NCBI RefSeq assembly: GCF_000380185.1
Contig: NZ_KB904746.1
Location: 124,001-188,000 of the forward strand
DNA length: 64,000 nucleotides
Direction of reading: 5' to 3'
Source of the DNA: Thiofilum flexile DSM 14609
Lineage (GTDB): Bacteria > Pseudomonadota > Gammaproteobacteria > Thiotrichales > Thiotrichaceae
In this document: positions 1-64,000 of the stretch, piece after piece
Layout: every line of letters begins with the position of its first letter
Position numbering within the stretch: position 1 is the first letter of the stretch
Position numbers and translations under genes: made by a program
Notes under the pieces: model-generated
Databases searched by the model: none
Told to the model about the DNA's origin: nothing
Seen by the model: the letters and a program-made list of their open reading frames with translations, nothing else

Positions 1-653
1 TGCGTATCGGCAAATACTTGCAGCTCTATATGGCGCGGATTTACCAAATAACGCTCAATGAGTACGGCATCATTACCAAACGATGCTATCGCTTCACGTT
101 TAGCAGCGGCTAATGCAGCATCAAACTCGTCCAATGATTGGACTATGCGCATACCCTTACCGCCCCCACCGGCACTGGCTTTAATCAATTGGGGGTAGCC
201 AATGGCTTGTGATTGCTCACGTAATAGCTCTGGGGATTGATCAGCACCGTGATAGCCCGGCACAAGCGGAACCTGTGCGTTTGCCATTAAGCGCTTGGAC
301 TCACTTTTTAACCCCATCGCAATAATCGCTGAGGTCGGAGGCCCGATGAATACCACACCGGCGGCTTGACACGCTTCAGCAAACTCGGCATTTTCAGACA
401 AAAAACCATAGCCCGGATGTATAGCTTGCGCTCCTGTTATGTGAGCAATTTCTAAAATTTTATCCCCACGCAAATAGCTCTCAGTAGCTGCAGCTTCACC
501 AATCCAATAGGCTTCATCGCAGACCTTAACGTGTTCAGCCCTAGCATCTGCTGTAGAGTAGACTGCAACGGTTTTTATCCCCAAGCGGCGAGCGGTGCGG
601 GCAATACGACAGGCAATTTCACCACGATTAGCTATCAGGATTTTAGTAAACAT
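1..653 (-). CDS. mccA: Acyl-CoA carboxylase biotin carboxylase subunit (methylcrotonyl-CoA carboxylase alpha), 3' part outside window
   Basis: The first 217 residues are visible and the gene continues beyond base 1. The protein begins MFTKILIANRGEIACRI, the classical biotin carboxylase N-terminus, and carries the glycine-rich ATP-grasp loop KASAGGGGKGMR at about residue 160. The family carboxylates biotin with ATP and bicarbonate; the methylcrotonyl-CoA enzyme acts in leucine breakdown. Acetyl-, propionyl- and geranyl-CoA carboxylases share this domain, so the substrate call rests on position: it lies 10 bases downstream of liuB on the same strand, below liuA and liuR. The usual liuC (methylglutaconyl-CoA hydratase) is not found between liuB and this gene. 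The biotinyl domain would lie outside the window. Confidence 0.88.
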   Translation of the reverse strand, partial: MFTKILIANRGEIACRIARTARRLGIKTVAVYSTADARAEHVKVCDEAYWIGEAAATESYLRGDKILEIAHITGAQAIHPGYGFLSENAEFAEACQAAGVVFIGPPTSAIIAMGLKSESKRLMANAQVPLVPGYHGADQSPELLREQSQAIGYPQLIKASAGGGGKGMRIVQSLDEFDAALAAAKREAIASFGNDAVLIERYLVNPRHIELQVFADT

Positions 654-663
654 GATGATCTCC

Positions 664-2271
664 TTACATCCTGAATACGCCAAAAGGCGTCTCTTCAATC
701 GGGGCATTGAGGGCGGTAGATAAACCTAGTGCCAATACGCGACGGGTATCTTTGGGGTCAATAATCCCATCATCCCAGAGGCGAGCACTAGCATAATACG
801 GGTGTCCTTGGTTTTCATATTGCTCACGTAGGGGGCGCTCAAATTCGGCTTGCTCTTCTGCACTCCAACTTTTACCTTGAGCCTCTAAGGTATCACTGCG
901 TACTTGGCTCAATACTTTTGCGGCTTGCTCTCCACCCATGACTGAAATACGGGCATTCGGCCACATCCATAAAAATCGTGCCCCATAGGCTCGTCCACAC
1001 ATAGCATAGTTACCCGCTCCAAAACTCCCGCCAATAATCACGGTGAATTTAGGGACTTTGGCACAGGCTACTGCTGTCACCATTTTGGCACCGTCTTTAG
1101 CAATCCCACCCTGTTCGGCCTTCTTACCGACCATAAAACCGGTAATATTTTGTAAAAAAACCAGTGGGATTTTGCGCTGAGCGCACAGTTCGATGAAATG
1201 TGCTCCTTTGAGTGCTGACTCTGAAAACAAAATACCATTATTAGCTACTATCCCGACTGGATAGCCATGAATATGAGCAAAGCCACAGATCAGGGTACTA
1301 CCATAGAGTTTTTTAAATTCATCAAACTCACTACCATCCACTAGGCGTGCAATCACCTCACGACTATCAAAGGGCTTACGGGCATCGGTAGGAATAAGGC
1401 CATATAACTCTGCTGATGAGTACAAGGGATCACGCGGCGGCTTTAGCGCTATAGTAGGCTTTTTGACCCGATTCAGATGAGTGACCATCTCACGCACCAT
1501 AGAGAGTGCATGGGTATCATTTAAAGCATAATAATCAGCAACCCCTGAAATACGGGCATGGGTATCAGCACCCCCTAGCTCTTCGGCACTGACGACTTCC
1601 CCCGTTGCCGCGCGTACTAGCGGTGGGCCACCTAGAAAGATAGTCCCTTGCTCTTTGACAATAATGCTTTGATCACACATAGCAGGCACATAGGCACCTC
1701 CTGCCGTACAAGACCCCATCACGACCGCAATTTGTGGAATACCTAAAGCAGACATCGTGGCTTGATTATAAAAAATGCGCCCAAAGTGTTCTCGATCTGG
1801 AAAAACCTCATCTTGTAGGGGCAAAAAGGCCCCACCAGAATCGACCAAATAAATACAGGGTAAGTGATTTTCAAGGGCTATCGCTTGAGCACGTAAATGC
1901 TTTTTGACAGTCAAAGGGAAGTAAGTCCCACCTTTTACGGTGGCATCATTGGCTACCACCATACACTCTTGCCCACTTACACGGCCAATGCCGATAATAA
2001 TACCCGCTGCGGGTACTTCATTATTGTATAAACCAAAAGCGGCGAATTGAGATAGTTCTAAAAACGGTGAGCCTTTATCGAGGAGTAGTTGGATACGTTC
2101 ACGAGGTAATAACTTGCCGCGCTCTAGATGTTTTTGTCGCGCTTTTTCCCCGCCCCCTAAACTAAGCTGTGCAACCTTGGCATATAAATCATCTACCTGA
2201 GTTTGCATATGGGCGGCATTGAGACGGAATTCTTCGGAACGTGGATTCACTGTGCTGCTGAGTATAGCCAT
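664..2271 (-). CDS. liuB: Methylcrotonyl-CoA carboxylase carboxyltransferase (beta) subunit
   Basis: A 535-residue carboxyltransferase of the crotonase fold, the usual length for MccB/LiuB. It transfers the carboxyl group from carboxybiotin to 3-methylcrotonyl-CoA, the fourth step of leucine degradation. Recognisable elements are [20 protein letters not shown] near residue 40, VDSGGAFLP near 145, and the C-terminal [16 protein letters not shown], typical of MCC/GCC beta subunits. It sits 26 bases below liuA and 10 bases above the biotin carboxylase gene, so the three are almost certainly one transcript. Geranyl-CoA carboxylase (AtuC) is the main alternative; the isovaleryl-CoA dehydrogenase next door favours the leucine route. 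Confidence 0.92.
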
Positions 2272-2297
2272 GATCTCCCCCCTTATAGTGTCACCCG

Positions 2298-3461
2298 TTA
2301 GTGGGTTTCATTAAATAACTCGCGCCCAATCAGCATACGCCGAATTTCGGAAGTCCCCGCACCTATTTCATAGAGCTTAGCATCACGCAATAGGCGTCCG
2401 GTCGGATAGTCATTCATATAACCATTTCCCCCCAGAATTTGAATGGCATCGAGCGCCATTTGAGTAGCCTTTTCAGCGGAATATAAGATCGCCCCTGCTG
2501 CATCTTTGCGGGTTGTTTCACCACGATCACAGGCTGCTCCGACTGCATACACATAGGCTTTGCAAGCATTGAGTGTGGTATACATATCCGCCAATTTGCC
2601 TTGAATGAGCTGAAACTCACCAATGCTTTGCCCAAACTGTTTACGCTCATGAATATAGGGAAGCACCACATCCATACAGGCTTGCATAATGCCTAAAGGC
2701 CCGCCCGCTAAAACGGCTCGCTCATAGTCAAGACCACTCATTAATACCGCTGCCCCGCGCCCCACTTGACCGAGTACATTGTCCTCAGGTACTTCAACAT
2801 CCTCGAATACTAGCTCTCCCGTATTCGAGCCGCGCATGCCTAACTTGTCGAGCTTTTGTGCTACTGTAAAACCAAAGCTTTTTTCTACAATAAAGGCCGT
2901 CATACCCTTAGAGCCTGCTTGCGGATCGGTTTTGGCATACACCACAATGACATGCGCATCAGGGCCATTGGTAATCCACATTTTCGTGCCATTGAGGATA
3001 TACTTATCCCCTCTTTTCTCAGCCCGCATCCGCATACTCACAACATCTGAACCCGCATTCGGCTCAGACATGGCTAAAGCACCAATATGCTCACCACTAA
3101 TCAGTTTGGGTAGGTATTTTTGTTTTTGGGTTTCGGTGCCATGACGATTAATTTGATTCACGCAGAGATTAGAGTGTGCGCCATAGCTCAAACCGATGGA
3201 CGCGGAGGCGCGGCTAATTTCTTCCATCGCCACAATATGAGCCAGATAACTCATACCACTGCCACCATACTCCTCAGGCGCAGTAATCCCTAATAAGCCC
3301 ATTGCACCAAACTCAGGCCAAAGCTGATTAGGGAACTCATTCAAACGATCCACTTCTGCGGCAAGAGGGGCAATTTTAGCACTCGCAAAGTCACGTACTG
3401 CATCGCGCAATAGCTCTATCGTTCCCCCTAGAGCAAAGTTTAAAGTAGGATAATAACTCAT
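2298..3461 (-). CDS. liuA: Isovaleryl-CoA dehydrogenase
   Basis: A 387-residue FAD acyl-CoA dehydrogenase, full length. It oxidises isovaleryl-CoA to 3-methylcrotonyl-CoA and passes electrons to ETF. Family signatures include [14 protein letters not shown] near residue 130, KMWITNG near 158, and the C-terminal [20 protein letters not shown] followed by [12 protein letters not shown]. The product is the substrate of the carboxylase encoded by the next two genes. The start ATG at 3461 is preceded by a purine-rich AGAAGGAGA. Between it and liuR lies a long inverted-repeat element (3491-3620) and, beyond it, a candidate operator-promoter at 3685-3713, so the element would lie in the 5' untranslated region if that promoter is used. 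Confidence 0.93.
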
Positions 3462-3490
3462 GATTAACCTTCTCCTTCTCTAGCGTTACT

Positions 3491-3620
3491 AAGTACTTGA
3501 GCCAAAGTAATTGGGTATTTCTGGAGCAGTCTTGGCGGCATGAATGCCGCCTTGTAGCGTACAAGGATGTATTCACAGCGACTGCGTAAGAAATACCCAA
3601 TTACTTTGATATACCTACTT
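3491..3620 (+). repeat. Dispersed palindromic element, copy 1
   Basis: Perfect 20-bp inverted arms (3503-3522 and 3589-3608) end in GGGTATTTCT / AGAAATACCC. Inside are a 6-bp stem GCAGTC/GACTGC, an 8-bp hairpin GGCGGCAT-GA-ATGCCGCC (3534-3551), and the hairpin CTTGTA-GCG-TACAAG (3551-3565). A second copy with the same core lies at 48127-48238, but its outer arms have a different sequence that is still self-complementary. Weak extra pairing (AAGTA/TACTT) extends to 3491 and 3620. The element lies between liuR and liuA and could act as a terminator for liuR or a leader structure for liuA. It resembles widespread short palindromic intergenic repeats rather than a coding element. Confidence 0.85.
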
Positions 3621-3684
3621 ACTATCATTTTTTTAGTTGAATTAAAAAGGTAGTTAGGCTGATTGATTTAACTATCAGTTAATC

Positions 3685-3713
3685 ATCTTAGATTGCACTT
3701 ACGTAAGCGTCAA
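3685..3713 (-). promoter_or_regulatory. Candidate LiuR-controlled promoter of liuA
   Basis: On the minus strand TTGACG (3713-3708) is followed after 17 bases by TAAGAT (3690-3685), a reasonable sigma70 promoter. The spacer starts with the palindrome CTTACGTAAG (3698-3707). MerR-family activators bind palindromes in the spacer between -35 and -10, and the same word TTGACGCTTACGT recurs upstream of liuR at 4253. The spacer is 17 bp rather than the 19-20 bp usual for MerR activators, which fits repression as well as activation. Assignment to LiuR is inferred. Confidence 0.55.
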
Positions 3714-3757
3714 TTAAAATACAATCGCTAGGGTCGTTATTTATTGCATTTAAGTCT

Positions 3758-4198
3758 TTAGGTTAATGAAGTACCTGAAGAATCATCACCTTCTAGAATC
3801 TTTAAAGTAGCGGTTGCTCTATTATAAACACGCTCAATTTCAGCAATGGACATATCCACATCATAACGCTGTTGTTTCAGGGACTCTAAACGCTCGTCTA
3901 GTTTGGTCAATAAATATTTTAGCTGTTTGATCTCACCCGATTGATCATGTGGTAGATGAGCACCTAATTGATTAGAATCATAAAGATCAAATAGCTCTTT
4001 GGCCTCTGCAAGACTGATCCCAATACGCTTAGCTCGCAAAACTAAACGTAGGCGCACTCGATCTCGATCAGAATAAATACGTCGATTACCATCCCTTATG
4101 GGCGCTAATAAGCCGAGTTCTTCATATAACCGAATGGCTCGCGGAGTCACATCATATGTCTTAGCCAAATCCGAAATGGTATAGGTTTTTGGTTCCAT
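3758..4198 (-). CDS. liuR: MerR-family regulator, probable LiuR
   Basis: 146 residues with an N-terminal MerR winged helix (YTISDLAKTYDVTPRAIRLYEELGLL, residues 6-31, the tail of this being the recognition region) and a C-terminal coiled coil (about residues 85-130) for dimerisation. No metal-binding cysteine cluster is present, which separates it from the metal-sensing MerR proteins and fits the LiuR branch that controls leucine and branched-chain acid catabolism. It lies upstream of liuA on the same strand, separated by 296 bases holding a palindromic repeat and a candidate operator. A second, longer palindrome lies upstream of its own start at 4259-4274. The ligand cannot be read from sequence. 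Confidence 0.85.
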   Translation of the reverse strand: MEPKTYTISDLAKTYDVTPRAIRLYEELGLLAPIRDGNRRIYSDRDRVRLRLVLRAKRIGISLAEAKELFDLYDSNQLGAHLPHDQSGEIKQLKYLLTKLDERLESLKQQRYDVDMSIAEIERVYNRATATLKILEGDDSSGTSLT

Positions 4199-4252
4199 GC
4201 TTGCACAACATCCGTGAATTTAACTAGGATGGTTAAACTAAATTTAAAAAAT

Positions 4253-4274
4253 TTGACGCTTACGTTAACGTAAG
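4253..4274. promoter_or_regulatory. Candidate LiuR operator in the liuR upstream region
   Basis: TTGACG (4253-4258) is followed directly by the perfect 16-bp palindrome CTTACGTTAACGTAAG (4259-4274). The same TTGACGCTTACGT word occurs in opposite orientation upstream of liuA. The site lies between liuR (minus strand) and the mutase relic plus hydroxyacyl-CoA dehydrogenase gene (plus strand), so it could control both directions. On the plus strand GATAAT follows after 15 bases, a marginal spacing. Confidence 0.55.
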
Positions 4275-4479
4275 ATAATTTATAACAAACGATTGCATAG
4301 CGCAAATAGCACAGTTGACACTTGTTTAAACCACCTTCAACTTTTATATTTGCATACCTACCACCCAACGCTAGGGACAGCTGCTTACTATGTCGGTATT
4401 ACCTACGGTTTTAGGTATTCACTCCCCACAAAATACCCTATCAAATATAAGACTTATCAAGGCATTAAGTGGGCTTGAA

Positions 4480-4852
4480 TGCCCTATTGCACGAGTTACT
4501 GTATTAGGTGCTATGGAAACTGACTATCTGCGTGGTAAAATTAAAAATGAATCTATGTACTACTATGAGTATAAAAAATATGAGGGCAGTTTACCCACCG
4601 TTAGGGGTCATACTTTTACTAACCCTGTAGGGTTGGAAGCGTGTAAAACTGAATCGGCTTGCACCCATGATAGAGAAAAACAAAGTCAAATTAAACGTTT
4701 AGCTTATTCAGATTCTGCCTTAAATACTATTAAACAAGCGGTTATTGATAATCAAGAGATTTTTACGATGTTAGTCGCAGCAGCACTGCTCGCTAGGGCA
4801 ACGTTCTCATGCCTTACACATCCTCAATGGTCAATAGCGTCGTAATATGTAG
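4480..4852 (+). pseudogene. Decayed C-terminal remnant of a B12-dependent acyl-CoA mutase (IcmF/methylmalonyl-CoA mutase family)
   Basis: An open frame of 151 codons (4390-4845) contains, from about 4500, LGAMETDYLRGKI, ESMYYYEYKK and EKQSQIKRL, then AVIDNQEIF. These follow the order of the C-terminal part of the large catalytic domain of methylmalonyl-CoA mutase and fused isobutyryl-CoA mutase. The frame then drifts. In another frame 4808-4852 reads SHALHILNGQ-stop-RRNM-stop, matching the family ending THALYEVGGQYRRNM with TAC changed to TAG. So a frameshift and an in-frame stop are visible, and the upstream catalytic and B12 domains are missing. The stretch 4390-4480 has no visible homology. 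The relic precedes a hydroxyacyl-CoA dehydrogenase gene by 9 bases, so it was probably once part of a branched-chain acyl-CoA operon. Confidence 0.78.
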
Positions 4853-4861
4853 GAGCTAAAC

Positions 4862-5719
4862 ATGTCTATTAAAACTATCGGTGTTATTGGTTCGGGGACA
4901 ATGGGTAATGGTATTGCTCAGGTGTTTGCTATGTATGGCTTTAAAGTAGTATTAAATGACCTCAATGAAACCATTATTAACCGAGGTCTAAAAACCATTG
5001 ACACGGGCCTAGAGCGCCTTATTAAAAAAGAATCGATTACAACAGATCAAAAATCAAGCATATTAGCTAATATTAAGCCTACCACAGAATTAAAAGCCTT
5101 AGCTGATGTTGATATTGTGGTGGAGGCTGCTAGTGAGCGTTTGGAAATAAAAGCCGATTTATTCCGCCGTTTAGATAGTATTTGTAAACCCAGCACACTC
5201 TTGGCCTCTAATACCTCCTCTATTTCCTTAACACGTATTGCGCGTGAAACGAAGCGCCCCGATAAAGTAATCGGTATGCACTTTATGAATCCCGTTCCGA
5301 TCATGAATTTGGTCGAGATTATTCGCGCTTTACAAACCAGTGAAATGACTTATCAAATCGTCACCGATTTAGCCAAAAGTATCGAAAAAACGCCTGTTAC
5401 GGTGAATGATAGTGTGGGCTTTGTCTCTAATCGGATTTTAATGCCAATGATTAATGAGGCTATTTATACTTTATATGAAGGGGTGGCGACTGCTGAGGCC
5501 ATTGATGAGATTATGAAACTAGGCATGGGTCATCCTATGGGGCCTTTAACACTGGCTGACTTAATCGGTTTAGATACTTGCCTAACGATTATGGAAATAC
5601 TTCATGAGGGTTTTGGTCATGGTAAATATAATCCCTGCCCTTTACTGCGCCGTATGGTAGATGCCGGTTATCTAGGACGCAAAACAGGACGTGGTTTTTA
5701 TGTCTATGAGCAGAAATAA
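4862..5719 (+). CDS. hbd: 3-hydroxyacyl-CoA (3-hydroxybutyryl-CoA) dehydrogenase
   Basis: A 285-residue stand-alone 3-hydroxyacyl-CoA dehydrogenase, full length. The N-terminal Rossmann fold has GVIGSGTMGNGIAQVFA (residues 7-23); ASNTSSIS and IGMHFMNPVP near 115-145 supply catalytic Ser and His; the C-terminal domain ends YLGRKTGRGFYVYE. It interconverts 3-hydroxybutyryl-CoA and acetoacetyl-CoA with NAD(P). A ribosome binding site (TAGGAG) precedes the ATG, and it overlaps the true end of the decayed mutase relic region. Its place beside liuR suggests a role in branched-chain or short-chain acyl-CoA oxidation, though polyhydroxybutyrate metabolism is possible. Confidence 0.9.
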   Translation: MSIKTIGVIGSGTMGNGIAQVFAMYGFKVVLNDLNETIINRGLKTIDTGLERLIKKESITTDQKSSILANIKPTTELKALADVDIVVEAASERLEIKADLFRRLDSICKPSTLLASNTSSISLTRIARETKRPDKVIGMHFMNPVPIMNLVEIIRALQTSEMTYQIVTDLAKSIEKTPVTVNDSVGFVSNRILMPMINEAIYTLYEGVATAEAIDEIMKLGMGHPMGPLTLADLIGLDTCLTIMEILHEGFGHGKYNPCPLLRRMVDAGYLGRKTGRGFYVYEQK

Positions 5720-5826
5720 GAGTAAGGGGTAGTATTTAACCCATCCTAATATCCATTTAGTTTGAGCAGATGTATTCTCCTAAGCGTCTAAGTCAAGTAA
5801 CAGAAGTGATTGAAAAGGTAAAAATC

Positions 5827-6084
5827 ATGAAACTTAAAACCTTTGCTGCTCTAGTAGCTCCCCTTGGCTTAGCCTTGTTTATGACGGGTTGTAACGATCC
5901 CTATCATGGCCCCGCCTATGCTAGTGTGACGGTCGCCACTCCGATCTATGGTCGTGGTCATCATCGTCCTTATTATGGCTATGGCCCGCGTTATTATAAC
6001 CCGCGCTATGCCCGCCCCTTACCACCCCGTGGCGGCTGTTATGGTAAGGGCTGTCGCCCAATGCCACCCCGTCATTGGCGCTAA
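5827..6084 (+). CDS. Small secreted lipoprotein, Tyr/Pro/His/Arg-rich
   Basis: 85 residues starting MKLKTF; I prefer ATG 5827 over the upstream in-frame ATG 5770 because it gives a clean lipoprotein signal peptide ending FMTGC (lipobox, Cys about residue 22). The mature part is low complexity, with repeated Tyr-Gly-Pro, Arg-Pro and His, plus two further cysteines in GGCYGKGCRP. No function is recognisable. Similar short basic, tyrosine-rich lipoproteins are common and uncharacterised in Gammaproteobacteria. It follows hbd by 107 bases and converges with tmcA. Confidence 0.7.
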   Translation: MKLKTFAALVAPLGLALFMTGCNDPYHGPAYASVTVATPIYGRGHHRPYYGYGPRYYNPRYARPLPPRGGCYGKGCRPMPPRHWR

Positions 6085-6107
6085 CACAAAACTATAAGCT
6101 TAGAGAC

Positions 6108-7724
6108 TCAATGGCTTATAGTTTGAGTTAACACTTCTGCCGCGCGGGTATTTAATGTGAGTACCTGCACGGCGGCATAAGCTCCGCTCGCCCTATCACG
6201 TTTAAAGCCTTTACGTATTAATGCAAAACCTAATTGTTCCCAAAACCGAATTAGCTCAGGTGTCGCAGCATAACTCACCCCCATATAATCCACTTGTTTT
6301 TGCCTTGCATAGTCAATTAAATAGCCCACTAAATACTGACCTAATCCCTGCCCCTGATATTGATCCAATACCGCAATACGCATAATGCGCTCACAGCTTA
6401 ATTCAGCCGCTCGTGGAATTTTTGCATGCCAAGTTAAAGTTTGCGGCAACAAATGCCCTTGTGGTCGCCGTTTACCCTCTAATACCCACTGAGTCATTGC
6501 TGGGTCAAAACCACCTTCTCGTGATAATAAAGCTACTGCTAATACCTCATGATCCTGCATGAGAATATGTACTGAAACATTAGGTGCATCTAAGAGCTGG
6601 CGTAAATCAGAAGGGCGAGTTTGATAATGGGCGTTTACTAATAAAAGAAATATTTTTTGTAATAGTTGCTCATTATCTAATAACTCAGCTTGAGTCACGA
6701 CTCGATAATATAAAGAGCGACTCTTATCATATGAAGCTTTATGCTCTTGTAAATTACTCTGCCCTAATAATAGTGAATTATTTAATAGTGCCTCTAAGTC
6801 ATCATCACTAGCCCAGCGCACTGGCTGCTTCAGTGTAATCAATTGCCAATTTGCATGATGCTCTGCTAATCGTTTTTTAAATTTTAAAATAAAACCACGT
6901 CCACTGCCCTCATACCCTTGTACTGTCGTGGCATAAATGACTCGTGAATAGTGGTCGCACATTTGTAGTAAGAGCGGAATAGGAATACTCGCCGCCTCAT
7001 CCACCATTAATACCTGACTAGGTGCTAAGGTTTGTAATAACTCATCTGGAGCTAAAAAATTGAGTGGGCTATTTTGTGTTTTATAATATTCTGTCTCTAA
7101 GGCTTGAATAGCACTTTTACGTGGGGCAGTAATTAAAACTTTTAACCCCTCACTAGTTAACTGAGCCGCTAATGCACCTAATACAGTGGATTTACCCCGC
7201 CCCCGATCAGCTAATATTAAACTAATCCCCTCGTGTGTTTTTAACTGCTTAAGTGCTTGCGTTTGATCCTGAGTGAATTGCCAGTTATTAATAACCATAG
7301 GGGCTGGATTTAATGGTGTAGGCAAAGGTGTACTTGTATCTAGCCAATTAATAGCAGCACAGGATTGCCAATAGGCTAGAAAACGCTGGATAAAACGCCC
7401 TTGTATAGGAGCTGTTTCAAATAGATAGGGAATAAAACGCTTATAGTCGGGGTCTGGAAAATTTGCCCACTCTTGCAAAGCGGGAGTGAGTACTATTAAT
7501 ACTCCACCACCACGAGTCGTACCCGCACTGAGGGCTAGCGCATTACTATCTAGTCCTTGATGGGCATCAAACACTAATGCATCTAAGGTTAGCCCTAAAA
7601 CACTAGGCGCTTTGTGGATAGGTATCCATCTAATAGCCTTAGGATCATGAGTACTCAGTAAGTAGTGCGCGGTTTGTTGACACCAGTCATGTGTACCACT
7701 GAGCACCCAGATACGCCGCTGCAT
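6108..7724 (-). CDS. tmcA: tRNA(Met) cytidine acetyltransferase TmcA, lacking the C-terminal tRNA-binding domain
   Basis: 538 residues. TmcA makes N4-acetylcytidine at the wobble base of elongator tRNA-Met using acetyl-CoA and ATP. Visible are the N-terminal TmcA domain, an RNA-helicase-like ATPase with Walker A LADRGRGKST (171-180) and Walker B-like VLMVDEAASIPIPLL, then a GNAT domain with DQYQGQGLGQYLVGYL. The E. coli enzyme is about 670 residues; here the protein stops shortly after the GNAT domain, so the terminal tRNA-binding region of about 110 residues is missing, and the space beyond is occupied by another gene. It starts 6 bases after the PII gene and is likely co-transcribed with nadE and the PII gene. 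Confidence 0.88.
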   Translation of the reverse strand: MQRRIWVLSGTHDWCQQTAHYLLSTHDPKAIRWIPIHKAPSVLGLTLDALVFDAHQGLDSNALALSAGTTRGGGVLIVLTPALQEWANFPDPDYKRFIPYLFETAPIQGRFIQRFLAYWQSCAAINWLDTSTPLPTPLNPAPMVINNWQFTQDQTQALKQLKTHEGISLILADRGRGKSTVLGALAAQLTSEGLKVLITAPRKSAIQALETEYYKTQNSPLNFLAPDELLQTLAPSQVLMVDEAASIPIPLLLQMCDHYSRVIYATTVQGYEGSGRGFILKFKKRLAEHHANWQLITLKQPVRWASDDDLEALLNNSLLLGQSNLQEHKASYDKSRSLYYRVVTQAELLDNEQLLQKIFLLLVNAHYQTRPSDLRQLLDAPNVSVHILMQDHEVLAVALLSREGGFDPAMTQWVLEGKRRPQGHLLPQTLTWHAKIPRAAELSCERIMRIAVLDQYQGQGLGQYLVGYLIDYARQKQVDYMGVSYAATPELIRFWEQLGFALIRKGFKRDRASGAYAAVQVLTLNTRAAEVLTQTISH

Positions 7725-7730
7725 TTTACC

Positions 7731-8078
<348 letters not shown>

Positions 8079-8097
8079 TCAATTAACTTTATCTTCT

Positions 8098-9738
8098 TTA
8101 TACTAAAGGCAAATTACGTCGCCAACCTGAAGTCATGGGATAGCGCCAATCTTTACCAAAAGCTCGAACCGTAATCCGCACTCCGGGCGAGGCTTGGCGA
8201 CGTTTATACTCATTCAATAACACTAAATTGACCACACGTCGAACAGTTTCGCGCTCAAACCCTGCGGCAACAATCGCCTCTAATGGCTCATTTAGCTCCA
8301 TAAAGCGGCGTAAAATTTCATCTAATACATCATACGGCGGTAAAGAATCCTGATCTACCTGTCCGGGTGCTAATTCCGCAGAAGGGGGACGGGTAATCAC
8401 CCGTTCGGGAATAATCGGTGTCGTGCCTAATGAATTGCGGTATTGCGCTAAACGATACACGAGGGTTTTATATACATCCTTTAAGGGGGAAAACGCCCCT
8501 GCCATATCGCCATATAGTGTGGCATACCCGACTGCTGTCTCGCTTTTATTACTAGTGGCTAATAATAAACTGCCGAATTTATTCGACATCGCCATTAACA
8601 ATACCCCACGAATCCGCGCTTGTAGATTTTCCTCGGTCACATCCGCTTTTTTACCGGCAAACACAGGGGCAAGTGTGGCTTCAAAGGCTTTGAAAGTGTC
8701 TTCAATGGGTAAATTATGATATTCCACCCCCATGATTTGCGCTTGCTTAGCCGCATCTTCTTGACTCATAGCGGCGGTATAGCGAAAAGGCATCATAATG
8801 GCGGTCACATGTTCAGCCCCTAAGGCATCGGCGGCAATGGCGAGAGTTAATGCCGAATCAATCCCACCCGATAATCCTAATAAAACCTTTTTAAAGCCAT
8901 TTTTACGCACATAATCCTGCACGCCCAGCACCAGAGCCTGATAAACCTGCTCCTCTACCGTATAAGGAAAGGGAGCCTCAGGTAAATCGGTGCGGGTAAA
9001 CTCCCAATCAATGACCTCAAAATGGGGCTTGAGAATGGGCGCTTGATAAATCGTTTTGCCGCTAGGATCGGACAGCATAGAGGCACCATCAAATACCAGC
9101 TCATCTTGTCCGCCAACTAAATTGACATAGGCAAAGGGTAATTGAGTACGCTTAGCATGATTGATAAATAACTGCCGCCGCTCAAATTGCTTGTCATAAC
9201 GAAAAGGTGAGGCATTTAGGCTTAAAATCACCTCAGCACCAGCTTGTTTTGCTTTATCAACAGGCTCATCGTGCCAAATATCTTCACAAATCAAAATACC
9301 CGCTTTAACACCGTCTATATCAATGACACAGGTCTCATCACCTTCAATAAACCAGCGCTTTTCATCAAAGACATGGTAATTAGGCAGTTTTTGCTTAAAG
9401 TATTCGTGGACAACCTCCCCCCCCTTTAACACACAGGCGGCATTCCGAATCTTGCCCTCACGCATTAAGGGTACACCTATAATCACCCAAAGCTCCGGCG
9501 CGATTTGTGCCAAAGCATGTACACTTTGCTCCATTTGCTGCATAAAATCGGGGCGCAACACTAAATCATCCTGTGCATAGCCTGCGAGGACTAATTCGGG
9601 TAACAGGAGTACTTGTGCTTGGGCGGCTTGGGCTTGCTGAATGGCTTCAGTGACGAGGGCGACATTGCCCTTAACATCGGCTACACAGACATTGAGCTGA
9701 GCAAGCGCAATACGTAGTTTAGGATTATTATTTTGCAC
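8098..9738 (-). CDS. nadE: Glutamine-dependent NAD+ synthetase
   Basis: 546 residues, the two-domain glutamine-dependent form. The N-terminal nitrilase-type glutaminase has its Glu in LLPELVLAGYAQDD, its Lys in FKQKLPNYHVFDE and its Cys in AGILICEDIWHDE. The C-terminal N-type ATP pyrophosphatase has LLGLSGGIDSALTL. It amidates nicotinic acid adenine dinucleotide to NAD+. It leads the nadE-glnB-tmcA group. All catalytic positions appear intact. Confidence 0.96.
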   Translation of the reverse strand: MQNNNPKLRIALAQLNVCVADVKGNVALVTEAIQQAQAAQAQVLLLPELVLAGYAQDDLVLRPDFMQQMEQSVHALAQIAPELWVIIGVPLMREGKIRNAACVLKGGEVVHEYFKQKLPNYHVFDEKRWFIEGDETCVIDIDGVKAGILICEDIWHDEPVDKAKQAGAEVILSLNASPFRYDKQFERRQLFINHAKRTQLPFAYVNLVGGQDELVFDGASMLSDPSGKTIYQAPILKPHFEVIDWEFTRTDLPEAPFPYTVEEQVYQALVLGVQDYVRKNGFKKVLLGLSGGIDSALTLAIAADALGAEHVTAIMMPFRYTAAMSQEDAAKQAQIMGVEYHNLPIEDTFKAFEATLAPVFAGKKADVTEENLQARIRGVLLMAMSNKFGSLLLATSNKSETAVGYATLYGDMAGAFSPLKDVYKTLVYRLAQYRNSLGTTPIIPERVITRPPSAELAPGQVDQDSLPPYDVLDEILRRFMELNEPLEAIVAAGFERETVRRVVNLVLLNEYKRRQASPGVRITVRAFGKDWRYPMTSGWRRNLPLV

Positions 9739-9798
9739 GGTTCGATTCAGTAGTAGTATGAAGATCTTCAGACTATACCGGAATCTCCTTTAAACATC

Positions 9799-10053
9799 AT
9801 GATAAGCCGTATCATTTTTATTATTGTTCTGCTGGCAGTTGGTTATCTATTGTTAAAATCATGGCAACGCAAGAAACTTATTCAAAAAAACACTCTGGAT
9901 AAATCAGCTACTACTCAGCAAAAATCGCCACCTCAGCAGATGGTGCGCTGTACTTATTGTAGCTTGCATATTCCTGAGCCTGAGGCTGTTGCAGAGGGGG
10001 GCCGGTTCTTTTGTTGTCTGGAGCACGCACGTCTCATGAAGAGCCAGCAGTAG
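9799..10053 (+). CDS. PP0621-family small membrane protein with zinc-ribbon-like tail
   Basis: 84 residues: one N-terminal membrane helix (residues 3-19), a polar Gln/Lys-rich linker, then a Cys cluster RCTYCSLHIPEPEAV and RFFCCLEHA that could bind a metal. This architecture and its position directly before pilS match the PP0621 family of Pseudomonas and relatives, whose function is unknown. It overlaps the putative pilS start by about 40 bases, so the two are likely translationally coupled. Confidence 0.75.
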   Translation: MISRIIFIIVLLAVGYLLLKSWQRKKLIQKNTLDKSATTQQKSPPQQMVRCTYCSLHIPEPEAVAEGGRFFCCLEHARLMKSQQ

Positions 10054-11657
10054 GTCATGAGCATATAGCACCTTTTTTTCTCCATGATGATCCGTGGAAT
10101 TTACTACGTTTATATCATGTCTATCGTCTGGCGTTGGCAGGATTATTATTATTAACCGTCGTTACCGAACACAATGCCATTAAACTAGGCACCCATGATC
10201 CACACCTATTTTCGTGGCTGGCGGCAAGCTATTTGATTATTGCCATTATTAGCAATCTGAGCACTTACTTTGAATGGCCGGAGTTAGCCATTCAAGGCGT
10301 ACTCTATGTGTTATTTGATATCGCTATTTTATTAGGTTTGCTCTATAGCAGTGGTGGGGTAAATGTTGGCTTAGGCGTGTTATTAGTCATTCCGGTACTC
10401 ATTCCCTATATTTGTGTCCCCGGACATTACTCTATTTTGCTGGCGGCGATTACGGGCATTTGTTTAATCGGTATGGAGATTGTTTTAGCCTCTGATTTAC
10501 ATAAAAGTGATTCCTCCTCCTTGACACATAGTGGCATTTTGGCAGCCTTTATTTTATTAGCCAGTTGGTTGGGGAATCGCTGGATACGCAAGGCGAGTGA
10601 AATGGCCTCCCTAGCCCAACGCCGTGGGGTAGATTTGGCGAATCTCTCACAACTGAATCAGTCGATTTTAGATCGTCTTGAATCGGGTATTGTGGTGGTG
10701 GAGCATACCGGCGTGATTCGCCATATGAATGCAGCGGCTTGGGATTTATTAGGTAATCCGGGCAATTGGCGCAGTAAACCATTAGCCGTATTTGCACCAG
10801 AATTAAATCATCATCTGCAACATTGGCTCGAAAAAATCAGTCCCCGCCCAGCAAGTTTTGATATACGCCATCAACACACCACCGAATTACGCGCCCGCTT
10901 TACCCAAATGGGGAGTCAAGCACGACAAACCACGCTCATTAGTATTGAGGACACCAGCGAACAACGTGAAAAGCTACAAGGCGTTAAATTAGCATCTCTA
11001 GGTCAACTCACCGCGAGTATTGCCCATGAAATTCGCAATCCTTTAGGAGCAATTAGTCATGCTGCACAACTCATGGGTGAGTCTCCTCTCGATCTGGCGG
11101 ATAAGCGTCTCTTACAAATTATTCAATCTAATGCTAAGCGCATGAATATTACCATTGAAAGTGTGCTGAACTTATCGCGCAAAAAACACCCTAAGCGGGA
11201 GCGCATCGCATTAAAGCCGTGGTTAAACGAATTTTTGCGGGATTTTTTAATTCAAAGCCAGTTGCAACGCGATCAAATTGCGCTTTTTATTGAGCCTGCG
11301 GATACCACTATTGAGTTTGACCCGGCACATCTGCATCAAGTGATGTGGAACCTATGCCGTAATGCCTTAAAGTATGCCCATGATACGCCTGCCAAATTAC
11401 ATTTAGATATACAAGGCGGTACACCGACTCATACACGGGATGTGATGTTAAATATTATTGATAATGGTCGCGGCATTCCTGAAGACTTGCGCCAACGCTT
11501 ATTTGAACCTTTTTTTACCACTAGTACCAGAGGTACGGGATTAGGGTTGTTTATGTCGCGTGAATTGTGTTTAAGTAATGGTGCTAACTTGGAATATGTC
11601 GCCTTACCGACCGGAGGCAGTTGCTTTCGGATTGTTTTCTCCCGTGCGCATCGCTAA
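10011..11657 (+). CDS. pilS: Type IV pilus sensor histidine kinase PilS
   Basis: Up to 548 residues. The N-terminal half has about six membrane helices (residues 40-190), followed by a PAS region, a HisKA box SIAHEIRNPLGAISHAAQL, an N box NLCRNALKYA and the G boxes DNGRGIPEDL and RGTGLGLF. PilS phosphorylates PilR to control pilA, acting at the cytoplasmic membrane. No in-frame ATG lies near the beginning; TTG 10011, inside the preceding gene, is the furthest upstream candidate and the true start is uncertain by perhaps 40 codons. pilR follows directly. Confidence 0.92.
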   Translation: MLSGARTSHEEPAVGHEHIAPFFLHDDPWNLLRLYHVYRLALAGLLLLTVVTEHNAIKLGTHDPHLFSWLAASYLIIAIISNLSTYFEWPELAIQGVLYVLFDIAILLGLLYSSGGVNVGLGVLLVIPVLIPYICVPGHYSILLAAITGICLIGMEIVLASDLHKSDSSSLTHSGILAAFILLASWLGNRWIRKASEMASLAQRRGVDLANLSQLNQSILDRLESGIVVVEHTGVIRHMNAAAWDLLGNPGNWRSKPLAVFAPELNHHLQHWLEKISPRPASFDIRHQHTTELRARFTQMGSQARQTTLISIEDTSEQREKLQGVKLASLGQLTASIAHEIRNPLGAISHAAQLMGESPLDLADKRLLQIIQSNAKRMNITIESVLNLSRKKHPKRERIALKPWLNEFLRDFLIQSQLQRDQIALFIEPADTTIEFDPAHLHQVMWNLCRNALKYAHDTPAKLHLDIQGGTPTHTRDVMLNIIDNGRGIPEDLRQRLFEPFFTTSTRGTGLGLFMSRELCLSNGANLEYVALPTGGSCFRIVFSRAHR

Positions 11658-11675
11658 TTGACGAATATTAAAATT

Positions 11676-13154
11676 ATGACACCACAACGCGTACTCATTA
11701 TTGATGACGAACCTGACATTCGTGAGTTACTCGAAATCACGCTATTACGGATGGGTTTGGATACGGTTACCGCAGGCAATGTCACTGAGGCACTAGAACA
11801 CCTTAAGCAAACGCGCTTTGACCTCTGCCTCACCGATATGAAACTACCTGATGGCAGTGGCATTGATATTGTGCGCTTTATTCAAAAAGAGCAGCCACAC
11901 TTGCCAGTTGCGGTGATTACTGCATTTGGTAGCATGGATACTGCGATTGAAGCATTAAAATCGGGGGCGTTCGACTTTGTCTCTAAACCCGTAAACTTGC
12001 CTAAACTGCGAGAGTTAATTCAAACCGCCCTGAAATTATCCGCTCAACAAAACACGTCCGAATCCATTACGCCGACTGCCGAAGTCGAGCCTGATACCGG
12101 TGAGCAAAGCCGCATTTTAGGGCGCTCTGAAGCTATGCAACAGCTCAAAGCCACCATTACCAAACTAGCCCGCAGCCAAGCACCCGTCTATATTCACGGC
12201 GAATCGGGCAGTGGTAAAGAGCTAGTCGCGCATCAAATCCACCTACAAAGCCCGCGCAAAGAGGCTCCTTTTGTTCCCGTCAACTGTGGTGCTATTCCTG
12301 AGAATCTGGTTGAAAGCGAATTCTTTGGGCATAAAAAAGGCAGCTTTACCGGAGCGATGACGGACAAAATTGGCCTCTTCCAAGCCGCGCATCAAGGCAC
12401 ACTCTTTCTCGATGAAGTAGCCGATTTACCCCTAACTATGCAGGTGAAATTACTACGGGCAATTCAAGAACGAGCGATAAAACCTGTCGGGGGTTTAGCT
12501 GAAATGCCGGTGGATGTACGTATTTTAAGTGCTACCCATAAAAGCCTTGAACATGAGGTAGCAGCCGGTCGCTTCCGGCAAGATTTATATTACCGTCTCA
12601 ATGTCATTAAGCTTAAAGTGCCACCACTGCGTGAACGCGGGGATGATATTTTATTATTAGCTGATTATTTTTTACGAAAAATTGCGCAACGTTGGACTAT
12701 GCCGCCGATTAAATTGGCAGCCTCTGCCCGTAAAGCCCTACAAAGTTATGACTTCCCCGGCAATGTGCGCGAGCTGGAAAATATCCTCGAACGGGCTTGT
12801 ACTTTATGTGACAACAACACCATTGAACCGGAGGATTTACAACTACCACAAGCTATTCTGCCGAATCAAACCCATATCAGTGCTATCGCAGCGAGCTTAA
12901 CTGCAAAACTTTCAAGCCATGAAGCGCTTTATGAGGATAATCAATCTCATACTACGGATATGGACTTAGACGAGAATGATGCTGATCCGAGTTTGCAATG
13001 GAATCCGGGCGGAAGCGAAGCCGATGAAAAGGCCATTATTCTAAAAGCATTAGATCAAACTCGTTGGAATCGCACGAAGGCAGCGGAATTATTAGGGATG
13101 AGTTTTAGGCAATTACGTTATCGCATTCAAAAGTATGATTTAGATGTTCGTTAA
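11676..13154 (+). CDS. pilR: Sigma54-dependent response regulator PilR
   Basis: 492 residues from ATG 11676 (a TTG at 11658 is an alternative). Order: receiver domain with IIDDEPDIREL and phospho-acceptor Asp in CLTDMKLPDGSG; AAA+ domain with Walker A GESGSGKE, the sigma54 contact loop GSFTGA (the Ser variant common in PilR) and LFLDEVADLP; and a Fis-type helix-turn-helix near the end (NRTKAAELLGMSFRQLRYRI). A longer than usual linker of about 70 acidic residues separates AAA+ and HTH. It activates pilA with sigma54; a matching promoter lies downstream. Confidence 0.94.
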   Translation: MTPQRVLIIDDEPDIRELLEITLLRMGLDTVTAGNVTEALEHLKQTRFDLCLTDMKLPDGSGIDIVRFIQKEQPHLPVAVITAFGSMDTAIEALKSGAFDFVSKPVNLPKLRELIQTALKLSAQQNTSESITPTAEVEPDTGEQSRILGRSEAMQQLKATITKLARSQAPVYIHGESGSGKELVAHQIHLQSPRKEAPFVPVNCGAIPENLVESEFFGHKKGSFTGAMTDKIGLFQAAHQGTLFLDEVADLPLTMQVKLLRAIQERAIKPVGGLAEMPVDVRILSATHKSLEHEVAAGRFRQDLYYRLNVIKLKVPPLRERGDDILLLADYFLRKIAQRWTMPPIKLAASARKALQSYDFPGNVRELENILERACTLCDNNTIEPEDLQLPQAILPNQTHISAIAASLTAKLSSHEALYEDNQSHTTDMDLDENDADPSLQWNPGGSEADEKAIILKALDQTRWNRTKAAELLGMSFRQLRYRIQKYDLDVR

Positions 13155-13163
13155 GGTTACGTT

Positions 13164-13200
13164 CTGACAAGGGTGACATAGAATTGTCATATAGTGACAA
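13164..13200. promoter_or_regulatory. Candidate PilR binding cluster upstream of pilA
   Basis: Four TGACA/TGTCA words occur in 37 bases: TGACA at 13165 and 13174, TTGTCA at 13184-13189 and TGACAA at 13195-13200. The P. aeruginosa PilR sites upstream of pilA are built from repeated TGTC elements. The cluster lies about 115-150 bases upstream of the predicted sigma54 start, a normal distance for an enhancer-binding protein. Confidence 0.55.
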
Positions 13201-13285
13201 ATGATTTTAATAAATAAAAACTAACCATTATAGGGGACTATTACAAATATAATATAAAACAACCATTTAGACTCTTCAAAAGAGT

Positions 13286-13301
13286 TGGCATGCTCTGTGC
13301 A
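13286..13301 (+). promoter_or_regulatory. Sigma54 (-24/-12) promoter of pilA
   Basis: TGGCATGCTCTGTGCA has the invariant GG and GC dinucleotides at the correct 12-base spacing and matches TGGCAC-N5-TTGC at nearly all other positions. The expected transcript start is near 13312, about 55 bases before the pilA ATG. Confidence 0.8.
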
Positions 13302-13367
13302 ATAGGGTAAATGTCTCTCAAAAATTTTAAGACTCTCAACAATAAATAATTCTAATTTGGGAATATA

Positions 13368-13829
13368 ATGATGAAAAATGCACAAAAAGGTTTTACGTTA
13401 ATCGAGTTAATGATTGTAGTTGCGATTATCGGTATTTTAGCAGCGATTGCTTTACCTGCTTACCAAGACTACACCAAACGCGCTCACGTATCAGAAGGCT
13501 TAAGCTTAGCAGGTGCCGCTAAGATGGCTGTTACTGAATATTATGCTGACAAAGGCTCTTGGCCTGCTGATAATGCTGCAGCCGGTTTAGCAGCAGACCC
13601 TGAAGATATTCATGGTAATGCTGTAACAAGTGTTGAGGTAGCAGATGGTATTATTACCATTACTTACAACCAAAAAATAACTGGTGATGAGACTAAGGTT
13701 GCAACCTTAATTCTTACCCCAACTGTCGATACAGATGTAACAAAGCAGGGTTCTATCACTTGGAGTTGTTCTGGTGATAAAAGTGGTGATCTTGATGTGA
13801 AATATCGCCCAGCTACTTGCCGTCCATAA
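13368..13829 (+). CDS. pilA: Type IV major pilin PilA (type IVa prepilin)
   Basis: 153 residues with the short leader MMKNAQKG, cleaved by PilD before Phe of FTLIELMIVVAIIGILAAIA; the mature protein has N-methyl-Phe1 and Glu5. A C-terminal Cys pair (in WSCSG and ATCRP) delimits the D-loop, as in Pseudomonas and Neisseria pilins. The start may be either of two adjacent ATGs. A sigma54 promoter and PilR-like boxes precede it, and a strong terminator follows at 13851-13879. Confidence 0.95.
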   Translation: MMKNAQKGFTLIELMIVVAIIGILAAIALPAYQDYTKRAHVSEGLSLAGAAKMAVTEYYADKGSWPADNAAAGLAADPEDIHGNAVTSVEVADGIITITYNQKITGDETKVATLILTPTVDTDVTKQGSITWSCSGDKSGDLDVKYRPATCRP

Positions 13830-13850
13830 GCTCTAGGCCTAGGCACTCAA

Positions 13851-13879
13851 AGGGGTTCTCAACTGAGAACCCTTTTTTA
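13851..13879 (+). terminator. Rho-independent terminator of pilA
   Basis: AAGGGGTTCTCA, a two-base loop, then TGAGAACCCTTTTTT forms an approximately 11-bp stem followed by a T run, immediately after pilA. Confidence 0.9.
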
Positions 13880-13892
13880 TTTATTCAGCGTT

Positions 13893-14315
13893 CTAATGTG
13901 GCAATCTATCTAACAGCCAATTCTCAATCTTTAAACCCTCTACCCGTTCAAACTCCTGAGTATTATTAGTCACCAAGATCAAATCCAGAGCTAAAGCATG
14001 AGCCGCAATCCACATATCATTTCCACCGATAGGTAAACCTTGTTTTTCTAGGCGACTTCGTAACGTACCATAATGTTGAGCAACCTCAATCGACAAAGGT
14101 TGCACTGGCAAACGCTCACTCAGTAACCGCAAATTATGTAAGGCAGCTTCTGGCTGATTACTTTTTAATGCGCCATTGATCAACTCACCATAAGTAATCA
14201 TAGAGATCACAATAGTGCCTTGTTTTAAGGTACGAAAACGTTCTGCAATCTGTGGAGGTCGCCTATTTTTTAAATAGATACACATATCCGTATCTAGTAA
14301 ATAACACGCCTTCAT
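13893..14315 (-). CDS. vapC: VapC-type PIN-domain toxin ribonuclease
   Basis: 140 residues. PIN domain acidic residues are visible: Asp8 in YLLDTDMCIY, Glu44 in TYGELINGA and Asp100 in IGGNDMWIAAHA, followed by LVTNNTQEF. VapC toxins are Mg2+-dependent ribonucleases, many cleaving tRNA or rRNA, held inactive by VapB. Its start overlaps the antitoxin stop by 4 bases. The closest characterised type appears to be the VapC/MvpA group that cleaves initiator tRNA, but that is inference. The module separates pilA from pilB. Confidence 0.92.
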   Translation of the reverse strand: MKACYLLDTDMCIYLKNRRPPQIAERFRTLKQGTIVISMITYGELINGALKSNQPEAALHNLRLLSERLPVQPLSIEVAQHYGTLRSRLEKQGLPIGGNDMWIAAHALALDLILVTNNTQEFERVEGLKIENWLLDRLPH

Positions 14316-14545
14316 TGTTCAAAATTCCGCTCTTGAGGAGGCACATCCTGTCGGCCTTCTGCCATAAAATCATCAGGAAAAGCGGCAAAAATATCCAACA
14401 CATCACCTAAGGTATCTACTCGACGACGCAAAATAATTTCATCTCCTCGGCGAAAAATTTCTACCTCAGACTCCTCAAACTGAAATTCCTTAGGGATACG
14501 CACAGCTTGAGAATTACCGCTTTGAAATACACGAGTGATTAGCAT
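14312..14545 (-). CDS. vapB: VapB-type antitoxin (AbrB/SpoVT swapped-hairpin)
   Basis: 77 residues. The N-terminal AbrB-like DNA-binding fold reads TRVFQSGNSQAVRIPKEF, typical of VapB/MvpT antitoxins; the C-terminal part (GDVLDIFAAFPDDFMAEGR) would wrap the toxin. It is translated first and overlaps vapC by ATGA. A palindrome suited to autoregulation lies upstream. Confidence 0.92.
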   Translation of the reverse strand: MLITRVFQSGNSQAVRIPKEFQFEESEVEIFRRGDEIILRRRVDTLGDVLDIFAAFPDDFMAEGRQDVPPQERNFEQ

Positions 14546-14562
14546 AATCTCTCCTTTTTAAA

Positions 14563-14582
14563 TATATACATTTAAGTATATA
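14563..14582. promoter_or_regulatory. Candidate VapBC autoregulatory operator
   Basis: A perfect inverted repeat TATATAC-N6-GTATATA lies 18 bases upstream of vapB, overlapping the likely -10 region. VapBC complexes typically repress their own promoter through such palindromes. Confidence 0.55.
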
Positions 14583-14737
14583 CATTACAAAGTAAAATAC
14601 AACTGCTACCTCACTAGCACTCTAACCATAAGCACACTAGACTGATTTGGCATATCATTCAGACCCAAGCAATATCCCTTCCCTTAGACTACATCCGAGC
14701 ATTCAGGCAACTCTACTGTAGTGATAATAATAACCAT

Positions 14738-16492
14738 ATGGCTATCAAACCAACCGTATCCACCAGCACTAATTCGCCTAAACCGGCTATTCCGGGGTTT
14801 ATTCGCCAACTGATTAAACTCAAAGCGACTACCGAAGAGCAAGCCCATGAGATAGTAAATACTGCACGCACTGAACATACCACCATTATGGCGCAGATGA
14901 TTCGGATGCGGATTACCTCTCCTATTCTGCTTGCTAAAGCGGCTAGCCTTGAATACGGTTTAAGCTATGTCGATCTCGATGCGATTATTATTGCGCCCGA
15001 TGTGATTAGCCTCATCAACGATGAGCAAAAGCAGCGCTTAAATCTCTTACCGCTCTATCGTATGGGGCAACGTTTATTCGTTGCTGTCGCCGATCCTGCT
15101 CATTTGCCGCATATGGATGATGTCAAATTCGCCACGGGTTTGACGCCTGATCCGGTATTCGTGGAATACAATAAGCTCAACTCCTATTTGCATCATAGTG
15201 AAAGCTTAGCCGCCGCTGCCGCTTCGGGGGATAATGCGATCATTGATACAGGGATGATGATCTCCAATGATGCGATTATTCAAAATATTGCCCTCGACAC
15301 TCACGAATTACGCACCAAAAATGAAGGCGAAGAAGTCGAAATTGTCTCCTTTGTGGACAAGCTCCTCGTCCATGCCATCACCTCCAAAGTGTCCGATATT
15401 CATATCGAACCCTATGAAAAAACGCTGCGCATCCGCTTTCGCATTGATGGTATGTTGCAGGTTATCGCTACCCCGCCCATTGATATTGCCCATAAATTAG
15501 TCGCTCGCCTGAAAGTTATGGCACGGATGAATATTTCCGAGCGTCGCGTACCGCAGGACGGGCGTATTCGCATTACACTCAAAAGTGGCAAAGATATCGA
15601 TTTTCGGGTGAATACCCTGCCCGTATTACATGGCGAAAAGGTGGTCATGAGGATTTTGGACTCATCAAACGCCACCCTTGGAGTAGATAAGCTCGGCTTT
15701 GATAACAAACAAAAAACGGACTTTATGAAAGCCTTGAGTAAACCCGATGGTATGATCCTAGTTACCGGCCCTACCGGAAGCGGTAAAACGGTCACGCTCT
15801 ATACCGGCTTAGGCATTCTCAATACGCCCGAAAAAAATATCTCCACTGCGGAAGATCCGGCGGAGATTAATATGCCCGGTATTAATCAGGTCAATGTGAA
15901 TCCTAAGGTAGGTTTAACCTTTGCCGATGCACTGCGCTCCTTCTTGCGTCAAGACCCTGACATCATCATGGTGGGGGAGATTCGGGATCTGGAGACGGCT
16001 GAAATTGCTATTAAAGCCGCCCAAACCGGACACTTAGTACTCTCGACCCTACACACCAATAGCGCCCCTGAAGCACTCACCCGCCTGATGAATATGGGGG
16101 TAGCACCGTTTAATATTGCCACCTCAGTGCATCTGATTATTGCCCAACGGCTCGCGCGGCGCTTATGCGATAAATGCAAACGTCCCCATGAACTCCCCCA
16201 AGACGTATTACTAGGCATGGGCTTTAAAGCAGAGGAGCTGAGTGTATTAAAGGTTTACAAAGCAGTCGGTTGTGATGCCTGCTCGAATGGCTATAAAGGG
16301 CGCGTAGGTATTTATCAGGTTATGCCGATTTCTCAATCAATGGCTCGGATCGTAATGGACGGCGGCAATTCCATGGATCTAGCAGCACAGGCACACAGCG
16401 AGGGCGTATTAGACCTACGCCAATCGGGACTCAATAAAATTCGCGCGGGCATGACTACTCTAGAAGAAATTGAACGGGTTACTAAAGACTAG
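14738..16492 (+). CDS. pilB: Type IV pilus extension ATPase PilB
   Basis: 584 residues. An N-terminal GspE-N domain is followed by a secretion-type hexameric ATPase with Walker A GPTGSGKT (344-351), an Asp box, a Walker B region IIMVGEIRDLETAE, a His box (LSTLHTN) and a tetracysteine zinc motif (CDKCKRP ... CDAC). It drives pilin polymerisation at the inner membrane. It is separated from pilA by vapBC but followed by pilC and pilD. The start ATG 14738 has no strong ribosome binding site. Confidence 0.96.
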   Translation: MAIKPTVSTSTNSPKPAIPGFIRQLIKLKATTEEQAHEIVNTARTEHTTIMAQMIRMRITSPILLAKAASLEYGLSYVDLDAIIIAPDVISLINDEQKQRLNLLPLYRMGQRLFVAVADPAHLPHMDDVKFATGLTPDPVFVEYNKLNSYLHHSESLAAAAASGDNAIIDTGMMISNDAIIQNIALDTHELRTKNEGEEVEIVSFVDKLLVHAITSKVSDIHIEPYEKTLRIRFRIDGMLQVIATPPIDIAHKLVARLKVMARMNISERRVPQDGRIRITLKSGKDIDFRVNTLPVLHGEKVVMRILDSSNATLGVDKLGFDNKQKTDFMKALSKPDGMILVTGPTGSGKTVTLYTGLGILNTPEKNISTAEDPAEINMPGINQVNVNPKVGLTFADALRSFLRQDPDIIMVGEIRDLETAEIAIKAAQTGHLVLSTLHTNSAPEALTRLMNMGVAPFNIATSVHLIIAQRLARRLCDKCKRPHELPQDVLLGMGFKAEELSVLKVYKAVGCDACSNGYKGRVGIYQVMPISQSMARIVMDGGNSMDLAAQAHSEGVLDLRQSGLNKIRAGMTTLEEIERVTKD

Positions 16493-16592
16493 TTCATGAA
16501 ATCAATATAGTCCCGATCATCGATTCTAGAACACATTTTTACGGTCATTGTGTTAGGATACAACTTATTAATAAGAATAATAATGGCGACGT

Positions 16593-17816
16593 ATGGCAAC
16601 TCACACGAATCAAAAACTACCCGAACCGCGTGTCTTTGCTTGGGAAGGTACGAATAAAAATGGAGTTAAAATCAAGGGCGAAAGCCCTGCGCTGAATGCT
16701 AACCTGTTACGGGCTAATTTGCGTCGCCAAGGTATTAACCCTCTACGTATCTACAAAAAGCCCGTCCCGCTGATTCCACCTAGCATTAAATCACTCCATA
16801 TCACTCAATTTGCTCGGCAAATGACGACGATGATGAGTTCGGGTGTACCTATGGTACAAGCGCTCGAAATGGTGGGGAATAGTGGCGATAATGTTGCTAT
16901 GTCTAATTTAATCAAAAATATCAAACGCGATGTTGAGGGCGGATCTAGCTTTGGGGTCGCCTTAAGCCATCATCCTAAATATTTTGATTCTCTATTCGTA
17001 AATTTAGTCAAAGCCGGTGAGCAAGCAGGTACTTTAGAGACCATGCTAAATAAGGTAGCACTCTATAAAGAAAAAACAGAAAGCACCAAAGCTAAAGTCA
17101 AAAAAGCTTTAATGTACCCTATTATTGTTATTATAGCGGCTATTATTGTCACCGCGATTATGTTGATTTTTGTTATTCCACAGTTTAAAGATATTTTCGC
17201 GGGTTTTGGTGCAGAGTTACCTGCTTTTACTCTATGGGTAATTGGTTTATCGGAGTGGCTACAAGCGAATTGGTATTTCCCTCTGGGGGGGTTAATTATA
17301 TTTGTGTATGGCTTTCTTGAAATGAAACGCCGCTCCCCTGCCTTCTCTGATAAAATAGATCATTTATTTTTAAAGTTCCCCATTGTAGGTAATATTCTTA
17401 ATTTATCCGCTATTGCACGTTACTGTCGTACTTCGTCTACTATGTTTGCCGCCGGTGTCCCTGTAGTAGAGGCGATGGATGCAGTATCAGGTGCTACAGG
17501 TAATGCACTGTATCGCGATGCTACCTTAAGAATTAAAGATGATACCTCTAAAGGGGTGCAACTCAATACGGCAATGCAAACGGCTCAGGTCTTTCCGAGT
17601 TTAGTTTTGCAAATGACCAAAATTGGGGAAGAGTCAGGGCGTTTAGAAGAAATGCTCGGCAAAGCGGCTGACTATTATGAAGAGCAGGTTGATAATTTAG
17701 TAGACTCCTTAGCAAAACAAATTGAACCCCTTATTATGGCAGTATTAGGGGTATTAGTAGGCGGACTCATTATTGCTATGTACTTGCCTATTTTCCAATT
17801 AGGCTCCGTCATTTAA
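16593..17816 (+). CDS. pilC: Type IV pilus inner-membrane platform protein PilC
   Basis: 407 residues, full length for the PilC/GspF family, with two GspF domains (about 70-195 and 275-395) and membrane helices near 170-195, 222-242 and 378-398. The conserved GEQAGTLE and GEESGRLEEML motifs mark the two repeats. It links PilB to pilus assembly. It lies 100 bases after pilB, in the order pilB-pilC-pilD usual in Pseudomonas. Confidence 0.95.
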   Translation: MATHTNQKLPEPRVFAWEGTNKNGVKIKGESPALNANLLRANLRRQGINPLRIYKKPVPLIPPSIKSLHITQFARQMTTMMSSGVPMVQALEMVGNSGDNVAMSNLIKNIKRDVEGGSSFGVALSHHPKYFDSLFVNLVKAGEQAGTLETMLNKVALYKEKTESTKAKVKKALMYPIIVIIAAIIVTAIMLIFVIPQFKDIFAGFGAELPAFTLWVIGLSEWLQANWYFPLGGLIIFVYGFLEMKRRSPAFSDKIDHLFLKFPIVGNILNLSAIARYCRTSSTMFAAGVPVVEAMDAVSGATGNALYRDATLRIKDDTSKGVQLNTAMQTAQVFPSLVLQMTKIGEESGRLEEMLGKAADYYEEQVDNLVDSLAKQIEPLIMAVLGVLVGGLIIAMYLPIFQLGSVI

Positions 17817-17857
17817 TTAAAAATATTAGGGCTTCTGTATAAGGATTAGGATAGGGT

Positions 17858-18730
17858 ATGGATTTTATTACTTTATTAAGTACTAATAGTGCTTGGCTAT
17901 TAGTAACAGTAGGGCTATTTTCATTATTAATCGGTAGTTTTTTAAATGTGGTTATCTATCGCTTACCGATTATATTGGAACGACAATGGAAGCATGAATG
18001 TAAAGAGTTTTTAGGGGATAACAGTGATACGCTATATGACGCGCCTTTTAATTTAGTAGTACCCCGCTCACAATGCCCTAGTTGTGGTCATGCGATTAGT
18101 GCTTGGGAAAATATTCCGCTGATTAGCTATTTAGTTTTAAAAGGGCGCTGTATTAGTTGTAAAACGCCTATTTCTATTCAATACCCTATCATTGAAGCCA
18201 TAACCGCCTTATTAGGTATTTTAGCCGCTTGGAAATTTGGCTACTCCATACAACTCATTGTTTTTCTTCCCTTTACTTGGGTATTAATCGCCTTATTTAT
18301 GATTGATGCAAAAACTATGCTCTTACCCGACCATTTAACTTTACCCTTATTATGGGCGGGTATTTTAGTCAATTACTATGGGGTTTTTACCGATTTACAC
18401 AGTAGCGTGATGGGAGCAATGATAGGCTATATATCGGTATGGAGTATTTTTTGGATTTTCAAACTCTTAACCGGTAAAGAAGGGATGGGCTATGGGGACT
18501 TTAAATTATTAGCGGCATTAGGCGCGTGGGGAGGCTGGGCCATTTTGCCTTTTGTCATTTTCAGCGCCTCTGCTTTTGGAGCTATTTTTGGCCTTGCTTG
18601 GATGCTGCTCAAACGCCAAGAGACTAGTACTCCTCTACCCTTTGGCCCTTGGTTGGTGGTAGCAGGCTGGGTTGCACTCTTTTGGCAACCCACCCTTACG
18701 ACCTTGACTAGGAATTATTTTTTCCCTTAA
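17858..18730 (+). CDS. pilD: Prepilin peptidase / N-methyltransferase PilD
   Basis: 290 residues with about eight membrane helices. The cytoplasmic zinc-binding loop has CPSCGHAISAWENIP and GRCISCKTPI. The two catalytic aspartates of the A24 peptidase lie in MIDAKTMLLPDHL and the GMGYGDFKLL signature. PilD cleaves the PilA leader after Gly and methylates Phe1; it also serves any type II secretion pseudopilins. It follows pilC by 41 bases. Confidence 0.96.
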   Translation: MDFITLLSTNSAWLLVTVGLFSLLIGSFLNVVIYRLPIILERQWKHECKEFLGDNSDTLYDAPFNLVVPRSQCPSCGHAISAWENIPLISYLVLKGRCISCKTPISIQYPIIEAITALLGILAAWKFGYSIQLIVFLPFTWVLIALFMIDAKTMLLPDHLTLPLLWAGILVNYYGVFTDLHSSVMGAMIGYISVWSIFWIFKLLTGKEGMGYGDFKLLAALGAWGGWAILPFVIFSASAFGAIFGLAWMLLKRQETSTPLPFGPWLVVAGWVALFWQPTLTTLTRNYFFP

Positions 18731-18735
18731 TAACC

Positions 18736-19209
18736 CTATAAATCGTTCCAGAACGGCAATGCACGTTCTGTGGAACCCGCCGGAGTGGGCTGTGCTAGTG
18801 GTCTATTAGGTGCCATAAAGCGTCTTACCGTTGCCTTAGGCGTCATCTGCGGCACTCTAACAAATTTGGGGGACACTCGCTTGACGTGCACGGTTGGCAC
18901 TCTAACAAATTTGGGGGACACACGGGTTACTCGCACCGTTTGAGGATTAGGACGCGGTACAGGAGCTAAGCGGGATACTGGCTTAATAGGAGCAGGCATG
19001 AGATCAACGGTATCGGGTCTAGCTTGGCGTGCCTTAATGTAATTTGCCCATTTTGGTTTCATTTTTCCTAAATAAGCACTATTGGGTGGGGTAGCTTGGT
19101 AATAATCATCTAATACCGAAACGGCTCTTTCAGCGCTATAACTGGCACTACTCCAGCTCACTAAAACCAAACAAGCCGCTGCAATTACATGAGTAGATTT
19201 GAAGCTCAT
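18736..19209 (-). CDS. Secreted basic protein with internal repeat, function unknown
   Basis: 157 residues with a clear Sec signal peptide (hydrophobic VIAAACLVLVSWSSA, likely cut near SYSAE). The mature part is rich in Pro, Arg and Val and holds a repeated RVSPKFVRVP unit; in DNA this is a 26-bp exact direct repeat at 18851-18876 and 18896-18921. A conserved-looking N-terminal segment (VLDDYYQATPPNSAYLGKM) precedes the repeats. No family was recognised. It converges with pilD with only 5 bases between stops. Confidence 0.75.
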   Translation of the reverse strand: MSFKSTHVIAAACLVLVSWSSASYSAERAVSVLDDYYQATPPNSAYLGKMKPKWANYIKARQARPDTVDLMPAPIKPVSRLAPVPRPNPQTVRVTRVSPKFVRVPTVHVKRVSPKFVRVPQMTPKATVRRFMAPNRPLAQPTPAGSTERALPFWNDL

Positions 19210-19401
19210 GATGTCATCCTTTTATTCAATTGCACAATACTAACCCCTTAATTGATAGCACACAGTCAGCCAAAACACACTCAATAAAGTCTATTTATTT
19301 AGCGAGTTAGCTAAAATTTTAGCAAAAAATGCCGGATTAGCTTATTACCCCTCCGCTAAATCCTGTTAAAATAGTCGCATAATTTATGCAGCCACGAGTC
19401 C

Positions 19402-20154
19402 ATGATGGATAAACAAGATACTACCCATTTCGGGTTTCAACAGGTTCCCGTCACCGAGAAAGCTCAAAAAGTAGCCGGCGTATTTCATTCGGTTGCCGAT
19501 AAATATGATGTGATGAATGATGTCATGTCCTTAGGCATTCATCGTTTATGGAAGCGTATTACCATCGATGAAGCCGGAGCACGTAAAGGGCAAAGGGTAT
19601 TAGACTTAGCCGGAGGCACAGGAGATTTAGCGGCGAAGTTTGCGCAAATTGTAGGTGATACCGGCGAGGTTATACTCTCAGATATTAATGCTTCTATGCT
19701 GGCGAATGGTAAACGTCGCCTCATTGATATGGGTTTAGGGGGTAATATTCAATTCGTACAGGCTAATGCGGAATGCTTGCCCTTTGTGGATAATCACTTT
19801 GATATTATTACCATTGCCTTTGGTTTGCGTAATGTCACTGATAAAGACGCAGCCCTACGCTCTATGTTACGGGTACTAAAACCGGGTGGGCGCTTATTAG
19901 TATTAGAATTCTCTAAGCCAGTATTTCCCGGACTGGCTCCTATTTATGATCAGTATTCGTTTAAATTACTGCCGCTGATGGGTAAATTAATCGCCAATGA
20001 TGCAGAGAGTTATCAATACTTAGCCGAATCGATTCGCATGCACCCTGATCAAGACACACTCAAAACCATGATGGAAGCAGCGGGCTTTGAGCGGGTCACT
20101 TATCGCAATATGACCGGAGGAATCGTCGCACTACATAAGGGCTTTAAGCTGTAG
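19402..20154 (+). CDS. ubiE: Demethylmenaquinone/2-methoxy-6-polyprenyl-1,4-benzoquinol methyltransferase UbiE
   Basis: 250 residues, the expected length. Class I SAM methyltransferase with motif [16 protein letters not shown] and UbiE signatures [18 protein letters not shown] near residue 33 and LLVLEFSKP. It performs C-methylation in ubiquinone (and menaquinone) synthesis. Two adjacent ATGs are possible starts. ubiB/ubiJ do not follow here; fabI does. Confidence 0.95.
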
Positions 20155-20217
20155 TTGTGAAGCAAACTCGCTATACTGTGACGCTTTGAGGCATTGAGAG
20201 CATTTTAAGGAGTAGCT

Positions 20218-21009
20218 ATGGGCTTTCTAACAGGTAAACGGGTGTTAATTACAGGCATTGCCAGTGATCGTTCTATTGCATATGGCATTGCCCAAGCAAT
20301 GCACCGCAAAGGGGCTGAATTAGCTTTTACCTATCAAAATGACAAACTAAAAAGTCGGGTCGAAAAAGTCGCGGAGGAATTAGGTTCTAGTATTGTCATT
20401 CCCTGCGATGTGGCAACGGATGAGCAAATTGCTGAAACCTTTACCCAACTTAAGCAACATTGGGATGGTTTAGATAGTGTGGTACATGCCATAGCCTTTG
20501 CCCCTAAAGAGCAATTAGAGGGCAGTATTGTCGACAATACCACTAAAGAAGGTTCAGCCTTAGCACATGATATTAGTGCTTACAGCTTCTTAGCCATGGC
20601 ACGTTATGCCAAACCAATGATGGAAGGCCGTAATGGTTCACTCTTAGCCCTTACCTATTTAGGTGCAGTGGCGGCTATCCCTAATTACAATGTAATGGGT
20701 ATGGCTAAAGCCAGTTTAGAGGCCGGAGTACGCTTTATGGCAGCCGATTTAGGCCCACAAGGGATTCGCGTCAATGCCATTTCAGCAGGCCCGATTCGTA
20801 CCCTCGCTGCCTCAGGCATTACTGGTTTTCGTAAAATGCTCGATCATTTCGCCAAAAATGCGCCCCTACGCCGCAATGTGACTATTGAGGAAGTAGGCAA
20901 TGTAGCAGCGTTTTTATGCTCTGATCTGGCCTCTGGTATTACCGGAGAAATCACCTATGTGGATGCTGGGTGGAATATTTTAGGTATGTCGGGGTTAGAA
21001 ACAGCCTAA
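20218..21009 (+). CDS. fabI: Enoyl-[acyl-carrier-protein] reductase (NADH) FabI
   Basis: 263 residues, full length SDR. The N-terminus [20 protein letters not shown] is the FabI nucleotide-binding loop. Catalytic Tyr147, Tyr157 and Lys164 lie in [20 protein letters not shown], in the YX6YX5-6K spacing of FabI. It catalyses the last reduction of each fatty acid elongation cycle and is the target of triclosan-type inhibitors. AAGGAG precedes the ATG; a hairpin follows the stop. Confidence 0.96.
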
Positions 21010-21016
21010 TTCACCT

Positions 21017-21050
21017 ATTAAAGGTGGGTATATATTACCCACCTTTAATA
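21017..21050. terminator. Hairpin between convergent fabI and the zinc-ribbon gene
   Basis: ATTAAAGGTGGGTA and TACCCACCTTTAAT form a 14-bp perfect stem with a short TATAT loop, in the space between the two convergent stops. No long T run follows, so termination strength is uncertain. Confidence 0.65.
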
Positions 21051-21068
21051 TTAATGTAGCTAATCTAG

Positions 21069-21296
21069 TTATAAATCAATAACCTTATTTGTCTCATTTC
21101 GAGCCCTGATAATAGAACCATCCTCACGAAAGGTTGTATGACAAGATCGACAAATATAATGTTTTTGCTTGGAAAACCATTTGGTTAAGGTAGAACGCTG
21201 CCTTCTTGCCACGACTTTGCACTGACAGGATGGACAACTCAAAGACGTAGGGGCATCTGCCTTTATAGCTTTAGACTTGGACATAAACACACTCAT
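21069..21296 (-). CDS. Small zinc-ribbon protein, function unknown
   Basis: 75 residues with two CxxC pairs (SCPSCQCKV and YICRSCHTTF) 28 residues apart, a zinc-ribbon layout, with a basic stretch between them (RRQRSTLTKWFSKQKHY). An internal Met at residue 5 is an alternative start. Such proteins may bind nucleic acid or be cargo-less structural ribbons; nothing in the surroundings indicates a role. Confidence 0.6.
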   Translation of the reverse strand: MSVFMSKSKAIKADAPTSLSCPSCQCKVVARRQRSTLTKWFSKQKHYICRSCHTTFREDGSIIRARNETNKVIDL

Positions 21297-21472
21297 TTGT
21301 TTGACAACACTCGATTAAATAGTTTAACACTTGATACATTAATAATCTTATTGAATGATCTGATCGTTTTAATCTGTTTAATTAATTAACTAATAAAACT
21401 TTAGATCGTGTAATTAAAGATTGCTAACTCCTCTGATCCTAGGTAATTTAATCGGGGTCAGATAATGACTTG

Positions 21473-22045
21473 ATGATTGCATCCATGGATAAAGAAAAGA
21501 AAACCTTAAGCTTAAAACCAAAGTTAGCTTTAAATACTGATACCGATAGTGAAAGTACAGTAAAGCGCCCCAATAAACGACGTGTTATTCGTCGTGAAGA
21601 TATTGTGGCGGAAAGACTAGCGACGGCTCGCCCCCCACGTAATGCCCCCCCTCGGAGGCCTGTTAAGAAACTAACCCCAGCGGAACAGCAAGCAGTAGAT
21701 CTTACCGCCGAGCTTGCCGATAATTTCCCTATTTGGGAGCAACATAAGCCCTTGGCTATAGGTATTGAAGAAGCCTTACAACAGCACTTTGATCAGGTAC
21801 AAATTCCTGTGTCTAAGCGCGTACTCCATCGTGTGCTGTGGCACCATACCCACCAAAAAGAGTACTTACAGCAGATATTAATTGAAAATCAGCGTTATAG
21901 CTTAGATGGTCAAGCAATGGGAGAGATTAAAGCCTCTGAAAAGGAACATGCTCAACGTACACTAGATGAAATTGCGCTAGCCCAAACCCCCAAAGCTCGC
22001 CGCCCAGGGCCTGCTAAACGCCCTAGTCCGCGTCCGCGTTACTAA
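21473..22045 (+). CDS. proQ: ProQ/FinO-domain RNA chaperone
   Basis: About 190 residues (ATG 21473; ATG 21485 also possible). A basic, disordered N-terminus (RPNKRRVIRREDIV) precedes a ProQ/FINO domain: FPIWEQHKPLAIGIEEAL, then VLHRVLWHHTHQKEYLQQI and RYSLDG. The tail KARRPGPAKRPSPRPRY is again basic. FinO-domain proteins bind sRNAs and mRNA 3' ends through structured elements. The Tudor-like C-terminal domain of E. coli ProQ is absent, so this is a minimal FinO-domain protein of the type found in Legionella (RocC) and Neisseria. Confidence 0.88.
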   Translation: MIASMDKEKKTLSLKPKLALNTDTDSESTVKRPNKRRVIRREDIVAERLATARPPRNAPPRRPVKKLTPAEQQAVDLTAELADNFPIWEQHKPLAIGIEEALQQHFDQVQIPVSKRVLHRVLWHHTHQKEYLQQILIENQRYSLDGQAMGEIKASEKEHAQRTLDEIALAQTPKARRPGPAKRPSPRPRY

Positions 22046-22050
22046 TAGCA

Positions 22051-22087
22051 CCACAAGAGTCAGTGTCTAAATAATTCGCTCTTGTGG
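22051..22087 (+). terminator. Possible terminator hairpin after the ProQ-domain gene
   Basis: CCACAAGAG pairs with CTCTTGTGG across a 19-base loop directly after the stop codon. There is no proper T tract, so the call is tentative. Confidence 0.35.
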
Positions 22088-22203
22088 CACTTTAGCCCGA
22101 AAAACAGACTCTTGGTCTGGTAGTGCTCTCTTTTCCTAAGCTGCAACCTACACTTTAAGTACAGCATATTAAGTTATTGCGAGTACTTAGAGGGAGGTAC
22201 ATC

Positions 22204-23013
22204 ATGCACATTAATAGATTGCCTAATACCACATTCACTGTGAATACCCCAGCTTTCAGACCCCGCTATTTCACACCTAACTACCCTGTGAATGCGAATA
22301 TGGGCATTAATCAAAGCTATTTCACTCAGTTGATTCAACTACTACAAACCTTATTAGCGACCTTGCAAGGTACTAATCCTAATCAACCTACAACCCCAGT
22401 AACCCCAGAAACGGCACCTGCCTTGACAGTAAACCGAACTCAACAAGGTAATTTGCTAGAACTAATGGGCTATAGTCGTAATGCACCTTTTACGGTCACG
22501 ATTAAAGATATGGATCAAAGTGGCGCTATTTCGCAAGGTGATATCGCAATTATCAAAGGAGGTTTCACTGGCGGAGAAATAACCCGGCGCACACTCAGTG
22601 CAGCGGATGTACAAGCTTTAAACCAAACATCCACCACCTCAGGCTCACAAACTCTACAGAGCAACCGAGCAAAGTGGAATGACTTAGCCAAGAGTGGTAA
22701 CTATGATTTTACGGTCTCTAATAATGGCTTTATGATTAATGCCGGGCGTCCGATAAATATTAGTGTGCGCAATGGTGCCATCACGAATGCGGCCTATGCC
22801 GATACGGGTGAAGCAGCAGCCGATTATTCCCGCGTGACAATGAATGACTTATTTAAGACTATTCAAGATGCCTACGATGGTAATGCTGAACGGGTGAATG
22901 TCACCTATGACTCGAACACAGGTGCTCCCGCATCCATCTTCATTGATCGTAGCTCTATGATCGCGGATGAAGAAACTGCTTATACCGTTAGCAATATTAA
23001 AATCCTGCCGTAA
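22204..23013 (+). CDS. DUF6174-like protein with a calcium-loop-like motif
   Basis: 269 residues from ATG 22204, chosen because GAGGGAGGT lies just upstream. The N-terminal 90 residues are Asn/Pro/Thr/Gln-rich and lack a recognisable signal peptide. At about residue 105 KDMDQSGAISQGDIAIIKGG resembles an EF-hand or dockerin loop. The C-terminal part (KWNDLAKSGNYDFTVSN ... DLFKTIQDAYDGNAERVNVTYD ... GAPASIFID) follows the layout of the DUF6174 family, whose function is unknown and which is usually exported. Here export would need a non-Sec route. The family assignment is from pattern memory only. Confidence 0.65.
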   Translation: MHINRLPNTTFTVNTPAFRPRYFTPNYPVNANMGINQSYFTQLIQLLQTLLATLQGTNPNQPTTPVTPETAPALTVNRTQQGNLLELMGYSRNAPFTVTIKDMDQSGAISQGDIAIIKGGFTGGEITRRTLSAADVQALNQTSTTSGSQTLQSNRAKWNDLAKSGNYDFTVSNNGFMINAGRPINISVRNGAITNAAYADTGEAAADYSRVTMNDLFKTIQDAYDGNAERVNVTYDSNTGAPASIFIDRSSMIADEETAYTVSNIKILP

Positions 23014-23075
23014 TTAGGCGCTAAAGCTTATAATAGAGATGAGAGCTAGATACTCTCACTCTATTTACAACCACA

Positions 23076-24413
23076 TCAAACATTTAATAATAAATATTCC
23101 CGTTCCCATGAGCTAATCACTTGGAAAAAGGCGTTATACTCCATACGCTTAACCTTACAATACACCTCTACAAAACGCTCACCTAATAGCTCAACCACCG
23201 GCTCACAATTTTCCAAGGCTATTAAGGCATCCCGTAAATCTCGTGGTACACCAAACGGTAGATTATAAGCACTCGTTTCCATCGGTGCGGTGGGTTTTAA
23301 TTCCTGACGCATACCCAATAAACCACAGGCAAATGAGGCCGCAAACATTAAATAGGGATTGACATCTGCGCCACTTAAACGGTTTTCCACCCGACGATTA
23401 CTAGGATCAGAATGCGGTACACGTAAGCCCACCGTGCGATTATCATAACCCCACGCGGTATTAATAGGTGCGGCATTAAAACGGGCAATCCGTCGATAGC
23501 TATTCACATTAGGCGCTAAAATCGCCATGACGGCAGGTAAATACTTTTGTTGCCCGGCAATAAATTGCAAAAAGCGCTCACTCACTGAGCCATCTGGATT
23601 AGAAAAGATATTCAAGCCGGTCTGAGCATCCACAATACTTTGATGCACATGCATAGCGCTACCGGGTTCATTTTGCAGCGGTTTAGCCATAAAAGTCGCA
23701 TACATATTATGGCGCAAGGCGGCTTCGCGCATAGTACGTTTAAAGACAAAAACCTGATCGGCTAAACTCAAAGGATCACCGTGGACAAAATTAAACTCCA
23801 TTTGTCCCGCACCGGCTTCATGAATCAAGGTATCAATATCTAACTCTTGCGCCTCGCAATAGTCATAGACATCCTCAAACAAGGGGTCGAATTGATTCAC
23901 TGCATCGATACTATAGGCTTGACGCCCAATCTCTTTGCGCCCTGACCGTCCAATTGGCGGCTCTAAGGGGTAATCAGGATCGGTGTTGATTTTGGTAATA
24001 TAAAACTCGGCTTCTGGCGCAATAATGGGCTTTAAACCTAATAACTCATATTCTCGCAAAATACGTTTTAATACATTGCGCGGAGCTAAAGCACTGGGTG
24101 TACCATTGGACAAGGTACAATCATGAATCACTTGTGCGGTAGGCTGCGGTGCCCAAGGCAATAAACGCGCAGTAGAGGGGTCTGGAATTGCAATCATATC
24201 CACTTCTAAAGCATCATGACCATCATCCCCAATGGCCCAATCGCCTGTCACCGTCTGCATAAACATGGTTTCAGGCATACGCATGCCTTCGTCTTTGTAA
24301 AACTTTGCCGCCGGAATAATTTTACCGCGTGCATTGCCCGTAATATCAGGAATAAGACACTCTACCTCAGTTATTTGATGCTTATGCATCCACTTCTCTA
24401 ACTCGCTGTTCAT
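23076..24413 (-). CDS. puuA: Gamma-glutamylputrescine synthetase (glutamine synthetase family)
   Basis: 445 residues of the glutamine synthetase fold, shorter than GlnA and without the adenylylation loop. Metal- and glutamate-binding motifs include APEAEFYI, HEAGAGQMEFNF, SAMHVHQS and the C-terminal NRRVENRLSGADVNPYL. The starting VECLIPDITGNARGKIIP is characteristic of the PuuA/GlnA3 branch. It ligates glutamate to putrescine in the Puu catabolic route. A FAD oxidase gene of the PuuB type is divergent from it at 129 bases, supporting the call. Other polyamine or amine substrates remain possible. Confidence 0.86.
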   Translation of the reverse strand: MNSELEKWMHKHQITEVECLIPDITGNARGKIIPAAKFYKDEGMRMPETMFMQTVTGDWAIGDDGHDALEVDMIAIPDPSTARLLPWAPQPTAQVIHDCTLSNGTPSALAPRNVLKRILREYELLGLKPIIAPEAEFYITKINTDPDYPLEPPIGRSGRKEIGRQAYSIDAVNQFDPLFEDVYDYCEAQELDIDTLIHEAGAGQMEFNFVHGDPLSLADQVFVFKRTMREAALRHNMYATFMAKPLQNEPGSAMHVHQSIVDAQTGLNIFSNPDGSVSERFLQFIAGQQKYLPAVMAILAPNVNSYRRIARFNAAPINTAWGYDNRTVGLRVPHSDPSNRRVENRLSGADVNPYLMFAASFACGLLGMRQELKPTAPMETSAYNLPFGVPRDLRDALIALENCEPVVELLGERFVEVYCKVKRMEYNAFFQVISSWEREYLLLNV

Positions 24414-24483
24414 GTCCTACTCTCCTAAACATTTTGATATAAATTTGCTAGATACTGGACTGAGATTACTTTACCACTTGAAC

Positions 24484-24524
24484 CTATTTATAAATAGCTA
24501 GCACAATATAAAAATGTGATCACA
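24484..24524. promoter_or_regulatory. Two palindromes in the puuA-puuB divergent control region
   Basis: CTATTTATAAATAG (24484-24497) and TGTGATCACA (24515-24524) are perfect palindromes within the 129-base gap between the divergent genes. They are plausible operator positions for a shared regulator, but no regulator gene is adjacent and neither matches a site I can name with certainty. Confidence 0.4.
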
Positions 24525-24542
24525 AAAATTAGGATAGGCTTT

Positions 24543-25838
24543 ATGGAACACCCGCTTAGCAATCCCGCCGAACGTGCCGCCTCCTATTACCAAGCAAGCA
24601 GTAATCCTTTTCAACACCGCCCCCCCTTACAAGAACAGCTACAGGCGGATGTTGCAATTATTGGCGGAGGGATTAGTGGTTGCTCTGCTGCCCTGCATCT
24701 CGCTCAACGCGGCTATAAAGTGGTACAAATCGAGGCACGACAATTTGGGTTTGGTGCCTCTGGGCGCAGCGGTGGGCAGCTTATCTTTGGTCTAGCCTGT
24801 AGTAATGACACGATTAAACAACAATTGGGTAAGGAAGCCGCTCAAGCTATCTTTGCTATGAGTTTAGAGGCTTTAGACCTGACCCGACAGCTCATTCAAG
24901 CGCATCAGATTCAATGCGACTTACAAAGCGGTGTCGCCATTGCAGCCCTTAAAAATCGCCATGTCCGTGATTTAAAAGCATATCAACAGGAACTGACCGA
25001 AGAGTATGGCTATGATCACTTACAATGGATCGAAGGTGTCGAGCTACCGTCTTATATTCAAAGCAAACGCTATCAAGCCCTACTCCTAGACTCTCGTAGC
25101 GGGCATTTACACCCCCTAAATTATACGCTTGGTTTAGCGGATGCTGCGCAACGACATGGTGTCCTACAGTTTGAAAATACGCCAGCCCTCAGTATCACCC
25201 CACACTCCAAAATCAAAATAGCAACGCCTGAAGGTGCTATTACGGCTGACTCGGTTTTATTAGGAACGAATGCGTATATAGAACACTTAGGTGAACCCTT
25301 ACAATCTTATATCATGCCGGTAGGTACTTATATTTTAGCCACCGAACCCTTAGACAGTGAGTTAGCTCAGAGCTTATTACCTCAGCATAATGCGATATTT
25401 GACTCACAGTTTGTGGTCGATTACTTCCGGCTCTCTGCGGATAATCGCTTACTATTTGGTGGTGGAGTCAGTTACTCACGCCTTCCGCCCCGTGATTTAG
25501 CAGCAACCATGCGTCAACGTATGCTCACCGTTTTCCCGCAATTAGCTAAGGTAAAAACGGAATTTTGCTGGGGTGGTTATGTGGCTATTACCCAAAATCG
25601 CGCCCCGCATTTTGGACGCTTAGCCCCCAATATCTATTTTACCCAAGGCTATTCGGGGCATGGTATGGCTTTAACGGGCTTGGCTGGAAAATTAGTCGCC
25701 GAGGCGATTAGTGGTCAAGCGGAACGCTTTGATTTATTTGCCAACATCAAACATCGGCGCTTTTGGGGGGGTAAATACTTAAAAACACCAGCTCTAGTCG
25801 CAGCGATGGGCTGGTATCGCATGCGGGATTGGCTGTAA
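24543..25838 (+). CDS. puuB: FAD-dependent oxidoreductase, probable gamma-glutamylputrescine oxidase
   Basis: 431 residues from ATG 24543 (an in-frame GTG at 24516 lies inside a palindrome and is less likely). The dinucleotide fold reads ADVAIIGGGISGCSAALHLA near residue 40, followed by FGASGRSGGQ, typical of DAO-family amine oxidases such as PuuB and OrdL. The C-terminal YSGHGMALTGLAGKLVAEA is the second FAD motif. It would oxidise gamma-glutamylputrescine to the aldehyde. puuC and puuD are not in the window. Confidence 0.85.
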   Translation: MEHPLSNPAERAASYYQASSNPFQHRPPLQEQLQADVAIIGGGISGCSAALHLAQRGYKVVQIEARQFGFGASGRSGGQLIFGLACSNDTIKQQLGKEAAQAIFAMSLEALDLTRQLIQAHQIQCDLQSGVAIAALKNRHVRDLKAYQQELTEEYGYDHLQWIEGVELPSYIQSKRYQALLLDSRSGHLHPLNYTLGLADAAQRHGVLQFENTPALSITPHSKIKIATPEGAITADSVLLGTNAYIEHLGEPLQSYIMPVGTYILATEPLDSELAQSLLPQHNAIFDSQFVVDYFRLSADNRLLFGGGVSYSRLPPRDLAATMRQRMLTVFPQLAKVKTEFCWGGYVAITQNRAPHFGRLAPNIYFTQGYSGHGMALTGLAGKLVAEAISGQAERFDLFANIKHRRFWGGKYLKTPALVAAMGWYRMRDWL

Positions 25839-25931
25839 GAATGTCTAGACGTTGATAGGTCTTATCCGACCTTCATATTTATGCGCGTTCGTGCCACACT
25901 GAATCATTTCTACTATTTGCTAATACCCCCT

Positions 25932-26234
25932 ATGACAACTCAATACTCCATTCCCCTACAAGCCCGACTGAACCTTGAAACCGCACGCATCACTTGGCCT
26001 GAAATAGAGCGCTTTTTTGCTAGAGGGCGAGTGCTGCATATTGCTAGTAGCTTAGATCTATTAGCTGTTGCGGAGGCTTTAGTGGAGGATAATGTGGCTA
26101 AATTTGGTGAGTGGACACAAAACGGGCTAGTCAAACATCTAGAAGATACAACGGCTAAAAGCTGGGTAGCTGATGATTCTAAGCTGTGGGCGGTGGTAAT
26201 AGCACCGTGGGTGTTAGTGCAAGAACGAGATTAA
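25932..26234 (+). CDS. DUF2288 family protein
   Basis: 100 residues from ATG 25932. The order LETARITWPEIERFFARG, VLHIASSLDLLAVAEALVED, then WVAPW-like VVIAPWVLVQERD is the pattern of the DUF2288 family, small cytoplasmic proteins of unknown function widespread in Gammaproteobacteria. It follows puuB by 93 bases and converges with acs. Confidence 0.75.
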   Translation: MTTQYSIPLQARLNLETARITWPEIERFFARGRVLHIASSLDLLAVAEALVEDNVAKFGEWTQNGLVKHLEDTTAKSWVADDSKLWAVVIAPWVLVQERD

Positions 26235-26243
26235 GCATAATCC

Positions 26244-26278
26244 CCAAAAAAAGCACCGAAATCTTTATTTCAGTGCTT
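26244..26278 (-). terminator. Terminator of acs
   Basis: On the minus strand AAGCACTGAAAT, a short loop and ATTTCGGTGCTT (one mismatch) are followed by a run of seven T's, 30 bases after the acs stop. The complementary arrangement may also stop the convergent gene. Confidence 0.8.
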
Positions 26279-26307
26279 CACTCCGTTCTCCACCTAGCTA
26301 ATCGGTA

Positions 26308-28245
26308 TTATTTATTCACCCGATTACCAATCAAATCATCTACGACTGTAGGATCGGCTAGGGTTGAAGTATCACCTAAATTCTCTAATTCATTAGCCGC
26401 GATTTTCCGTAAAATGCGGCGCATGATTTTACCAGAGCGAGTTTTGGGTAAGCCTGGCGACCATTGAATCAGATTGATTTTGGCAATCGGGCCAATTTCC
26501 TTACGCACTAAATCAACTAACTCTTTCTCAAGGGCAGCATTACCCTCTTCTCCGGTCATCAGCGTGACATAGGCATAGATACCTTGTCCGGTTAACTCAT
26601 GTGGATAACCCACCACCGCCGCTTCAGCGACTTTAGGATGAAGAACAAGCGCGGATTCAATTTCAGCCGTACCAATACGGTGACCAGAGACGTTTAAGAC
26701 GTCATCCACGCGCCCTGTAATCCAATAGTAACCATCTTCATCGCGGCGAGCGCCATCCCCTGTGAAGTAATACCCCGGATACATGGAGAAGTAAGCCTCC
26801 ACAAAGCGCTCATGGTTTTTGTATAGGGTACGTGCCATAGCAGGCCATGGGAAACGAATACAGAGATTACCCTCGACGCCATTACCCTTCACTTCAACCC
26901 CTTTGTCATCAACCAATAAAGGTTGCACGCCAAAGAAAGGATTCGTTGCAGAGCCGGGTTTTAAAGGTGTTGCGCCCGGTAATGGTGTCAACATATGCGC
27001 ACCCGTTTCGGTTTGCCACCAAGTGTCTACGATAGGGCAACGATCACGCCCTACTACGCGGTTATACCATTCCCACGCTTCTGGATTAATCGGCTCGCCT
27101 ACTGTACCTAAAACTCGTAATTTATCGAGTTTGGCACGCTCAACAAATTTCTCACCCGCCCCCATTAACATACGGATTGCAGTAGGTGCGGTATAGAAGA
27201 TCGACACATTGTGTTTATCACACACATCCCAGAAACGACCTGCATCGGGATAAGTGGGGATACCCTCAAACATTAAGGAGGTCGCGCCGTTAGTGAGAGG
27301 GCCATAGACGATATAAGAATGACCTGTTACCCAACCTACGTCCGCAGTACACCAATAAACCTCACCGTCTTTATAATCAAAAACTAGCTTGTGAGTCATG
27401 GCTGCTTGTAATAGATACCCACCCGTGGTGTGTTGAACCCCTTTAGGTTTACCCGTAGAACCAGAGGTATATAGAATAAATAAGGGGTCTTCGGCATCCA
27501 TCGCTTCAGCAGGACAGTCGCTAGAAGCGCTTGCCATGGCTTCATGATACCACACATCATGGTCATGCCATTTTACCGGATCACCACCACGCTTAACCAC
27601 AATACAGGTATGCACCGTTGGGCATTCGCTAATGGCTTTATCGGCATTATTCTTTAAAGGTACTCGTTTACCACCGCGCATGGACTGATCAGAGGTAATC
27701 ACCACACCACACTCGGCATCTTGAATCCGATCCCGTAAGGCATCGGGTGAGAAGCCACCAAATACAATCGAGTGAATCGCACCAATCCGCGCACAAGCCA
27801 ACATAGCTACCGCTGCCTCAGGAATCATGGGCAGATAAATAGAAACACGATCGCCTTTTTTAACCCCACGGCCTTTTAATACATTCGCAAATTTGCAAAC
27901 TTCTTCATGCAGCTCACGATAGGTGATCTTGCGATCTTCATTCGGGCTATCCCCTTCCCAAATGATGGCGACCTGATCACCGCGCGTTGCTAAATGACGA
28001 TCTAGGCAATTTTCAGCAACATTTAACTTGCCGCCTTGAAACCATGCAATGTGAACATCACCTTCAAAGTTCCAGTCTAAAACATTATCCCACTTCTTTT
28101 GCCAAGTCAGATACTTATCTGCCTGCTCCGCCCAAAACCCCTCAGGATCATCCACAGATTGTTGATACATGGCAGCATATTGCTCAGCATTCACATTAGC
28201 CTGAGCAGCAAATTCAGCTGGAACTGGATAGGTCTTTATAGACAT
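26308..28245 (-). CDS. acs: Acetyl-CoA synthetase (AMP-forming)
   Basis: 645 residues, the standard length. Motifs: adenylate-forming [20 protein letters not shown] near residue 262, [10 protein letters not shown] near 412, [20 protein letters not shown] near 500 and the acetylation site [11 protein letters not shown] with Lys606. It activates acetate to acetyl-CoA through acetyl-AMP; Lys606 is the residue normally acetylated by Pat to switch the enzyme off. No acetyltransferase or actP gene is adjacent. The ATG has GAGGAG upstream. Confidence 0.97.
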
Positions 28246-28403
28246 GGATGTCGACTCCTCACTAGGGTATTAAATTTTACAAGCGGTGTGGTGGTGCTGG
28301 TATAAATGCCTACTAGGTTGCTGGCAACAGTAATTATCGGTGCGATACCGCTATTCTCTCTCCCCCTAAAGATTAAGGCAATTTTCCTGAAATGTCGACA
28401 ATC

Positions 28404-29177
28404 TTAAACTTGCTCTATCCCTTCACGCATTAAAGGACGCATGGCGCTGAGCAAATTACGGTATAATTTGGGATGACTTTTTTCCTCGTTCAGCAGCAAA
28501 AGTTTAGTGTGGTGACGCTGAGTCGGCATGGCAAAACAAGCCGGGCAATTCTCAACAATGACGGGTAAACCACTAGCTTTAGCAAAATCGGCAGTTTGGC
28601 GTTCACGCACATAAACCAGCGGGCGAATCACGCGCAAATCCCCGGCCTCAATCCGATAATGTGCCTTCATGGTTTTAAGCTTACCCCCATGAAATGCCGA
28701 CATTAAAAAGCTTTCTGCTAAATCATCCAGATGTTGAGCTAAGGCTAAGACGTTATAGCCATGCTCACGCGCAGTCTTATACATTAACCCCCGTTTCATC
28801 CGTGAGCAAAAGGCACAGTAGGAATCATTTTGCATATGGGTTTCTGCCAACTCTAAAATCGGCTCCTTCACATAGTGATAGGGGATACCCAATGAGGCTA
28901 GATAAGGGATTAAGGGGCTAGGATCGAATGCGCCGGATTGCGGATCAATAGTGACCGCTCCAAACTCAAATTGAATCGGTGCGTGACGCTGAAAATGATG
29001 TAGGCAATGCAGCAATGACAGCGAGTCTTTTCCACCCGATAAGCCTAATAAAATCCTATCCCCATCCCGAATTAAACCAAAATCCCCTATTGCCTTACCG
29101 ATTAGGCGTAGTAAAGACTTGGGGGGTTTAACAAAGGCGGGAGTATTGAAATCATCTTGTTGGAATACGGCATTCAT
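28404..29177 (-). CDS. ttcA: tRNA 2-thiocytidine(32) synthetase TtcA
   Basis: 257 residues from ATG 29177 (GTG 29186 possible). PP-loop LLGLSGGKDSLSLLH near residue 45; the two Cys pairs that hold the 4Fe-4S cluster are CAFCSRMKRG and CPACFAMPTQR. HLDDLAESFLMSAFHGGKL is also typical. TtcA thiolates C32 in a subset of tRNAs using ATP and a sulfur donor. The gene is monocistronic here, about 150 bases from its neighbours. Confidence 0.94.
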   Translation of the reverse strand: MNAVFQQDDFNTPAFVKPPKSLLRLIGKAIGDFGLIRDGDRILLGLSGGKDSLSLLHCLHHFQRHAPIQFEFGAVTIDPQSGAFDPSPLIPYLASLGIPYHYVKEPILELAETHMQNDSYCAFCSRMKRGLMYKTAREHGYNVLALAQHLDDLAESFLMSAFHGGKLKTMKAHYRIEAGDLRVIRPLVYVRERQTADFAKASGLPVIVENCPACFAMPTQRHHTKLLLLNEEKSHPKLYRNLLSAMRPLMREGIEQV

Positions 29178-29335
29178 AATAGTCACATTTTAGTAGGTGA
29201 ATTAATCTTGTCAGCCTAGCTACCTCCTTGGTACAACTAGGCGAAGATTAATTGTGAGTTAGTAGCTTATCGCTGATAGGCACAGTATTCTAAACTACTC
29301 CTACTAATAACCAAATACTGTTAGGGTAAGCGCTT

Positions 29336-30220
29336 ATGCATGAATTTCCACAACAACACCGTGTTCCCTTCAAAAACTTTAAACTCAGTGACTACAGTAC
29401 CCAACCACCCGCTAATACACCTAGTAAAGAAGAGCTGAAAAAACGCCTCGCCGACCTCACCGAAGAACTAGCAACGTTGCAAGAAAAACTTTATGCTGAT
29501 AATCGTTATGGCCTTTTGTTAGTTTTTCAGGCCATGGATGCGGCTGGTAAAGATGGCACCATTGCCGCCGTCACTACGGGTGTCAATCCTGCTGGTTTTC
29601 AAATTAGCTCTTTTAAACAACCCTCAACCATTGAACTAGAACATGATTTCCTCTGGCGCACCGAATTACAGCTACCCGAACGGGGGCGTATTGGTATCTT
29701 TAATCGCAGTTACTATGAAGAAGTCTTAGTGGTGAAGGTGCATCCTGAATACTTAGCAGGACAACAGTTACCCGAAACGCCTAAAACCGAGGAAGCCTTA
29801 CAAACCTTTTGGCAAGAGCGCTACGAATCCATCCGCGACCATGAAAAGCATCTAGCTAGAAATGGTTTTGTGGTACTCAAGTTTTTCCTCAATGTCTCAA
29901 AAGCCGAGCAAAAAAAACGTTTTCTAGATCGGCTCAATGATAAAGAAAAGCAATGGAAATTTTCCCTAGGTGACTTAGCCGAGCGCAAATATTGGGATCA
30001 CTATATGCAAGCCTATGAAGATGCTCTGGATGAAACCTCGCACGAGTATGCGCCTTGGTATGCGATTCCAGCCGATAATAAACACTATATGCGGGTGGCT
30101 GTGGCTGAAATTATTACGGAGACTTTAAAAGCATTGCCCCTTGCTTATCCTAGCGTTTCAGACAAGGATAAAGCACTATTTGAGCAAGCCCGCCAAGACT
30201 TAGCACAGGAACAAGACTAA
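29336..30220 (+). CDS. ppk2: Polyphosphate kinase 2 family protein
   Basis: 294 residues. Walker A LVFQAMDAAGKDGTI near residue 64, the lid-side GIFNRSYYEEVLVVKVHPE near 121 and RFLDRLNDKEKQWKFSLGD near 200 are PPK2 hallmarks. PPK2 enzymes phosphorylate nucleotides from polyphosphate or the reverse. Length and the motif context resemble class III (AMP/ADP-phosphorylating) enzymes, but subclass cannot be fixed by eye. Its stop overlaps the next start by one base (TAATG), so it is co-translated with the iminopeptidase. Confidence 0.9.
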   Translation: MHEFPQQHRVPFKNFKLSDYSTQPPANTPSKEELKKRLADLTEELATLQEKLYADNRYGLLLVFQAMDAAGKDGTIAAVTTGVNPAGFQISSFKQPSTIELEHDFLWRTELQLPERGRIGIFNRSYYEEVLVVKVHPEYLAGQQLPETPKTEEALQTFWQERYESIRDHEKHLARNGFVVLKFFLNVSKAEQKKRFLDRLNDKEKQWKFSLGDLAERKYWDHYMQAYEDALDETSHEYAPWYAIPADNKHYMRVAVAEIITETLKALPLAYPSVSDKDKALFEQARQDLAQEQD

Positions 30221-31182
30221 TGAGCACTTTATTTCCTGCCATTCGTGAAAACTATCATTTCTATCTAGACGTAGGTGATGAGCATCAACTGTATGTTGAG
30301 GAGTGCGGCACACCCGAAGGTATTCCCGTGGTATTTTTGCACGGGGGGCCTGGATCAGGTTGCGAGGCTTGGCATCGGCAATTTTTTAATCCCGAACATT
30401 ACCGCATTATTCTATTTGATCAACGCGGCTGTGGTCGCTCACGCCCGCATGCGTCATTAGAAAATAATACCACTTGGGATTTAGTCGCGGATATGGAAAA
30501 AATCCGTACTCATTTGGGTATTGAGCAATGGGTCGTCTTTGGCGGTTCGTGGGGATCAACACTAGGTCTAGCCTATGCTGAAACTCATCCTGAACGTGTG
30601 CTGCATTTAATTTTGCGCGGGATTTTTCTCTGTCGTCCTTATGATATTGAGTGGTTTTATGAGGATGTACAGGGTGCAAGTCGCATTTATCCTGATTATT
30701 GGAAGCATTACTTAGCCCCTATTCCCGTAGCTGAGCACGGTAATATGCTCAAAGCGTATTATCAGCGCCTCACGGGTGATAATGAAATTGCTCGCATGCA
30801 AGCCGCTAAAGCATGGTCAAACTGGGAGGGTTTAACAGCTAATCTTATTCCTAAAGATAGTACCGTGGAGCACTTCACTAATGCGCATACGGCTTTAAGC
30901 GTGGCACGGTTGGAGGCACATTATTTTATCAATAATGGTTTCCTTAAGCCCGATCAGCTCATTAATAATGCGGATAAAATTGCCGACATTAGCGGGGTCA
31001 TTATTCACGGGCGCTACGATATGATTTGCCCACTAGACCAAGCTTTTGAATTGCAAAAGGCTTGGCCTAAAGCGCAATTGCAGATTATTCAAGCCTGCGG
31101 ACATGCCGCTAGCGAACCCGCCATTCAATCCGCGCTAATACAAGCGACCGAGCGCTATCGGTTAGGGTGCCAGCTCAGCTAA
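30220..31182 (+). CDS. pip: Proline iminopeptidase (S33 alpha/beta hydrolase)
   Basis: 320 residues. Oxyanion motif VVFLHGGPGSGCEAWH near residue 37, DQRGCGRSRPHA near 67, nucleophile Ser in FGGSWGSTLGLAYAETHPER, acid Asp in HGRYDMICP and His in ACGHAASEP. It removes N-terminal proline from peptides. Length and motifs fit the Pip of Xanthomonas and Neisseria. It is coupled to ppk2 by a one-base overlap, a pairing with no obvious pathway logic. Confidence 0.93.
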   Translation: MSTLFPAIRENYHFYLDVGDEHQLYVEECGTPEGIPVVFLHGGPGSGCEAWHRQFFNPEHYRIILFDQRGCGRSRPHASLENNTTWDLVADMEKIRTHLGIEQWVVFGGSWGSTLGLAYAETHPERVLHLILRGIFLCRPYDIEWFYEDVQGASRIYPDYWKHYLAPIPVAEHGNMLKAYYQRLTGDNEIARMQAAKAWSNWEGLTANLIPKDSTVEHFTNAHTALSVARLEAHYFINNGFLKPDQLINNADKIADISGVIIHGRYDMICPLDQAFELQKAWPKAQLQIIQACGHAASEPAIQSALIQATERYRLGCQLS

Positions 31183-31239
31183 TGATTTTTTTAGTACTCA
31201 AACTATTCGATACTAGGCGCTGCCCTAGTATCGCTTAGA

Positions 31240-31676
31240 TCAAAAACGTTGCACTTGTTCTACCGATAATCCGGTTAACTCCGCTACCAGCTCAACCGTC
31301 ATGCCTTTGGCTAACATACGGCGAGCTGTTTCACGTTTACCCTCTTCTAGCCCTTCTTGCTTCCCTAGCTCTTTACCTTCTTCTAAACCCTCTTGCTTCC
31401 CTAATTCCTTGCCTTTCTCCAATCCTAACTCAAAACCCTCTTCTATCCCCTCCGAGTGAGCGGTATCAGTGGCATTTTTAAGGTCGCGGTAATGTTTTAA
31501 GCTGTCTTCATAGGCGGTGCGTTCCTCGACACTGAATTGTGAGAGTTGGGCAATATCGAACATGCGTTGAAACACACTCTCTTGTAGTTCTGCTGGGATG
31601 GTTTCCAATTCATGCAGATTGTTTAAAGGCATAGTTGATTTTTTGCCATAACTGTCCGAGGAGCCAGATCCTTCAT
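31240..31676 (-). pseudogene. Internally deleted Rpn/PD-(D/E)XK-type nuclease (transposase_31-like) remnant
   Basis: The surviving 130-codon frame (31240-31632) holds the C-terminal part of the family: a helical segment, then a tandem KELGKQEGLEEG coiled repeat, then RRMLAKGMTVELVAELTGLS, the usual ending. The catalytic nuclease domain is gone. Just upstream, ATG 31676 opens MKDLAPRT, resembling the family N-terminus, but this frame then reads into a stop, so the start and the tail appear joined by an internal deletion of several hundred bases. Full-length relatives are about 300 residues. Internal DNA repeats (TTCCCTAGCTCTTTACCTTC-like units) match the coiled-coil repeats. Confidence 0.7.
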
Positions 31677-31716
31677 AATCACCCCTTGCTAATTGATTTA
31701 ATTTTAAGAGAATAGA

Positions 31717-32238
31717 CTATAAAATCGGGGGTGGAGTCGGTTTCGTTAAATGTGCTTCCAGTGCTTGATTACTTTGTGCTACCAATTTATAGAGTCTGGC
31801 GTTTTCCTCACCTAAATTGCGGATCAGCCAATCGAGGCTTCTAATCACAAATTCTAATAAATTAGTGGCAATATAAGACTCATCCACACGCATACGATTA
31901 AAACGCTGGCGATTAATTTCTAATAATATCGCTCCCTCTTCGTAAGCTCTCAGGCGAATCGTGCGGGGTTTACGATCAAAAAAGGACATCTCCCCCACCA
32001 ATCCCCCTGCCTTGACCGAACCGACCTCGAACTCTTTATCACCTTCGACCTGATAAAGGTGAACGCCCCCTTGAATAATCAAAAAGAACGAATCATTAAT
32101 CGCACCAATATCCGAAATAATAACGTTCCCACCCATTACCCTCTCCTGTGTATAGGTGACGAAACGTTGTATCTCATCTGGAGTTAATGCTTTACAAAAA
32201 TCTACACATGTCTCACGTATCGCTTTGACCATATCCAT
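31717..32238 (-). CDS. Cyclic-nucleotide-binding domain protein without DNA-binding domain
   Basis: 173 residues. Residues 15-125 form a CRP-like cNMP-binding beta roll with GGLVGEMSFFDRKPRTIRLRA as the phosphate-binding cassette and LLEINRQRFNRM as the hinge. The remaining 45 residues are helical and Pro-rich at the end (KPTPPPIL), with no helix-turn-helix. Single-domain proteins of this kind may sense cNMP or act as partners for other proteins. The PBC has Glu and Arg positions resembling a cNMP binder, but ligand is unknown. It is next to the Rpn relic. Confidence 0.8.
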   Translation of the reverse strand: MDMVKAIRETCVDFCKALTPDEIQRFVTYTQERVMGGNVIISDIGAINDSFFLIIQGGVHLYQVEGDKEFEVGSVKAGGLVGEMSFFDRKPRTIRLRAYEEGAILLEINRQRFNRMRVDESYIATNLLEFVIRSLDWLIRNLGEENARLYKLVAQSNQALEAHLTKPTPPPIL

Positions 32239-32357
32239 CTCACTCTCTCCCTTACACCCATGCCTACGAATAAGAATTCTGCGATTTTGAGTCTAGAAAC
32301 TCAAATTATTGACTCGACCTAGGTATACTCAGCTTTTGTTCAGGAGTCAGGCACAAA

Positions 32358-32600
32358 ATGAGCATCACTAATGACGAAGTTCAGGCGCTAATTCAAACCA
32401 ACCTGCCCGATGCAACGGTCATCGTGACAGGAGACGGTTATAAATATGAAGCCCGTATTATCAGTGCCAGTTTTAATGGCTTAAATAAAGTAAAACGCCA
32501 CCAACGCGTTTATGCGGCTCTCTCTGAGGTAATAACGTCGGGACAACTCCATGCGTTGACACTTTACACCGAAACGCCAGCCGAGGCAGCTCAATCCTAA
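32358..32600 (+). CDS. ibaG: BolA-family protein IbaG
   Basis: 80 residues of the BolA fold: YKYEARIISASFNGLNKVKRHQ and VYAALSEVITSGQLHAL. The FxGxxxVxRHQ motif and the small size match IbaG (YrbA) more than BolA. The family binds 2Fe-2S clusters with monothiol glutaredoxins. In E. coli ibaG precedes murA; here a LOG-family gene follows after 33 bases. Confidence 0.88.
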   Translation: MSITNDEVQALIQTNLPDATVIVTGDGYKYEARIISASFNGLNKVKRHQRVYAALSEVITSGQLHALTLYTETPAEAAQS

Positions 32601-32633
32601 ACTTCTTACTCAATAACTTAAGGAATAATAACA

Positions 32634-33359
32634 ATGGATAAACTAAATCGAGCGAATCATCCGGTATTAAAACCTATCAATGATCAAGAGCTGGCTCGCG
32701 AAAGTTGGAAGATTTTCCAAATTATGGGGGAATTCGTAGAGGGTTTTGAACGCTTAGCGCGGATTAGTCCCTCGGTGAGTATTTTCGGCTCGGCACGTAC
32801 TAAACCGGATGATCCGCTCTATCAATTGACAGAGGAAATTGCCCAGAAGCTGTCTAATGCAGGTTTTGCCGTAGTCAGTGGTGGAGGGCCTGGTTTAATG
32901 GAGGCGGCGAATAAAGGCGCTTTTGCGGGTAAATCGCCGAGCATTGGGTTAAATATCCAACTCCCTCATGAGCAACAAGCCAATGCCTATCAGGATATAT
33001 CGCTCTATTTTCGCCACTTTTTCTCACGTAAAGTGATGTTTGTGAAACATGCCTCGGCTTATGTCGTGATGCCCGGTGGCTTTGGGACTTTGGATGAGTT
33101 GGCGGAAATTCTGACCTTAGTACAGACGCAAAAAACGCAGCGCATTCCTATTGTTTTAGTCCATACCCCCTTTTGGTCGGGATTACTGCAATGGTTCAGG
33201 GACACATTGGTTACTCAGGGTACAATTTCCCCTCAAGACATGGACTTATTTGTGCTCCTTGATGAGGCGGATGCCATTGTCGACTATATTTTCCAACATT
33301 ATGAACGTGCGATTGCGGGTCCTAGCAGTGAAGAACGTGATCGTTACATGGAGCTTTAA
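32634..33359 (+). CDS. LOG-family protein (nucleoside-5'-monophosphate phosphoribohydrolase type)
   Basis: 241 residues of the lysine-decarboxylase-like Rossmann fold. The signature motifs VVSGGGPGLMEAANKGA and VMPGGFGTLDELAEILTL are intact. LOG proteins cleave cytokinin riboside monophosphates or other nucleotides to base and ribose 5-phosphate; the bacterial housekeeping members of this length act on unclear substrates. AAGGA precedes the ATG. It may be the first gene of a run with the DUF2782 gene and thrB. Confidence 0.88.
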   Translation: MDKLNRANHPVLKPINDQELARESWKIFQIMGEFVEGFERLARISPSVSIFGSARTKPDDPLYQLTEEIAQKLSNAGFAVVSGGGPGLMEAANKGAFAGKSPSIGLNIQLPHEQQANAYQDISLYFRHFFSRKVMFVKHASAYVVMPGGFGTLDELAEILTLVQTQKTQRIPIVLVHTPFWSGLLQWFRDTLVTQGTISPQDMDLFVLLDEADAIVDYIFQHYERAIAGPSSEERDRYMEL

Positions 33360-33362
33360 ACT

Positions 33363-33740
33363 ATGCGCCTCCTTATTGCCTTAGTCAGTCTACTGAGTGC
33401 TACGGCCTATGCTGATAATACTAATGCCACGTTTGGTTCTACTCCACCTGCTGAATCTGTCACCATAGTTGATAGCAATTCCATGCCTGAACCCGTGCTC
33501 TCTGCTACAACAGTCACCACAACGACAATGCCATTAGGCCGAACACGTACTATAAATATCTCTACACCGGATCGTTTTGGCACTATTGAGGAATCGATTA
33601 CACCGGCTATTCACTCTGAGGCTCGCTATGTTACACGGGGCGGGAGTGGCTATGTATTAGTCGGAAGTAATCAGCATCGAAGTAATGAACACCAAAACGA
33701 ACAACTCATGATTCCTAGTTGGAAAGTATTTTCTTGGTAA
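33363..33740 (+). CDS. Exported DUF2782 family protein
   Basis: 125 residues with a Sec signal peptide (MRLLIALVSLLSATAYA). The end LMIPSWKVFSW and the mid-region with a glycine turn (TRGGSGYVLVGS) follow the DUF2782 pattern. That family is often encoded beside thrB in Gammaproteobacteria, as here (4-base gap), which supports the call. Function unknown. Confidence 0.7.
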   Translation: MRLLIALVSLLSATAYADNTNATFGSTPPAESVTIVDSNSMPEPVLSATTVTTTTMPLGRTRTINISTPDRFGTIEESITPAIHSEARYVTRGGSGYVLVGSNQHRSNEHQNEQLMIPSWKVFSW

Positions 33741-33744
33741 GTTT

Positions 33745-34698
33745 ATGTCGGTCTATACCAGTATTACTCGTGACGAATTAATAGCGTTTTTAGATCAGTA
33801 TGCGGTCGGTACATTGATAGATTATCAAGGTATCTTGTCTGGCATTGAAAATACCAACTATTTCGTCACGACCTCGCAAGGTGCTTTCGTACTCACGCTA
33901 TTTGAGCAACACCCTGCACACCAACTAGAGTACTTTTTACAGCTCATGCAGTTTTGGGCTGAGCGTGGTATTCCAACTGCTCGCCCATTTCCTACGCATC
34001 AAGGCCAGCTACTGTCTCACCTTAAAATGAAACCGGCTGCGTTAGTGCAACGCTTATCAGGTACTACCATTCAAACGCCTAGCAATCAACAATGCTATGA
34101 ATTAGGGCAGTGGTTAGCACGGATGCACCTTAGCGCTCAACACTTTCCCCTCTATCGCGCACCCGATCGAGGGCATCAGTGGCGCATGCAGACAGGTTTA
34201 GCCCTGCTTAATGATTTTCCCAAACCTGAGCGAGAGATTTTACAAGCCGAACTGCGCTATCAAGCACAATTAGATTGGAGCGCTTTACCACAGGGTACGA
34301 TTCATGCGGATCTATTCCGTGATAATGCCTTAGGGATAGACAATCACTTAACTGGCATTATTGATTTATACTATGCCTGCTATGACGCTTGGATATATGA
34401 CCTAGCGATTATTATTAATGACTGGTGCTATGACAACGATCAACTCCAGCCCCAACGATTCAGTGCTTGCCTTAAAGGCTATCAAAGTGTGCGTCAACTC
34501 ATCCCCATTGAGCGCCGCACTATAGTAGGAGCCATGCGAGCTGCCGCCTTACGTTTTTGGTTATCGCGTACCCTCTCCCAGCGCTCTCCCCCAGCGGGAG
34601 CTTTAACTTTTTTAAAAGATCCTAATGAATTTAAAATTAAACTCCTGAGCATCATTGAAGCTACCCCACGACTTGAGGCACACTGGCGAACTTTATAA
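33745..34698 (+). CDS. thrB: Homoserine kinase (type II, APH fold)
   Basis: 317 residues of the choline/aminoglycoside kinase fold rather than the GHMP fold of E. coli ThrB. N-terminal SGIENTNYFVTTSQGAFVLT is the ATP-binding region; the catalytic loop is GTIHADLFRDNAL and the metal-binding Asp lies in GIIDLYYACYD. It phosphorylates homoserine for threonine synthesis, as in Pseudomonas. thrC and hom are not in the window. Confidence 0.93.
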   Translation: MSVYTSITRDELIAFLDQYAVGTLIDYQGILSGIENTNYFVTTSQGAFVLTLFEQHPAHQLEYFLQLMQFWAERGIPTARPFPTHQGQLLSHLKMKPAALVQRLSGTTIQTPSNQQCYELGQWLARMHLSAQHFPLYRAPDRGHQWRMQTGLALLNDFPKPEREILQAELRYQAQLDWSALPQGTIHADLFRDNALGIDNHLTGIIDLYYACYDAWIYDLAIIINDWCYDNDQLQPQRFSACLKGYQSVRQLIPIERRTIVGAMRAAALRFWLSRTLSQRSPPAGALTFLKDPNEFKIKLLSIIEATPRLEAHWRTL

Positions 34699-34719
34699 AC
34701 CTTACATGAATAGGTTGTT

Positions 34720-34962
34720 ATGTCTACGCCTGCTGAAATTATTGTTGATGCCCGTCGCTTGCTTTGCCCCTTACCCGTCATTCGCACTCAAGATGCCATC
34801 GCCCCACTACCCGCTGAACAAATCATTAAGGTATTATGCACCGATCCGGGGGCATTGCATGATATTCCAGCATGGGCACGCATTCATGGTCATACGGTTA
34901 TTAATACGGAAACCGTTGAAGGTGAATATCACATTACCCTCATCACCGGACAAAAGACTTAA
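34720..34962 (+). CDS. TusA-like sulfurtransferase
   Basis: 80 residues with the TusA-family motif VDARRLLCPLPVIRTQDAI, where Cys16 of CPLP would carry the persulfide. The rest (IIKVLCTDPGALHDIPAWAR) is standard. E. coli TusA relays sulfur for tRNA thiolation; in sulfur oxidisers paralogs serve the Dsr/Hdr route. Here it is downstream of thrB with no sulfur-oxidation genes nearby, so the pathway is undecided. Confidence 0.88.
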   Translation: MSTPAEIIVDARRLLCPLPVIRTQDAIAPLPAEQIIKVLCTDPGALHDIPAWARIHGHTVINTETVEGEYHITLITGQKT

Positions 34963-35017
34963 GGGCATCGATAGTAGGCACTATTACTGCCCTACTCAGC
35001 TTAGATTAAGCCTAAAA

Positions 35018-35063
35018 GCACTTATAGTGTGCATCACATTGTAATAATGCACTTATAATGTGC
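35018..35063 (+). promoter_or_regulatory. Two NtrC enhancer sites upstream of glnA
   Basis: GCACTTATAGTGTGC (35018-35032) and GCACTTATAATGTGC (35049-35063) both fit GCAC-N7-GTGC, the NtrC consensus. Their centres are 31 bp apart, three helical turns, and lie about 117 and 86 bases upstream of the predicted sigma54 start, very like the paired enhancer of E. coli glnA. Confidence 0.88.
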
Positions 35064-35115
35064 TTCGTTTAATTGAGTATCATGCTCAAGCATTTGATTA
35101 GCGACTTTCAGTGCT

Positions 35116-35131
35116 TGGCATATATATTGCT
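35116..35131 (+). promoter_or_regulatory. Sigma54 promoter of glnA
   Basis: TGGCATATATATTGCT matches the -24/-12 consensus TGGCAY-N6-TTGCW at every key position. The start would be near 35142, leaving a leader of about 125 bases before the glnA ATG. The 305-base gap upstream of glnA contains this promoter, the two NtrC sites and nothing else recognised. Confidence 0.92.
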
Positions 35132-35267
35132 TTAATTCGTTATTGTGATTAAGGCAGCCTAATAAAAAGTCACAGCAAGCTTGCTCTGTGCCTTATAAAA
35201 GGGCTTTGGATCGAACTGTCAGTTCTTTATTTGTTATTTAGATTGCTCTAGTTTAGGAGAGACCAGC

Positions 35268-36683
35268 ATGGCTAAAACGGCTCAAGACGTCATGAACCTG
35301 ATTAAGGAAAGTGATGCGAAGTACGTTGATTTTCGTTTTACGGATACCCGTGGTAAAGAACACCATGTGACTGCACCCGTTCATCAAGTCAGTGAAGATA
35401 CCTTCGTTGACGGCAAAATGTTCGATGGTTCCTCTATTGCTGGTTGGAAAGGCATTAATGAATCCGACATGATTCTGATGCCAGATCCCAACAGTGCATT
35501 CATTGATCCTTTCTTCCAAGATGTGACCATTAACCTGACTTGCACGATCGTTGATCCTGCTACCATGTCGGGTTATGAGCGTGACCCACGTTCTATCGCA
35601 CAACGCGCAGAAGCTTACTTAAAATCAACCGGTATTGCTGATACTGCATACTTTGGTCCAGAACCTGAATTCTTCATTTTCGATGATGTCCGTTGGGGCA
35701 CCGATATGAGCGGCACCTTCGTCAAAATCGACTCTGTTGAAGCCGCATGGAACTCAGCTAAAAAATACCCAGAAGGCAATATGGGTCACCGTCCGGTCGT
35801 AAAAGGCGGTTACTTCCCAGTGCCACCTGTTGATTCTTTCCAAGATATTCGCGCGACTATGTGTAATATCCTTGAAGAAGTCGGCGTTCCGGTTGAAGTT
35901 CATCACCACGAAGTAGCTAATGCCGGTCAATGCGAGATTGGTACACGCTTCACCACTATGGTAGAACGCGCTGACTGGACTCAACGTCAAAAATACGTCA
36001 TTCATAACGTTGCCCATCAATATGGCAAAACAGCAACCTTCATGCCTAAACCTATCGTAGGTGATAATGGTTCTGGTATGCACGTTCATATGTCTTTAGC
36101 GAAAGATGGTGTGAACACCTTCGCAGGCGACGAGTACGCAGGTTTATCTGAAACTGCACTGTATTATATCGGTGGGGTTATTAAACACGCTAAAGCGTTA
36201 AATGCATTCTGTAATCCAGGCACCAACTCTTACAAACGTTTAGTACCCGGCTTTGAAGCCCCTGTTATGTTAGCTTACTCAGCACGTAACCGTTCTGCGT
36301 CTATCCGTATTCCTTTCGTCTCTAGCCCTAAAGGTCGCCGTATTGAAGTACGTTTCCCAGATCCTAGTGCTAATCCTTATCTCGCTTTCGCTGCCTTAAT
36401 GATGGCGGGTGTGGATGGTATTAAAAACAAAATCCATCCGGGTGAGGCAATGGACAAAGATCTATACGATCTCCCACCAGAAGAAGACAAACTCATTCCT
36501 AAAGTGTGCCACTCTTTAGATATGGCATTAGATGCTTTAGATAAAGATCGTGAGTTCTTAACAGCCGGTGGCGTATTCTCTAACGAAATGATTGATGCCT
36601 ATATTGAACTGAAAATGGCTGAAGTGACTCGTTTCCGTATGACTACGGCTCCGGTTGAGTTTGAAATGTACTATAGCTGCTAA
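35268..36683 (+). CDS. glnA: Glutamine synthetase type I (GlnA)
   Basis: 471 residues, the dodecameric GSI-beta type. Key motifs: [17 protein letters not shown] near residue 50, [11 protein letters not shown] near 129, GQCEIG near 218, [11 protein letters not shown] near 265, and the adenylylation loop [13 protein letters not shown] with the target Tyr near 398. It makes glutamine from glutamate and ammonia. Control by NtrC is visible in its promoter; adenylylation by GlnE under PII control is implied by the tyrosine loop. GAGGAG-like AGGAGA precedes the ATG. Confidence 0.98.
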
Positions 36684-36710
36684 TGCACTTTAGCTTTTCA
36701 GCTCCTTAAT

Positions 36711-36741
36711 AAAAAACCCCGCTTTAATTGCGGGGTTTTTT
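36711..36741. terminator. Bidirectional terminator between glnA and the repeat-rich gene
   Basis: AAAAAACCCCGC, loop TTTAATT, GCGGGGTTTTTT: a GC-rich stem flanked by A and T runs on both sides, able to work on either strand for the two convergent genes. Confidence 0.95.
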
Positions 36742-36778
36742 ATTGCTGGGGTATTTCAAACCCTGCGTATTTTAAAGA

Positions 36779-38152
36779 TTAGCAGAATCTGCCACCTCTA
36801 ATCCCGCCACCCCAACCACCATGACTACCTGGGAAGGATACTTGGATATTAAAACCCCAGCCCATACCACCACCCCAGCCGCCATGGCCTCTGCCCCAAT
36901 GACCACCATGTGAACCTCTACCACCACCGTCGACCGGAACGTTACCACCGATAGGAGCATTACCATTCACTGGGGGATTAACACCCACTGGTGGATTAGC
37001 ACTCACTGGAGGATTAGCACTTACTGGAGGATTAGCACTTACTGGAGGATTAGCAGCCACTGGAGGGTTAGCACTCACTGGAGGGTTAGCACTCACTGGA
37101 GGGTTAGCATTCACTGGCATATTACCCCCAATAGGAGCATTACCATTCACCGAGCTATTGGGCACCCCTGTTCCACTAGTAGAACCAGTTGCACCATTAG
37201 CAGAGTTTAAAAGACTCATTAAGCTATTCATGGCATTCACATCACCCGATGCTAAACCATTGACTAGACTATTAATAGTATTGCTATCAATACCAAGGGC
37301 GCTCAATAAGCTACTTAAACCATTTACCCCACCAACACTACTTAATAGGGCATTTAGCTCGCCTGTACCTGTTCCAGCGTTAGTAGCAGCTGTGCCTGCT
37401 CCTGTTCCAGTTGCAGTAGTAGTTGAACCTGTTCCAGCAGTCCCTGTAGTTGTACCTACACCTGCTGTACCAGTAGCTGTGCTACTAGTGCCACTTAAGA
37501 TATTCATTAAGGAATTAATCGCATTGGCATCACCTGATGCAATACCATTAACCAAACTGTCAACAGTGGCACTATCGATACCTAAAGCACTTAACATGCT
37601 TTTTAGGCCATTTACACCACCGACACTACCTAAAAGTGCATCTAACTGACCTGTAGAACTAGTAGCAGTTGCCCCTGTGCCTGTACCTGCTCCAGTGGTT
37701 GTCGTATTAGAGGCTACAGGATTTGTCAAAGTACTAGTTGCTGTAGGATTAGCTGCACTCAAGAGAACAGCATCTGTTGTTGTAACCGGCGCACTAGAAA
37801 CAGGCATATCCTGATTAGCAGCGGCTGCCGCTGTCGTAGCACCTGCTGCGGTTGCTGCTGCAGTATCTGCCGCTGCAGTTGTCCCTGTAGCAGTTGTACC
37901 AGTCCCGCCAGCCTGAGCCGCCATAGTGGCTAAGGTGTTAGGATCAATACCGGCTTGCTGAGCCATACTCATCACTTGTTGTAAGGTAGCTGACTCTTCA
38001 CCACTTAATGCCGAAGCATCTGCAGGCATACCCATTGCTGTTAAAAACTGTGACACATCTGTAGAACTAGGTGTCGCTGTTGTTGTACCACCCGTACCCG
38101 TAGTAGTAGGGGTAGTCGCATTGAGGGTAGTTAGACCGGTAGTTGTATCCAT
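36779..38152 (-). CDS. Repeat-rich Thr/Ala/Gly low-complexity protein
   Basis: 457 residues, no signal peptide or membrane helix. Four zones: a Thr/Ala/Gly-rich N-terminal half; two copies of a roughly 48-residue unit (LLGSVGGVNGLKSMLSALGI..., about residues 170-218 and 265-315) that look like small helical domains ending in NSLMN; a run of eight NPPV hexapeptides; and a His/Gly/Trp/Arg-rich tail (GGHWGRGHGGWGGGMGWGF). This resembles structural or extracellular matrix proteins; being convergent with glnA and far from ntrC it has no informative operon. No family was recognised; the coding call rests on the long intact frame and codon-phased repeats. Confidence 0.7.
   Translation of the reverse strand: MDTTTGLTTLNATTPTTTGTGGTTTATPSSTDVSQFLTAMGMPADASALSGEESATLQQVMSMAQQAGIDPNTLATMAAQAGGTGTTATGTTAAADTAAATAAGATTAAAAANQDMPVSSAPVTTTDAVLLSAANPTATSTLTNPVASNTTTTGAGTGTGATATSSTGQLDALLGSVGGVNGLKSMLSALGIDSATVDSLVNGIASGDANAINSLMNILSGTSSTATGTAGVGTTTGTAGTGSTTTATGTGAGTAATNAGTGTGELNALLSSVGGVNGLSSLLSALGIDSNTINSLVNGLASGDVNAMNSLMSLLNSANGATGSTSGTGVPNSSVNGNAPIGGNMPVNANPPVSANPPVSANPPVAANPPVSANPPVSANPPVSANPPVGVNPPVNGNAPIGGNVPVDGGGRGSHGGHWGRGHGGWGGGMGWGFNIQVSFPGSHGGWGGGIRGGRFC
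36968..37108 (-). repeat. 18-bp tandem repeat array coding NPPVSA
   Basis: Eight near-identical 18-base units (plus strand ACTGGAGGATTAGCACTT type) lie head to tail inside the repeat-rich gene. The unit length is a multiple of three, so copy number can change without breaking the frame. Confidence 0.9.
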
Positions 38153-38365
38153 TTTCTGTATCCTATAACCGCTGATTATTTATTAACCTTTAAATAATTT
38201 AAACCCAACGCACACTCTATACGCCAAGCTTATGGTTATGAGGCTAGAAGAAAATAAAATAAATACCCGAATCTAAGGGAAATAACCGATTAATGCTCTA
38301 CTACACAAGATAAACGGCAAAAGCGTATTAACCTCCTCAACCTAGCCAGTCTTATCACTAACCCA

Positions 38366-39775
38366 TCACTCCTCAATACCTAATTCTTTTAATTTACGGG
38401 TTAAGGTATTACGCCCCCACCCTAATAGTTCGGCTGCTTCAATTTTGCGCCCGCCGGTTTTATTTAATGCCGCTTGTAATAAGACGCGTTCGAAAACAGG
38501 GGATAATTCATCTAATAACGCTTTTGAACCATTATTTAAGCGATGCTCAGCATAATGTGCTAGGGCTTTACTCCAATCAGCGGGAATTTCTACATTTTGA
38601 TTCGGGGGATCAATGTAGCGCAGCTCAGTAGGTAGATCATCCATGACGACCTCTTGACCCGAAGCCATAACGGTCAACCAGCGACAGGTATTTTCTAATT
38701 GGCGCACATTGCCAGGCCATGGCAAGGTCTGCATATACTCACAGACGGCGGTAGAGAGCGTTTTCGTCTCCACCTGTAACTCTTCTGCGGCTCGATGGAG
38801 GCAATTCACCAGCAATAGGGGAATATCATCGCGTCGCTCACGCAAGGGCGGATTATGAATTCGGATCACATTCAAGCGATGAAATAAATCCTCCCGAAAG
38901 ATGCCCTTACGGACTAACTCTTCTAGCTTTTGGTGGGTTGCAGCAATAATCCTTACATCGACCTGTACTGGCGTATGCCCACCGACGCGATAAAAGGTGC
39001 CCTCAGCTAATACCCGCAATAAGCGTGTCTGTAACTCGGCAGGCATATCACCGATTTCATCTAAGAATAAAGTCCCGCCATCAGCCTGTTCAAAGCGCCC
39101 TTTACGCTGGGCATAGGCTCCGGTAAAAGCCCCCTTTTCATGCCCAAAGAGTTCTGACTCTAATAATTCGCGCGGAATCGCAGCCGTATTGAGGGCAATA
39201 AAGGGCTTATTCGCACGCGGGCTATGGGTATGTAGTGCCTTCGCGACTAACTCCTTACCTGTCCCGGACTCCCCTGTAATCAATACCGTAATACTGGATT
39301 TAGATAAGCGCCCGATAGCCCGAAATACATCCTGCATCGCGGGTGATTGACCAATAATATCGCGCGATACCAACATGTCATTATCAATAGGCTTAGGTAC
39401 GGCCTTATCATAGACATGGCTCGCCCGGCGTACTAAATCGACCGCTTCATTGACATCAAAGGGCTTGGGTAAATACTCAAAAGCGCCTCCTTGATAAGCC
39501 GATACCGCACTATCGAGATCGGAATGCGCGGTCATAATAATGACGGGGATATTGGGATAGTCACGCTGCATACGTTCTAATAAACCAATGCCATCCAAAC
39601 CGGGCATACGAATATCGGTCAATAGCGCAATGGGTTGTTGTTGGCGCAGGGCTGCGAGTACTTGATCACCACTTTCAAAGCTGCGTACTTTCATATCCGC
39701 ACGCTGTAGGGCACGTTCTAATACCCAACGGATCGAGCGATCATCATCGGCAATCCAAATCATGTTTTCGGGCAT
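38366..39775 (-). CDS. ntrC: Nitrogen regulation response regulator NtrC
   Basis: 469 residues, full length. Receiver domain with [17 protein letters not shown] and phospho-Asp in [16 protein letters not shown]+ domain with [17 protein letters not shown] in [11 protein letters not shown] and [19 protein letters not shown]-terminal Fis-like HTH in [22 protein letters not shown]. It activates sigma54 promoters under nitrogen limitation; two matching sites precede glnA 3 kb away. Its start overlaps the ntrB end by 16 bases. Confidence 0.96.
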
Positions 39776-40830
39776 AAGGCTTTCTCCTTGCCGTATGAGT
39801 AAGGGATTAAGATAGAAAACCAGGTATTGCCCGGCTCTGATTCGTGGTGAATAACTCCACCGTATTGACGCATAATGGATTGCGCGATAGATAAACCCAG
39901 CCCCGTCCCATCGGCATAGCCACTGACCATCGGCAAAAATAATTTATCGCGTAAATGTTCAGATATGCCCTCACCATCGTCACCAATCTCAACTTTCAGA
40001 ACTAGACGATGGCGTTCTTGACGAATGGTAAATTGACGTATGACACGCGTACGTAACCACACTGTCCCTTTATAGTGCGTGGCACGCACCGCATTATTCA
40101 CTATATTGAGGCATACCTGAATAAGCTGCCCGCGATCAATCATGACATCGGGAATACTCGGATCATAATCCAGCTCAAACTGCACTTGATTAGTGCTATC
40201 GCTGCTGACTAGATGACGCACATGCTCTAACACCTCATGAATATTCACCCACTCCATATTCGGGATCTGACGAGGACCGAGCATATTATTGACTAAGCGT
40301 TTCAAGCGATCGGCTTCGGTAATAATGATCTGGGTATATTCTTTTAAGGCGGGATCGGGTAGCTCGCTTTCTAATAATTGAGCAGCACCTCTTAATCCAC
40401 CTAAGGGGTTTTTAATTTCATGGGCAATCCCTCTGATCATTTCATGGATGGCTTGCTGCTGAGTAAGTAGCTGTTTTTCACGTACAATTCTAAGCTGGCG
40501 ATCAACGCGCCATAGCTCTAGAAGCAGCTCACCCTCGTCGGCATCCAAGAGTGGGGTCACAATACAATCGACGGTAATATTTTCTAAACCGATTAAATCA
40601 ACCGCACACTCACGGATCACATGAGGTTCGCGCAGACCACGGGCTAACTGTAATTGCTCAGCAAAGGCGTCACCCTTTACTAACTGTAAGAAGGGGTGCT
40701 TCAAAGAACGTTGGACACTTTGTCCTAATAATACTTCTGCTGATTGATTCATGTAGGTGATATGCAGATTATGATCTAAGACCACAATAGCGCTGGTCAT
40801 AATATTCAGCAGATCATTGATTACTCTCAT
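39760..40830 (-). CDS. ntrB: Nitrogen regulation sensor kinase NtrB
   Basis: 356 residues, cytoplasmic. N-terminal PAS domain (VLDHNLHITYMNQSAEVLLG), HisKA box IRGIAHEIKNPLGGLRGAAQ with the phosphorylated His near 136, N box NIVNNAVRAT and G boxes GDDGEGIS and GTGLGLSIAQ. It phosphorylates or dephosphorylates NtrC according to PII state. ntrB and ntrC overlap, as in enteric bacteria, but glnA is not directly upstream; a 366-base gap precedes ntrB. Confidence 0.95.
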   Translation of the reverse strand: MRVINDLLNIMTSAIVVLDHNLHITYMNQSAEVLLGQSVQRSLKHPFLQLVKGDAFAEQLQLARGLREPHVIRECAVDLIGLENITVDCIVTPLLDADEGELLLELWRVDRQLRIVREKQLLTQQQAIHEMIRGIAHEIKNPLGGLRGAAQLLESELPDPALKEYTQIIITEADRLKRLVNNMLGPRQIPNMEWVNIHEVLEHVRHLVSSDSTNQVQFELDYDPSIPDVMIDRGQLIQVCLNIVNNAVRATHYKGTVWLRTRVIRQFTIRQERHRLVLKVEIGDDGEGISEHLRDKLFLPMVSGYADGTGLGLSIAQSIMRQYGGVIHHESEPGNTWFSILIPYSYGKEKALCPKT

Positions 40831-41196
40831 TAAGGACTTACCTATTTTAAGTATGCATTAGCTAGGTGATTTTGCCTTATCCGATGCAAGTATCACGCCA
40901 TATCTCAGATCTTATAACTATGCTAAGCGTTATAAGCTTGCTCTATCAAAGTTTAGCCCTAGTAGAGCACTCTTTTTGAGCATTACTATCTCATTTTGCA
41001 TACCCACGATCTGCTCCATTTATCAAGCTATCATAACCCTATGTTAAACATACAAATAATTATCACTAAAGTACGACTCTCACCGCGCACTCATTTTTTT
41101 CTATCTTATAATTAATAAAAAGTATTCAGACCCACACCGCTTTGTTGGGCTTTTTGAGGGACATTAGTAACTTTCACCGATGCAAGGATGGATAGC
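40831..41196. other. Intergenic region between divergent ntrB and symporter gene
   Basis: About 366 bases, AT-rich. TATAAT at 41107-41112 could be a -10 for the symporter gene but no good -35 stands at the right distance. No further gene, RNA or repeat was seen here. Confidence 0.4.
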
Positions 41197-43053
41197 ATGA
41201 GTGATTTGCAGCTTTGGATATACATTATCGTTGGGATTAGTTTTGGCTTGTATTTGGCGATTGCCATTTGGGCGCGTGCTGGGACAACGAGCGAATTTTA
41301 TGTGGCTAATAAGGGTATTCACCCCATAGCTAATGGCATGGCAACCGCCGCCGACTGGATGTCAATTGCCTCTTTTATTTCTATGGCAGGTATTTTAGCT
41401 TTTAGTGGTTATCAGGGTTCAGCGTTTATTATGGGCTGGACGGGAGGCTATGTCTTACTTGCCTTATTAATTGTGCCTTATTTACGTAAACTAGGACAGT
41501 TTACCGTTCCGGGTTTTATTGGGTTGCGCTATTACTCCAATACTGCACGCTTAATTACTGTAGTTTGCCTATTAACTATTTCTATTATCTATGTTATAGG
41601 GCAAATGAAAGGGGTCGGTGTGATCTTTGCTCGCTTTTTAGATTTATCTGTTGAGCAAGGATTATTAATAGGTATGGCTATTATCTTTATTTATGCTGTA
41701 ATGGGAGGTATGAAGGGGATTACCTATACTCAAATTGCTCAATATGTCGTGTTAATTTTTGCTTATACTATTCCTGCTATTTTTCTTTCTATTCAACTCA
41801 CCGGGCAAGTAATACCTCAACTAGGTCTAGCCAGCCATTTAAGCAGCGATCCTTCTCTGTATGTGCTCGATAAACTAGACCAAGCTATTACGGATCTCGG
41901 TTTTAAAGCCTATACCAGTACTGATGTTAATAAATTTAATATGGTGTTATTAACTTTGACACTAATGATGGGTACCGCCGGATTACCGCATATCATTGTG
42001 CGCTTTTTTACTGTTCCCACGGTACGCGGGACACGTAGTTCAGTGGGTTGGACTTTATTGTTTACTGCCATTCTCTATACCACTATTCCTGCGGTAGGCG
42101 CTATGGCACGGCTTGATATTACTGATGCGATTCAACTTAAACCACCTAGTCAGCCAGAGGCTAATTTAGTGTATGACTATAGACCCAATTGGATGTTTAC
42201 TTGGGAGCAGATCGGCCTCATTGAGTTTGATGATAAAAATCAGGATGGCCTCGTTCAATATTATGATGATAAGGGCTTAAGTCAAAATGAAGCCAAACTT
42301 AAACAAATTAGCGCTTCTGGCACGGAGACCCAAATTGCTCAAGCCAAAGCCAATTTAATCGCCTCCCAACAAGCACATGAGCAAAGCCCCTTCCCACAGT
42401 ATGGCTGGAAAGGTAATGAGCTAGTGTTGCCTAACGATATGATTATGTTAGCAACTCCTGAAATTGCGGCGATGCCCAATTGGTTAGTCGCTCTCACGGT
42501 TGCTGGAGCGATTGCAGCGGCTCTCTCGACGGCGGCGGGTTTATTGCTCACTATTGCCGCAGCCATCTCCCATGACCTAGTTAAATCGGTGCTCAAGCCA
42601 GATTTGAGTGAAAAAGCTGAGCTAATGATTGGGCGCATTGCCATGACGCTGGCTATTCTTATGGCAGGTTATTGGGGACTCAAACCGCCCGGCTTTGCGG
42701 CAGAGGTGGTAGCCTTTGCCTTTGGTTTAGCGGCAGCTTCCCTCTTTCCTACCCTATGGCTGGGTATCTTTTTCAAACGAATCAATAAATATGGCGCGAT
42801 TAGCGGCATGCTTGCCGGATTTGTGGTAATTGTTGCCTATATTATTTGGTTTAAAGGCTGGGGATTTATTCCCGAAACCGCCATGGCACCTAATACGGCT
42901 CAATATTGGTTATGGGGTATTGCACCAGAGGCCTTTGGCGTGGTGGGTGCTGTAATTAATATTGCGGTAGCCTTCACCGTATCCGCTCTGACTCCCCCTA
43001 TTCCACAAGGAACCCAGCATCTTATTGATGAAATGCACGCCCCAGCACGATAG
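41197..43053 (+). CDS. Sodium:solute symporter family protein (acetate/short-chain carboxylate type, VC_2705-like)
   Basis: 618 residues from ATG 41197; AAGGA is well spaced for it but touches the ATG at 41188. About 12-13 membrane helices with the SSS signature region GGMKGITYTQIAQY and the N-terminal TTSEFYVANKGIHPIANGMA. A soluble insert of about 100 residues (near 330-430) contains DDKNQDGLVQYYD, an EF-hand-like loop typical of the VC_2705 subfamily rather than ActP. Those transporters usually have a small DUF4212 partner gene just upstream; none is visible. The substrate is not known. Confidence 0.85.
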   Translation: MSDLQLWIYIIVGISFGLYLAIAIWARAGTTSEFYVANKGIHPIANGMATAADWMSIASFISMAGILAFSGYQGSAFIMGWTGGYVLLALLIVPYLRKLGQFTVPGFIGLRYYSNTARLITVVCLLTISIIYVIGQMKGVGVIFARFLDLSVEQGLLIGMAIIFIYAVMGGMKGITYTQIAQYVVLIFAYTIPAIFLSIQLTGQVIPQLGLASHLSSDPSLYVLDKLDQAITDLGFKAYTSTDVNKFNMVLLTLTLMMGTAGLPHIIVRFFTVPTVRGTRSSVGWTLLFTAILYTTIPAVGAMARLDITDAIQLKPPSQPEANLVYDYRPNWMFTWEQIGLIEFDDKNQDGLVQYYDDKGLSQNEAKLKQISASGTETQIAQAKANLIASQQAHEQSPFPQYGWKGNELVLPNDMIMLATPEIAAMPNWLVALTVAGAIAAALSTAAGLLLTIAAAISHDLVKSVLKPDLSEKAELMIGRIAMTLAILMAGYWGLKPPGFAAEVVAFAFGLAAASLFPTLWLGIFFKRINKYGAISGMLAGFVVIVAYIIWFKGWGFIPETAMAPNTAQYWLWGIAPEAFGVVGAVINIAVAFTVSALTPPIPQGTQHLIDEMHAPAR

Positions 43054-43188
43054 CTAGTCCTATGACAAAATAAGGGCTTAATCTGTAGGAGTCATTTAGC
43101 TAGCATGGTTAAATGACTCCCGTAAATTCCTTTTGAGTTATCTCCCTAGAGCTATTAAAATTCTAATTCTCAGGAGGAGATAGATAAC

Positions 43189-43671
43189 ATGCAGATGCCC
43201 ATTACATTTTACTATCAAAACACTCACACCTCAGCTTATGAGCTGCTTTTACACGCTATTCAACAATCTGCTTGTCATGCCTTAACCCAATACTATGATG
43301 CTTTTACTATTGATGTGTATGCCTTACTAGATAAGCCACGCTCAAAAATTGTAGCGATTGATTGGGATAATACCATCACCGCTGACCTAGTATTTTATCG
43401 ACAACTCATTGATACCTATCAACAATATGGCTGGACTCCCATCATCTGTACCCTACGCTCTCCCAGCCTAGATAACCTGACCGAAATACGCCACGCCCTA
43501 GAGCGCCATGACATCTCTATCTATGCCACCGATGGGTATGCCAAACAAGCCTTTCTCAAACGCCATAAAATCGATGTACACTTATGGCTTGATGATTATT
43601 TCCCAGCAATCTGCAAAGAAGGCTGCGCGTTATTGAGGCAAAATGGCATCACCTATAACAATCCCCACTGA
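43189..43671 (+). CDS. HAD-superfamily hydrolase-like protein
   Basis: 160 residues. All four HAD motifs can be placed: I, Asp58 and Asp60 in VAIDWDNTIT; II, Thr88 in IICTLRSP; III, Lys119 or Lys124 in GYAKQAFLKRH; IV, Asp135-Asp136 in HLWLDDYFPAI. There is no sizeable cap, so the substrate may be a macromolecule or a phosphopolymer. The first 50 residues are unassigned. A good Shine-Dalgarno (AGGAGGAGA) precedes the gene. It overlaps the next gene, a kinase-fold protein, by 29 bases. Confidence 0.75.
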   Translation: MQMPITFYYQNTHTSAYELLLHAIQQSACHALTQYYDAFTIDVYALLDKPRSKIVAIDWDNTITADLVFYRQLIDTYQQYGWTPIICTLRSPSLDNLTEIRHALERHDISIYATDGYAKQAFLKRHKIDVHLWLDDYFPAICKEGCALLRQNGITYNNPH

Positions 43672-44281
43672 GGGCTTATTAGAACGTTTTTTAGCAAATG
43701 ACTTTGAGCAGATCTTTTGCGAAAAATGTATGAATACTTTTCTGACTAATGTTTATGATCATGGCGATTATGTCATTCTAGAAAAATTCTCCCTAGGTTT
43801 AGAATACTATCGCGATGCTATTAAACATAAACATATTCAAAGCACTCCCGCTTTTACCTTATTAGGTGTATTAGACGGTTTCAAAAACGAAGTGCTTAAT
43901 CCTGATATTATTCAACTCCGCACCCATGAAGAACCAGATTATCGCTTAATCTATATCATGGAAAAACTCACTCATCTCTCCGAAGCAGACGAGCAATTTT
44001 TTACTAATCGGGTGCATGGGTTAAATTGGCTCGATGAGGCAAAACGTCATCTCACCCTTGAGTGGATCGAAGAGAAATATGGTCTGGTACTCGCACAAGA
44101 TATTCGTCAACTATGTCGCTATTTTCGTGAAAACCAAGATTATATTGAGTGGGACTTACATGGCGATAATCTCATGCGTCGTCCCCAAACTCAGGAGCTG
44201 GTCATTTTAGACCCTTATACACTCAACCAAACGGATGATTACGACTATAGACTAGAAGACGACTACCAACATCCTTCTTAA
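43643..44281 (+). CDS. Protein-kinase/APH-fold-like protein, partner of the HAD gene
   Basis: 212 residues. EWDLHGDNLMRR has the spacing of a kinase catalytic loop (Asp171 and Asn176, five apart) and Asp190 in LVILDPY sits where the metal-binding Asp of DFG is expected. LEKFSLGLEYYRDAI (Lys48) and YIMEKLTHLSEADEQFF could be the N-lobe lysine and hinge. The protein is shorter than typical APH kinases (about 260-300), so the N lobe is minimal. The start lies 29 bases inside the HAD gene, so the two are coupled. It ends in an acidic tail. Substrate and biological role are unknown. Confidence 0.68.
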   Translation: MASPITIPTEGLLERFLANDFEQIFCEKCMNTFLTNVYDHGDYVILEKFSLGLEYYRDAIKHKHIQSTPAFTLLGVLDGFKNEVLNPDIIQLRTHEEPDYRLIYIMEKLTHLSEADEQFFTNRVHGLNWLDEAKRHLTLEWIEEKYGLVLAQDIRQLCRYFRENQDYIEWDLHGDNLMRRPQTQELVILDPYTLNQTDDYDYRLEDDYQHPS

Positions 44282-44396
44282 ATCACCCCCTTTTTAGCGC
44301 TCTGTATATAGACAAATACCTAAAAATAGTAGCTTTATACTGGCCTAATAGGGATTCTGACATAATAATACCCTGTTACTATCACGGGAGTTTATT

Positions 44397-45362
44397 ATGC
44401 TGTTATCGCTTGCAGCAATTGTCTTAGGATTGATTATTTTAGTGTGGAGTGCTGACCGCTTTGTGGATGGCGCTGCTAACACGGCTAAATACATGGGTAT
44501 GTCACCCTTATTAATTGGCATGTTAATTGTGGGGTTTGGCACTTCTGCCCCCGAAATGGTGGTGTCAGCTATTGCCGCACTCGATGGTAGTCCGGGATTA
44601 GCATTAGGTAATGCCTATGGCTCTAATATTTTTAATATTGCCGCTATTCTGGGTATTACCGCCTTAATCGCTCCTATTATGGTTAATTCTAGTATTATTC
44701 GCAAAGAGTTACCTGTTTTATTAATAGTGACTTTATTAAGCGGATGGATCATTTCGGATGGTAATATTAGCCGTTTAGATGCTGGCTTATTATTAGTTAT
44801 CTTTGCCGGATTAATCGGTTGGTCTATTTATCTAGATCGTAATAAAACCTCAGATGAGTTAGCGCTTGATACCGAACACCAGCTTGAAAATCAAACCATG
44901 AGCAAAAAACAAGCTTGGGTATGGTTAATTATAGGGCTACTCTTATTAATTATTAGCTCGCGTTTATTAGTATGGGGTGCTGTTAATATCGCGCAGCAAT
45001 TAGGGGTTAGTGATCTTATTATCGGTCTGACCATTGTTGCATTAGGTACGTCCCTCCCTGAGTTAGCCACCTCGATTATTGCCGCACGTAAAAATGAACA
45101 TGATATTGCTGTGGGTAATATAGTAGGGTCTAACTTATTTAATACCTTAGGTGTCGTCGGTATTGCTGGGGCTATTCACCCGATTACTGTAGCGAGTGAA
45201 GTGCTGACTCGTGATTGGACATTAATGTTGGGATTAACGATTTTATTGTTTATTTTTGGTTATGGTGTGCATAAACGTGGACAAATTAATCGTATCGAGG
45301 GTGGAGTTTTACTAGCGATTTACCTGATTTATACCGGCTGGCTGATTAAATCGGTACTGTAG
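44397..45362 (+). CDS. Calcium/sodium antiporter (CaCA family, YrbG-like)
   Basis: 321 residues with about ten membrane helices in two inverted halves. The two alpha-repeat motifs are GFGTSAPEMVVS near residue 45 and ALGTSLPELATSI near 215, each followed by GN-SNIFN-type sequences (GNAYGSNIFNIA and GNIVGSNLFNTLG). It exchanges Ca2+ for Na+ across the inner membrane. With Na+-NQR in the window, a sodium-linked economy is plausible. Confidence 0.92.
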   Translation: MLLSLAAIVLGLIILVWSADRFVDGAANTAKYMGMSPLLIGMLIVGFGTSAPEMVVSAIAALDGSPGLALGNAYGSNIFNIAAILGITALIAPIMVNSSIIRKELPVLLIVTLLSGWIISDGNISRLDAGLLLVIFAGLIGWSIYLDRNKTSDELALDTEHQLENQTMSKKQAWVWLIIGLLLLIISSRLLVWGAVNIAQQLGVSDLIIGLTIVALGTSLPELATSIIAARKNEHDIAVGNIVGSNLFNTLGVVGIAGAIHPITVASEVLTRDWTLMLGLTILLFIFGYGVHKRGQINRIEGGVLLAIYLIYTGWLIKSVL

Positions 45363-45405
45363 GTTTATTAAGCTGATTAGCGCTTCATACACAGTAGCAG
45401 ATATG

Positions 45406-45438
45406 CAGATTGAGTACGGTATTACTGTACTCAATCTG
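45406..45438. terminator. Strong hairpin between convergent antiporter and deacetylase genes
   Basis: CAGATTGAGTAC and GTACTCAATCTG form a perfect 12-bp stem with a 9-base loop. No T run follows on either strand, so it may be a processing or rho-blocking hairpin rather than an intrinsic terminator. Confidence 0.55.
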
Positions 45439-45476
45439 ACAGAGACAGGGTGCTTTTGGCTGATAACTAACGCTCA

Positions 45477-46808
45477 CTAAGCTGGCGTTACTATCACTAA
45501 ACCCGCATCGGGTACAGCATCTACTAGCGCATAAGGCGCACCGACATAAGTAATGACCTGTACTGGTATTATTTTACCATTTTGCACGGCTTTAAGATTT
45601 GTGCCCCATGAGGTATCTAAACGGATTTTAATCGTGAGGGGGAAGTTAAACCACCCATCATACATTTGATCTGTGACTTCAAAGCGGATTTGCTTATTTT
45701 GCACGGTTAAATTGCTAATTTTTGCAGTTGCATACTGTTGAGCGTATTTAGCGATTTGAGTAAAAGTACCCACCCAAACATCGGCTGACTTCTTTTTTAA
45801 ATGTTGGAATACTTGACGCATATAATCTTTAGTCGCTTGATCCGGCAAATGGTGCATATGACCACAATACCAAGCGCGATAATTGATTTTATTATTCACA
45901 TCAAAAATACTATCAAAATAAGCAAAAGTCGTTGTGCTATTAAAAAAGTTGCGTAAATTACTAATCGAAGGGACAGCCATAAAATCAACTTTATTAATAG
46001 CCGCAATCGCTCCAATTACATCACGTGCTGCTAGGAAATATTTGGCAGCCTCAGCACGATCATTGAGTGTTTTAATACACTCGCACCTTGAACCGACTTT
46101 ATTAGTTTTAAACCCAAAGGGATAAGCGTGTGTTACCACCTGAGCATCTTTTAAATTATCCATCATGACTTCAACCGACTGCCTATACTCACGCTGGATA
46201 TAAAACATCGCATCGCATAGATGGCTATAACCATGTGATTGAATATCATGCCCTGCATTTAATAACGCTTGCCAATTCGCCCAACTTTCATTTTGCCAGC
46301 TAACCTGATTGCCAATAACAAACCAAGTGGCCTTAAAGCCAAACTCATCGCAGAGTTGTGTCCAAAACGGATGATCTTGTATATGGTTATCATCAATCGT
46401 CAGACTAAAAGCGGCTAACTTATCGTCCTTCCACATACAAATACTGGCTTCACCAAGATTATTAGGCCAGACGCGCCCCGTAATAGTATAACGTGCAATA
46501 CCTTTAGGGTCGGGTAGGTTTAATAGCTGCCCGGGACGACTGATAGGGAGAGGTACAGCCCGCAGAGTAGGAGCCTCCGCCGAACGCAAGGTGCTTTCTG
46601 TAACACTCGTCTCAGCAGCCGTTGGTTCTCTATTAGACTCGTTATCAAATACCACATTAAGGCTATTTCTTAAGTCCTCATAGGCTTGAGCCTCTTCTGG
46701 ACTTAGGGCTGCTGTGTCAGCCGTGTTTGAGGGTTGCGGTGAAGTAACAGGTTGTATTCCTAACTTGCCGAGTAATATTTGCCACCAACTTCCACTTTGA
46801 TCTGCCAT
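45477..46808 (-). CDS. Polysaccharide deacetylase (NodB/CE4) family protein
   Basis: 443 residues from ATG 46808 (AAGGAAG 6 bases upstream; GTG 46814 less likely). The CE4 domain shows motif 1 FSLTIDDNHIQDHPFW, an unusual TIDD in place of TFDD, and motif 2 HDIQSHGYSHL with the two metal-binding histidines. It is preceded by about 120 residues of Glu/Ala/Thr/Pro-rich linker and no signal peptide; a C-terminal beta-rich region follows (LTVQNKQIRFEVTDQMYDGW). Members deacetylate chitin, peptidoglycan or exopolysaccharide outside the cytoplasm; lack of a leader is odd. Confidence 0.82.
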   Translation of the reverse strand: MADQSGSWWQILLGKLGIQPVTSPQPSNTADTAALSPEEAQAYEDLRNSLNVVFDNESNREPTAAETSVTESTLRSAEAPTLRAVPLPISRPGQLLNLPDPKGIARYTITGRVWPNNLGEASICMWKDDKLAAFSLTIDDNHIQDHPFWTQLCDEFGFKATWFVIGNQVSWQNESWANWQALLNAGHDIQSHGYSHLCDAMFYIQREYRQSVEVMMDNLKDAQVVTHAYPFGFKTNKVGSRCECIKTLNDRAEAAKYFLAARDVIGAIAAINKVDFMAVPSISNLRNFFNSTTTFAYFDSIFDVNNKINYRAWYCGHMHHLPDQATKDYMRQVFQHLKKKSADVWVGTFTQIAKYAQQYATAKISNLTVQNKQIRFEVTDQMYDGWFNFPLTIKIRLDTSWGTNLKAVQNGKIIPVQVITYVGAPYALVDAVPDAGLVIVTPA

Positions 46809-46911
46809 GCTCACTTCCTTGGATTTAATAGAACTATCTCTATTGCTAATAGACTATGGACAATGTTTATTCAAACCGTTTCAATCACTTTTATAGCAGG
46901 AGGTAAGCGCT

Positions 46912-47112
46912 ATGTTAGTACTCAGCGAGATATTATTACGCTCAGGTGATGAAATTCTGACCTTTGCCGTATTAAAACAAACGATTCAGGCCATGGCTAT
47001 AGCAACAGGTCAATTACACTTTCAAATTGATATAGAACCACCAGCCTATCACGATCGTCCAGAGGATTGGTATGAACAATTAGAACAAGCTTTTATGGAG
47101 GCAGGGCGCTAA
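46912..47112 (+). CDS. Small protein preceding cas6, unknown
   Basis: 66 residues, acidic, with a hydrophobic N-terminal half (SEILLRSGDEILTFAVLKQ) and YHDRPEDWYEQLEQAF near the end. It has AGGAGGT 8 bases before its ATG and is separated from cas6 by only 2 bases, so the two are co-translated. No family was recognised, and no domain is visible. Confidence 0.65.
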   Translation: MLVLSEILLRSGDEILTFAVLKQTIQAMAIATGQLHFQIDIEPPAYHDRPEDWYEQLEQAFMEAGR

Positions 47113-47114
47113 TA

Positions 47115-47798
47115 ATGTTTTGGCAAGAAGAAGATACAAAACCCCAACCGCATACGGTGTCTGATGAAGTTGTTGATCTAGGGTTTACCATGCAGTGTAA
47201 ACAGCTCCCTATTGATCATGCTTGGGCATTACAAACCGCGTTACTAACCATATTACCTTGGCTTGCCGAGGAGCCTCTAGCTCGTATTCACTCGATTCAT
47301 GTAGCCGAGAGTAGTAATGGCTGGATGCGCCCTGATCACCATCAGGAACAAGTCCTTATTCCCTCACATCGTACGAAACTCTATTTGCGCCTACCCAACA
47401 CGCGCCTCGCACAAGCCCAGCAACTAACCGGACAGACCCTTCTGTTAGACTCTTATACCCTCACCCTAGGGGCAGCCAAGGTGCGGCACTTACAGCATCA
47501 AGCGGTCGTCTTTGCGCGTTATATTGCTTGTTTACCGAATGAAACAGAGGAGCAATTGCTACAACGGATGGCAGATGAGATTCAACAACTTACGGGGGTT
47601 AACATAAAAAAAATGCTCTGCGGTAAATCCCATTATCTATACCACCCTCAACACCCGCTGCTCACGCGGCAATTAATGCTCGCCGACCTAGATCACGCTA
47701 CCTCAATTAAATTACAGCAATATGGCCTAGGCACAGAGCGCCTCATGGGCTGTGGGATCCTCCTGCCGCATAAAGGTATTCAAGCTCAGAATAGCTAA
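47115..47798 (+). CDS. cas6: Cas6 / Cmx6-type CRISPR RNA endoribonuclease-like protein, orphan
   Basis: 227 residues that follow the Cas6/Cmx6 (TIGR02807, MYXAN-type) pattern from end to end: VVDLGFTMQCKQLPIDHAWA near residue 20, RTKLYLRLPNTR near 90, TLTLGAAKVRHLQHQAVVFA near 115-135, and the C-terminal glycine-rich RAMP loop YGLGTERLMGCGILLPHK. Cas6 cleaves precursor crRNA within the repeat. No CRISPR array and no other cas gene is found in the window; the only partner is the 66-residue gene before it. A domesticated RNA-binding role or a trans-acting role for a remote array is possible. Family assignment is by pattern only. Confidence 0.8.
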   Translation: MFWQEEDTKPQPHTVSDEVVDLGFTMQCKQLPIDHAWALQTALLTILPWLAEEPLARIHSIHVAESSNGWMRPDHHQEQVLIPSHRTKLYLRLPNTRLAQAQQLTGQTLLLDSYTLTLGAAKVRHLQHQAVVFARYIACLPNETEEQLLQRMADEIQQLTGVNIKKMLCGKSHYLYHPQHPLLTRQLMLADLDHATSIKLQQYGLGTERLMGCGILLPHKGIQAQNS

Positions 47799-47903
47799 AT
47801 CCCTCCTGCGTTAAACAGATTACCCTATCCCCATTGAGGAGTAGGCATAGCGGTATATGCGATTTATGCTGCTAGGTAGTCTATCACTAAGAGATTAACG
47901 ACA

Positions 47904-48098
47904 ATGAGCACACGCAAACAAGAATTGATTCAAGAAATGCTAGCTATGCAGTCTAAATTCATTGCTTACGAACACTCAGGTGAATTTAATGCTGAAGACT
48001 ATTATGTAGGTGAGTGGCAAACCTATCGAGAACGCTATACCCAATTAGCCGCTGAAGTACGTGAGCTTGCTTCACAAGAAGCGAATTTCTGGAAATAA
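47904..48098 (+). CDS. Small helical protein, unknown
   Basis: 64 residues, largely alpha-helical and charged (RKQELIQEMLAMQSKFIAYEH, YRERYTQLAAEVRELASQEA), likely a helical hairpin. It starts 105 bases after cas6 on the same strand. A conserved-looking YEHSGEFNAEDYY lies mid-protein. No function is recognised. A palindromic element follows its stop. Confidence 0.6.
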   Translation: MSTRKQELIQEMLAMQSKFIAYEHSGEFNAEDYYVGEWQTYRERYTQLAAEVRELASQEANFWK

Positions 48099-48126
48099 GT
48101 CCCTACATCCTGTCGAAGCATACAAA

Positions 48127-48238
48127 AGCAAGCATAGGCGGGTATTTCTGGAGCAGTCTTGGCGGCAGGGATGCCGCCTTGTAGCGTACAGGGAGGTATT
48201 CACAGCGGCTGCGGAAGAAATACCCGCCTACGCTTGCT
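48127..48238 (+). repeat. Dispersed palindromic element, copy 2
   Basis: Arms 48127-48149 and 48216-48238 are 23 bases each and pair with one mismatch. The inner part GGGTATTTCTGGAGCAGTCT, the hairpin GGCGGCA-GGGA-TGCCGCC, CTTGTAGCGTACA and GTATTCACAGCG are shared with copy 1 at 3503-3608, but the outer arms here are GCATAGGC-like instead of AAAGTAATT. The inner GCAGTC now faces GGCTGC, a G-T wobble instead of the A-T pair of copy 1. It occupies the gap between convergent genes. Confidence 0.85.
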
Positions 48239-48257
48239 CAAGGGCGACACCACCGTT

Positions 48258-49223
48258 TCAATCCTCGCTCACATAACTCATGGCTTGCATCACCACGCGA
48301 ATATCCGCCTCTTTTTTATGCGCCTGCTCACTAATATGGCGTCTAAAACGTTTAGCACCTGCCAAACCTTGAAAGAGTCCTAAAATAGGTTTAGTCAAAT
48401 GTTGTAAAGGCACTCCTAGGCTAAGTTGTTGCTCGATGTAGTCTAGATAGGCCGTTAGCACCTGCTTACGCTTAGTAAATCTTGCAGGTACTGCATACAG
48501 GAGCGGGTCAACTTGTGCTAATAGCCACGGATTATGATATGCCTCCCGCCCTATCATAACGCCATCAACATAGTTTAAATGCTCCAGACACTGTTCTAAG
48601 GTTGTGATACCGCCATTAATAATAATGTCTAGTTCGGGTAAATCTTGTTTTAGTTGATAGACTAACTCATAGCGTAAGGGAGGAATTTCCCGGTTTTCTT
48701 TTGGGCTTAGCCCCTTTAGCCATGCTTTGCGGGCATGGACAATAAAAGTTTTACAACCTGCTGCCGCCACGGTTTGTACAAAGTGGTGCATAGCTGCATA
48801 GTCTTCTTGATCATCAATACCAATACGATGTTTGACGGTAATAGGTAGGGTAGTAGCGGCCTGCATCGCTTGTACATTGGCGGCAATCAGTTCAGGCTCT
48901 GCCATGAGGCAAGCCCCAAAAGCCCCTTTCTGTACGCGCTCACTCGGGCAACCCACATTGATATTAACCTCATAGTAGCCGGCTTGCTCTGCTAGTTGAG
49001 CACATTGTGCCATTAGGGCAGGCTCACTCCCCCCTAACTGTAAAGCTAGCGGATGTTCTGCCCGATCAAACTGTAAATGGCGCTGAGTATCACCGTGAAT
49101 GAGCGCACCTGTTGTCACCATTTCGGTATACAGCACCGCCTGAGTGGTTAATAAGCGGTGAAAATAACGACAATGGCGATCTGTCCAGTCCAACATCGGG
49201 GCAACAGTAAAACGATGGTTCAT
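48258..49223 (-). CDS. dusA: tRNA-dihydrouridine(20/20a) synthase DusA
   Basis: 321 residues, the DusA length. FMN barrel with the N-terminal RFTVAPMLDWTDRHCRYFHR, the catalytic Cys in VNINVGCPSERVQKGAFGA, then TVKHRIGIDDQ and the DusA-specific HARKAWLKGLSPKENREIPP. The C-terminal four-helix tRNA-binding part is present. It reduces U20/U20a in tRNA with NADPH. Confidence 0.95.
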   Translation of the reverse strand: MNHRFTVAPMLDWTDRHCRYFHRLLTTQAVLYTEMVTTGALIHGDTQRHLQFDRAEHPLALQLGGSEPALMAQCAQLAEQAGYYEVNINVGCPSERVQKGAFGACLMAEPELIAANVQAMQAATTLPITVKHRIGIDDQEDYAAMHHFVQTVAAAGCKTFIVHARKAWLKGLSPKENREIPPLRYELVYQLKQDLPELDIIINGGITTLEQCLEHLNYVDGVMIGREAYHNPWLLAQVDPLLYAVPARFTKRKQVLTAYLDYIEQQLSLGVPLQHLTKPILGLFQGLAGAKRFRRHISEQAHKKEADIRVVMQAMSYVSED

Positions 49224-49371
49224 ACTTAATCAGCAATAGAATCACTAAAAAAGGCCATACTGTAGGAGGAATGCTAAATAAGGTCTAGCACTAATCTTCC
49301 ATTCAGGATCATGGCGCTAAGGTAACCGCCATAGATTCTACATAACAAACAATCATAATTAGGATTAGATT

Positions 49372-49533
49372 ATGGGTGATTTAACTTATTATCTCATTGG
49401 GCTAATAGTCATTGCATTGCCCTGTCTTATTTTTTATCGTGTTGGTGTCGATGTCGGAATGCAACGAGGTATTAAGCGGCAAATGATGCGCCAATTAATT
49501 TCACGGGGTATTATTGATCCCTCGCATAGTTAA
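49372..49533 (+). CDS. Small membrane protein (53 residues)
   Basis: An open frame of 54 codons with AGGATTAG before the ATG: a single hydrophobic helix (YYLIGLIVIALPCLIFYRVG) then a basic tail (GMQRGIKRQMMRQLISRG) and a polar end. The topology suggests an N-out or N-in single-pass membrane peptide with cytoplasmic basic tail. It lies between divergent dusA and convergent mutM and its stop is 5 bases from the mutM stop. No family was recognised. Confidence 0.6.
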   Translation: MGDLTYYLIGLIVIALPCLIFYRVGVDVGMQRGIKRQMMRQLISRGIIDPSHS

Positions 49534-49538
49534 ACCCG

Positions 49539-50354
49539 TTATAACGGTTGACAGTGAGGGCAGTACCAGCTTGAGCGTTGCCCTTGCTTAATCTGTACGA
49601 TAGGTGTCTTACACTGCACACAGGGTTGTCCTTTACGCCCGTAAACATTGAGTGCCAATTGAAAGTACCCACTTTGCCCTTCTTCGCGCACAAAATCCTT
49701 TAAAGTCGTTCCACCCTGAGTAATCGCGGCAGTTAGGACTTGTTTAATATATGTGCATAAACGCTCATAGGCAGCTTTTGCAAGCGTTCCAGCAACGGTT
49801 TGAGGGTTAATACCGGCTAAGAATAGCGCCTCATTAGCATAGATATTACCCACTCCTACGACTATATGAGCATCCATAATAAAGGCTTTAATGCTAACTT
49901 TTTTACCTTGCGCCCGTGTCCATAAATAGTCAGCGGTAAAACCAGCCTCTAACGGTTCAATACCTAATTTAGCTAATAAGGGATGCTTTGCTGGTGGCTC
50001 CGTTGTCCACAATACCGCGCCAAAACGCCTTGGATCGTGAAAGCGCAATACTTTGCCATTGGCTAGCACAAAATCGATATGGTCATGCTTACGAGGTGGG
50101 GTATCTAAAGTGCAAATACGTAAACTACCCGACATGCCTAAATGGATCATTAGGGTGCCGCGTAGGGTATGAATGAGAATATATTTAGCCCGCCGCTCAA
50201 TCGTTTGAATGGTTTGCCCGACTATTTGAGGCAATTGCTCCGATACCGGCCAGCGTAACCGAGGCTGGCGTACTTCAACCGCAATAATCTGACTAGACTG
50301 CAAATAGGGGGCAATACCTCGACAGGTCGTCTCGACCTCTGGTAATTCTGGCAT
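49539..50354 (-). CDS. mutM: Formamidopyrimidine-DNA glycosylase MutM (Fpg)
   Basis: 271 residues. The N-terminal PELPEVETTCRGI supplies the catalytic Pro and Glu; ERRAKYILI contains the conserved Lys; the helix-two-turn-helix region VVGVGNIYANEALF and the terminal zinc finger (CVQCKTPIV ... WYCPHCQ) are intact. It removes 8-oxoguanine and formamidopyrimidines from DNA. Confidence 0.97.
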   Translation of the reverse strand: MPELPEVETTCRGIAPYLQSSQIIAVEVRQPRLRWPVSEQLPQIVGQTIQTIERRAKYILIHTLRGTLMIHLGMSGSLRICTLDTPPRKHDHIDFVLANGKVLRFHDPRRFGAVLWTTEPPAKHPLLAKLGIEPLEAGFTADYLWTRAQGKKVSIKAFIMDAHIVVGVGNIYANEALFLAGINPQTVAGTLAKAAYERLCTYIKQVLTAAITQGGTTLKDFVREEGQSGYFQLALNVYGRKGQPCVQCKTPIVQIKQGQRSSWYCPHCQPL

Positions 50355-50372
50355 AAAACCTAGAGCAAGGCG

Positions 50373-50792
50373 CTATACAGGAATTTGAGAGCTATTGACA
50401 ATTTTATTGAGGCCTTTCAGCACATCTAAGCGTGTAATAACGCCGACGACTCGATTATCATCAATCACAGGATAGCGGCGATAGTTATCGGACATAAACA
50501 TTTTCGCAACATTAATAATATTATCGGTGGTCTCAACGACTCGCACATCACGCGACATAAGTTCGCCAACGGTACCGCGCCAACCGCTATTATAGCCTGA
50601 GTTCATCGCGACATGAATGCAATCTGATACCGAGACAATACCGACTAGATTACCAATATTATTTAATACTACCGCACTAAAGACATTATACTGGGTAAAA
50701 ACCTCCACTGCTTCACGCACATTTTGATCTTCACGCAAGGTCGCTACTTTCGACGACATATAATCACGAACCAAAGTAGGTACTTTAGACAT
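50373..50792 (-). CDS. CBS-domain-pair protein
   Basis: 139 residues made of two CBS domains and little else (VRDYMSSKVATLREDQNVREA and VGELMSRDVRVVETTDNI). Such proteins bind adenosine-containing ligands and often dimerise. The conserved GVITRLDVLKGLNKI end of CBS2 is present. It has no attached effector domain. It lies 18 bases before mutM. Confidence 0.9.
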   Translation of the reverse strand: MSKVPTLVRDYMSSKVATLREDQNVREAVEVFTQYNVFSAVVLNNIGNLVGIVSVSDCIHVAMNSGYNSGWRGTVGELMSRDVRVVETTDNIINVAKMFMSDNYRRYPVIDDNRVVGVITRLDVLKGLNKIVNSSQIPV

Positions 50793-50847
50793 AATTGATC
50801 ACACTCCTTTTAAGTCACTTGGGTCAGGGGATATTACTCTATCTTGC

Positions 50848-51096
50848 TTAATCTATTAAACGATTAATTACTTGTGAAGATGGAGTTGACGATGATGGTT
50901 CAGATGCCTCAGCCGCTAAACGTTTCAAACGCTTTTCACAGGGCTTTGAACAAGAACAACTCGATTTTTCAAAGCCTGGTACTGAGGATAAACCACCACA
51001 GCTACCTTTAATAGATTTTTGACTAAAAATCCAGCCAATTGAAAGTGCAGCGACGGCTAGGGTGAAGATAATGAAAGTAACGAGGAAGGTAAGCAT
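50848..51096 (-). CDS. nqrM: Na+-NQR maturation protein NqrM
   Basis: 82 residues from ATG 51096. One N-terminal membrane helix (FLVTFIIFTLAVAALSIGWIF) followed by IKGSCGGLSSV and a Cys-rich CSCSKPCEKR segment, the NqrM (DUF539) pattern. NqrM supplies or assembles the iron centre of Na+-NQR between NqrD and NqrE. It lies downstream of nqrF after a 334-base gap that contains other structured sequence. A longer in-frame start at 51168 is unlikely. Confidence 0.88.
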   Translation of the reverse strand: MLTFLVTFIIFTLAVAALSIGWIFSQKSIKGSCGGLSSVPGFEKSSCSCSKPCEKRLKRLAAEASEPSSSTPSSQVINRLID

Positions 51097-51194
51097 AATC
51101 AAGAGACTCCCACAACATGGGTTGTATAAAAAAAATACAAAAATATTGACAAAAATGATTTGCTGCAATGCAATAAAAGCGCTATTATAACTCT

Positions 51195-51258
51195 TGATTA
51201 GATCAGTCTAATCACTCCTCCTAGCGGTTGGGGCGAATACAACGTTCGCCCCTTTTAA
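51195..51258 (+). ncRNA. Candidate small RNA with exposed CUCCUCC (anti-Shine-Dalgarno) motif
   Basis: Between nqrF and nqrM, plus strand: a possible promoter TTGCTG-N17-TATTAT (51160-51188), then hairpin GATTAGA-TCAG-TCTAATC (51196-51213), the unpaired ACTCCTCCTAG, and a terminator-like hairpin GGGGCGAA-N7-TTCGCCCC followed by TTTT (51230-51256). Two more CTCCTCCT/CCCTCCT words follow to 51288. The minus strand would instead show three AGGAGG words, as in CsrA-binding RNAs. Terminator direction favours the plus strand. Confidence 0.35.
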
Positions 51259-51370
51259 AATTCTCCTCCTAGAACCTACCCCTCCTAACGGGTCAATTCT
51301 TGATCTGCTGCTACCTAGCGTTATACATGCCAGATCGTACTATACTCACTTTTGAAAGCCAACTGAATTT

Positions 51371-51410
51371 ACCATTAAGAACCCTACTAATGGTCTGAAA
51401 AAACCATTAG
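51371..51410 (-). other. Mutually exclusive hairpins downstream of nqrF
   Basis: ACCATTA (51371-51377), TAATGGT (51388-51394) and ACCATTA (51403-51409) can pair in two alternative ways. No T run follows. It lies 20 bases beyond the nqrF stop and may mark transcript processing or partial termination. Confidence 0.35.
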
Positions 51411-51430
51411 CAGGTAGTGATGGAAACTAA

Positions 51431-52651
51431 CTAACCACCAAAATCATCCAACATAATATTTTCACGCTCAACACCAAGATCTACTAACATATTGATCACG
51501 GCGGAGTTCATCATAGGTGGCCCACATAGATAGAACTCACATTCCTCAGGTGCAGGGTGATCCTTGAGATAATGATCATATAAGACATTATGGATAAAGC
51601 CGGTATAACCTTTCCAATTATCTTCCGGTAAAGGATCAGACAAGCCCATATGCCAAGTAAAGTTAGGATTCTCAGCCGCAAGTTGATCAAACTCACCCAC
51701 ATAGAATGCTTCACGCAGGCTACGTGCGCCATACCAGAAAGACATTTTGCGATCCGTCTTAATACGCCGTAATTGATCATAAATATGTGAGCGCATCGGT
51801 GCCATTCCTGCACCACCACCCACAAAAATCATTTCATTATTCGTTTTACGGGCAAAGAACTCACCAAATGGCCCTGAAACTACGACCTTATCGCCCGGTT
51901 TCAGATTGAAGATAAAGGATGACATTTTACCAGGTGGAAGATCGTTACGTCCGCCGGGTGCTGTAGCAATCCGCACATTCAACATGACGATATTATTCTC
52001 TTCAGGATAATTCGCCATCGAGTAAGCACGTAGCACCGGCTCGGTTACCACCGACTTAGTATCCCAAAGCTTATATTTATCCCAATCATCCCGAAACTTC
52101 GTTGGAATATCAAAGCTGGAGAAGTCTACTTCATAAGGTGGACACTCGATTTGAATATAACCACCTGCGCGGAAATCGATGGTTTCGCCTTCGGGTAACT
52201 CTAAGACTAGCTCTTTAATAAAAGTAGCGCGATTTTCATTAGAGCGTACAGTACAAAGCCATTTCTTAACCCCAAATACTTCGTCAGGCACATCGACTTT
52301 CATATCTTGTTTAACGGCTACTTGGCAGGCTAAACGCTCACCACAAGCTGCTTCACGACGATTAATATGTGCCTCTTCTGTTGGTAGCAGTGTGCCACCG
52401 CCTTCGAGTACTTTGACTTTACACTGTCCGCATGTACCACCACCGCCACAGGCAGAGGATACAAACAGACCTTTATCCGCTAACGCGCCTAGCAATTTCA
52501 TGCCCGGCTTAACCACTAAATCCTTCTCATTATTCACTAAAATATGCACATCGCCGGAAGCTACTAATTTAGAGCGGGCGTATAAAATAATGAACACCAA
52601 TGCAATAATAATGGCGGTAAAGAGAATAATACCTATACTAACGGTTTCCAT
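51431..52651 (-). CDS. nqrF: Na+-translocating NADH:quinone reductase subunit F
   Basis: 406 residues, full length. One N-terminal membrane helix, a 2Fe-2S ferredoxin domain with [20 protein letters not shown] (and a fourth Cys in CGERLACQV), then an FAD-binding RxYS motif in [11 protein letters not shown] and a C-terminal NADH-binding domain with [14 protein letters not shown]. It takes electrons from NADH into the complex. Last gene of the nqrABCDEF run. Confidence 0.97.
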
Positions 52652-52660
52652 GTATTCCCC

Positions 52661-53254
52661 TTATAATTGAATGCCAGAGAAGGACATAAAGCCTAATGAC
52701 ATTAGCCCTACTGTAATGAAAATAATACCCAAACCTTGCAACCCGGCAGGTACATCACTGTATTTCAAGCGCTCACGCACCCCGGCTAATATTACAATAG
52801 CCAACATCCAGCTAAATCCACTACCCACACCATAGACCACACTTTCCACAAAGGTGTAATCGCGTTGCACCATAAAGAGCGTCCCCCCTAAGATGGCACA
52901 ATTAACGGTGATCAGTGGTAAGTAGACCCCTAATGCCTGATACAAGGCGGGAACATAACGATCTAAAAACATTTCAAGGATTTGTACAATCGCCGCAATC
53001 ACCGCGATATAAGAGATCAAACCCAAGAAGCGTAAATCAACACCCTCAATCAGAGCATTCTCTTTCAGTAGGTTAAAGACTAAATTATTCACCGGCAGGG
53101 TAATGGTTTGCACAATAACAACCGCAATACCTAAGCCAATCGCTGTTTCGATTTTTTTGGAGATGGCAATGAACGTACACATTCCTAAGAAGAATGTAAG
53201 CGCCATATTCTCAATAAAAACCGCCTTAACAAACAAACTCAATAGTGCTTCCAT
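52661..53254 (-). CDS. nqrE: Na+-translocating NADH:quinone reductase subunit E
   Basis: 197 residues, six membrane helices. The family's conserved cysteine lies in [16 protein letters not shown] near residue 26 and another in [12 protein letters not shown] near 120; these ligate the intramembrane iron shared with Nqr[16 protein letters not shown] is also typical. It sits 9 bases upstream of nqrF and 2 bases after nqrD. RnfA is the closest paralog; the operon shows it is Nqr. Confidence 0.96.
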
Positions 53255-53256
53255 AA

Positions 53257-53943
53257 TTATCTATGTCCTAAAGCTTGTTTATCATGAATACGGAAGTCCG
53301 CTTTTTCTTGTTGTGCCGGGTATTTGGTACGAATCGCCCAAATCATTAAACCAATTAAGAAAAAGGCACTTGGAGGCAGCAATAATAAGCCATTAGGTAC
53401 ATACCAACCGCCCTTGCTCACTACCTCTAAAATAGGTACTCCCATTAACGTTCCCGCACCAAATAGCTCACGCACGATGGCTAGGCTTATCAAAATCAAG
53501 CTATAGCCTAAGCCCTGACCCACACCATCTAAAAAGCTCATGACGGGTGGATTTTGCATGGCATACGCTTCAGCACGACCCATAACAATACAGTTGGTAA
53601 TAATTAACCCTATGAATACAGAGAGCTTTTTGGCAGTATCAAACGCATAGGCGGTCAGTACTTGATCAACGATAATAACCAAAGAGGCAATAATCGTCAT
53701 TTGGACAATAATACGAATACTATTAGGGATTTGGGTACGCACCATACTAATAAACATATTAGAAAAGGCGGTTACCGTGGTCAAAGCTAATGACATCAGT
53801 AAAGCTGATTTTAGTGAGCCTGTGACTGCTAACGCTGAACAAATCCCTAAAATTTGAAAAGTAATGGGATTAGTAGTAATTAAAGGATCGATTAGTACTT
53901 TACGTACTTCGGAATTCCATCCTGCTGTTATTGATGCACTCAT
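53257..53943 (-). CDS. nqrD: Na+-translocating NADH:quinone reductase subunit D
   Basis: 228 residues, six membrane helices. Conserved segments include [17 protein letters not shown] near residue 29, with the iron-binding Cys, and [18 protein letters not shown] near 115. Pairs with NqrE in an inverted-topology dimer. It overlaps nqrC by 4 bases. Confidence 0.96.
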
Positions 53944-54749
53944 GCACCACCTCCATTACGTAGTTTTTGGAGATAAGGACCAAAACCATCCTTACCTAAC
54001 CAAAAATGTAATAAATTATTAACACCATTACTCGTTAAGGTTGCACCTGATAAGGCATCAACCTGATGTTTAGACCGAGGATCATCCGCAGGTGCTACCG
54101 TCTTAGTTACTTGAATAACTAAATTACCCTGCTCATCATACAAAGTCTTGCCCGGCCATTTAGCCTTCCACATCGGATTATCGACCTCGCCACCTAACCC
54201 TGCAGTTTCAGCTTGCTCATAAAAGCCTAAACCCACTACGGTATTTAGATCGCCCTCTAGAGCAAGAAAACCATATAAGGTTGACCAAAGACCATAACCA
54301 GATACCGGTAAAATAACCTTTTTAAGCTGATCATTTTCTTTTACCAAATACACGGTTGCATATTTAGCACGGCGTTTAATAGAGGCTATATCCTGCTCAC
54401 GGGTTAATACCACATTTTGCTTAGGATCTATGGCAGCCGCCCGCGCATCAAATTTTTCTGGGTCAATATCATTCACATACTCACCCGTTTGCAGATCAAC
54501 GACTTTTGCCTCTACATTTTTAAAGGCTTCGTCGATAGGCGTTCCCGGCGGTGCTAATTGACCAATGTCTATAATATTCTGTTTACGATTGAGTGTTTTA
54601 TTAACATCTTGAATCGGTTTGAGTGCAACGGCAGTGGTAGATACCGCGACCGCACACACTAAACACAAGGCTAAAGCAACGCCTACGGTTTTTTTAGTGC
54701 TATCATTCGGCAGTGCTAAAAACTCATCTATTTTAGCTTTAATACTCAT
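53940..54749 (-). CDS. nqrC: Na+-translocating NADH:quinone reductase subunit C
   Basis: 269 residues. N-terminal membrane helix followed by a periplasmic FMN domain. The FMN is attached to the Thr of the SGAT motif, visible in [18 protein letters not shown] near residue 235. It overlaps nqrB and nqrD by 4 bases on both sides, so translation is coupled. Confidence 0.96.
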
Positions 54750-55975
54750 ACTTTCAGCCCCTTAGGTTGTTGGCGCTGCTCACGACGCTTAATATTAAGC
54801 TTCATCACACCATAATCGATCAGTGGTGAAAACATATTGGCAAAAAGAATGGCTAGCATCATGCCCTCAGGGAAAGCAGGATTGACCACACGAATCAAGA
54901 CCACCATCACCCCAATTAAAATGCCAAACCACAAGCGTCCGATATCGGTATGAGCCGCCGTGACGGGATCGGTTGCCATAAAGATCATACCAAAGGCAAA
55001 ACCACCCATGACTAGATGCCAATACCACGATACCCCAAACATATGATTGGTGGAGCTACCGATTAGGTTTAATAAAGTCGACATTAATACCATACCGACA
55101 AAAACCCCGGTCACAATACGCCAGCTAGCAATTCGAGTATAGAGTAAGAATGCCCCACCGAGGAAAATCGCTAACACCGAAGTCTCGCCAAGTGAGCCTG
55201 GTTCAAAGCCTATGAAAGCATCCCACCAGCTCAAGCCTGTGGTAGTTACCGCATTAATCCCACCCGCAGCAGCTACTGCTAAGGGTGTAGCACCCGAATA
55301 GCCATCTACCGCAACCCAAACCGTATCACCTGACATATAAGCAGGATAGGCAAAGAATAGGAAGGCTCGTCCAGCAAGCGCTGGATTGACGAAATTCTTA
55401 CCTGTACCACCGAATACTTCTTTGCCTAAGATGACCCCAAATAGAATACCTAAACCCACCATCCATAGAGGTGTAGTCGGTGGTAGGGTTAAAGAGTATA
55501 AAATCGAAGTAACAAAAAAGCCTTCATTCACTTCATGCCCACGTACTAAGGCAAAAATGACCTCAGCAATACCACCTACAATAAAGGTAGTCATATAAAT
55601 GGGTACGAAATAGAGAAAACCATGAAAGAGGTTATTAAAGAAACTATCAACATGATAGCCAAATAGACTCATAATCGCATGACGCCAGCCTTCTTGATTA
55701 GCCAGCAGCGCGGGGTTGTCATGTAAGACTAAATTAGCTTGATAGCCCGTGTTATAACAGGCCATAAACATCACGGGAAAGGTGGCTAACCATACATAGC
55801 CCATCACCCGTTTTAAATCTAAGGCATCGCGCACATGCGGTGCGCCAATAGTTTTATTAGGTGGGCTATAGAGTAAGGTATCCACCATCTCAAATAAGCC
55901 ATAGTACTTATGGAATCGCCCACCATCCGCAAACATAGGCTCAATACGATCTAGTAAATTACGTAATGCTTTCAC
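54746..55975 (-). CDS. nqrB: Na+-translocating NADH:quinone reductase subunit B
   Basis: 409 residues, about ten membrane helices. The second covalent FMN site is the Thr of SGATPLAVA near residue 225 ([11 protein letters not shown]). [21 protein letters not shown] near 180 is the RnfD/NqrB signature. This subunit carries part of the Na+ pathway and riboflavin. It lies 3 bases after nqrA. Confidence 0.96.
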
Positions 55976-55978
55976 TAC

Positions 55979-57322
55979 CTAGTCCCCTCTTTCAATCATA
56001 CGCAGGCACTCACGTAGTGCTGGGCCATATTCGTATTTGCTATGACACACAAAAGTACAAAGCGCTAAATCTTCCTCATCTAGCTCTAAGGCACCCAATG
56101 CTTGAGCCATTACCGTATCGCGCACTAATAAAGAACGTAGTAATTGCGTCGGCAAAATATCTAACGGCATCACCTGCTCATAATTCCCTATCGGAACCAT
56201 GGCGCGATGACTACCATTTTGCGAGGCGGTCATAGAAAACTGTTCATGACGCACTTTGGGATTAAGGAAGACATTAATCGCTGAGAATTGATTGAGCCAA
56301 GGATTCAGCCAATGTAAAAATAAACGCGGTTGCTCTTCTTTAATCACCGACACTTGTTCGTGATAGCGTCCTTGATAGGCACTATTACCCGCAGCACGAT
56401 GTCCTGCGAGTACCGACCCCGAAATGACCCGGCAATCCTCTTTGGTATTGAGCTCATTCATGACAAAGTCATTGGTATTCGCGCCAATACGAGTACGTAT
56501 CAGACGAGGTTTGCTAATCACAGGGCCTGCAAGAGAAATAATGCGTTCTACCCACACCTTTCCCGTGGTGAAGAGTTTGCCCATAGCAATCACTTCTTGG
56601 GCGCTGAGATAGAAAACGGTCTTACTATCACTAACTGGCTCTAGATAATGGATATGCGTCCCTGGCAAACCGGCGGGATGCGGGCCTGAAAAGGATTCAT
56701 AGCGAATATTATCGAATGTGACCTTAGGGATATTCGACCCCTCGGCATAACACACATATACCACCGGGGCTAGACGCGAGAGCACTGCTAAGCCGTTTTT
56801 AAAGTCCGCACTATACTGCTGTATAACGACGGCGGGATCAGCCGCTAATGGGCGGGTATCCATGGCTGTTACAAAAATAGCACTTGGTTTAATGTCAGCC
56901 GCAGGTACTTTACTATAGGGTCGGGTTCTAAACCCTATCCATGCACCTGAACTTTGTAGCTCATCACGAATCGCCTGCTCATCTAGAGTCAAGAGTTGCT
57001 CAGGCGTATAAGCCGGAAATTCAACACTTTCCTCGTTTTCATCTAGTTCGATGACTACCGAGTTTAACACCCGTTGAGCACCACGATTAATGGCTTTAAT
57101 AACACCAGCGCCCGGAGCGGTAAAATTAATGAGGGGATTTTTACGATCAGTGAATACGACTTGTCCTATCTTAACATGGTCTCCTACTTGTACCTGCATA
57201 GCAGGTCGTAAGTCATGGAAATCACGCCCAAGAATAGCAACTTCTCGTGTTGGCTGATGGCTGTATATTTTCTGCTCAGGTTTACCAACCAGAGGCAGAT
57301 CCAGACCTTTGCTAATTTTCAT
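55979..57322 (-). CDS. nqrA: Na+-translocating NADH:quinone reductase subunit A
   Basis: 447 residues, standard length. The start [20 protein letters not shown] and the biotinyl-like hammerhead [20 protein letters not shown], then [20 protein letters not shown], identify NqrA rather than RnfC (no ferredoxin cysteines). NqrA binds ubiquinone on the cytoplasmic side. It is the first gene of the operon; the 265-base region upstream probably holds the promoter. Confidence 0.97.
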
Positions 57323-57587
57323 TGCGTTAATTCAATGCCTGTTTTCTACAAAAATGGTAGTCAAAGCGTGGAGTTAGATTGTAAAACCTCCAGCGTTTTC
57401 AAAGCTCGCAAGACAAACACCCGTACACGAGACCGTGCTAACTGTTGGAACAGGAATCCTTCGATGATGGGTTTAAAAGAAGAGCTGTGCAAGCTGTCTG
57501 GCTAGAGATTATGGCAGCATTTTTGCCGTTAACACAAGCTAAAAAACCCGTTCAATCCGTATAATACCTGATTACATCACTCATAAT
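57323..57587. other. Intergenic region between nqrA and the Gld-like cluster
   Basis: 265 bases. A plus-strand open frame ending at 57505 (ANCWNRNPSMMGLKEELCKL) looks like the tail of a lost gene, possibly an IS-type protein, but I cannot name it. No clear promoter for nqrA was found by eye. The sequence ACAAGCTAAAAAACCCGTTC near 57533 is AT-rich only. Confidence 0.3.
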
Positions 57588-58403
57588 TTACGGATTGGAT
57601 AAGGCCGGTAACAATTTGCTAGCCCAATTTGCGGGTAGACGATAAGTTAAACCCATTTCTCGATTAGTAAGTTTCAAATCCTGCTCTGTGCGCTCTATCT
57701 GAAAACGGATAGGTTGATTATCTTTGAGCTTAAGCTCCACTACAGGTAGATCAGGCGCTACATTTGCCACACTTTCTACCCCAATCGCACTCGCCGATTG
57801 CCAATCAGAACGTAGATCAAAATTAGTTGAACGCGTGCCATTAGGAAAAATAACTTCCTGCACCTCGGTATGTGAAGGTATTAAAGTGCGTGCAACTAAA
57901 TCTAAGGTACTGCCGCTTAAAAGCCCAGAAATGACTTCCGATACTAATACAAGCTGATTATTTACTAATAAATAACGCTGGGTAGTCACCGGATTGCTTT
58001 TTCCAAACCCAATCAATTGACCATTAAAGATTAACTGAGTTTTAAGTGGATTTAAATCAAAACTAGCTAAATCCAATGATTCTACCGCATAGCTTGTTAT
58101 AATAGGCTCTTGTATCAAGGTAATTAATTGCGTGATTTTTACCGGATTCGCCTCTACTGCATAGGGTTTCGCCATAAGCCAAGTTTTACCCTGCTTGTTA
58201 AACTCAATACGCTCTGGATTATTCGTATCAAGATAACGCTCTACTACAATAGTATTCAGCTCTGCAGGTTTAATAGTTAATAATGTATTACTCTCCTTGC
58301 TAGTCTGCAAAGATTGCGAAGCCCAATAGCCCCCGATGCCTAATACTAAAAGCAAAATAGCTAGTGCAATATTTAGCCAAAGCCGTTGACTCATACTACT
58401 CAT
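57588..58403 (-). CDS. DUF4340 domain protein of the Gld-like ABC cluster
   Basis: 271 residues from ATG 58403, which overlaps the preceding stop as ATGA. One N-terminal membrane helix (IALAILLLVLGIGGYWA) and a periplasmic region with the DUF4340 pattern (ERIEFNKQGKTWLMAKPYAV, then repeated beta units). The family is regularly encoded after GldG-like genes. Function unknown; the cluster may act at the envelope. Confidence 0.82.
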   Translation of the reverse strand: MSSMSQRLWLNIALAILLLVLGIGGYWASQSLQTSKESNTLLTIKPAELNTIVVERYLDTNNPERIEFNKQGKTWLMAKPYAVEANPVKITQLITLIQEPIITSYAVESLDLASFDLNPLKTQLIFNGQLIGFGKSNPVTTQRYLLVNNQLVLVSEVISGLLSGSTLDLVARTLIPSHTEVQEVIFPNGTRSTNFDLRSDWQSASAIGVESVANVAPDLPVVELKLKDNQPIRFQIERTEQDLKLTNREMGLTYRLPANWASKLLPALSNP

Positions 58404-59809
58404 AAACGCCGCCTCTTTAACCAAACTCGCACCCCTATTCCTATGAGAATTAATGGCAAGCCTAATAAGAAAAACAATGCCAAAATCACGCCCATACGTG
58501 GCTCTAGATTAAAGGTTAAATCCGGTGCAGGATTCATTTTTATGCCTACTAAACTATCATCACGACTTAACCAATTAAAGATTTGTACTGCTAAATCTAA
58601 ATTCCCCCCCTCACCTATAAAACCATTAGTCATGAAATCACTGTCCCCAATCACCACAATACGTTGTTGTTTATTAGCAGCACTATCTTTATCTGACTCC
58701 ATACTACGCACAAGACTTAAGCCAATAGTAATCGGCCCTATGATATCACCCTTAGTATCATCATAAACCACCTTGGCTTGTAATGGATCAACCTCTAACC
58801 AGCTTTGTGGTAGAGTTTTTAAAAACTCTTCTACTTTCCAAGTTATCGCTGCATTTTTAGCTTCATTAGGGTTCGACCTTATCATGGTAGAAAAAGGAAA
58901 TAGCGTTTGAATTTTTAAATTTTTGGTTAATTGGGAGCGTGGATCGTAATCGATCACGGGGACAACGGCTGGATGCTTTATGCCTAACATAGCTTGTAGG
59001 CGTTCATTGGCATCGACTACTGTCCCTATAGGTATTTGAATAGTAAGTAAATCTTCTAAAGGAGTTAAGCCCTTTAGCTCGCCTGGATCCTGTAGCCATA
59101 ATAAATTCCCACCCTGCTGAATATATTCTTCTAGTAGTTTTACCTCCGCCGCTAATAGCTCACTTTGAGGTGCTGCTAATACTACTAAACTAGCATTAGT
59201 GGGAATAGATTGGGTTCTTAATAAATTATGTGGTTGAATTTTAAAACCGCTTTTTTCTAATAAATCGGTTAAACGTGATAGCCCATTTGATTCTGTCCAT
59301 AAGGGTTGCCGCTCCCCATGCCCTTCAATAAATACGACTATACGTTCTGATGAGCGTGTCATACGGATTAAAGCACTCACTATTTCGGACTCATTAGCAG
59401 AAGTTAGTAACTCTTTTTGTTGATTTGGAGCCTCGCCTAACTTTAAAACTAACTGACCACTATATTGAACACCATCCTCAGCCGCTTGCTTAGGTGCTAA
59501 ATCAGGGTTTAATGCGGTAAATTTGATATCTGGCTTAATACGCTGGTATTTTTTTATAACTTTTTCAACTTTTGTTCTTAAATCATCATCATTGGGCAAA
59601 TAAGCGACTACCTCTAATGGCTTATTAATTGTTTTTAATAGCTGCTCAGTATTTGTGCTCAGGCTATTACGATTACCATAAGTCCAATCAAACTCATAGG
59701 AGAATAATGTACTAACAAAGGCTATGCCACCGATAATAGCTAATAAGATGATATAAAAAAACAAGCTATTTAACTGCAGGTGCCGATGTGTTGATTTTGT
59801 CATTTTCAT
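58400..59809 (-). CDS. GldG-like ABC-type transport auxiliary protein
   Basis: 469 residues: an N-terminal membrane helix (FFYIILLAIIGGIAFVSTLF), a long periplasmic GldG/DUF7088-like domain (VVFIEGHGERQP near 165, LVVLAAPQSELLAAEVKLLEEY near 217, VVIGDSDFMTNGF near 395) and a C-terminal helix followed by RVWLKRRRL. In Bacteroidetes GldG works with GldF and GldA in gliding; proteobacterial relatives are widespread and uncharacterised. It lies 5 bases after the permease gene. Confidence 0.85.
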   Translation of the reverse strand: MKMTKSTHRHLQLNSLFFYIILLAIIGGIAFVSTLFSYEFDWTYGNRNSLSTNTEQLLKTINKPLEVVAYLPNDDDLRTKVEKVIKKYQRIKPDIKFTALNPDLAPKQAAEDGVQYSGQLVLKLGEAPNQQKELLTSANESEIVSALIRMTRSSERIVVFIEGHGERQPLWTESNGLSRLTDLLEKSGFKIQPHNLLRTQSIPTNASLVVLAAPQSELLAAEVKLLEEYIQQGGNLLWLQDPGELKGLTPLEDLLTIQIPIGTVVDANERLQAMLGIKHPAVVPVIDYDPRSQLTKNLKIQTLFPFSTMIRSNPNEAKNAAITWKVEEFLKTLPQSWLEVDPLQAKVVYDDTKGDIIGPITIGLSLVRSMESDKDSAANKQQRIVVIGDSDFMTNGFIGEGGNLDLAVQIFNWLSRDDSLVGIKMNPAPDLTFNLEPRMGVILALFFLLGLPLILIGIGVRVWLKRRRL

Positions 59810-59814
59810 ATTAC

Positions 59815-60567
59815 TTATCCCTGCAAGCGATCACTATCTAATTTATGAATAGTGAGCACTAAAAATCCTACTATAAATAATAGATAATAAATTAAATCGG
59901 TGGTATTAAAAATACCCTCTAAAAATGCACTAAAATGACCGAAATGTGATAAGTAAACAAATAATGAACTAGCTGAATTAGCGGAACTACCCGAAATATA
60001 AATAACCACTAAAAAGAGGAGTAAACCAAAAGTACTCATTGCTGCAATAATAGGTTGTTTCGTTAGAGAAGATAAAAACAATCCCGCAGCGGCAAAAGAA
60101 GCTAATAATAATACTAAACCGAGCACAGCGGCACTAAATTTCCCCCAATCTAGATTAGCACCTAATGCTAGAGAAAATGGCATTAAAGAAATCATAAAAA
60201 TAATAATTAAGATAAAAATCATTAAGCCTAAATACTTACCTAATACAATTTGAGTACTTGATATAGGTGCTGACTTTAATAATACTAACGTTTTATTCAT
60301 ACGCTCTTCGGCGAGTAAACGCATAGTCAGCAGCGGCATAACCGCTAACATAATAACACCCGCCCATAAATAAAGGCTGGCAATAACAATATCAGTAAGT
60401 CCGGGGGCATTATCTTGTCCCGCTAAAGCAGGTTGTAATACATTAATATATTGATCTAGAGTATAGAGAAAAATAAAAGCTAAGATCGCTTGTAAAATAG
60501 CTAAAATAATCCAAGCCATGGGTGAGTAAAACATGCGCTTTAACTCATTGCTAGCCACCATAAACAT
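59815..60567 (-). CDS. ABC-2 type permease (GldF/NosY-like)
   Basis: 250 residues with six membrane helices. The N-terminus NELKRMFYSPMAWIILAILQ and the central LTMRLLAEERMNKTLVLLKSAPI are typical of GldF-like ABC-2 permeases. It would form the channel energised by the ATPase gene 11 bases upstream. Confidence 0.9.
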   Translation of the reverse strand: MFMVASNELKRMFYSPMAWIILAILQAILAFIFLYTLDQYINVLQPALAGQDNAPGLTDIVIASLYLWAGVIMLAVMPLLTMRLLAEERMNKTLVLLKSAPISSTQIVLGKYLGLMIFILIIIFMISLMPFSLALGANLDWGKFSAAVLGLVLLLASFAAAGLFLSSLTKQPIIAAMSTFGLLLFLVVIYISGSSANSASSLFVYLSHFGHFSAFLEGIFNTTDLIYYLLFIVGFLVLTIHKLDSDRLQG

Positions 60568-60578
60568 CCTATTAGCTC

Positions 60579-61514
60579 CTAATTTAATCCTGACTCTTGA
60601 TGAACTAAGCTCATAAATACCTGCTCTAATGAGTACGTTGTCGGAGTTAAGCTTTTAATTTTTATATTATTTTTCACACAAAGCTCAGCCAATAGTGGCG
60701 CTACATTCACCCCCCGCTCATGGCTTAACTCATACTTAGCATAGCCTTTCATTTGCACCGCTTGTATTTGGGGCAAGCTCTGTAGTAATTCAGTCGGAAT
60801 TTCTGATTCACACTCTAGTGTTATTAGTTTATCTAACTCACCTGTTAGATTTACTAAACTATCATTGAAAACCGATTTGCCTTTATCAATCATTTGTACC
60901 CGATCACAAATGGCTTGTACTTCTGGCAAAATATGAGTCGATAGAATCACCGCATGACTATCACCTAATTCACGAATCAGGGTGCGAATTTCCCGAATTT
61001 GAATAGGATCTAGCCCTACAGTAGGCTCATCTAGAATAACCACCTCAGGTTGGTGTAGAATAGCTTGAGCAATACCAATTCTTTGTTGGTAACCTTTAGA
61101 TAGATTATTAATGAGTCTATGCTTGACATCCTCTAAATAACAGCGTCTACAGGCTTGCGTAACTAATGCCTTGCGTTCTTTGGGCTTAATCTGATGCAGT
61201 TGAGCACAATACTCTAGGTATTCATTGACCGTCAAATCACGATATAAGGGAGGATTTTCCGGTAAATACCCTATAAATCGCTTAGCTATTTTAGGTTGAT
61301 CAACCAAATCAATCCCTTTAATAGTAATCTGCCCCTCAGTGGGTGATAAGTTACCGGTTAACATTTGCAGGGTAGTTGATTTACCTGCACCATTAGGCCC
61401 TAATAACCCCAATACCTCTCCTTGTTTTAATTGGAGGGACAAATCGTGTACAACTTTATACCCCCTAAATTCACGTGTTAATCCAACAGCTTGGAGCAAG
61501 ACATTGACTTCCAT
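60579..61514 (-). CDS. ABC transporter ATPase (GldA/CcmA-like)
   Basis: 311 residues. Walker A GLLGPNGAGKSTTLQML near residue 37, Q-loop and GYLPENPPLYRDLTVNEYLEY near 90, signature LSKGYQQRIGIAQAIL near 137, Walker B VVILDEPTVGLDP near 157, then a C-terminal regulatory extension of about 80 residues. GYLPENPPLY is characteristic of the GldA branch. First gene of the four-gene run. Confidence 0.93.
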   Translation of the reverse strand: MEVNVLLQAVGLTREFRGYKVVHDLSLQLKQGEVLGLLGPNGAGKSTTLQMLTGNLSPTEGQITIKGIDLVDQPKIAKRFIGYLPENPPLYRDLTVNEYLEYCAQLHQIKPKERKALVTQACRRCYLEDVKHRLINNLSKGYQQRIGIAQAILHQPEVVILDEPTVGLDPIQIREIRTLIRELGDSHAVILSTHILPEVQAICDRVQMIDKGKSVFNDSLVNLTGELDKLITLECESEIPTELLQSLPQIQAVQMKGYAKYELSHERGVNVAPLLAELCVKNNIKIKSLTPTTYSLEQVFMSLVHQESGLN

Positions 61515-61625
61515 ACCTTCGTTTCCTTTTATTTATTATCACATGCCATTTATCTTCGATTAATTTGACGAATATCAATCTTCTTTCTAGTATTAACGCC
61601 ATTATGGGCTGAGGAAAATCATAAC

Positions 61626-62138
61626 ATGATGAAGGAATCTGCTAAACAGTGGTATTTACTCACCAGTAAACCTCATAAGGATGCCTTAGCTGAGCATCAT
61701 TTAGTTAATCAAGGCTATAGTGTCTACCGCCCCCTCGCACAGCGCTTACGTACTCGTCGAGGTAAGCAAGAAACCGTTGTTGAGTCGCTATTTCCACGCT
61801 ATCTTTTTATTGAACTCAATCGTATTGATGATAATTGGGCACCAATTCGCTCTACGGTAGGCGTACAAGGCTTTGTGCGTTTTGGTGATATGCCAGCCCC
61901 TGTCCCTTCCCATTTAATCGAGTACTTACATCTACATGAGTCCACCTTAAGCGCACGTGCCATTGATCTGGATCGCTTTCATACAGGTGACTCGGTCATC
62001 ATTAAAGACGGCCCCTTTCGAGGACTTATCGGTATTTTTCAACAATATGATGGTGAGCAACGTGCCATTATCTTATTAGAAATCCTCCACAAAGCGACCC
62101 CGCTTAAAGTCAACCCCGCACAAGTCATGGCTGCCTGA
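61626..62138 (+). CDS. rfaH: Transcription elongation factor RfaH
   Basis: 170 residues with an NGN domain (KQWYLLTSKPHKDALAEHHL, then LFPRYLFIEL and VGVQGFVRFGDMPAPVP) and a KOW motif (HTGDSVIIKDGPFRGLIGIF). The specialised NusG paralog RfaH works at ops elements to help long operons be transcribed and translated. No ops element (GGCGGTAGCGTG-like) was noticed in the window. Confidence 0.9.
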   Translation: MMKESAKQWYLLTSKPHKDALAEHHLVNQGYSVYRPLAQRLRTRRGKQETVVESLFPRYLFIELNRIDDNWAPIRSTVGVQGFVRFGDMPAPVPSHLIEYLHLHESTLSARAIDLDRFHTGDSVIIKDGPFRGLIGIFQQYDGEQRAIILLEILHKATPLKVNPAQVMAA

Positions 62139-62151
62139 TTTTAATAGCGTA

Positions 62152-62901
62152 TTAATAATTCAATAAACGCCCCCCCTCGACGGCAATAATTTGCCCGGTG
62201 ATGTAGTGCGCGTCTTGAATTAAAAAGCTGATGGCTTTAGCGATGTCTTCCGGTGTACCCGCTCGCTTTAAAGCGGTGCGGGACAGGGTATGCTCTTGAT
62301 GCTCAGCAGAAACTCCTTGTTCAGGCCATAAAATGGCTCCGGGTGCTACTCCATTGACTCGAATCTCTGCCCCTAATTCGCGAGCTAATAACTGTGTCGC
62401 CATCACCAAACCCGCCTTGGCTACCCCATAAGCTATATACCCGCTATGGGGACGCATGCCATGAATATCGACCATATTCACGATACAGCCTTGTGTTTGT
62501 TTCAGATACGGCGCTACCGCTTGGGCTAGAAAAATGGGAGCCGTTAAATTCACCCCTAGCAGATCATGCCATTGGGTGAGCGTTAAACTCTCTAATGGGG
62601 TGGCATAGTAGGTCGAAGCATTATTGATCAGAACATCCAAGCATCCGGTATGAGCGACAGCCTGTGTGACTATATCCTTTAAACTCTCCGTTACTAATAA
62701 ATCACCCTGTACTAAGGCACAGGATAAAGGACGTTTAGCATTTAATTCTTGCGCTAATTGTTGTGCTTCACTTTCCGCTTGATGGTAATGGATAATGACA
62801 GTAGCCCCCTGAGCGTGTAAAAAACGGGCGGTAACCGCACCAATACGTTTTGCCGCTCCGGTGAGTAGTACCGTTTTACCCTGTAAAGTATCCGCTCCCA
62901 A
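62152..62901 (-). CDS. folM: SDR-family oxidoreductase, probable pteridine reductase
   Basis: 249 residues starting at TTG 62901; a stop lies just upstream in frame and AGGGGT is correctly spaced, so no ATG start is possible nearby. VLLTGAAKRIGAVTARFLH is the pteridine-reductase-type nucleotide loop (TGxxxRxG with Arg). Catalytic Tyr and Lys lie in GYIAYGVAKAGLVM. Likely reduces dihydromonapterin or dihydrofolate as FolM/PTR1 does; the substrate is inferred from the AAKRIG loop. Divergent from the methyltransferase gene by about 30 bases. Confidence 0.85.
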   Translation of the reverse strand: MGADTLQGKTVLLTGAAKRIGAVTARFLHAQGATVIIHYHQAESEAQQLAQELNAKRPLSCALVQGDLLVTESLKDIVTQAVAHTGCLDVLINNASTYYATPLESLTLTQWHDLLGVNLTAPIFLAQAVAPYLKQTQGCIVNMVDIHGMRPHSGYIAYGVAKAGLVMATQLLARELGAEIRVNGVAPGAILWPEQGVSAEHQEHTLSRTALKRAGTPEDIAKAISFLIQDAHYITGQIIAVEGGRLLNY

Positions 62902-62931
62902 TGGTCACCCCTAGAATTAAGTATTAATCAT

Positions 62932-64000
62932 ATGCAACGAATGCCTTTGCCCTTACCTAGTCAGGAAGAGTTAGCTCATAGTCAATTACTGCACGCTCAT
63001 ATCCTGCAGCATATTCAAGCTAGCCCATCTCATTCCATCAGCTTTTATGACTATATGAATAAGGCCTTGTATGAGCCTTATTTAGGTTATTATGTAGCGG
63101 GCAAAACCTGTATTGGTACAGAAGGCGATTTTATAACCGCGCCGGAATTATCCGACTTATTCTCTATGAGCATAGCTCAGCACTGTCTATCTTTTTTGCA
63201 AAATGAACCCCATAGCACGGTACTAGAGCTAGGAGCCGGTAGTGGCAAAATGGCTGCCACCTTGCTCTCGTATTGGGAAGCTCATCATGTATTACCAGCA
63301 CATTATTACATATTAGAGCCTAGCCCCACGCTCAAAGCCCAACAATTCACCACTCTAAGTACCACACTCCCCCATCTTATAGCTAGAGTTACTTGGCTAG
63401 AGCATTTACCAGAATCAGGTTTTACTGGGATTATTGTAGGCAATGAAGTACTCGATGCTATGCCCATTGAGTTACTGCGGTATGAGCACGGTCAGTATCA
63501 ACAAGTACAGGTAACCGAGCAAAACCAGCAACTCAGCCTAATCACCCAGCCCTTGCCTTCCTATCTGCAACCCTTAGTAGCTCAACTGCCGCTGCCTAAT
63601 ATAGAGGGCTATACTACCGAACTTAACCCACAGCTCAATGCTTGGGTCAATGCCTTAGGTGCATTACTCACACAGGGGTTTTTATTACTCATTGATTATG
63701 GCTACGCACAGTCAGACTACTATCACCCTGACCGCAGCAGCGGCACCCTGCAATGCTTTTATCGTCACCATGTACATGACAACCCGCTACTCTATCCGGG
63801 CTTACAAGATATTACCGCCAGTGTTGACTTTGATGCCCTCACGGAAGCGGCCTTAAAAGCAGGCTTTCACACAGCGGATTGGACTACACAGGCGCATTTT
63901 CTACTACAAAACGGCTTAGCTGAACATTTCCAACAGTGCCTAAACGAATCTCCCACACAAAGCTATGCCCTAGCCCAACAAATACGAATTCTCACTCTAC
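62932..64000 (+). CDS. MidA/NDUFAF7-family SAM-dependent methyltransferase, 3' end outside window
   Basis: At least 356 residues from ATG 62932, open to the end of the window. Motifs of the COG1565 (DUF185) family: TEGDFITAPELSDLFSMSIA near residue 62, VLELGAGSGKMAATLL near 94, and IIVGNEVLDAMPIELL near 165. The human member methylates an arginine of complex I subunit NDUFS2; bacterial targets are unknown. It is divergent from the pteridine reductase gene. Confidence 0.9.
   Translation, partial: MQRMPLPLPSQEELAHSQLLHAHILQHIQASPSHSISFYDYMNKALYEPYLGYYVAGKTCIGTEGDFITAPELSDLFSMSIAQHCLSFLQNEPHSTVLELGAGSGKMAATLLSYWEAHHVLPAHYYILEPSPTLKAQQFTTLSTTLPHLIARVTWLEHLPESGFTGIIVGNEVLDAMPIELLRYEHGQYQQVQVTEQNQQLSLITQPLPSYLQPLVAQLPLPNIEGYTTELNPQLNAWVNALGALLTQGFLLLIDYGYAQSDYYHPDRSSGTLQCFYRHHVHDNPLLYPGLQDITASVDFDALTEAALKAGFHTADWTTQAHFLLQNGLAEHFQQCLNESPTQSYALAQQIRILTL

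What the first reader, a model, noticed from the sequence alone, without database searches (positions are those of the whole stretch)
46912..47798. Orphan Cas6/Cmx6-like endoribonuclease with a small partner gene and no CRISPR context
A full-length Cas6 pattern ending in the G-rich loop LGTERLMGCGILLPHK is present, two bases after an unknown 66-residue gene. No array, Cas1/2, Cascade or type III gene is within 15 kb on either side. It could process a distant array, or be a domesticated RNA-binding protein acting with the small protein.
Basis: partly seen in the sequence, partly recalled or inferred. Interest (0 to 1): 0.75.

Follow-up and report, generated by a model that had tools for sequence, protein, structure and literature searches.

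The report
Cas6-like gene of sulfur-oxidation (dsr) locus
A protein of the Cas6 family, normally known for cutting CRISPR RNA, turns out to be a standard companion of the genes that many bacteria use to oxidise sulfur and sits nowhere near CRISPR, which suggests that a CRISPR-type RNA-cutting protein has been given a job in sulfur metabolism.

Summary
The Cas6 gene (47115-47798) and its 66-residue upstream partner are real. The protein passes TIGR02807 and PF09559, and its model has a Cas6 fold (Z 24.5 to the Cas6 of a type I-B CAST). But it is neither a stray CRISPR gene nor a one-off orphan. Among 276 genomes drawn from the same class, PF09559 occurs once per genome in 92 and dsrA, of reverse dissimilatory sulfite reductase (sulfur oxidation), in 91; 88 have both (Fisher p 6e-63). 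Where both lie on one contig, 65 of 66 are within 5 kb and divergently transcribed. The usual order is dsrQ(tauD-like)-P66-Cas6-Cys-less dsrC paralogue-P64, opposite dsrABEFHCMK. Six of seven discordant genomes are explained by contig ends. In the window's genome P66-Cas6-P64 lies on another contig, while dsrQ stays beside dsrA. That genome also has CRISPR loci with their own Cas6 proteins. The helix-1 histidine, probably catalytic, is kept in 88 of 90 dsr-linked proteins. Best reading: a vertically inherited Cas6-type RNA-binding protein or endoribonuclease serving dsr expression. The substrate is unknown; a covarying hairpin between dsrC and dsrM is a candidate. I found no description of the Cas6-dsr link in the papers searched.

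The parts
46912..47112 (+). P66: 66-aa partner of unknown family; conserved immediately or shortly upstream of the Cas6 gene
   Evidence: Homologues in 71 of 80 named relatives. Alignment of 42: M1, S5, F18, L21, D40, P43, P50, W53, F61 invariant. AlphaFold model pLDDT 89, helical, no PDB fold match below E 2.
47115..47798 (+). dsr-linked Cas6 homologue (PF09559 / TIGR02807), 227 aa
   Evidence: HMM matches over cut-off. Model pLDDT 89, pTM 0.85. Foldseek and VIA-align hits are Cas6 proteins, best 8fcj_B, Z 24.5, 2.0 A over 198 residues.
47217..47219 (+). Codon of His35 (motif LPxDHA, start of helix 1), the putative catalytic histidine
   Evidence: His in 88 of 90 dsr-linked and 6 of 6 CRISPR-linked homologues.
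47289..47333 (+). Codons 59-73: insert motif HxxHxAESxNGWxRP, dsr-clade signature
   Evidence: H59 in 87, G69 in 87 and W70 in 86 of 90 dsr-linked proteins; W70 to P73 are gaps in the CRISPR-linked cyanobacterial Cmx6.
47721..47774 (+). Codons 203-220: G-rich loop GLGxxxxxGCG shared with CRISPR Cas6, followed by the dsr-clade PHK motif
   Evidence: G206, G212 and G214 shared with CRISPR-linked Cmx6; K220 in 89 of 90 dsr-linked and 0 of 6 CRISPR-linked.
47904..48098 (+). P64: 64-aa gene of unknown family, usual end of the same cluster
   Evidence: 65-84% identical in most same-family relatives, more than the Cas6 itself at about 50%; 30 of 80 named loci. In many relatives a Cys-less DsrC paralogue lies between Cas6 and P64; it is absent here.

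Best explanation
The gene encodes a CRISPR-independent member of the Cas6 family that belongs to the reverse-Dsr sulfur-oxidation locus. SHOWN: its family co-occurs almost one-to-one with dsrA in the class, normally in a conserved cluster (dsrQ/tauD-like, P66, Cas6, Cys-less DsrC paralogue, P64) transcribed away from dsrABEFHCMK; it has a predicted Cas6 fold, the conserved helix-1 histidine and the G-rich loop, and forms one group apart from the CRISPR-linked Cmx6 proteins sampled. INFERRED: it still binds and cuts a specific RNA, and that RNA concerns expression of the dsr genes, with P66 as cofactor or regulator. The most likely specific form is cleavage or capping of structured sites in the long dsr mRNA, for example the hairpin between dsrC and dsrM, to uncouple the soluble products (DsrABEFHC) from the membrane complex genes that follow. 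In the window's organism the P66-Cas6-P64 piece would act in trans, since dsr is on another contig.
For: Same 276 genomes: Cas6 92, dsrA 91, both 88, OR 1327, p 6e-63; same contig 66, of which 65 within 5 kb and divergent, median gap 1.7 kb. Named relatives: 49 of 58 loci with enough upstream sequence show divergent dsrA. Distant members (29-34% identity) are also next to dsrA. Within the own family G006, G012, G025 and G030 lack both genes. One copy per genome, including 1.0-1.4 Mb genomes. Cas6 fold. His35 in 88 of 90, K220 and the GNGW insert specific to the clade. Dsr clade split from CRISPR clade 100/98. Own genome: dsrQ-like gene beside dsrA. The dsrC-dsrM spacer is far more structured than control spacers (mean z -3.7 against -0.8, p 1.5e-12); in 12 Thiotrichaceae loci 11 of 18 pairs show compensatory changes.
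Against: No RNA cleavage or binding was tested. The dsrC-dsrM hairpin is missing or trivial in some Cas6 carriers (L039, L174, L177, L181), so it cannot be the universal substrate, and intercistronic hairpins often only stabilise mRNA. The histidine is lost in L094 and in L177. No natural dsr+ Cas6- genome was found to serve as a control. DsrC-family and tauD-like neighbours would equally suit a role in sulfur relay or RNA modification.
Confidence: 0.58

Rival explanations
1. Non-catalytic scaffold: the Cas6 fold serves only as an RNA- or protein-binding platform (for example with DsrC-family proteins or P66) in sulfur relay, tRNA thiolation-like chemistry or transcriptional control of dsr.
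For: Neighbour is a DsrC/TusE-family protein without the C-terminal Cys (ends RKGGY); DsrEFH and DsrC are homologues of TusBCD and TusE (own knowledge). His35 is replaced in L177 and L094.
Against: His35 is kept in 88 of 90 proteins, unusual if catalysis were dispensable. The Cys-less DsrC paralogue is absent from the own genome and from several sister loci that keep P66-Cas6.
Confidence: 0.25
2. A normal CRISPR Cas6 acting in trans on arrays elsewhere in the genome.
For: The genome has CRISPR loci: type I-C (C46), Cmr type III-B with a 14-repeat array and no cas6 of its own (C13), and further type III loci.
Against: PF09559 presence follows dsrA and not cas1: at least nine relatives carry it without cas1 and several carry cas1 without it. 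The genome has another Cas6 (PF10040, C27) next to CARF proteins and a Cas6-RT protein (C2) in CRISPR context. It lies in no cas cluster in 80 named loci.
Confidence: 0.05
3. Antiviral or other defence function hitch-hiking with dsr (for example guarding against phages that carry dsr genes).
For: Cas6 family annotation in PADLOC; phages of sulfur oxidisers are known to carry dsr genes (own knowledge).
Against: No homologue in 2.9 million viral contigs or 50,697 phage records. Single-copy and nearly universal with dsr, unlike patchy defence genes.
Confidence: 0.04

Closest known systems
Cas6/Cmx6 of type I-MYXAN CRISPR-Cas (TIGR02807, PF09559), e.g. Synechocystis PCC 6714 plasmid pSYLB
   Same: Same Pfam and NCBIfam family, DH motif, conserved Arg92 and Arg135, Gln201, GxG...GCG loop
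   Different: CRISPR members sit with cas3, cmx8, cas7, cas5, cas1 and cas2, lack the GNGW insert and the PHK motif, and branch apart
Cas6 of the type I-B CRISPR-associated transposon (PDB 8fcj)
   Same: Best solved relative: E 2.6e-17 by profile, Z 24.5, 2.0 A
   Different: 22% identity; has Asn where His35 stands; works in a Cascade complex
dsrQ (tauD-like gene upstream of dsr; Lenk et al. 2012, as cited in PMC7596348)
   Same: The known divergent dsr neighbour is the first gene of this same cluster
   Different: PMC7596348 mentions neither Cas6 nor CRISPR; Lenk et al. 2012 itself could not be read
Cys-less DsrC paralogues (noted in the Solemya velum symbiont genome, PMC4287430)
   Same: DsrC-family gene near Cas6 in 67 of 80 loci, by tblastn; in a few of these the hit is the dsrC of the dsr operon; Cys-less ends read
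   Different: The paper notes them outside the dsr operon and does not link them to Cas6

Membership tests
Cas6 protein family (PF09559 / TIGR02807) | Profile match over the curated cut-off | tested here: met
   PF09559 179.5 bits (cut-off 26.7); TIGR02807 101.2 (98.85)
Cas6 protein family (PF09559 / TIGR02807) | Cas6 fold (tandem ferredoxin-like RAMP) with C-terminal G-rich loop | tested here: met
   Predicted model pLDDT 89; the best VIA-align and Foldseek hits are Cas6 chains, Z 24.5 to 8fcj_B
Cas6 protein family (PF09559 / TIGR02807) | Catalytic histidine in helix 1 | tested here: inconclusive
   H35 shared with 6 of 6 CRISPR-linked and 88 of 90 dsr-linked members; its catalytic role is inferred from position, not shown
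Cas6 protein family (PF09559 / TIGR02807) | Sequence-specific RNA cleavage | not testable with these tools
   Needs purified protein and RNA
Type I-MYXAN CRISPR-Cas system | Linked cmx8, cas7, cas5, cas3 and adaptation genes, CRISPR array | tested here: not met
   No cas match within the fetched flanks (up to 6 kb) in 80 named relatives, one array only (L137); none seen in the window
Reverse-dsr (sulfur oxidation) locus component | Phyletic co-occurrence with dsrA | tested here: met
   88 genomes with both, 4 Cas6 only, 3 dsrA only, of 276; Fisher p 6e-63
Reverse-dsr (sulfur oxidation) locus component | Physical linkage to dsrAB | tested here: met
   Met for the family: 65 of 66 same-contig cases within 5 kb and divergent. 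In the window's own genome it is on another contig

The most novel reading that the evidence does not exclude
A CRISPR crRNA-processing enzyme was exapted early in gammaproteobacterial sulfur oxidisers into a dedicated endoribonuclease that processes the dsr polycistronic mRNA (for example at the dsrC-dsrM hairpin) with a small partner protein: a CRISPR-free Cas6 that regulates energy metabolism.
Probability: 0.3. Interest if true: 0.9.

Novelty: new variant of a known kind. Interest (0 to 1): 0.78.

Why it matters
Hundreds of genomes carry this gene under a family name that reads 'type I-MYXAN CRISPR-associated Cas6/Cmx6'. In this class that label is misleading: the gene marks sulfur oxidation, not immunity. 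It would be a case of a CRISPR processing nuclease taken over for core metabolism. It gives the dsr field an unstudied, nearly universal component with a testable RNA-level role in A. vinosum or Thiothrix, and it should stop such genes being counted as CRISPR evidence.

Tried and rejected
Rfam on six dsr or Cas6 regions: no match. P66 fold search: no match. Phage and viral collections: none. Plasmids: only two cyanobacterial CRISPR loci at 25% identity. The three 'dsrA without Cas6' genomes looked like a natural control for the hairpin, but their contigs end on the Cas6 side, so they are no control. The phylum draw showed hits and listed genomes only of the same class, so Alphaproteobacteria were not visibly sampled. 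The hairpin as universal substrate was rejected because some carriers lack it. Paper searches for Cas6 with dsr, DsrC, PF09559 or TIGR02807 gave nothing relevant.

Full report
Check of the observation. The 66-aa ORF (46912-47112) and the 227-aa ORF (47115-47798) are present, two bases apart, with a 64-aa ORF at 47904-48098. The 227-aa protein is over the TIGR02807 cut-off (101.2 against 98.85 bits) and far over that of PF09559 (9.2e-53). No array was found in the window.

The genome is not CRISPR-free. Cas1 searches and fetched regions show a type I-C locus at the end of C46, a Cmr (type III-B) operon with a 14-repeat array on C13, a PF10040 Cas6 next to CARF proteins on C27, and a Cas6-RT protein near RAMP genes on C2. 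So other Cas6 proteins exist for CRISPR.

The gene is not peculiar to this genome. 36 of 57 relatives carry it, 31 of them among the 36 sampled genomes of the same family. A class-wide draw of 276 genomes has PF09559 in 92, one gene each (one is split in two pieces), at least 106 bits for the main piece, including genomes of 1.0-1.4 Mb. A genome-collection scan confirmed 564 relatives; the best 80 are Gammaproteobacteria, and the named genera (Thiothrix, Leucothrix, Cocleimonas, Halochromatium, Thiocystis, Thiohalocapsa, Thiosymbion, Thiogranum and others) are sulfur oxidisers (physiology from own knowledge).

Neighbourhood. Around these 80 genes P66 is found in 71, a DsrC-family gene in 67, a tauD-like gene in 47, P64 in 30 and no cas gene in any; one locus (L137) holds an array. 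The tauD-like and DsrC-like neighbours match PF02668 and PF04358; the DsrC-like proteins read out end in ...RKGGY without Cys. P66 and P64 match no Pfam family over cut-off.

The dsr link. With the same 276 genomes searched for dsrA, 88 have both genes, 4 Cas6 only, 3 dsrA only and 181 neither (Fisher OR 1327, p 6e-63). In 66 genomes both are on one contig, and in 65 of these they are within 5 kb and divergent, median gap 1.7 kb. Genomes are not independent samples, but the pattern runs over many families. The dsrA-only genomes end their contigs just where the cluster would be (L188, L190) or show P66 and the tauD-like gene at the edge (L189). Three of the four Cas6-only genomes have the tauD-like gene near a contig edge, on the side where dsrA would lie (contig coordinates). 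Within the own family the Cas6-less genomes G006, G012, G025 and G030 also lack dsrA; G026 is a fragmented exception with a dsrB-like piece. In 49 of 58 named loci with at least 4.5 kb upstream, dsrA lies divergently upstream. Members at 29-34% identity have the same place beside dsrA.

The window's genome. dsrA and the following dsr genes are on C35 with the tauD-like gene still divergent beside dsrA (L187). P66-Cas6-P64 is on C1 next to dusA (window), and the Cys-less DsrC paralogue was not found: the two DsrC-family hits are the dsrC of the dsr operon and a 32% match on C46. So the piece has moved, and must act in trans if it serves dsr.

Protein. The AlphaFold model (51 homologues) has pLDDT 89 and pTM 0.85. 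The top PDB hits are Cas6 proteins, best 8fcj_B of the type I-B CAST (Z 24.5, 2.0 A over 198 residues). Over 90 dsr-linked homologues H35 is conserved in 88, and in 6 of 6 CRISPR-linked Cmx6. The motif around N68-G69-W70, E145, K166, G170 and K220 marks the dsr clade. A maximum-likelihood tree separates 60 dsr-linked from 6 CRISPR-linked rows and one further orphan at 100/98, with long branches flagged.

Possible substrate. The dsrC-dsrM spacer is the most structured dsr spacer (mean z -3.7 against -0.8 for control spacers, p 1.5e-12; mononucleotide shuffles). In 12 Thiotrichaceae loci the second hairpin covaries: 11 of 18 pairs in the structure show changes on both sides, none of 500 shuffles reach this, and slid controls fail. 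The own genome keeps a two-hairpin arrangement with different sequence. But several Cas6 carriers have no such hairpin, so this is a candidate and not a demonstrated target.

Literature. The tauD-like divergent gene is known as dsrQ (Lenk et al. 2012, cited in PMC7596348), and Cys-less DsrC homologues are noted in PMC4287430. Searches for Cas6 together with dsr terms, or for the family accessions, found no description of the Cas6 gene in this place. Only openly licensed papers could be searched, and Lenk et al. 2012 was not readable.

Verdict. The 'orphan Cas6' is the dsr-linked branch of the Cas6 family. That it belongs to the sulfur-oxidation locus is well supported. That it still cuts RNA is likely from fold and histidine conservation but untested. 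That its RNA is the dsr transcript is the best guess.

Noticed in passing
window 48139-48242: A ~104-bp imperfect palindrome just after P64 (RNA fold -70 kcal/mol, z -8.7) has about 40 near-identical copies across the genome (one search scored only 40 of 114 candidates): a MITE- or REP-like element that may have helped move the P66-Cas6-P64 piece.
   Followed up: partly
L216 2977-3768 (Gloeobacter morelensis plasmid pGMOR1): Another Cas6/Cmx6 homologue without cas neighbours in the stretch shown, near a PAPS-reductase-family gene and a cupin gene: possibly a second CRISPR-free use of the family.
   Followed up: no
dsrC-dsrM spacer in dsr loci, e.g. L042 15818-15910, L187 about 9340-9430: Conserved tandem hairpins with strong compensatory changes between dsrC and dsrM in Thiotrichaceae, not in Rfam at the gathering threshold.
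   Followed up: partly
L211 8591-10078 (own genome C2): A Cas6-reverse transcriptase protein beside RAMP genes and a short repeat array, in the same genome as type I-C and Cmr loci.
   Followed up: no
L039, L062, L080s and other loci, downstream of P64 or the DsrC paralogue: A PKHD-type 2-oxoglutarate dioxygenase (YbiX-like by my reading) recurs on the opposite strand near the end of the cluster (31 of 80 loci).
   Followed up: no
L063 734-1441 and many Chromatiales loci: A ~235-aa gene without Pfam match sits between P66 and Cas6 in 28 of 80 loci.
   Followed up: no
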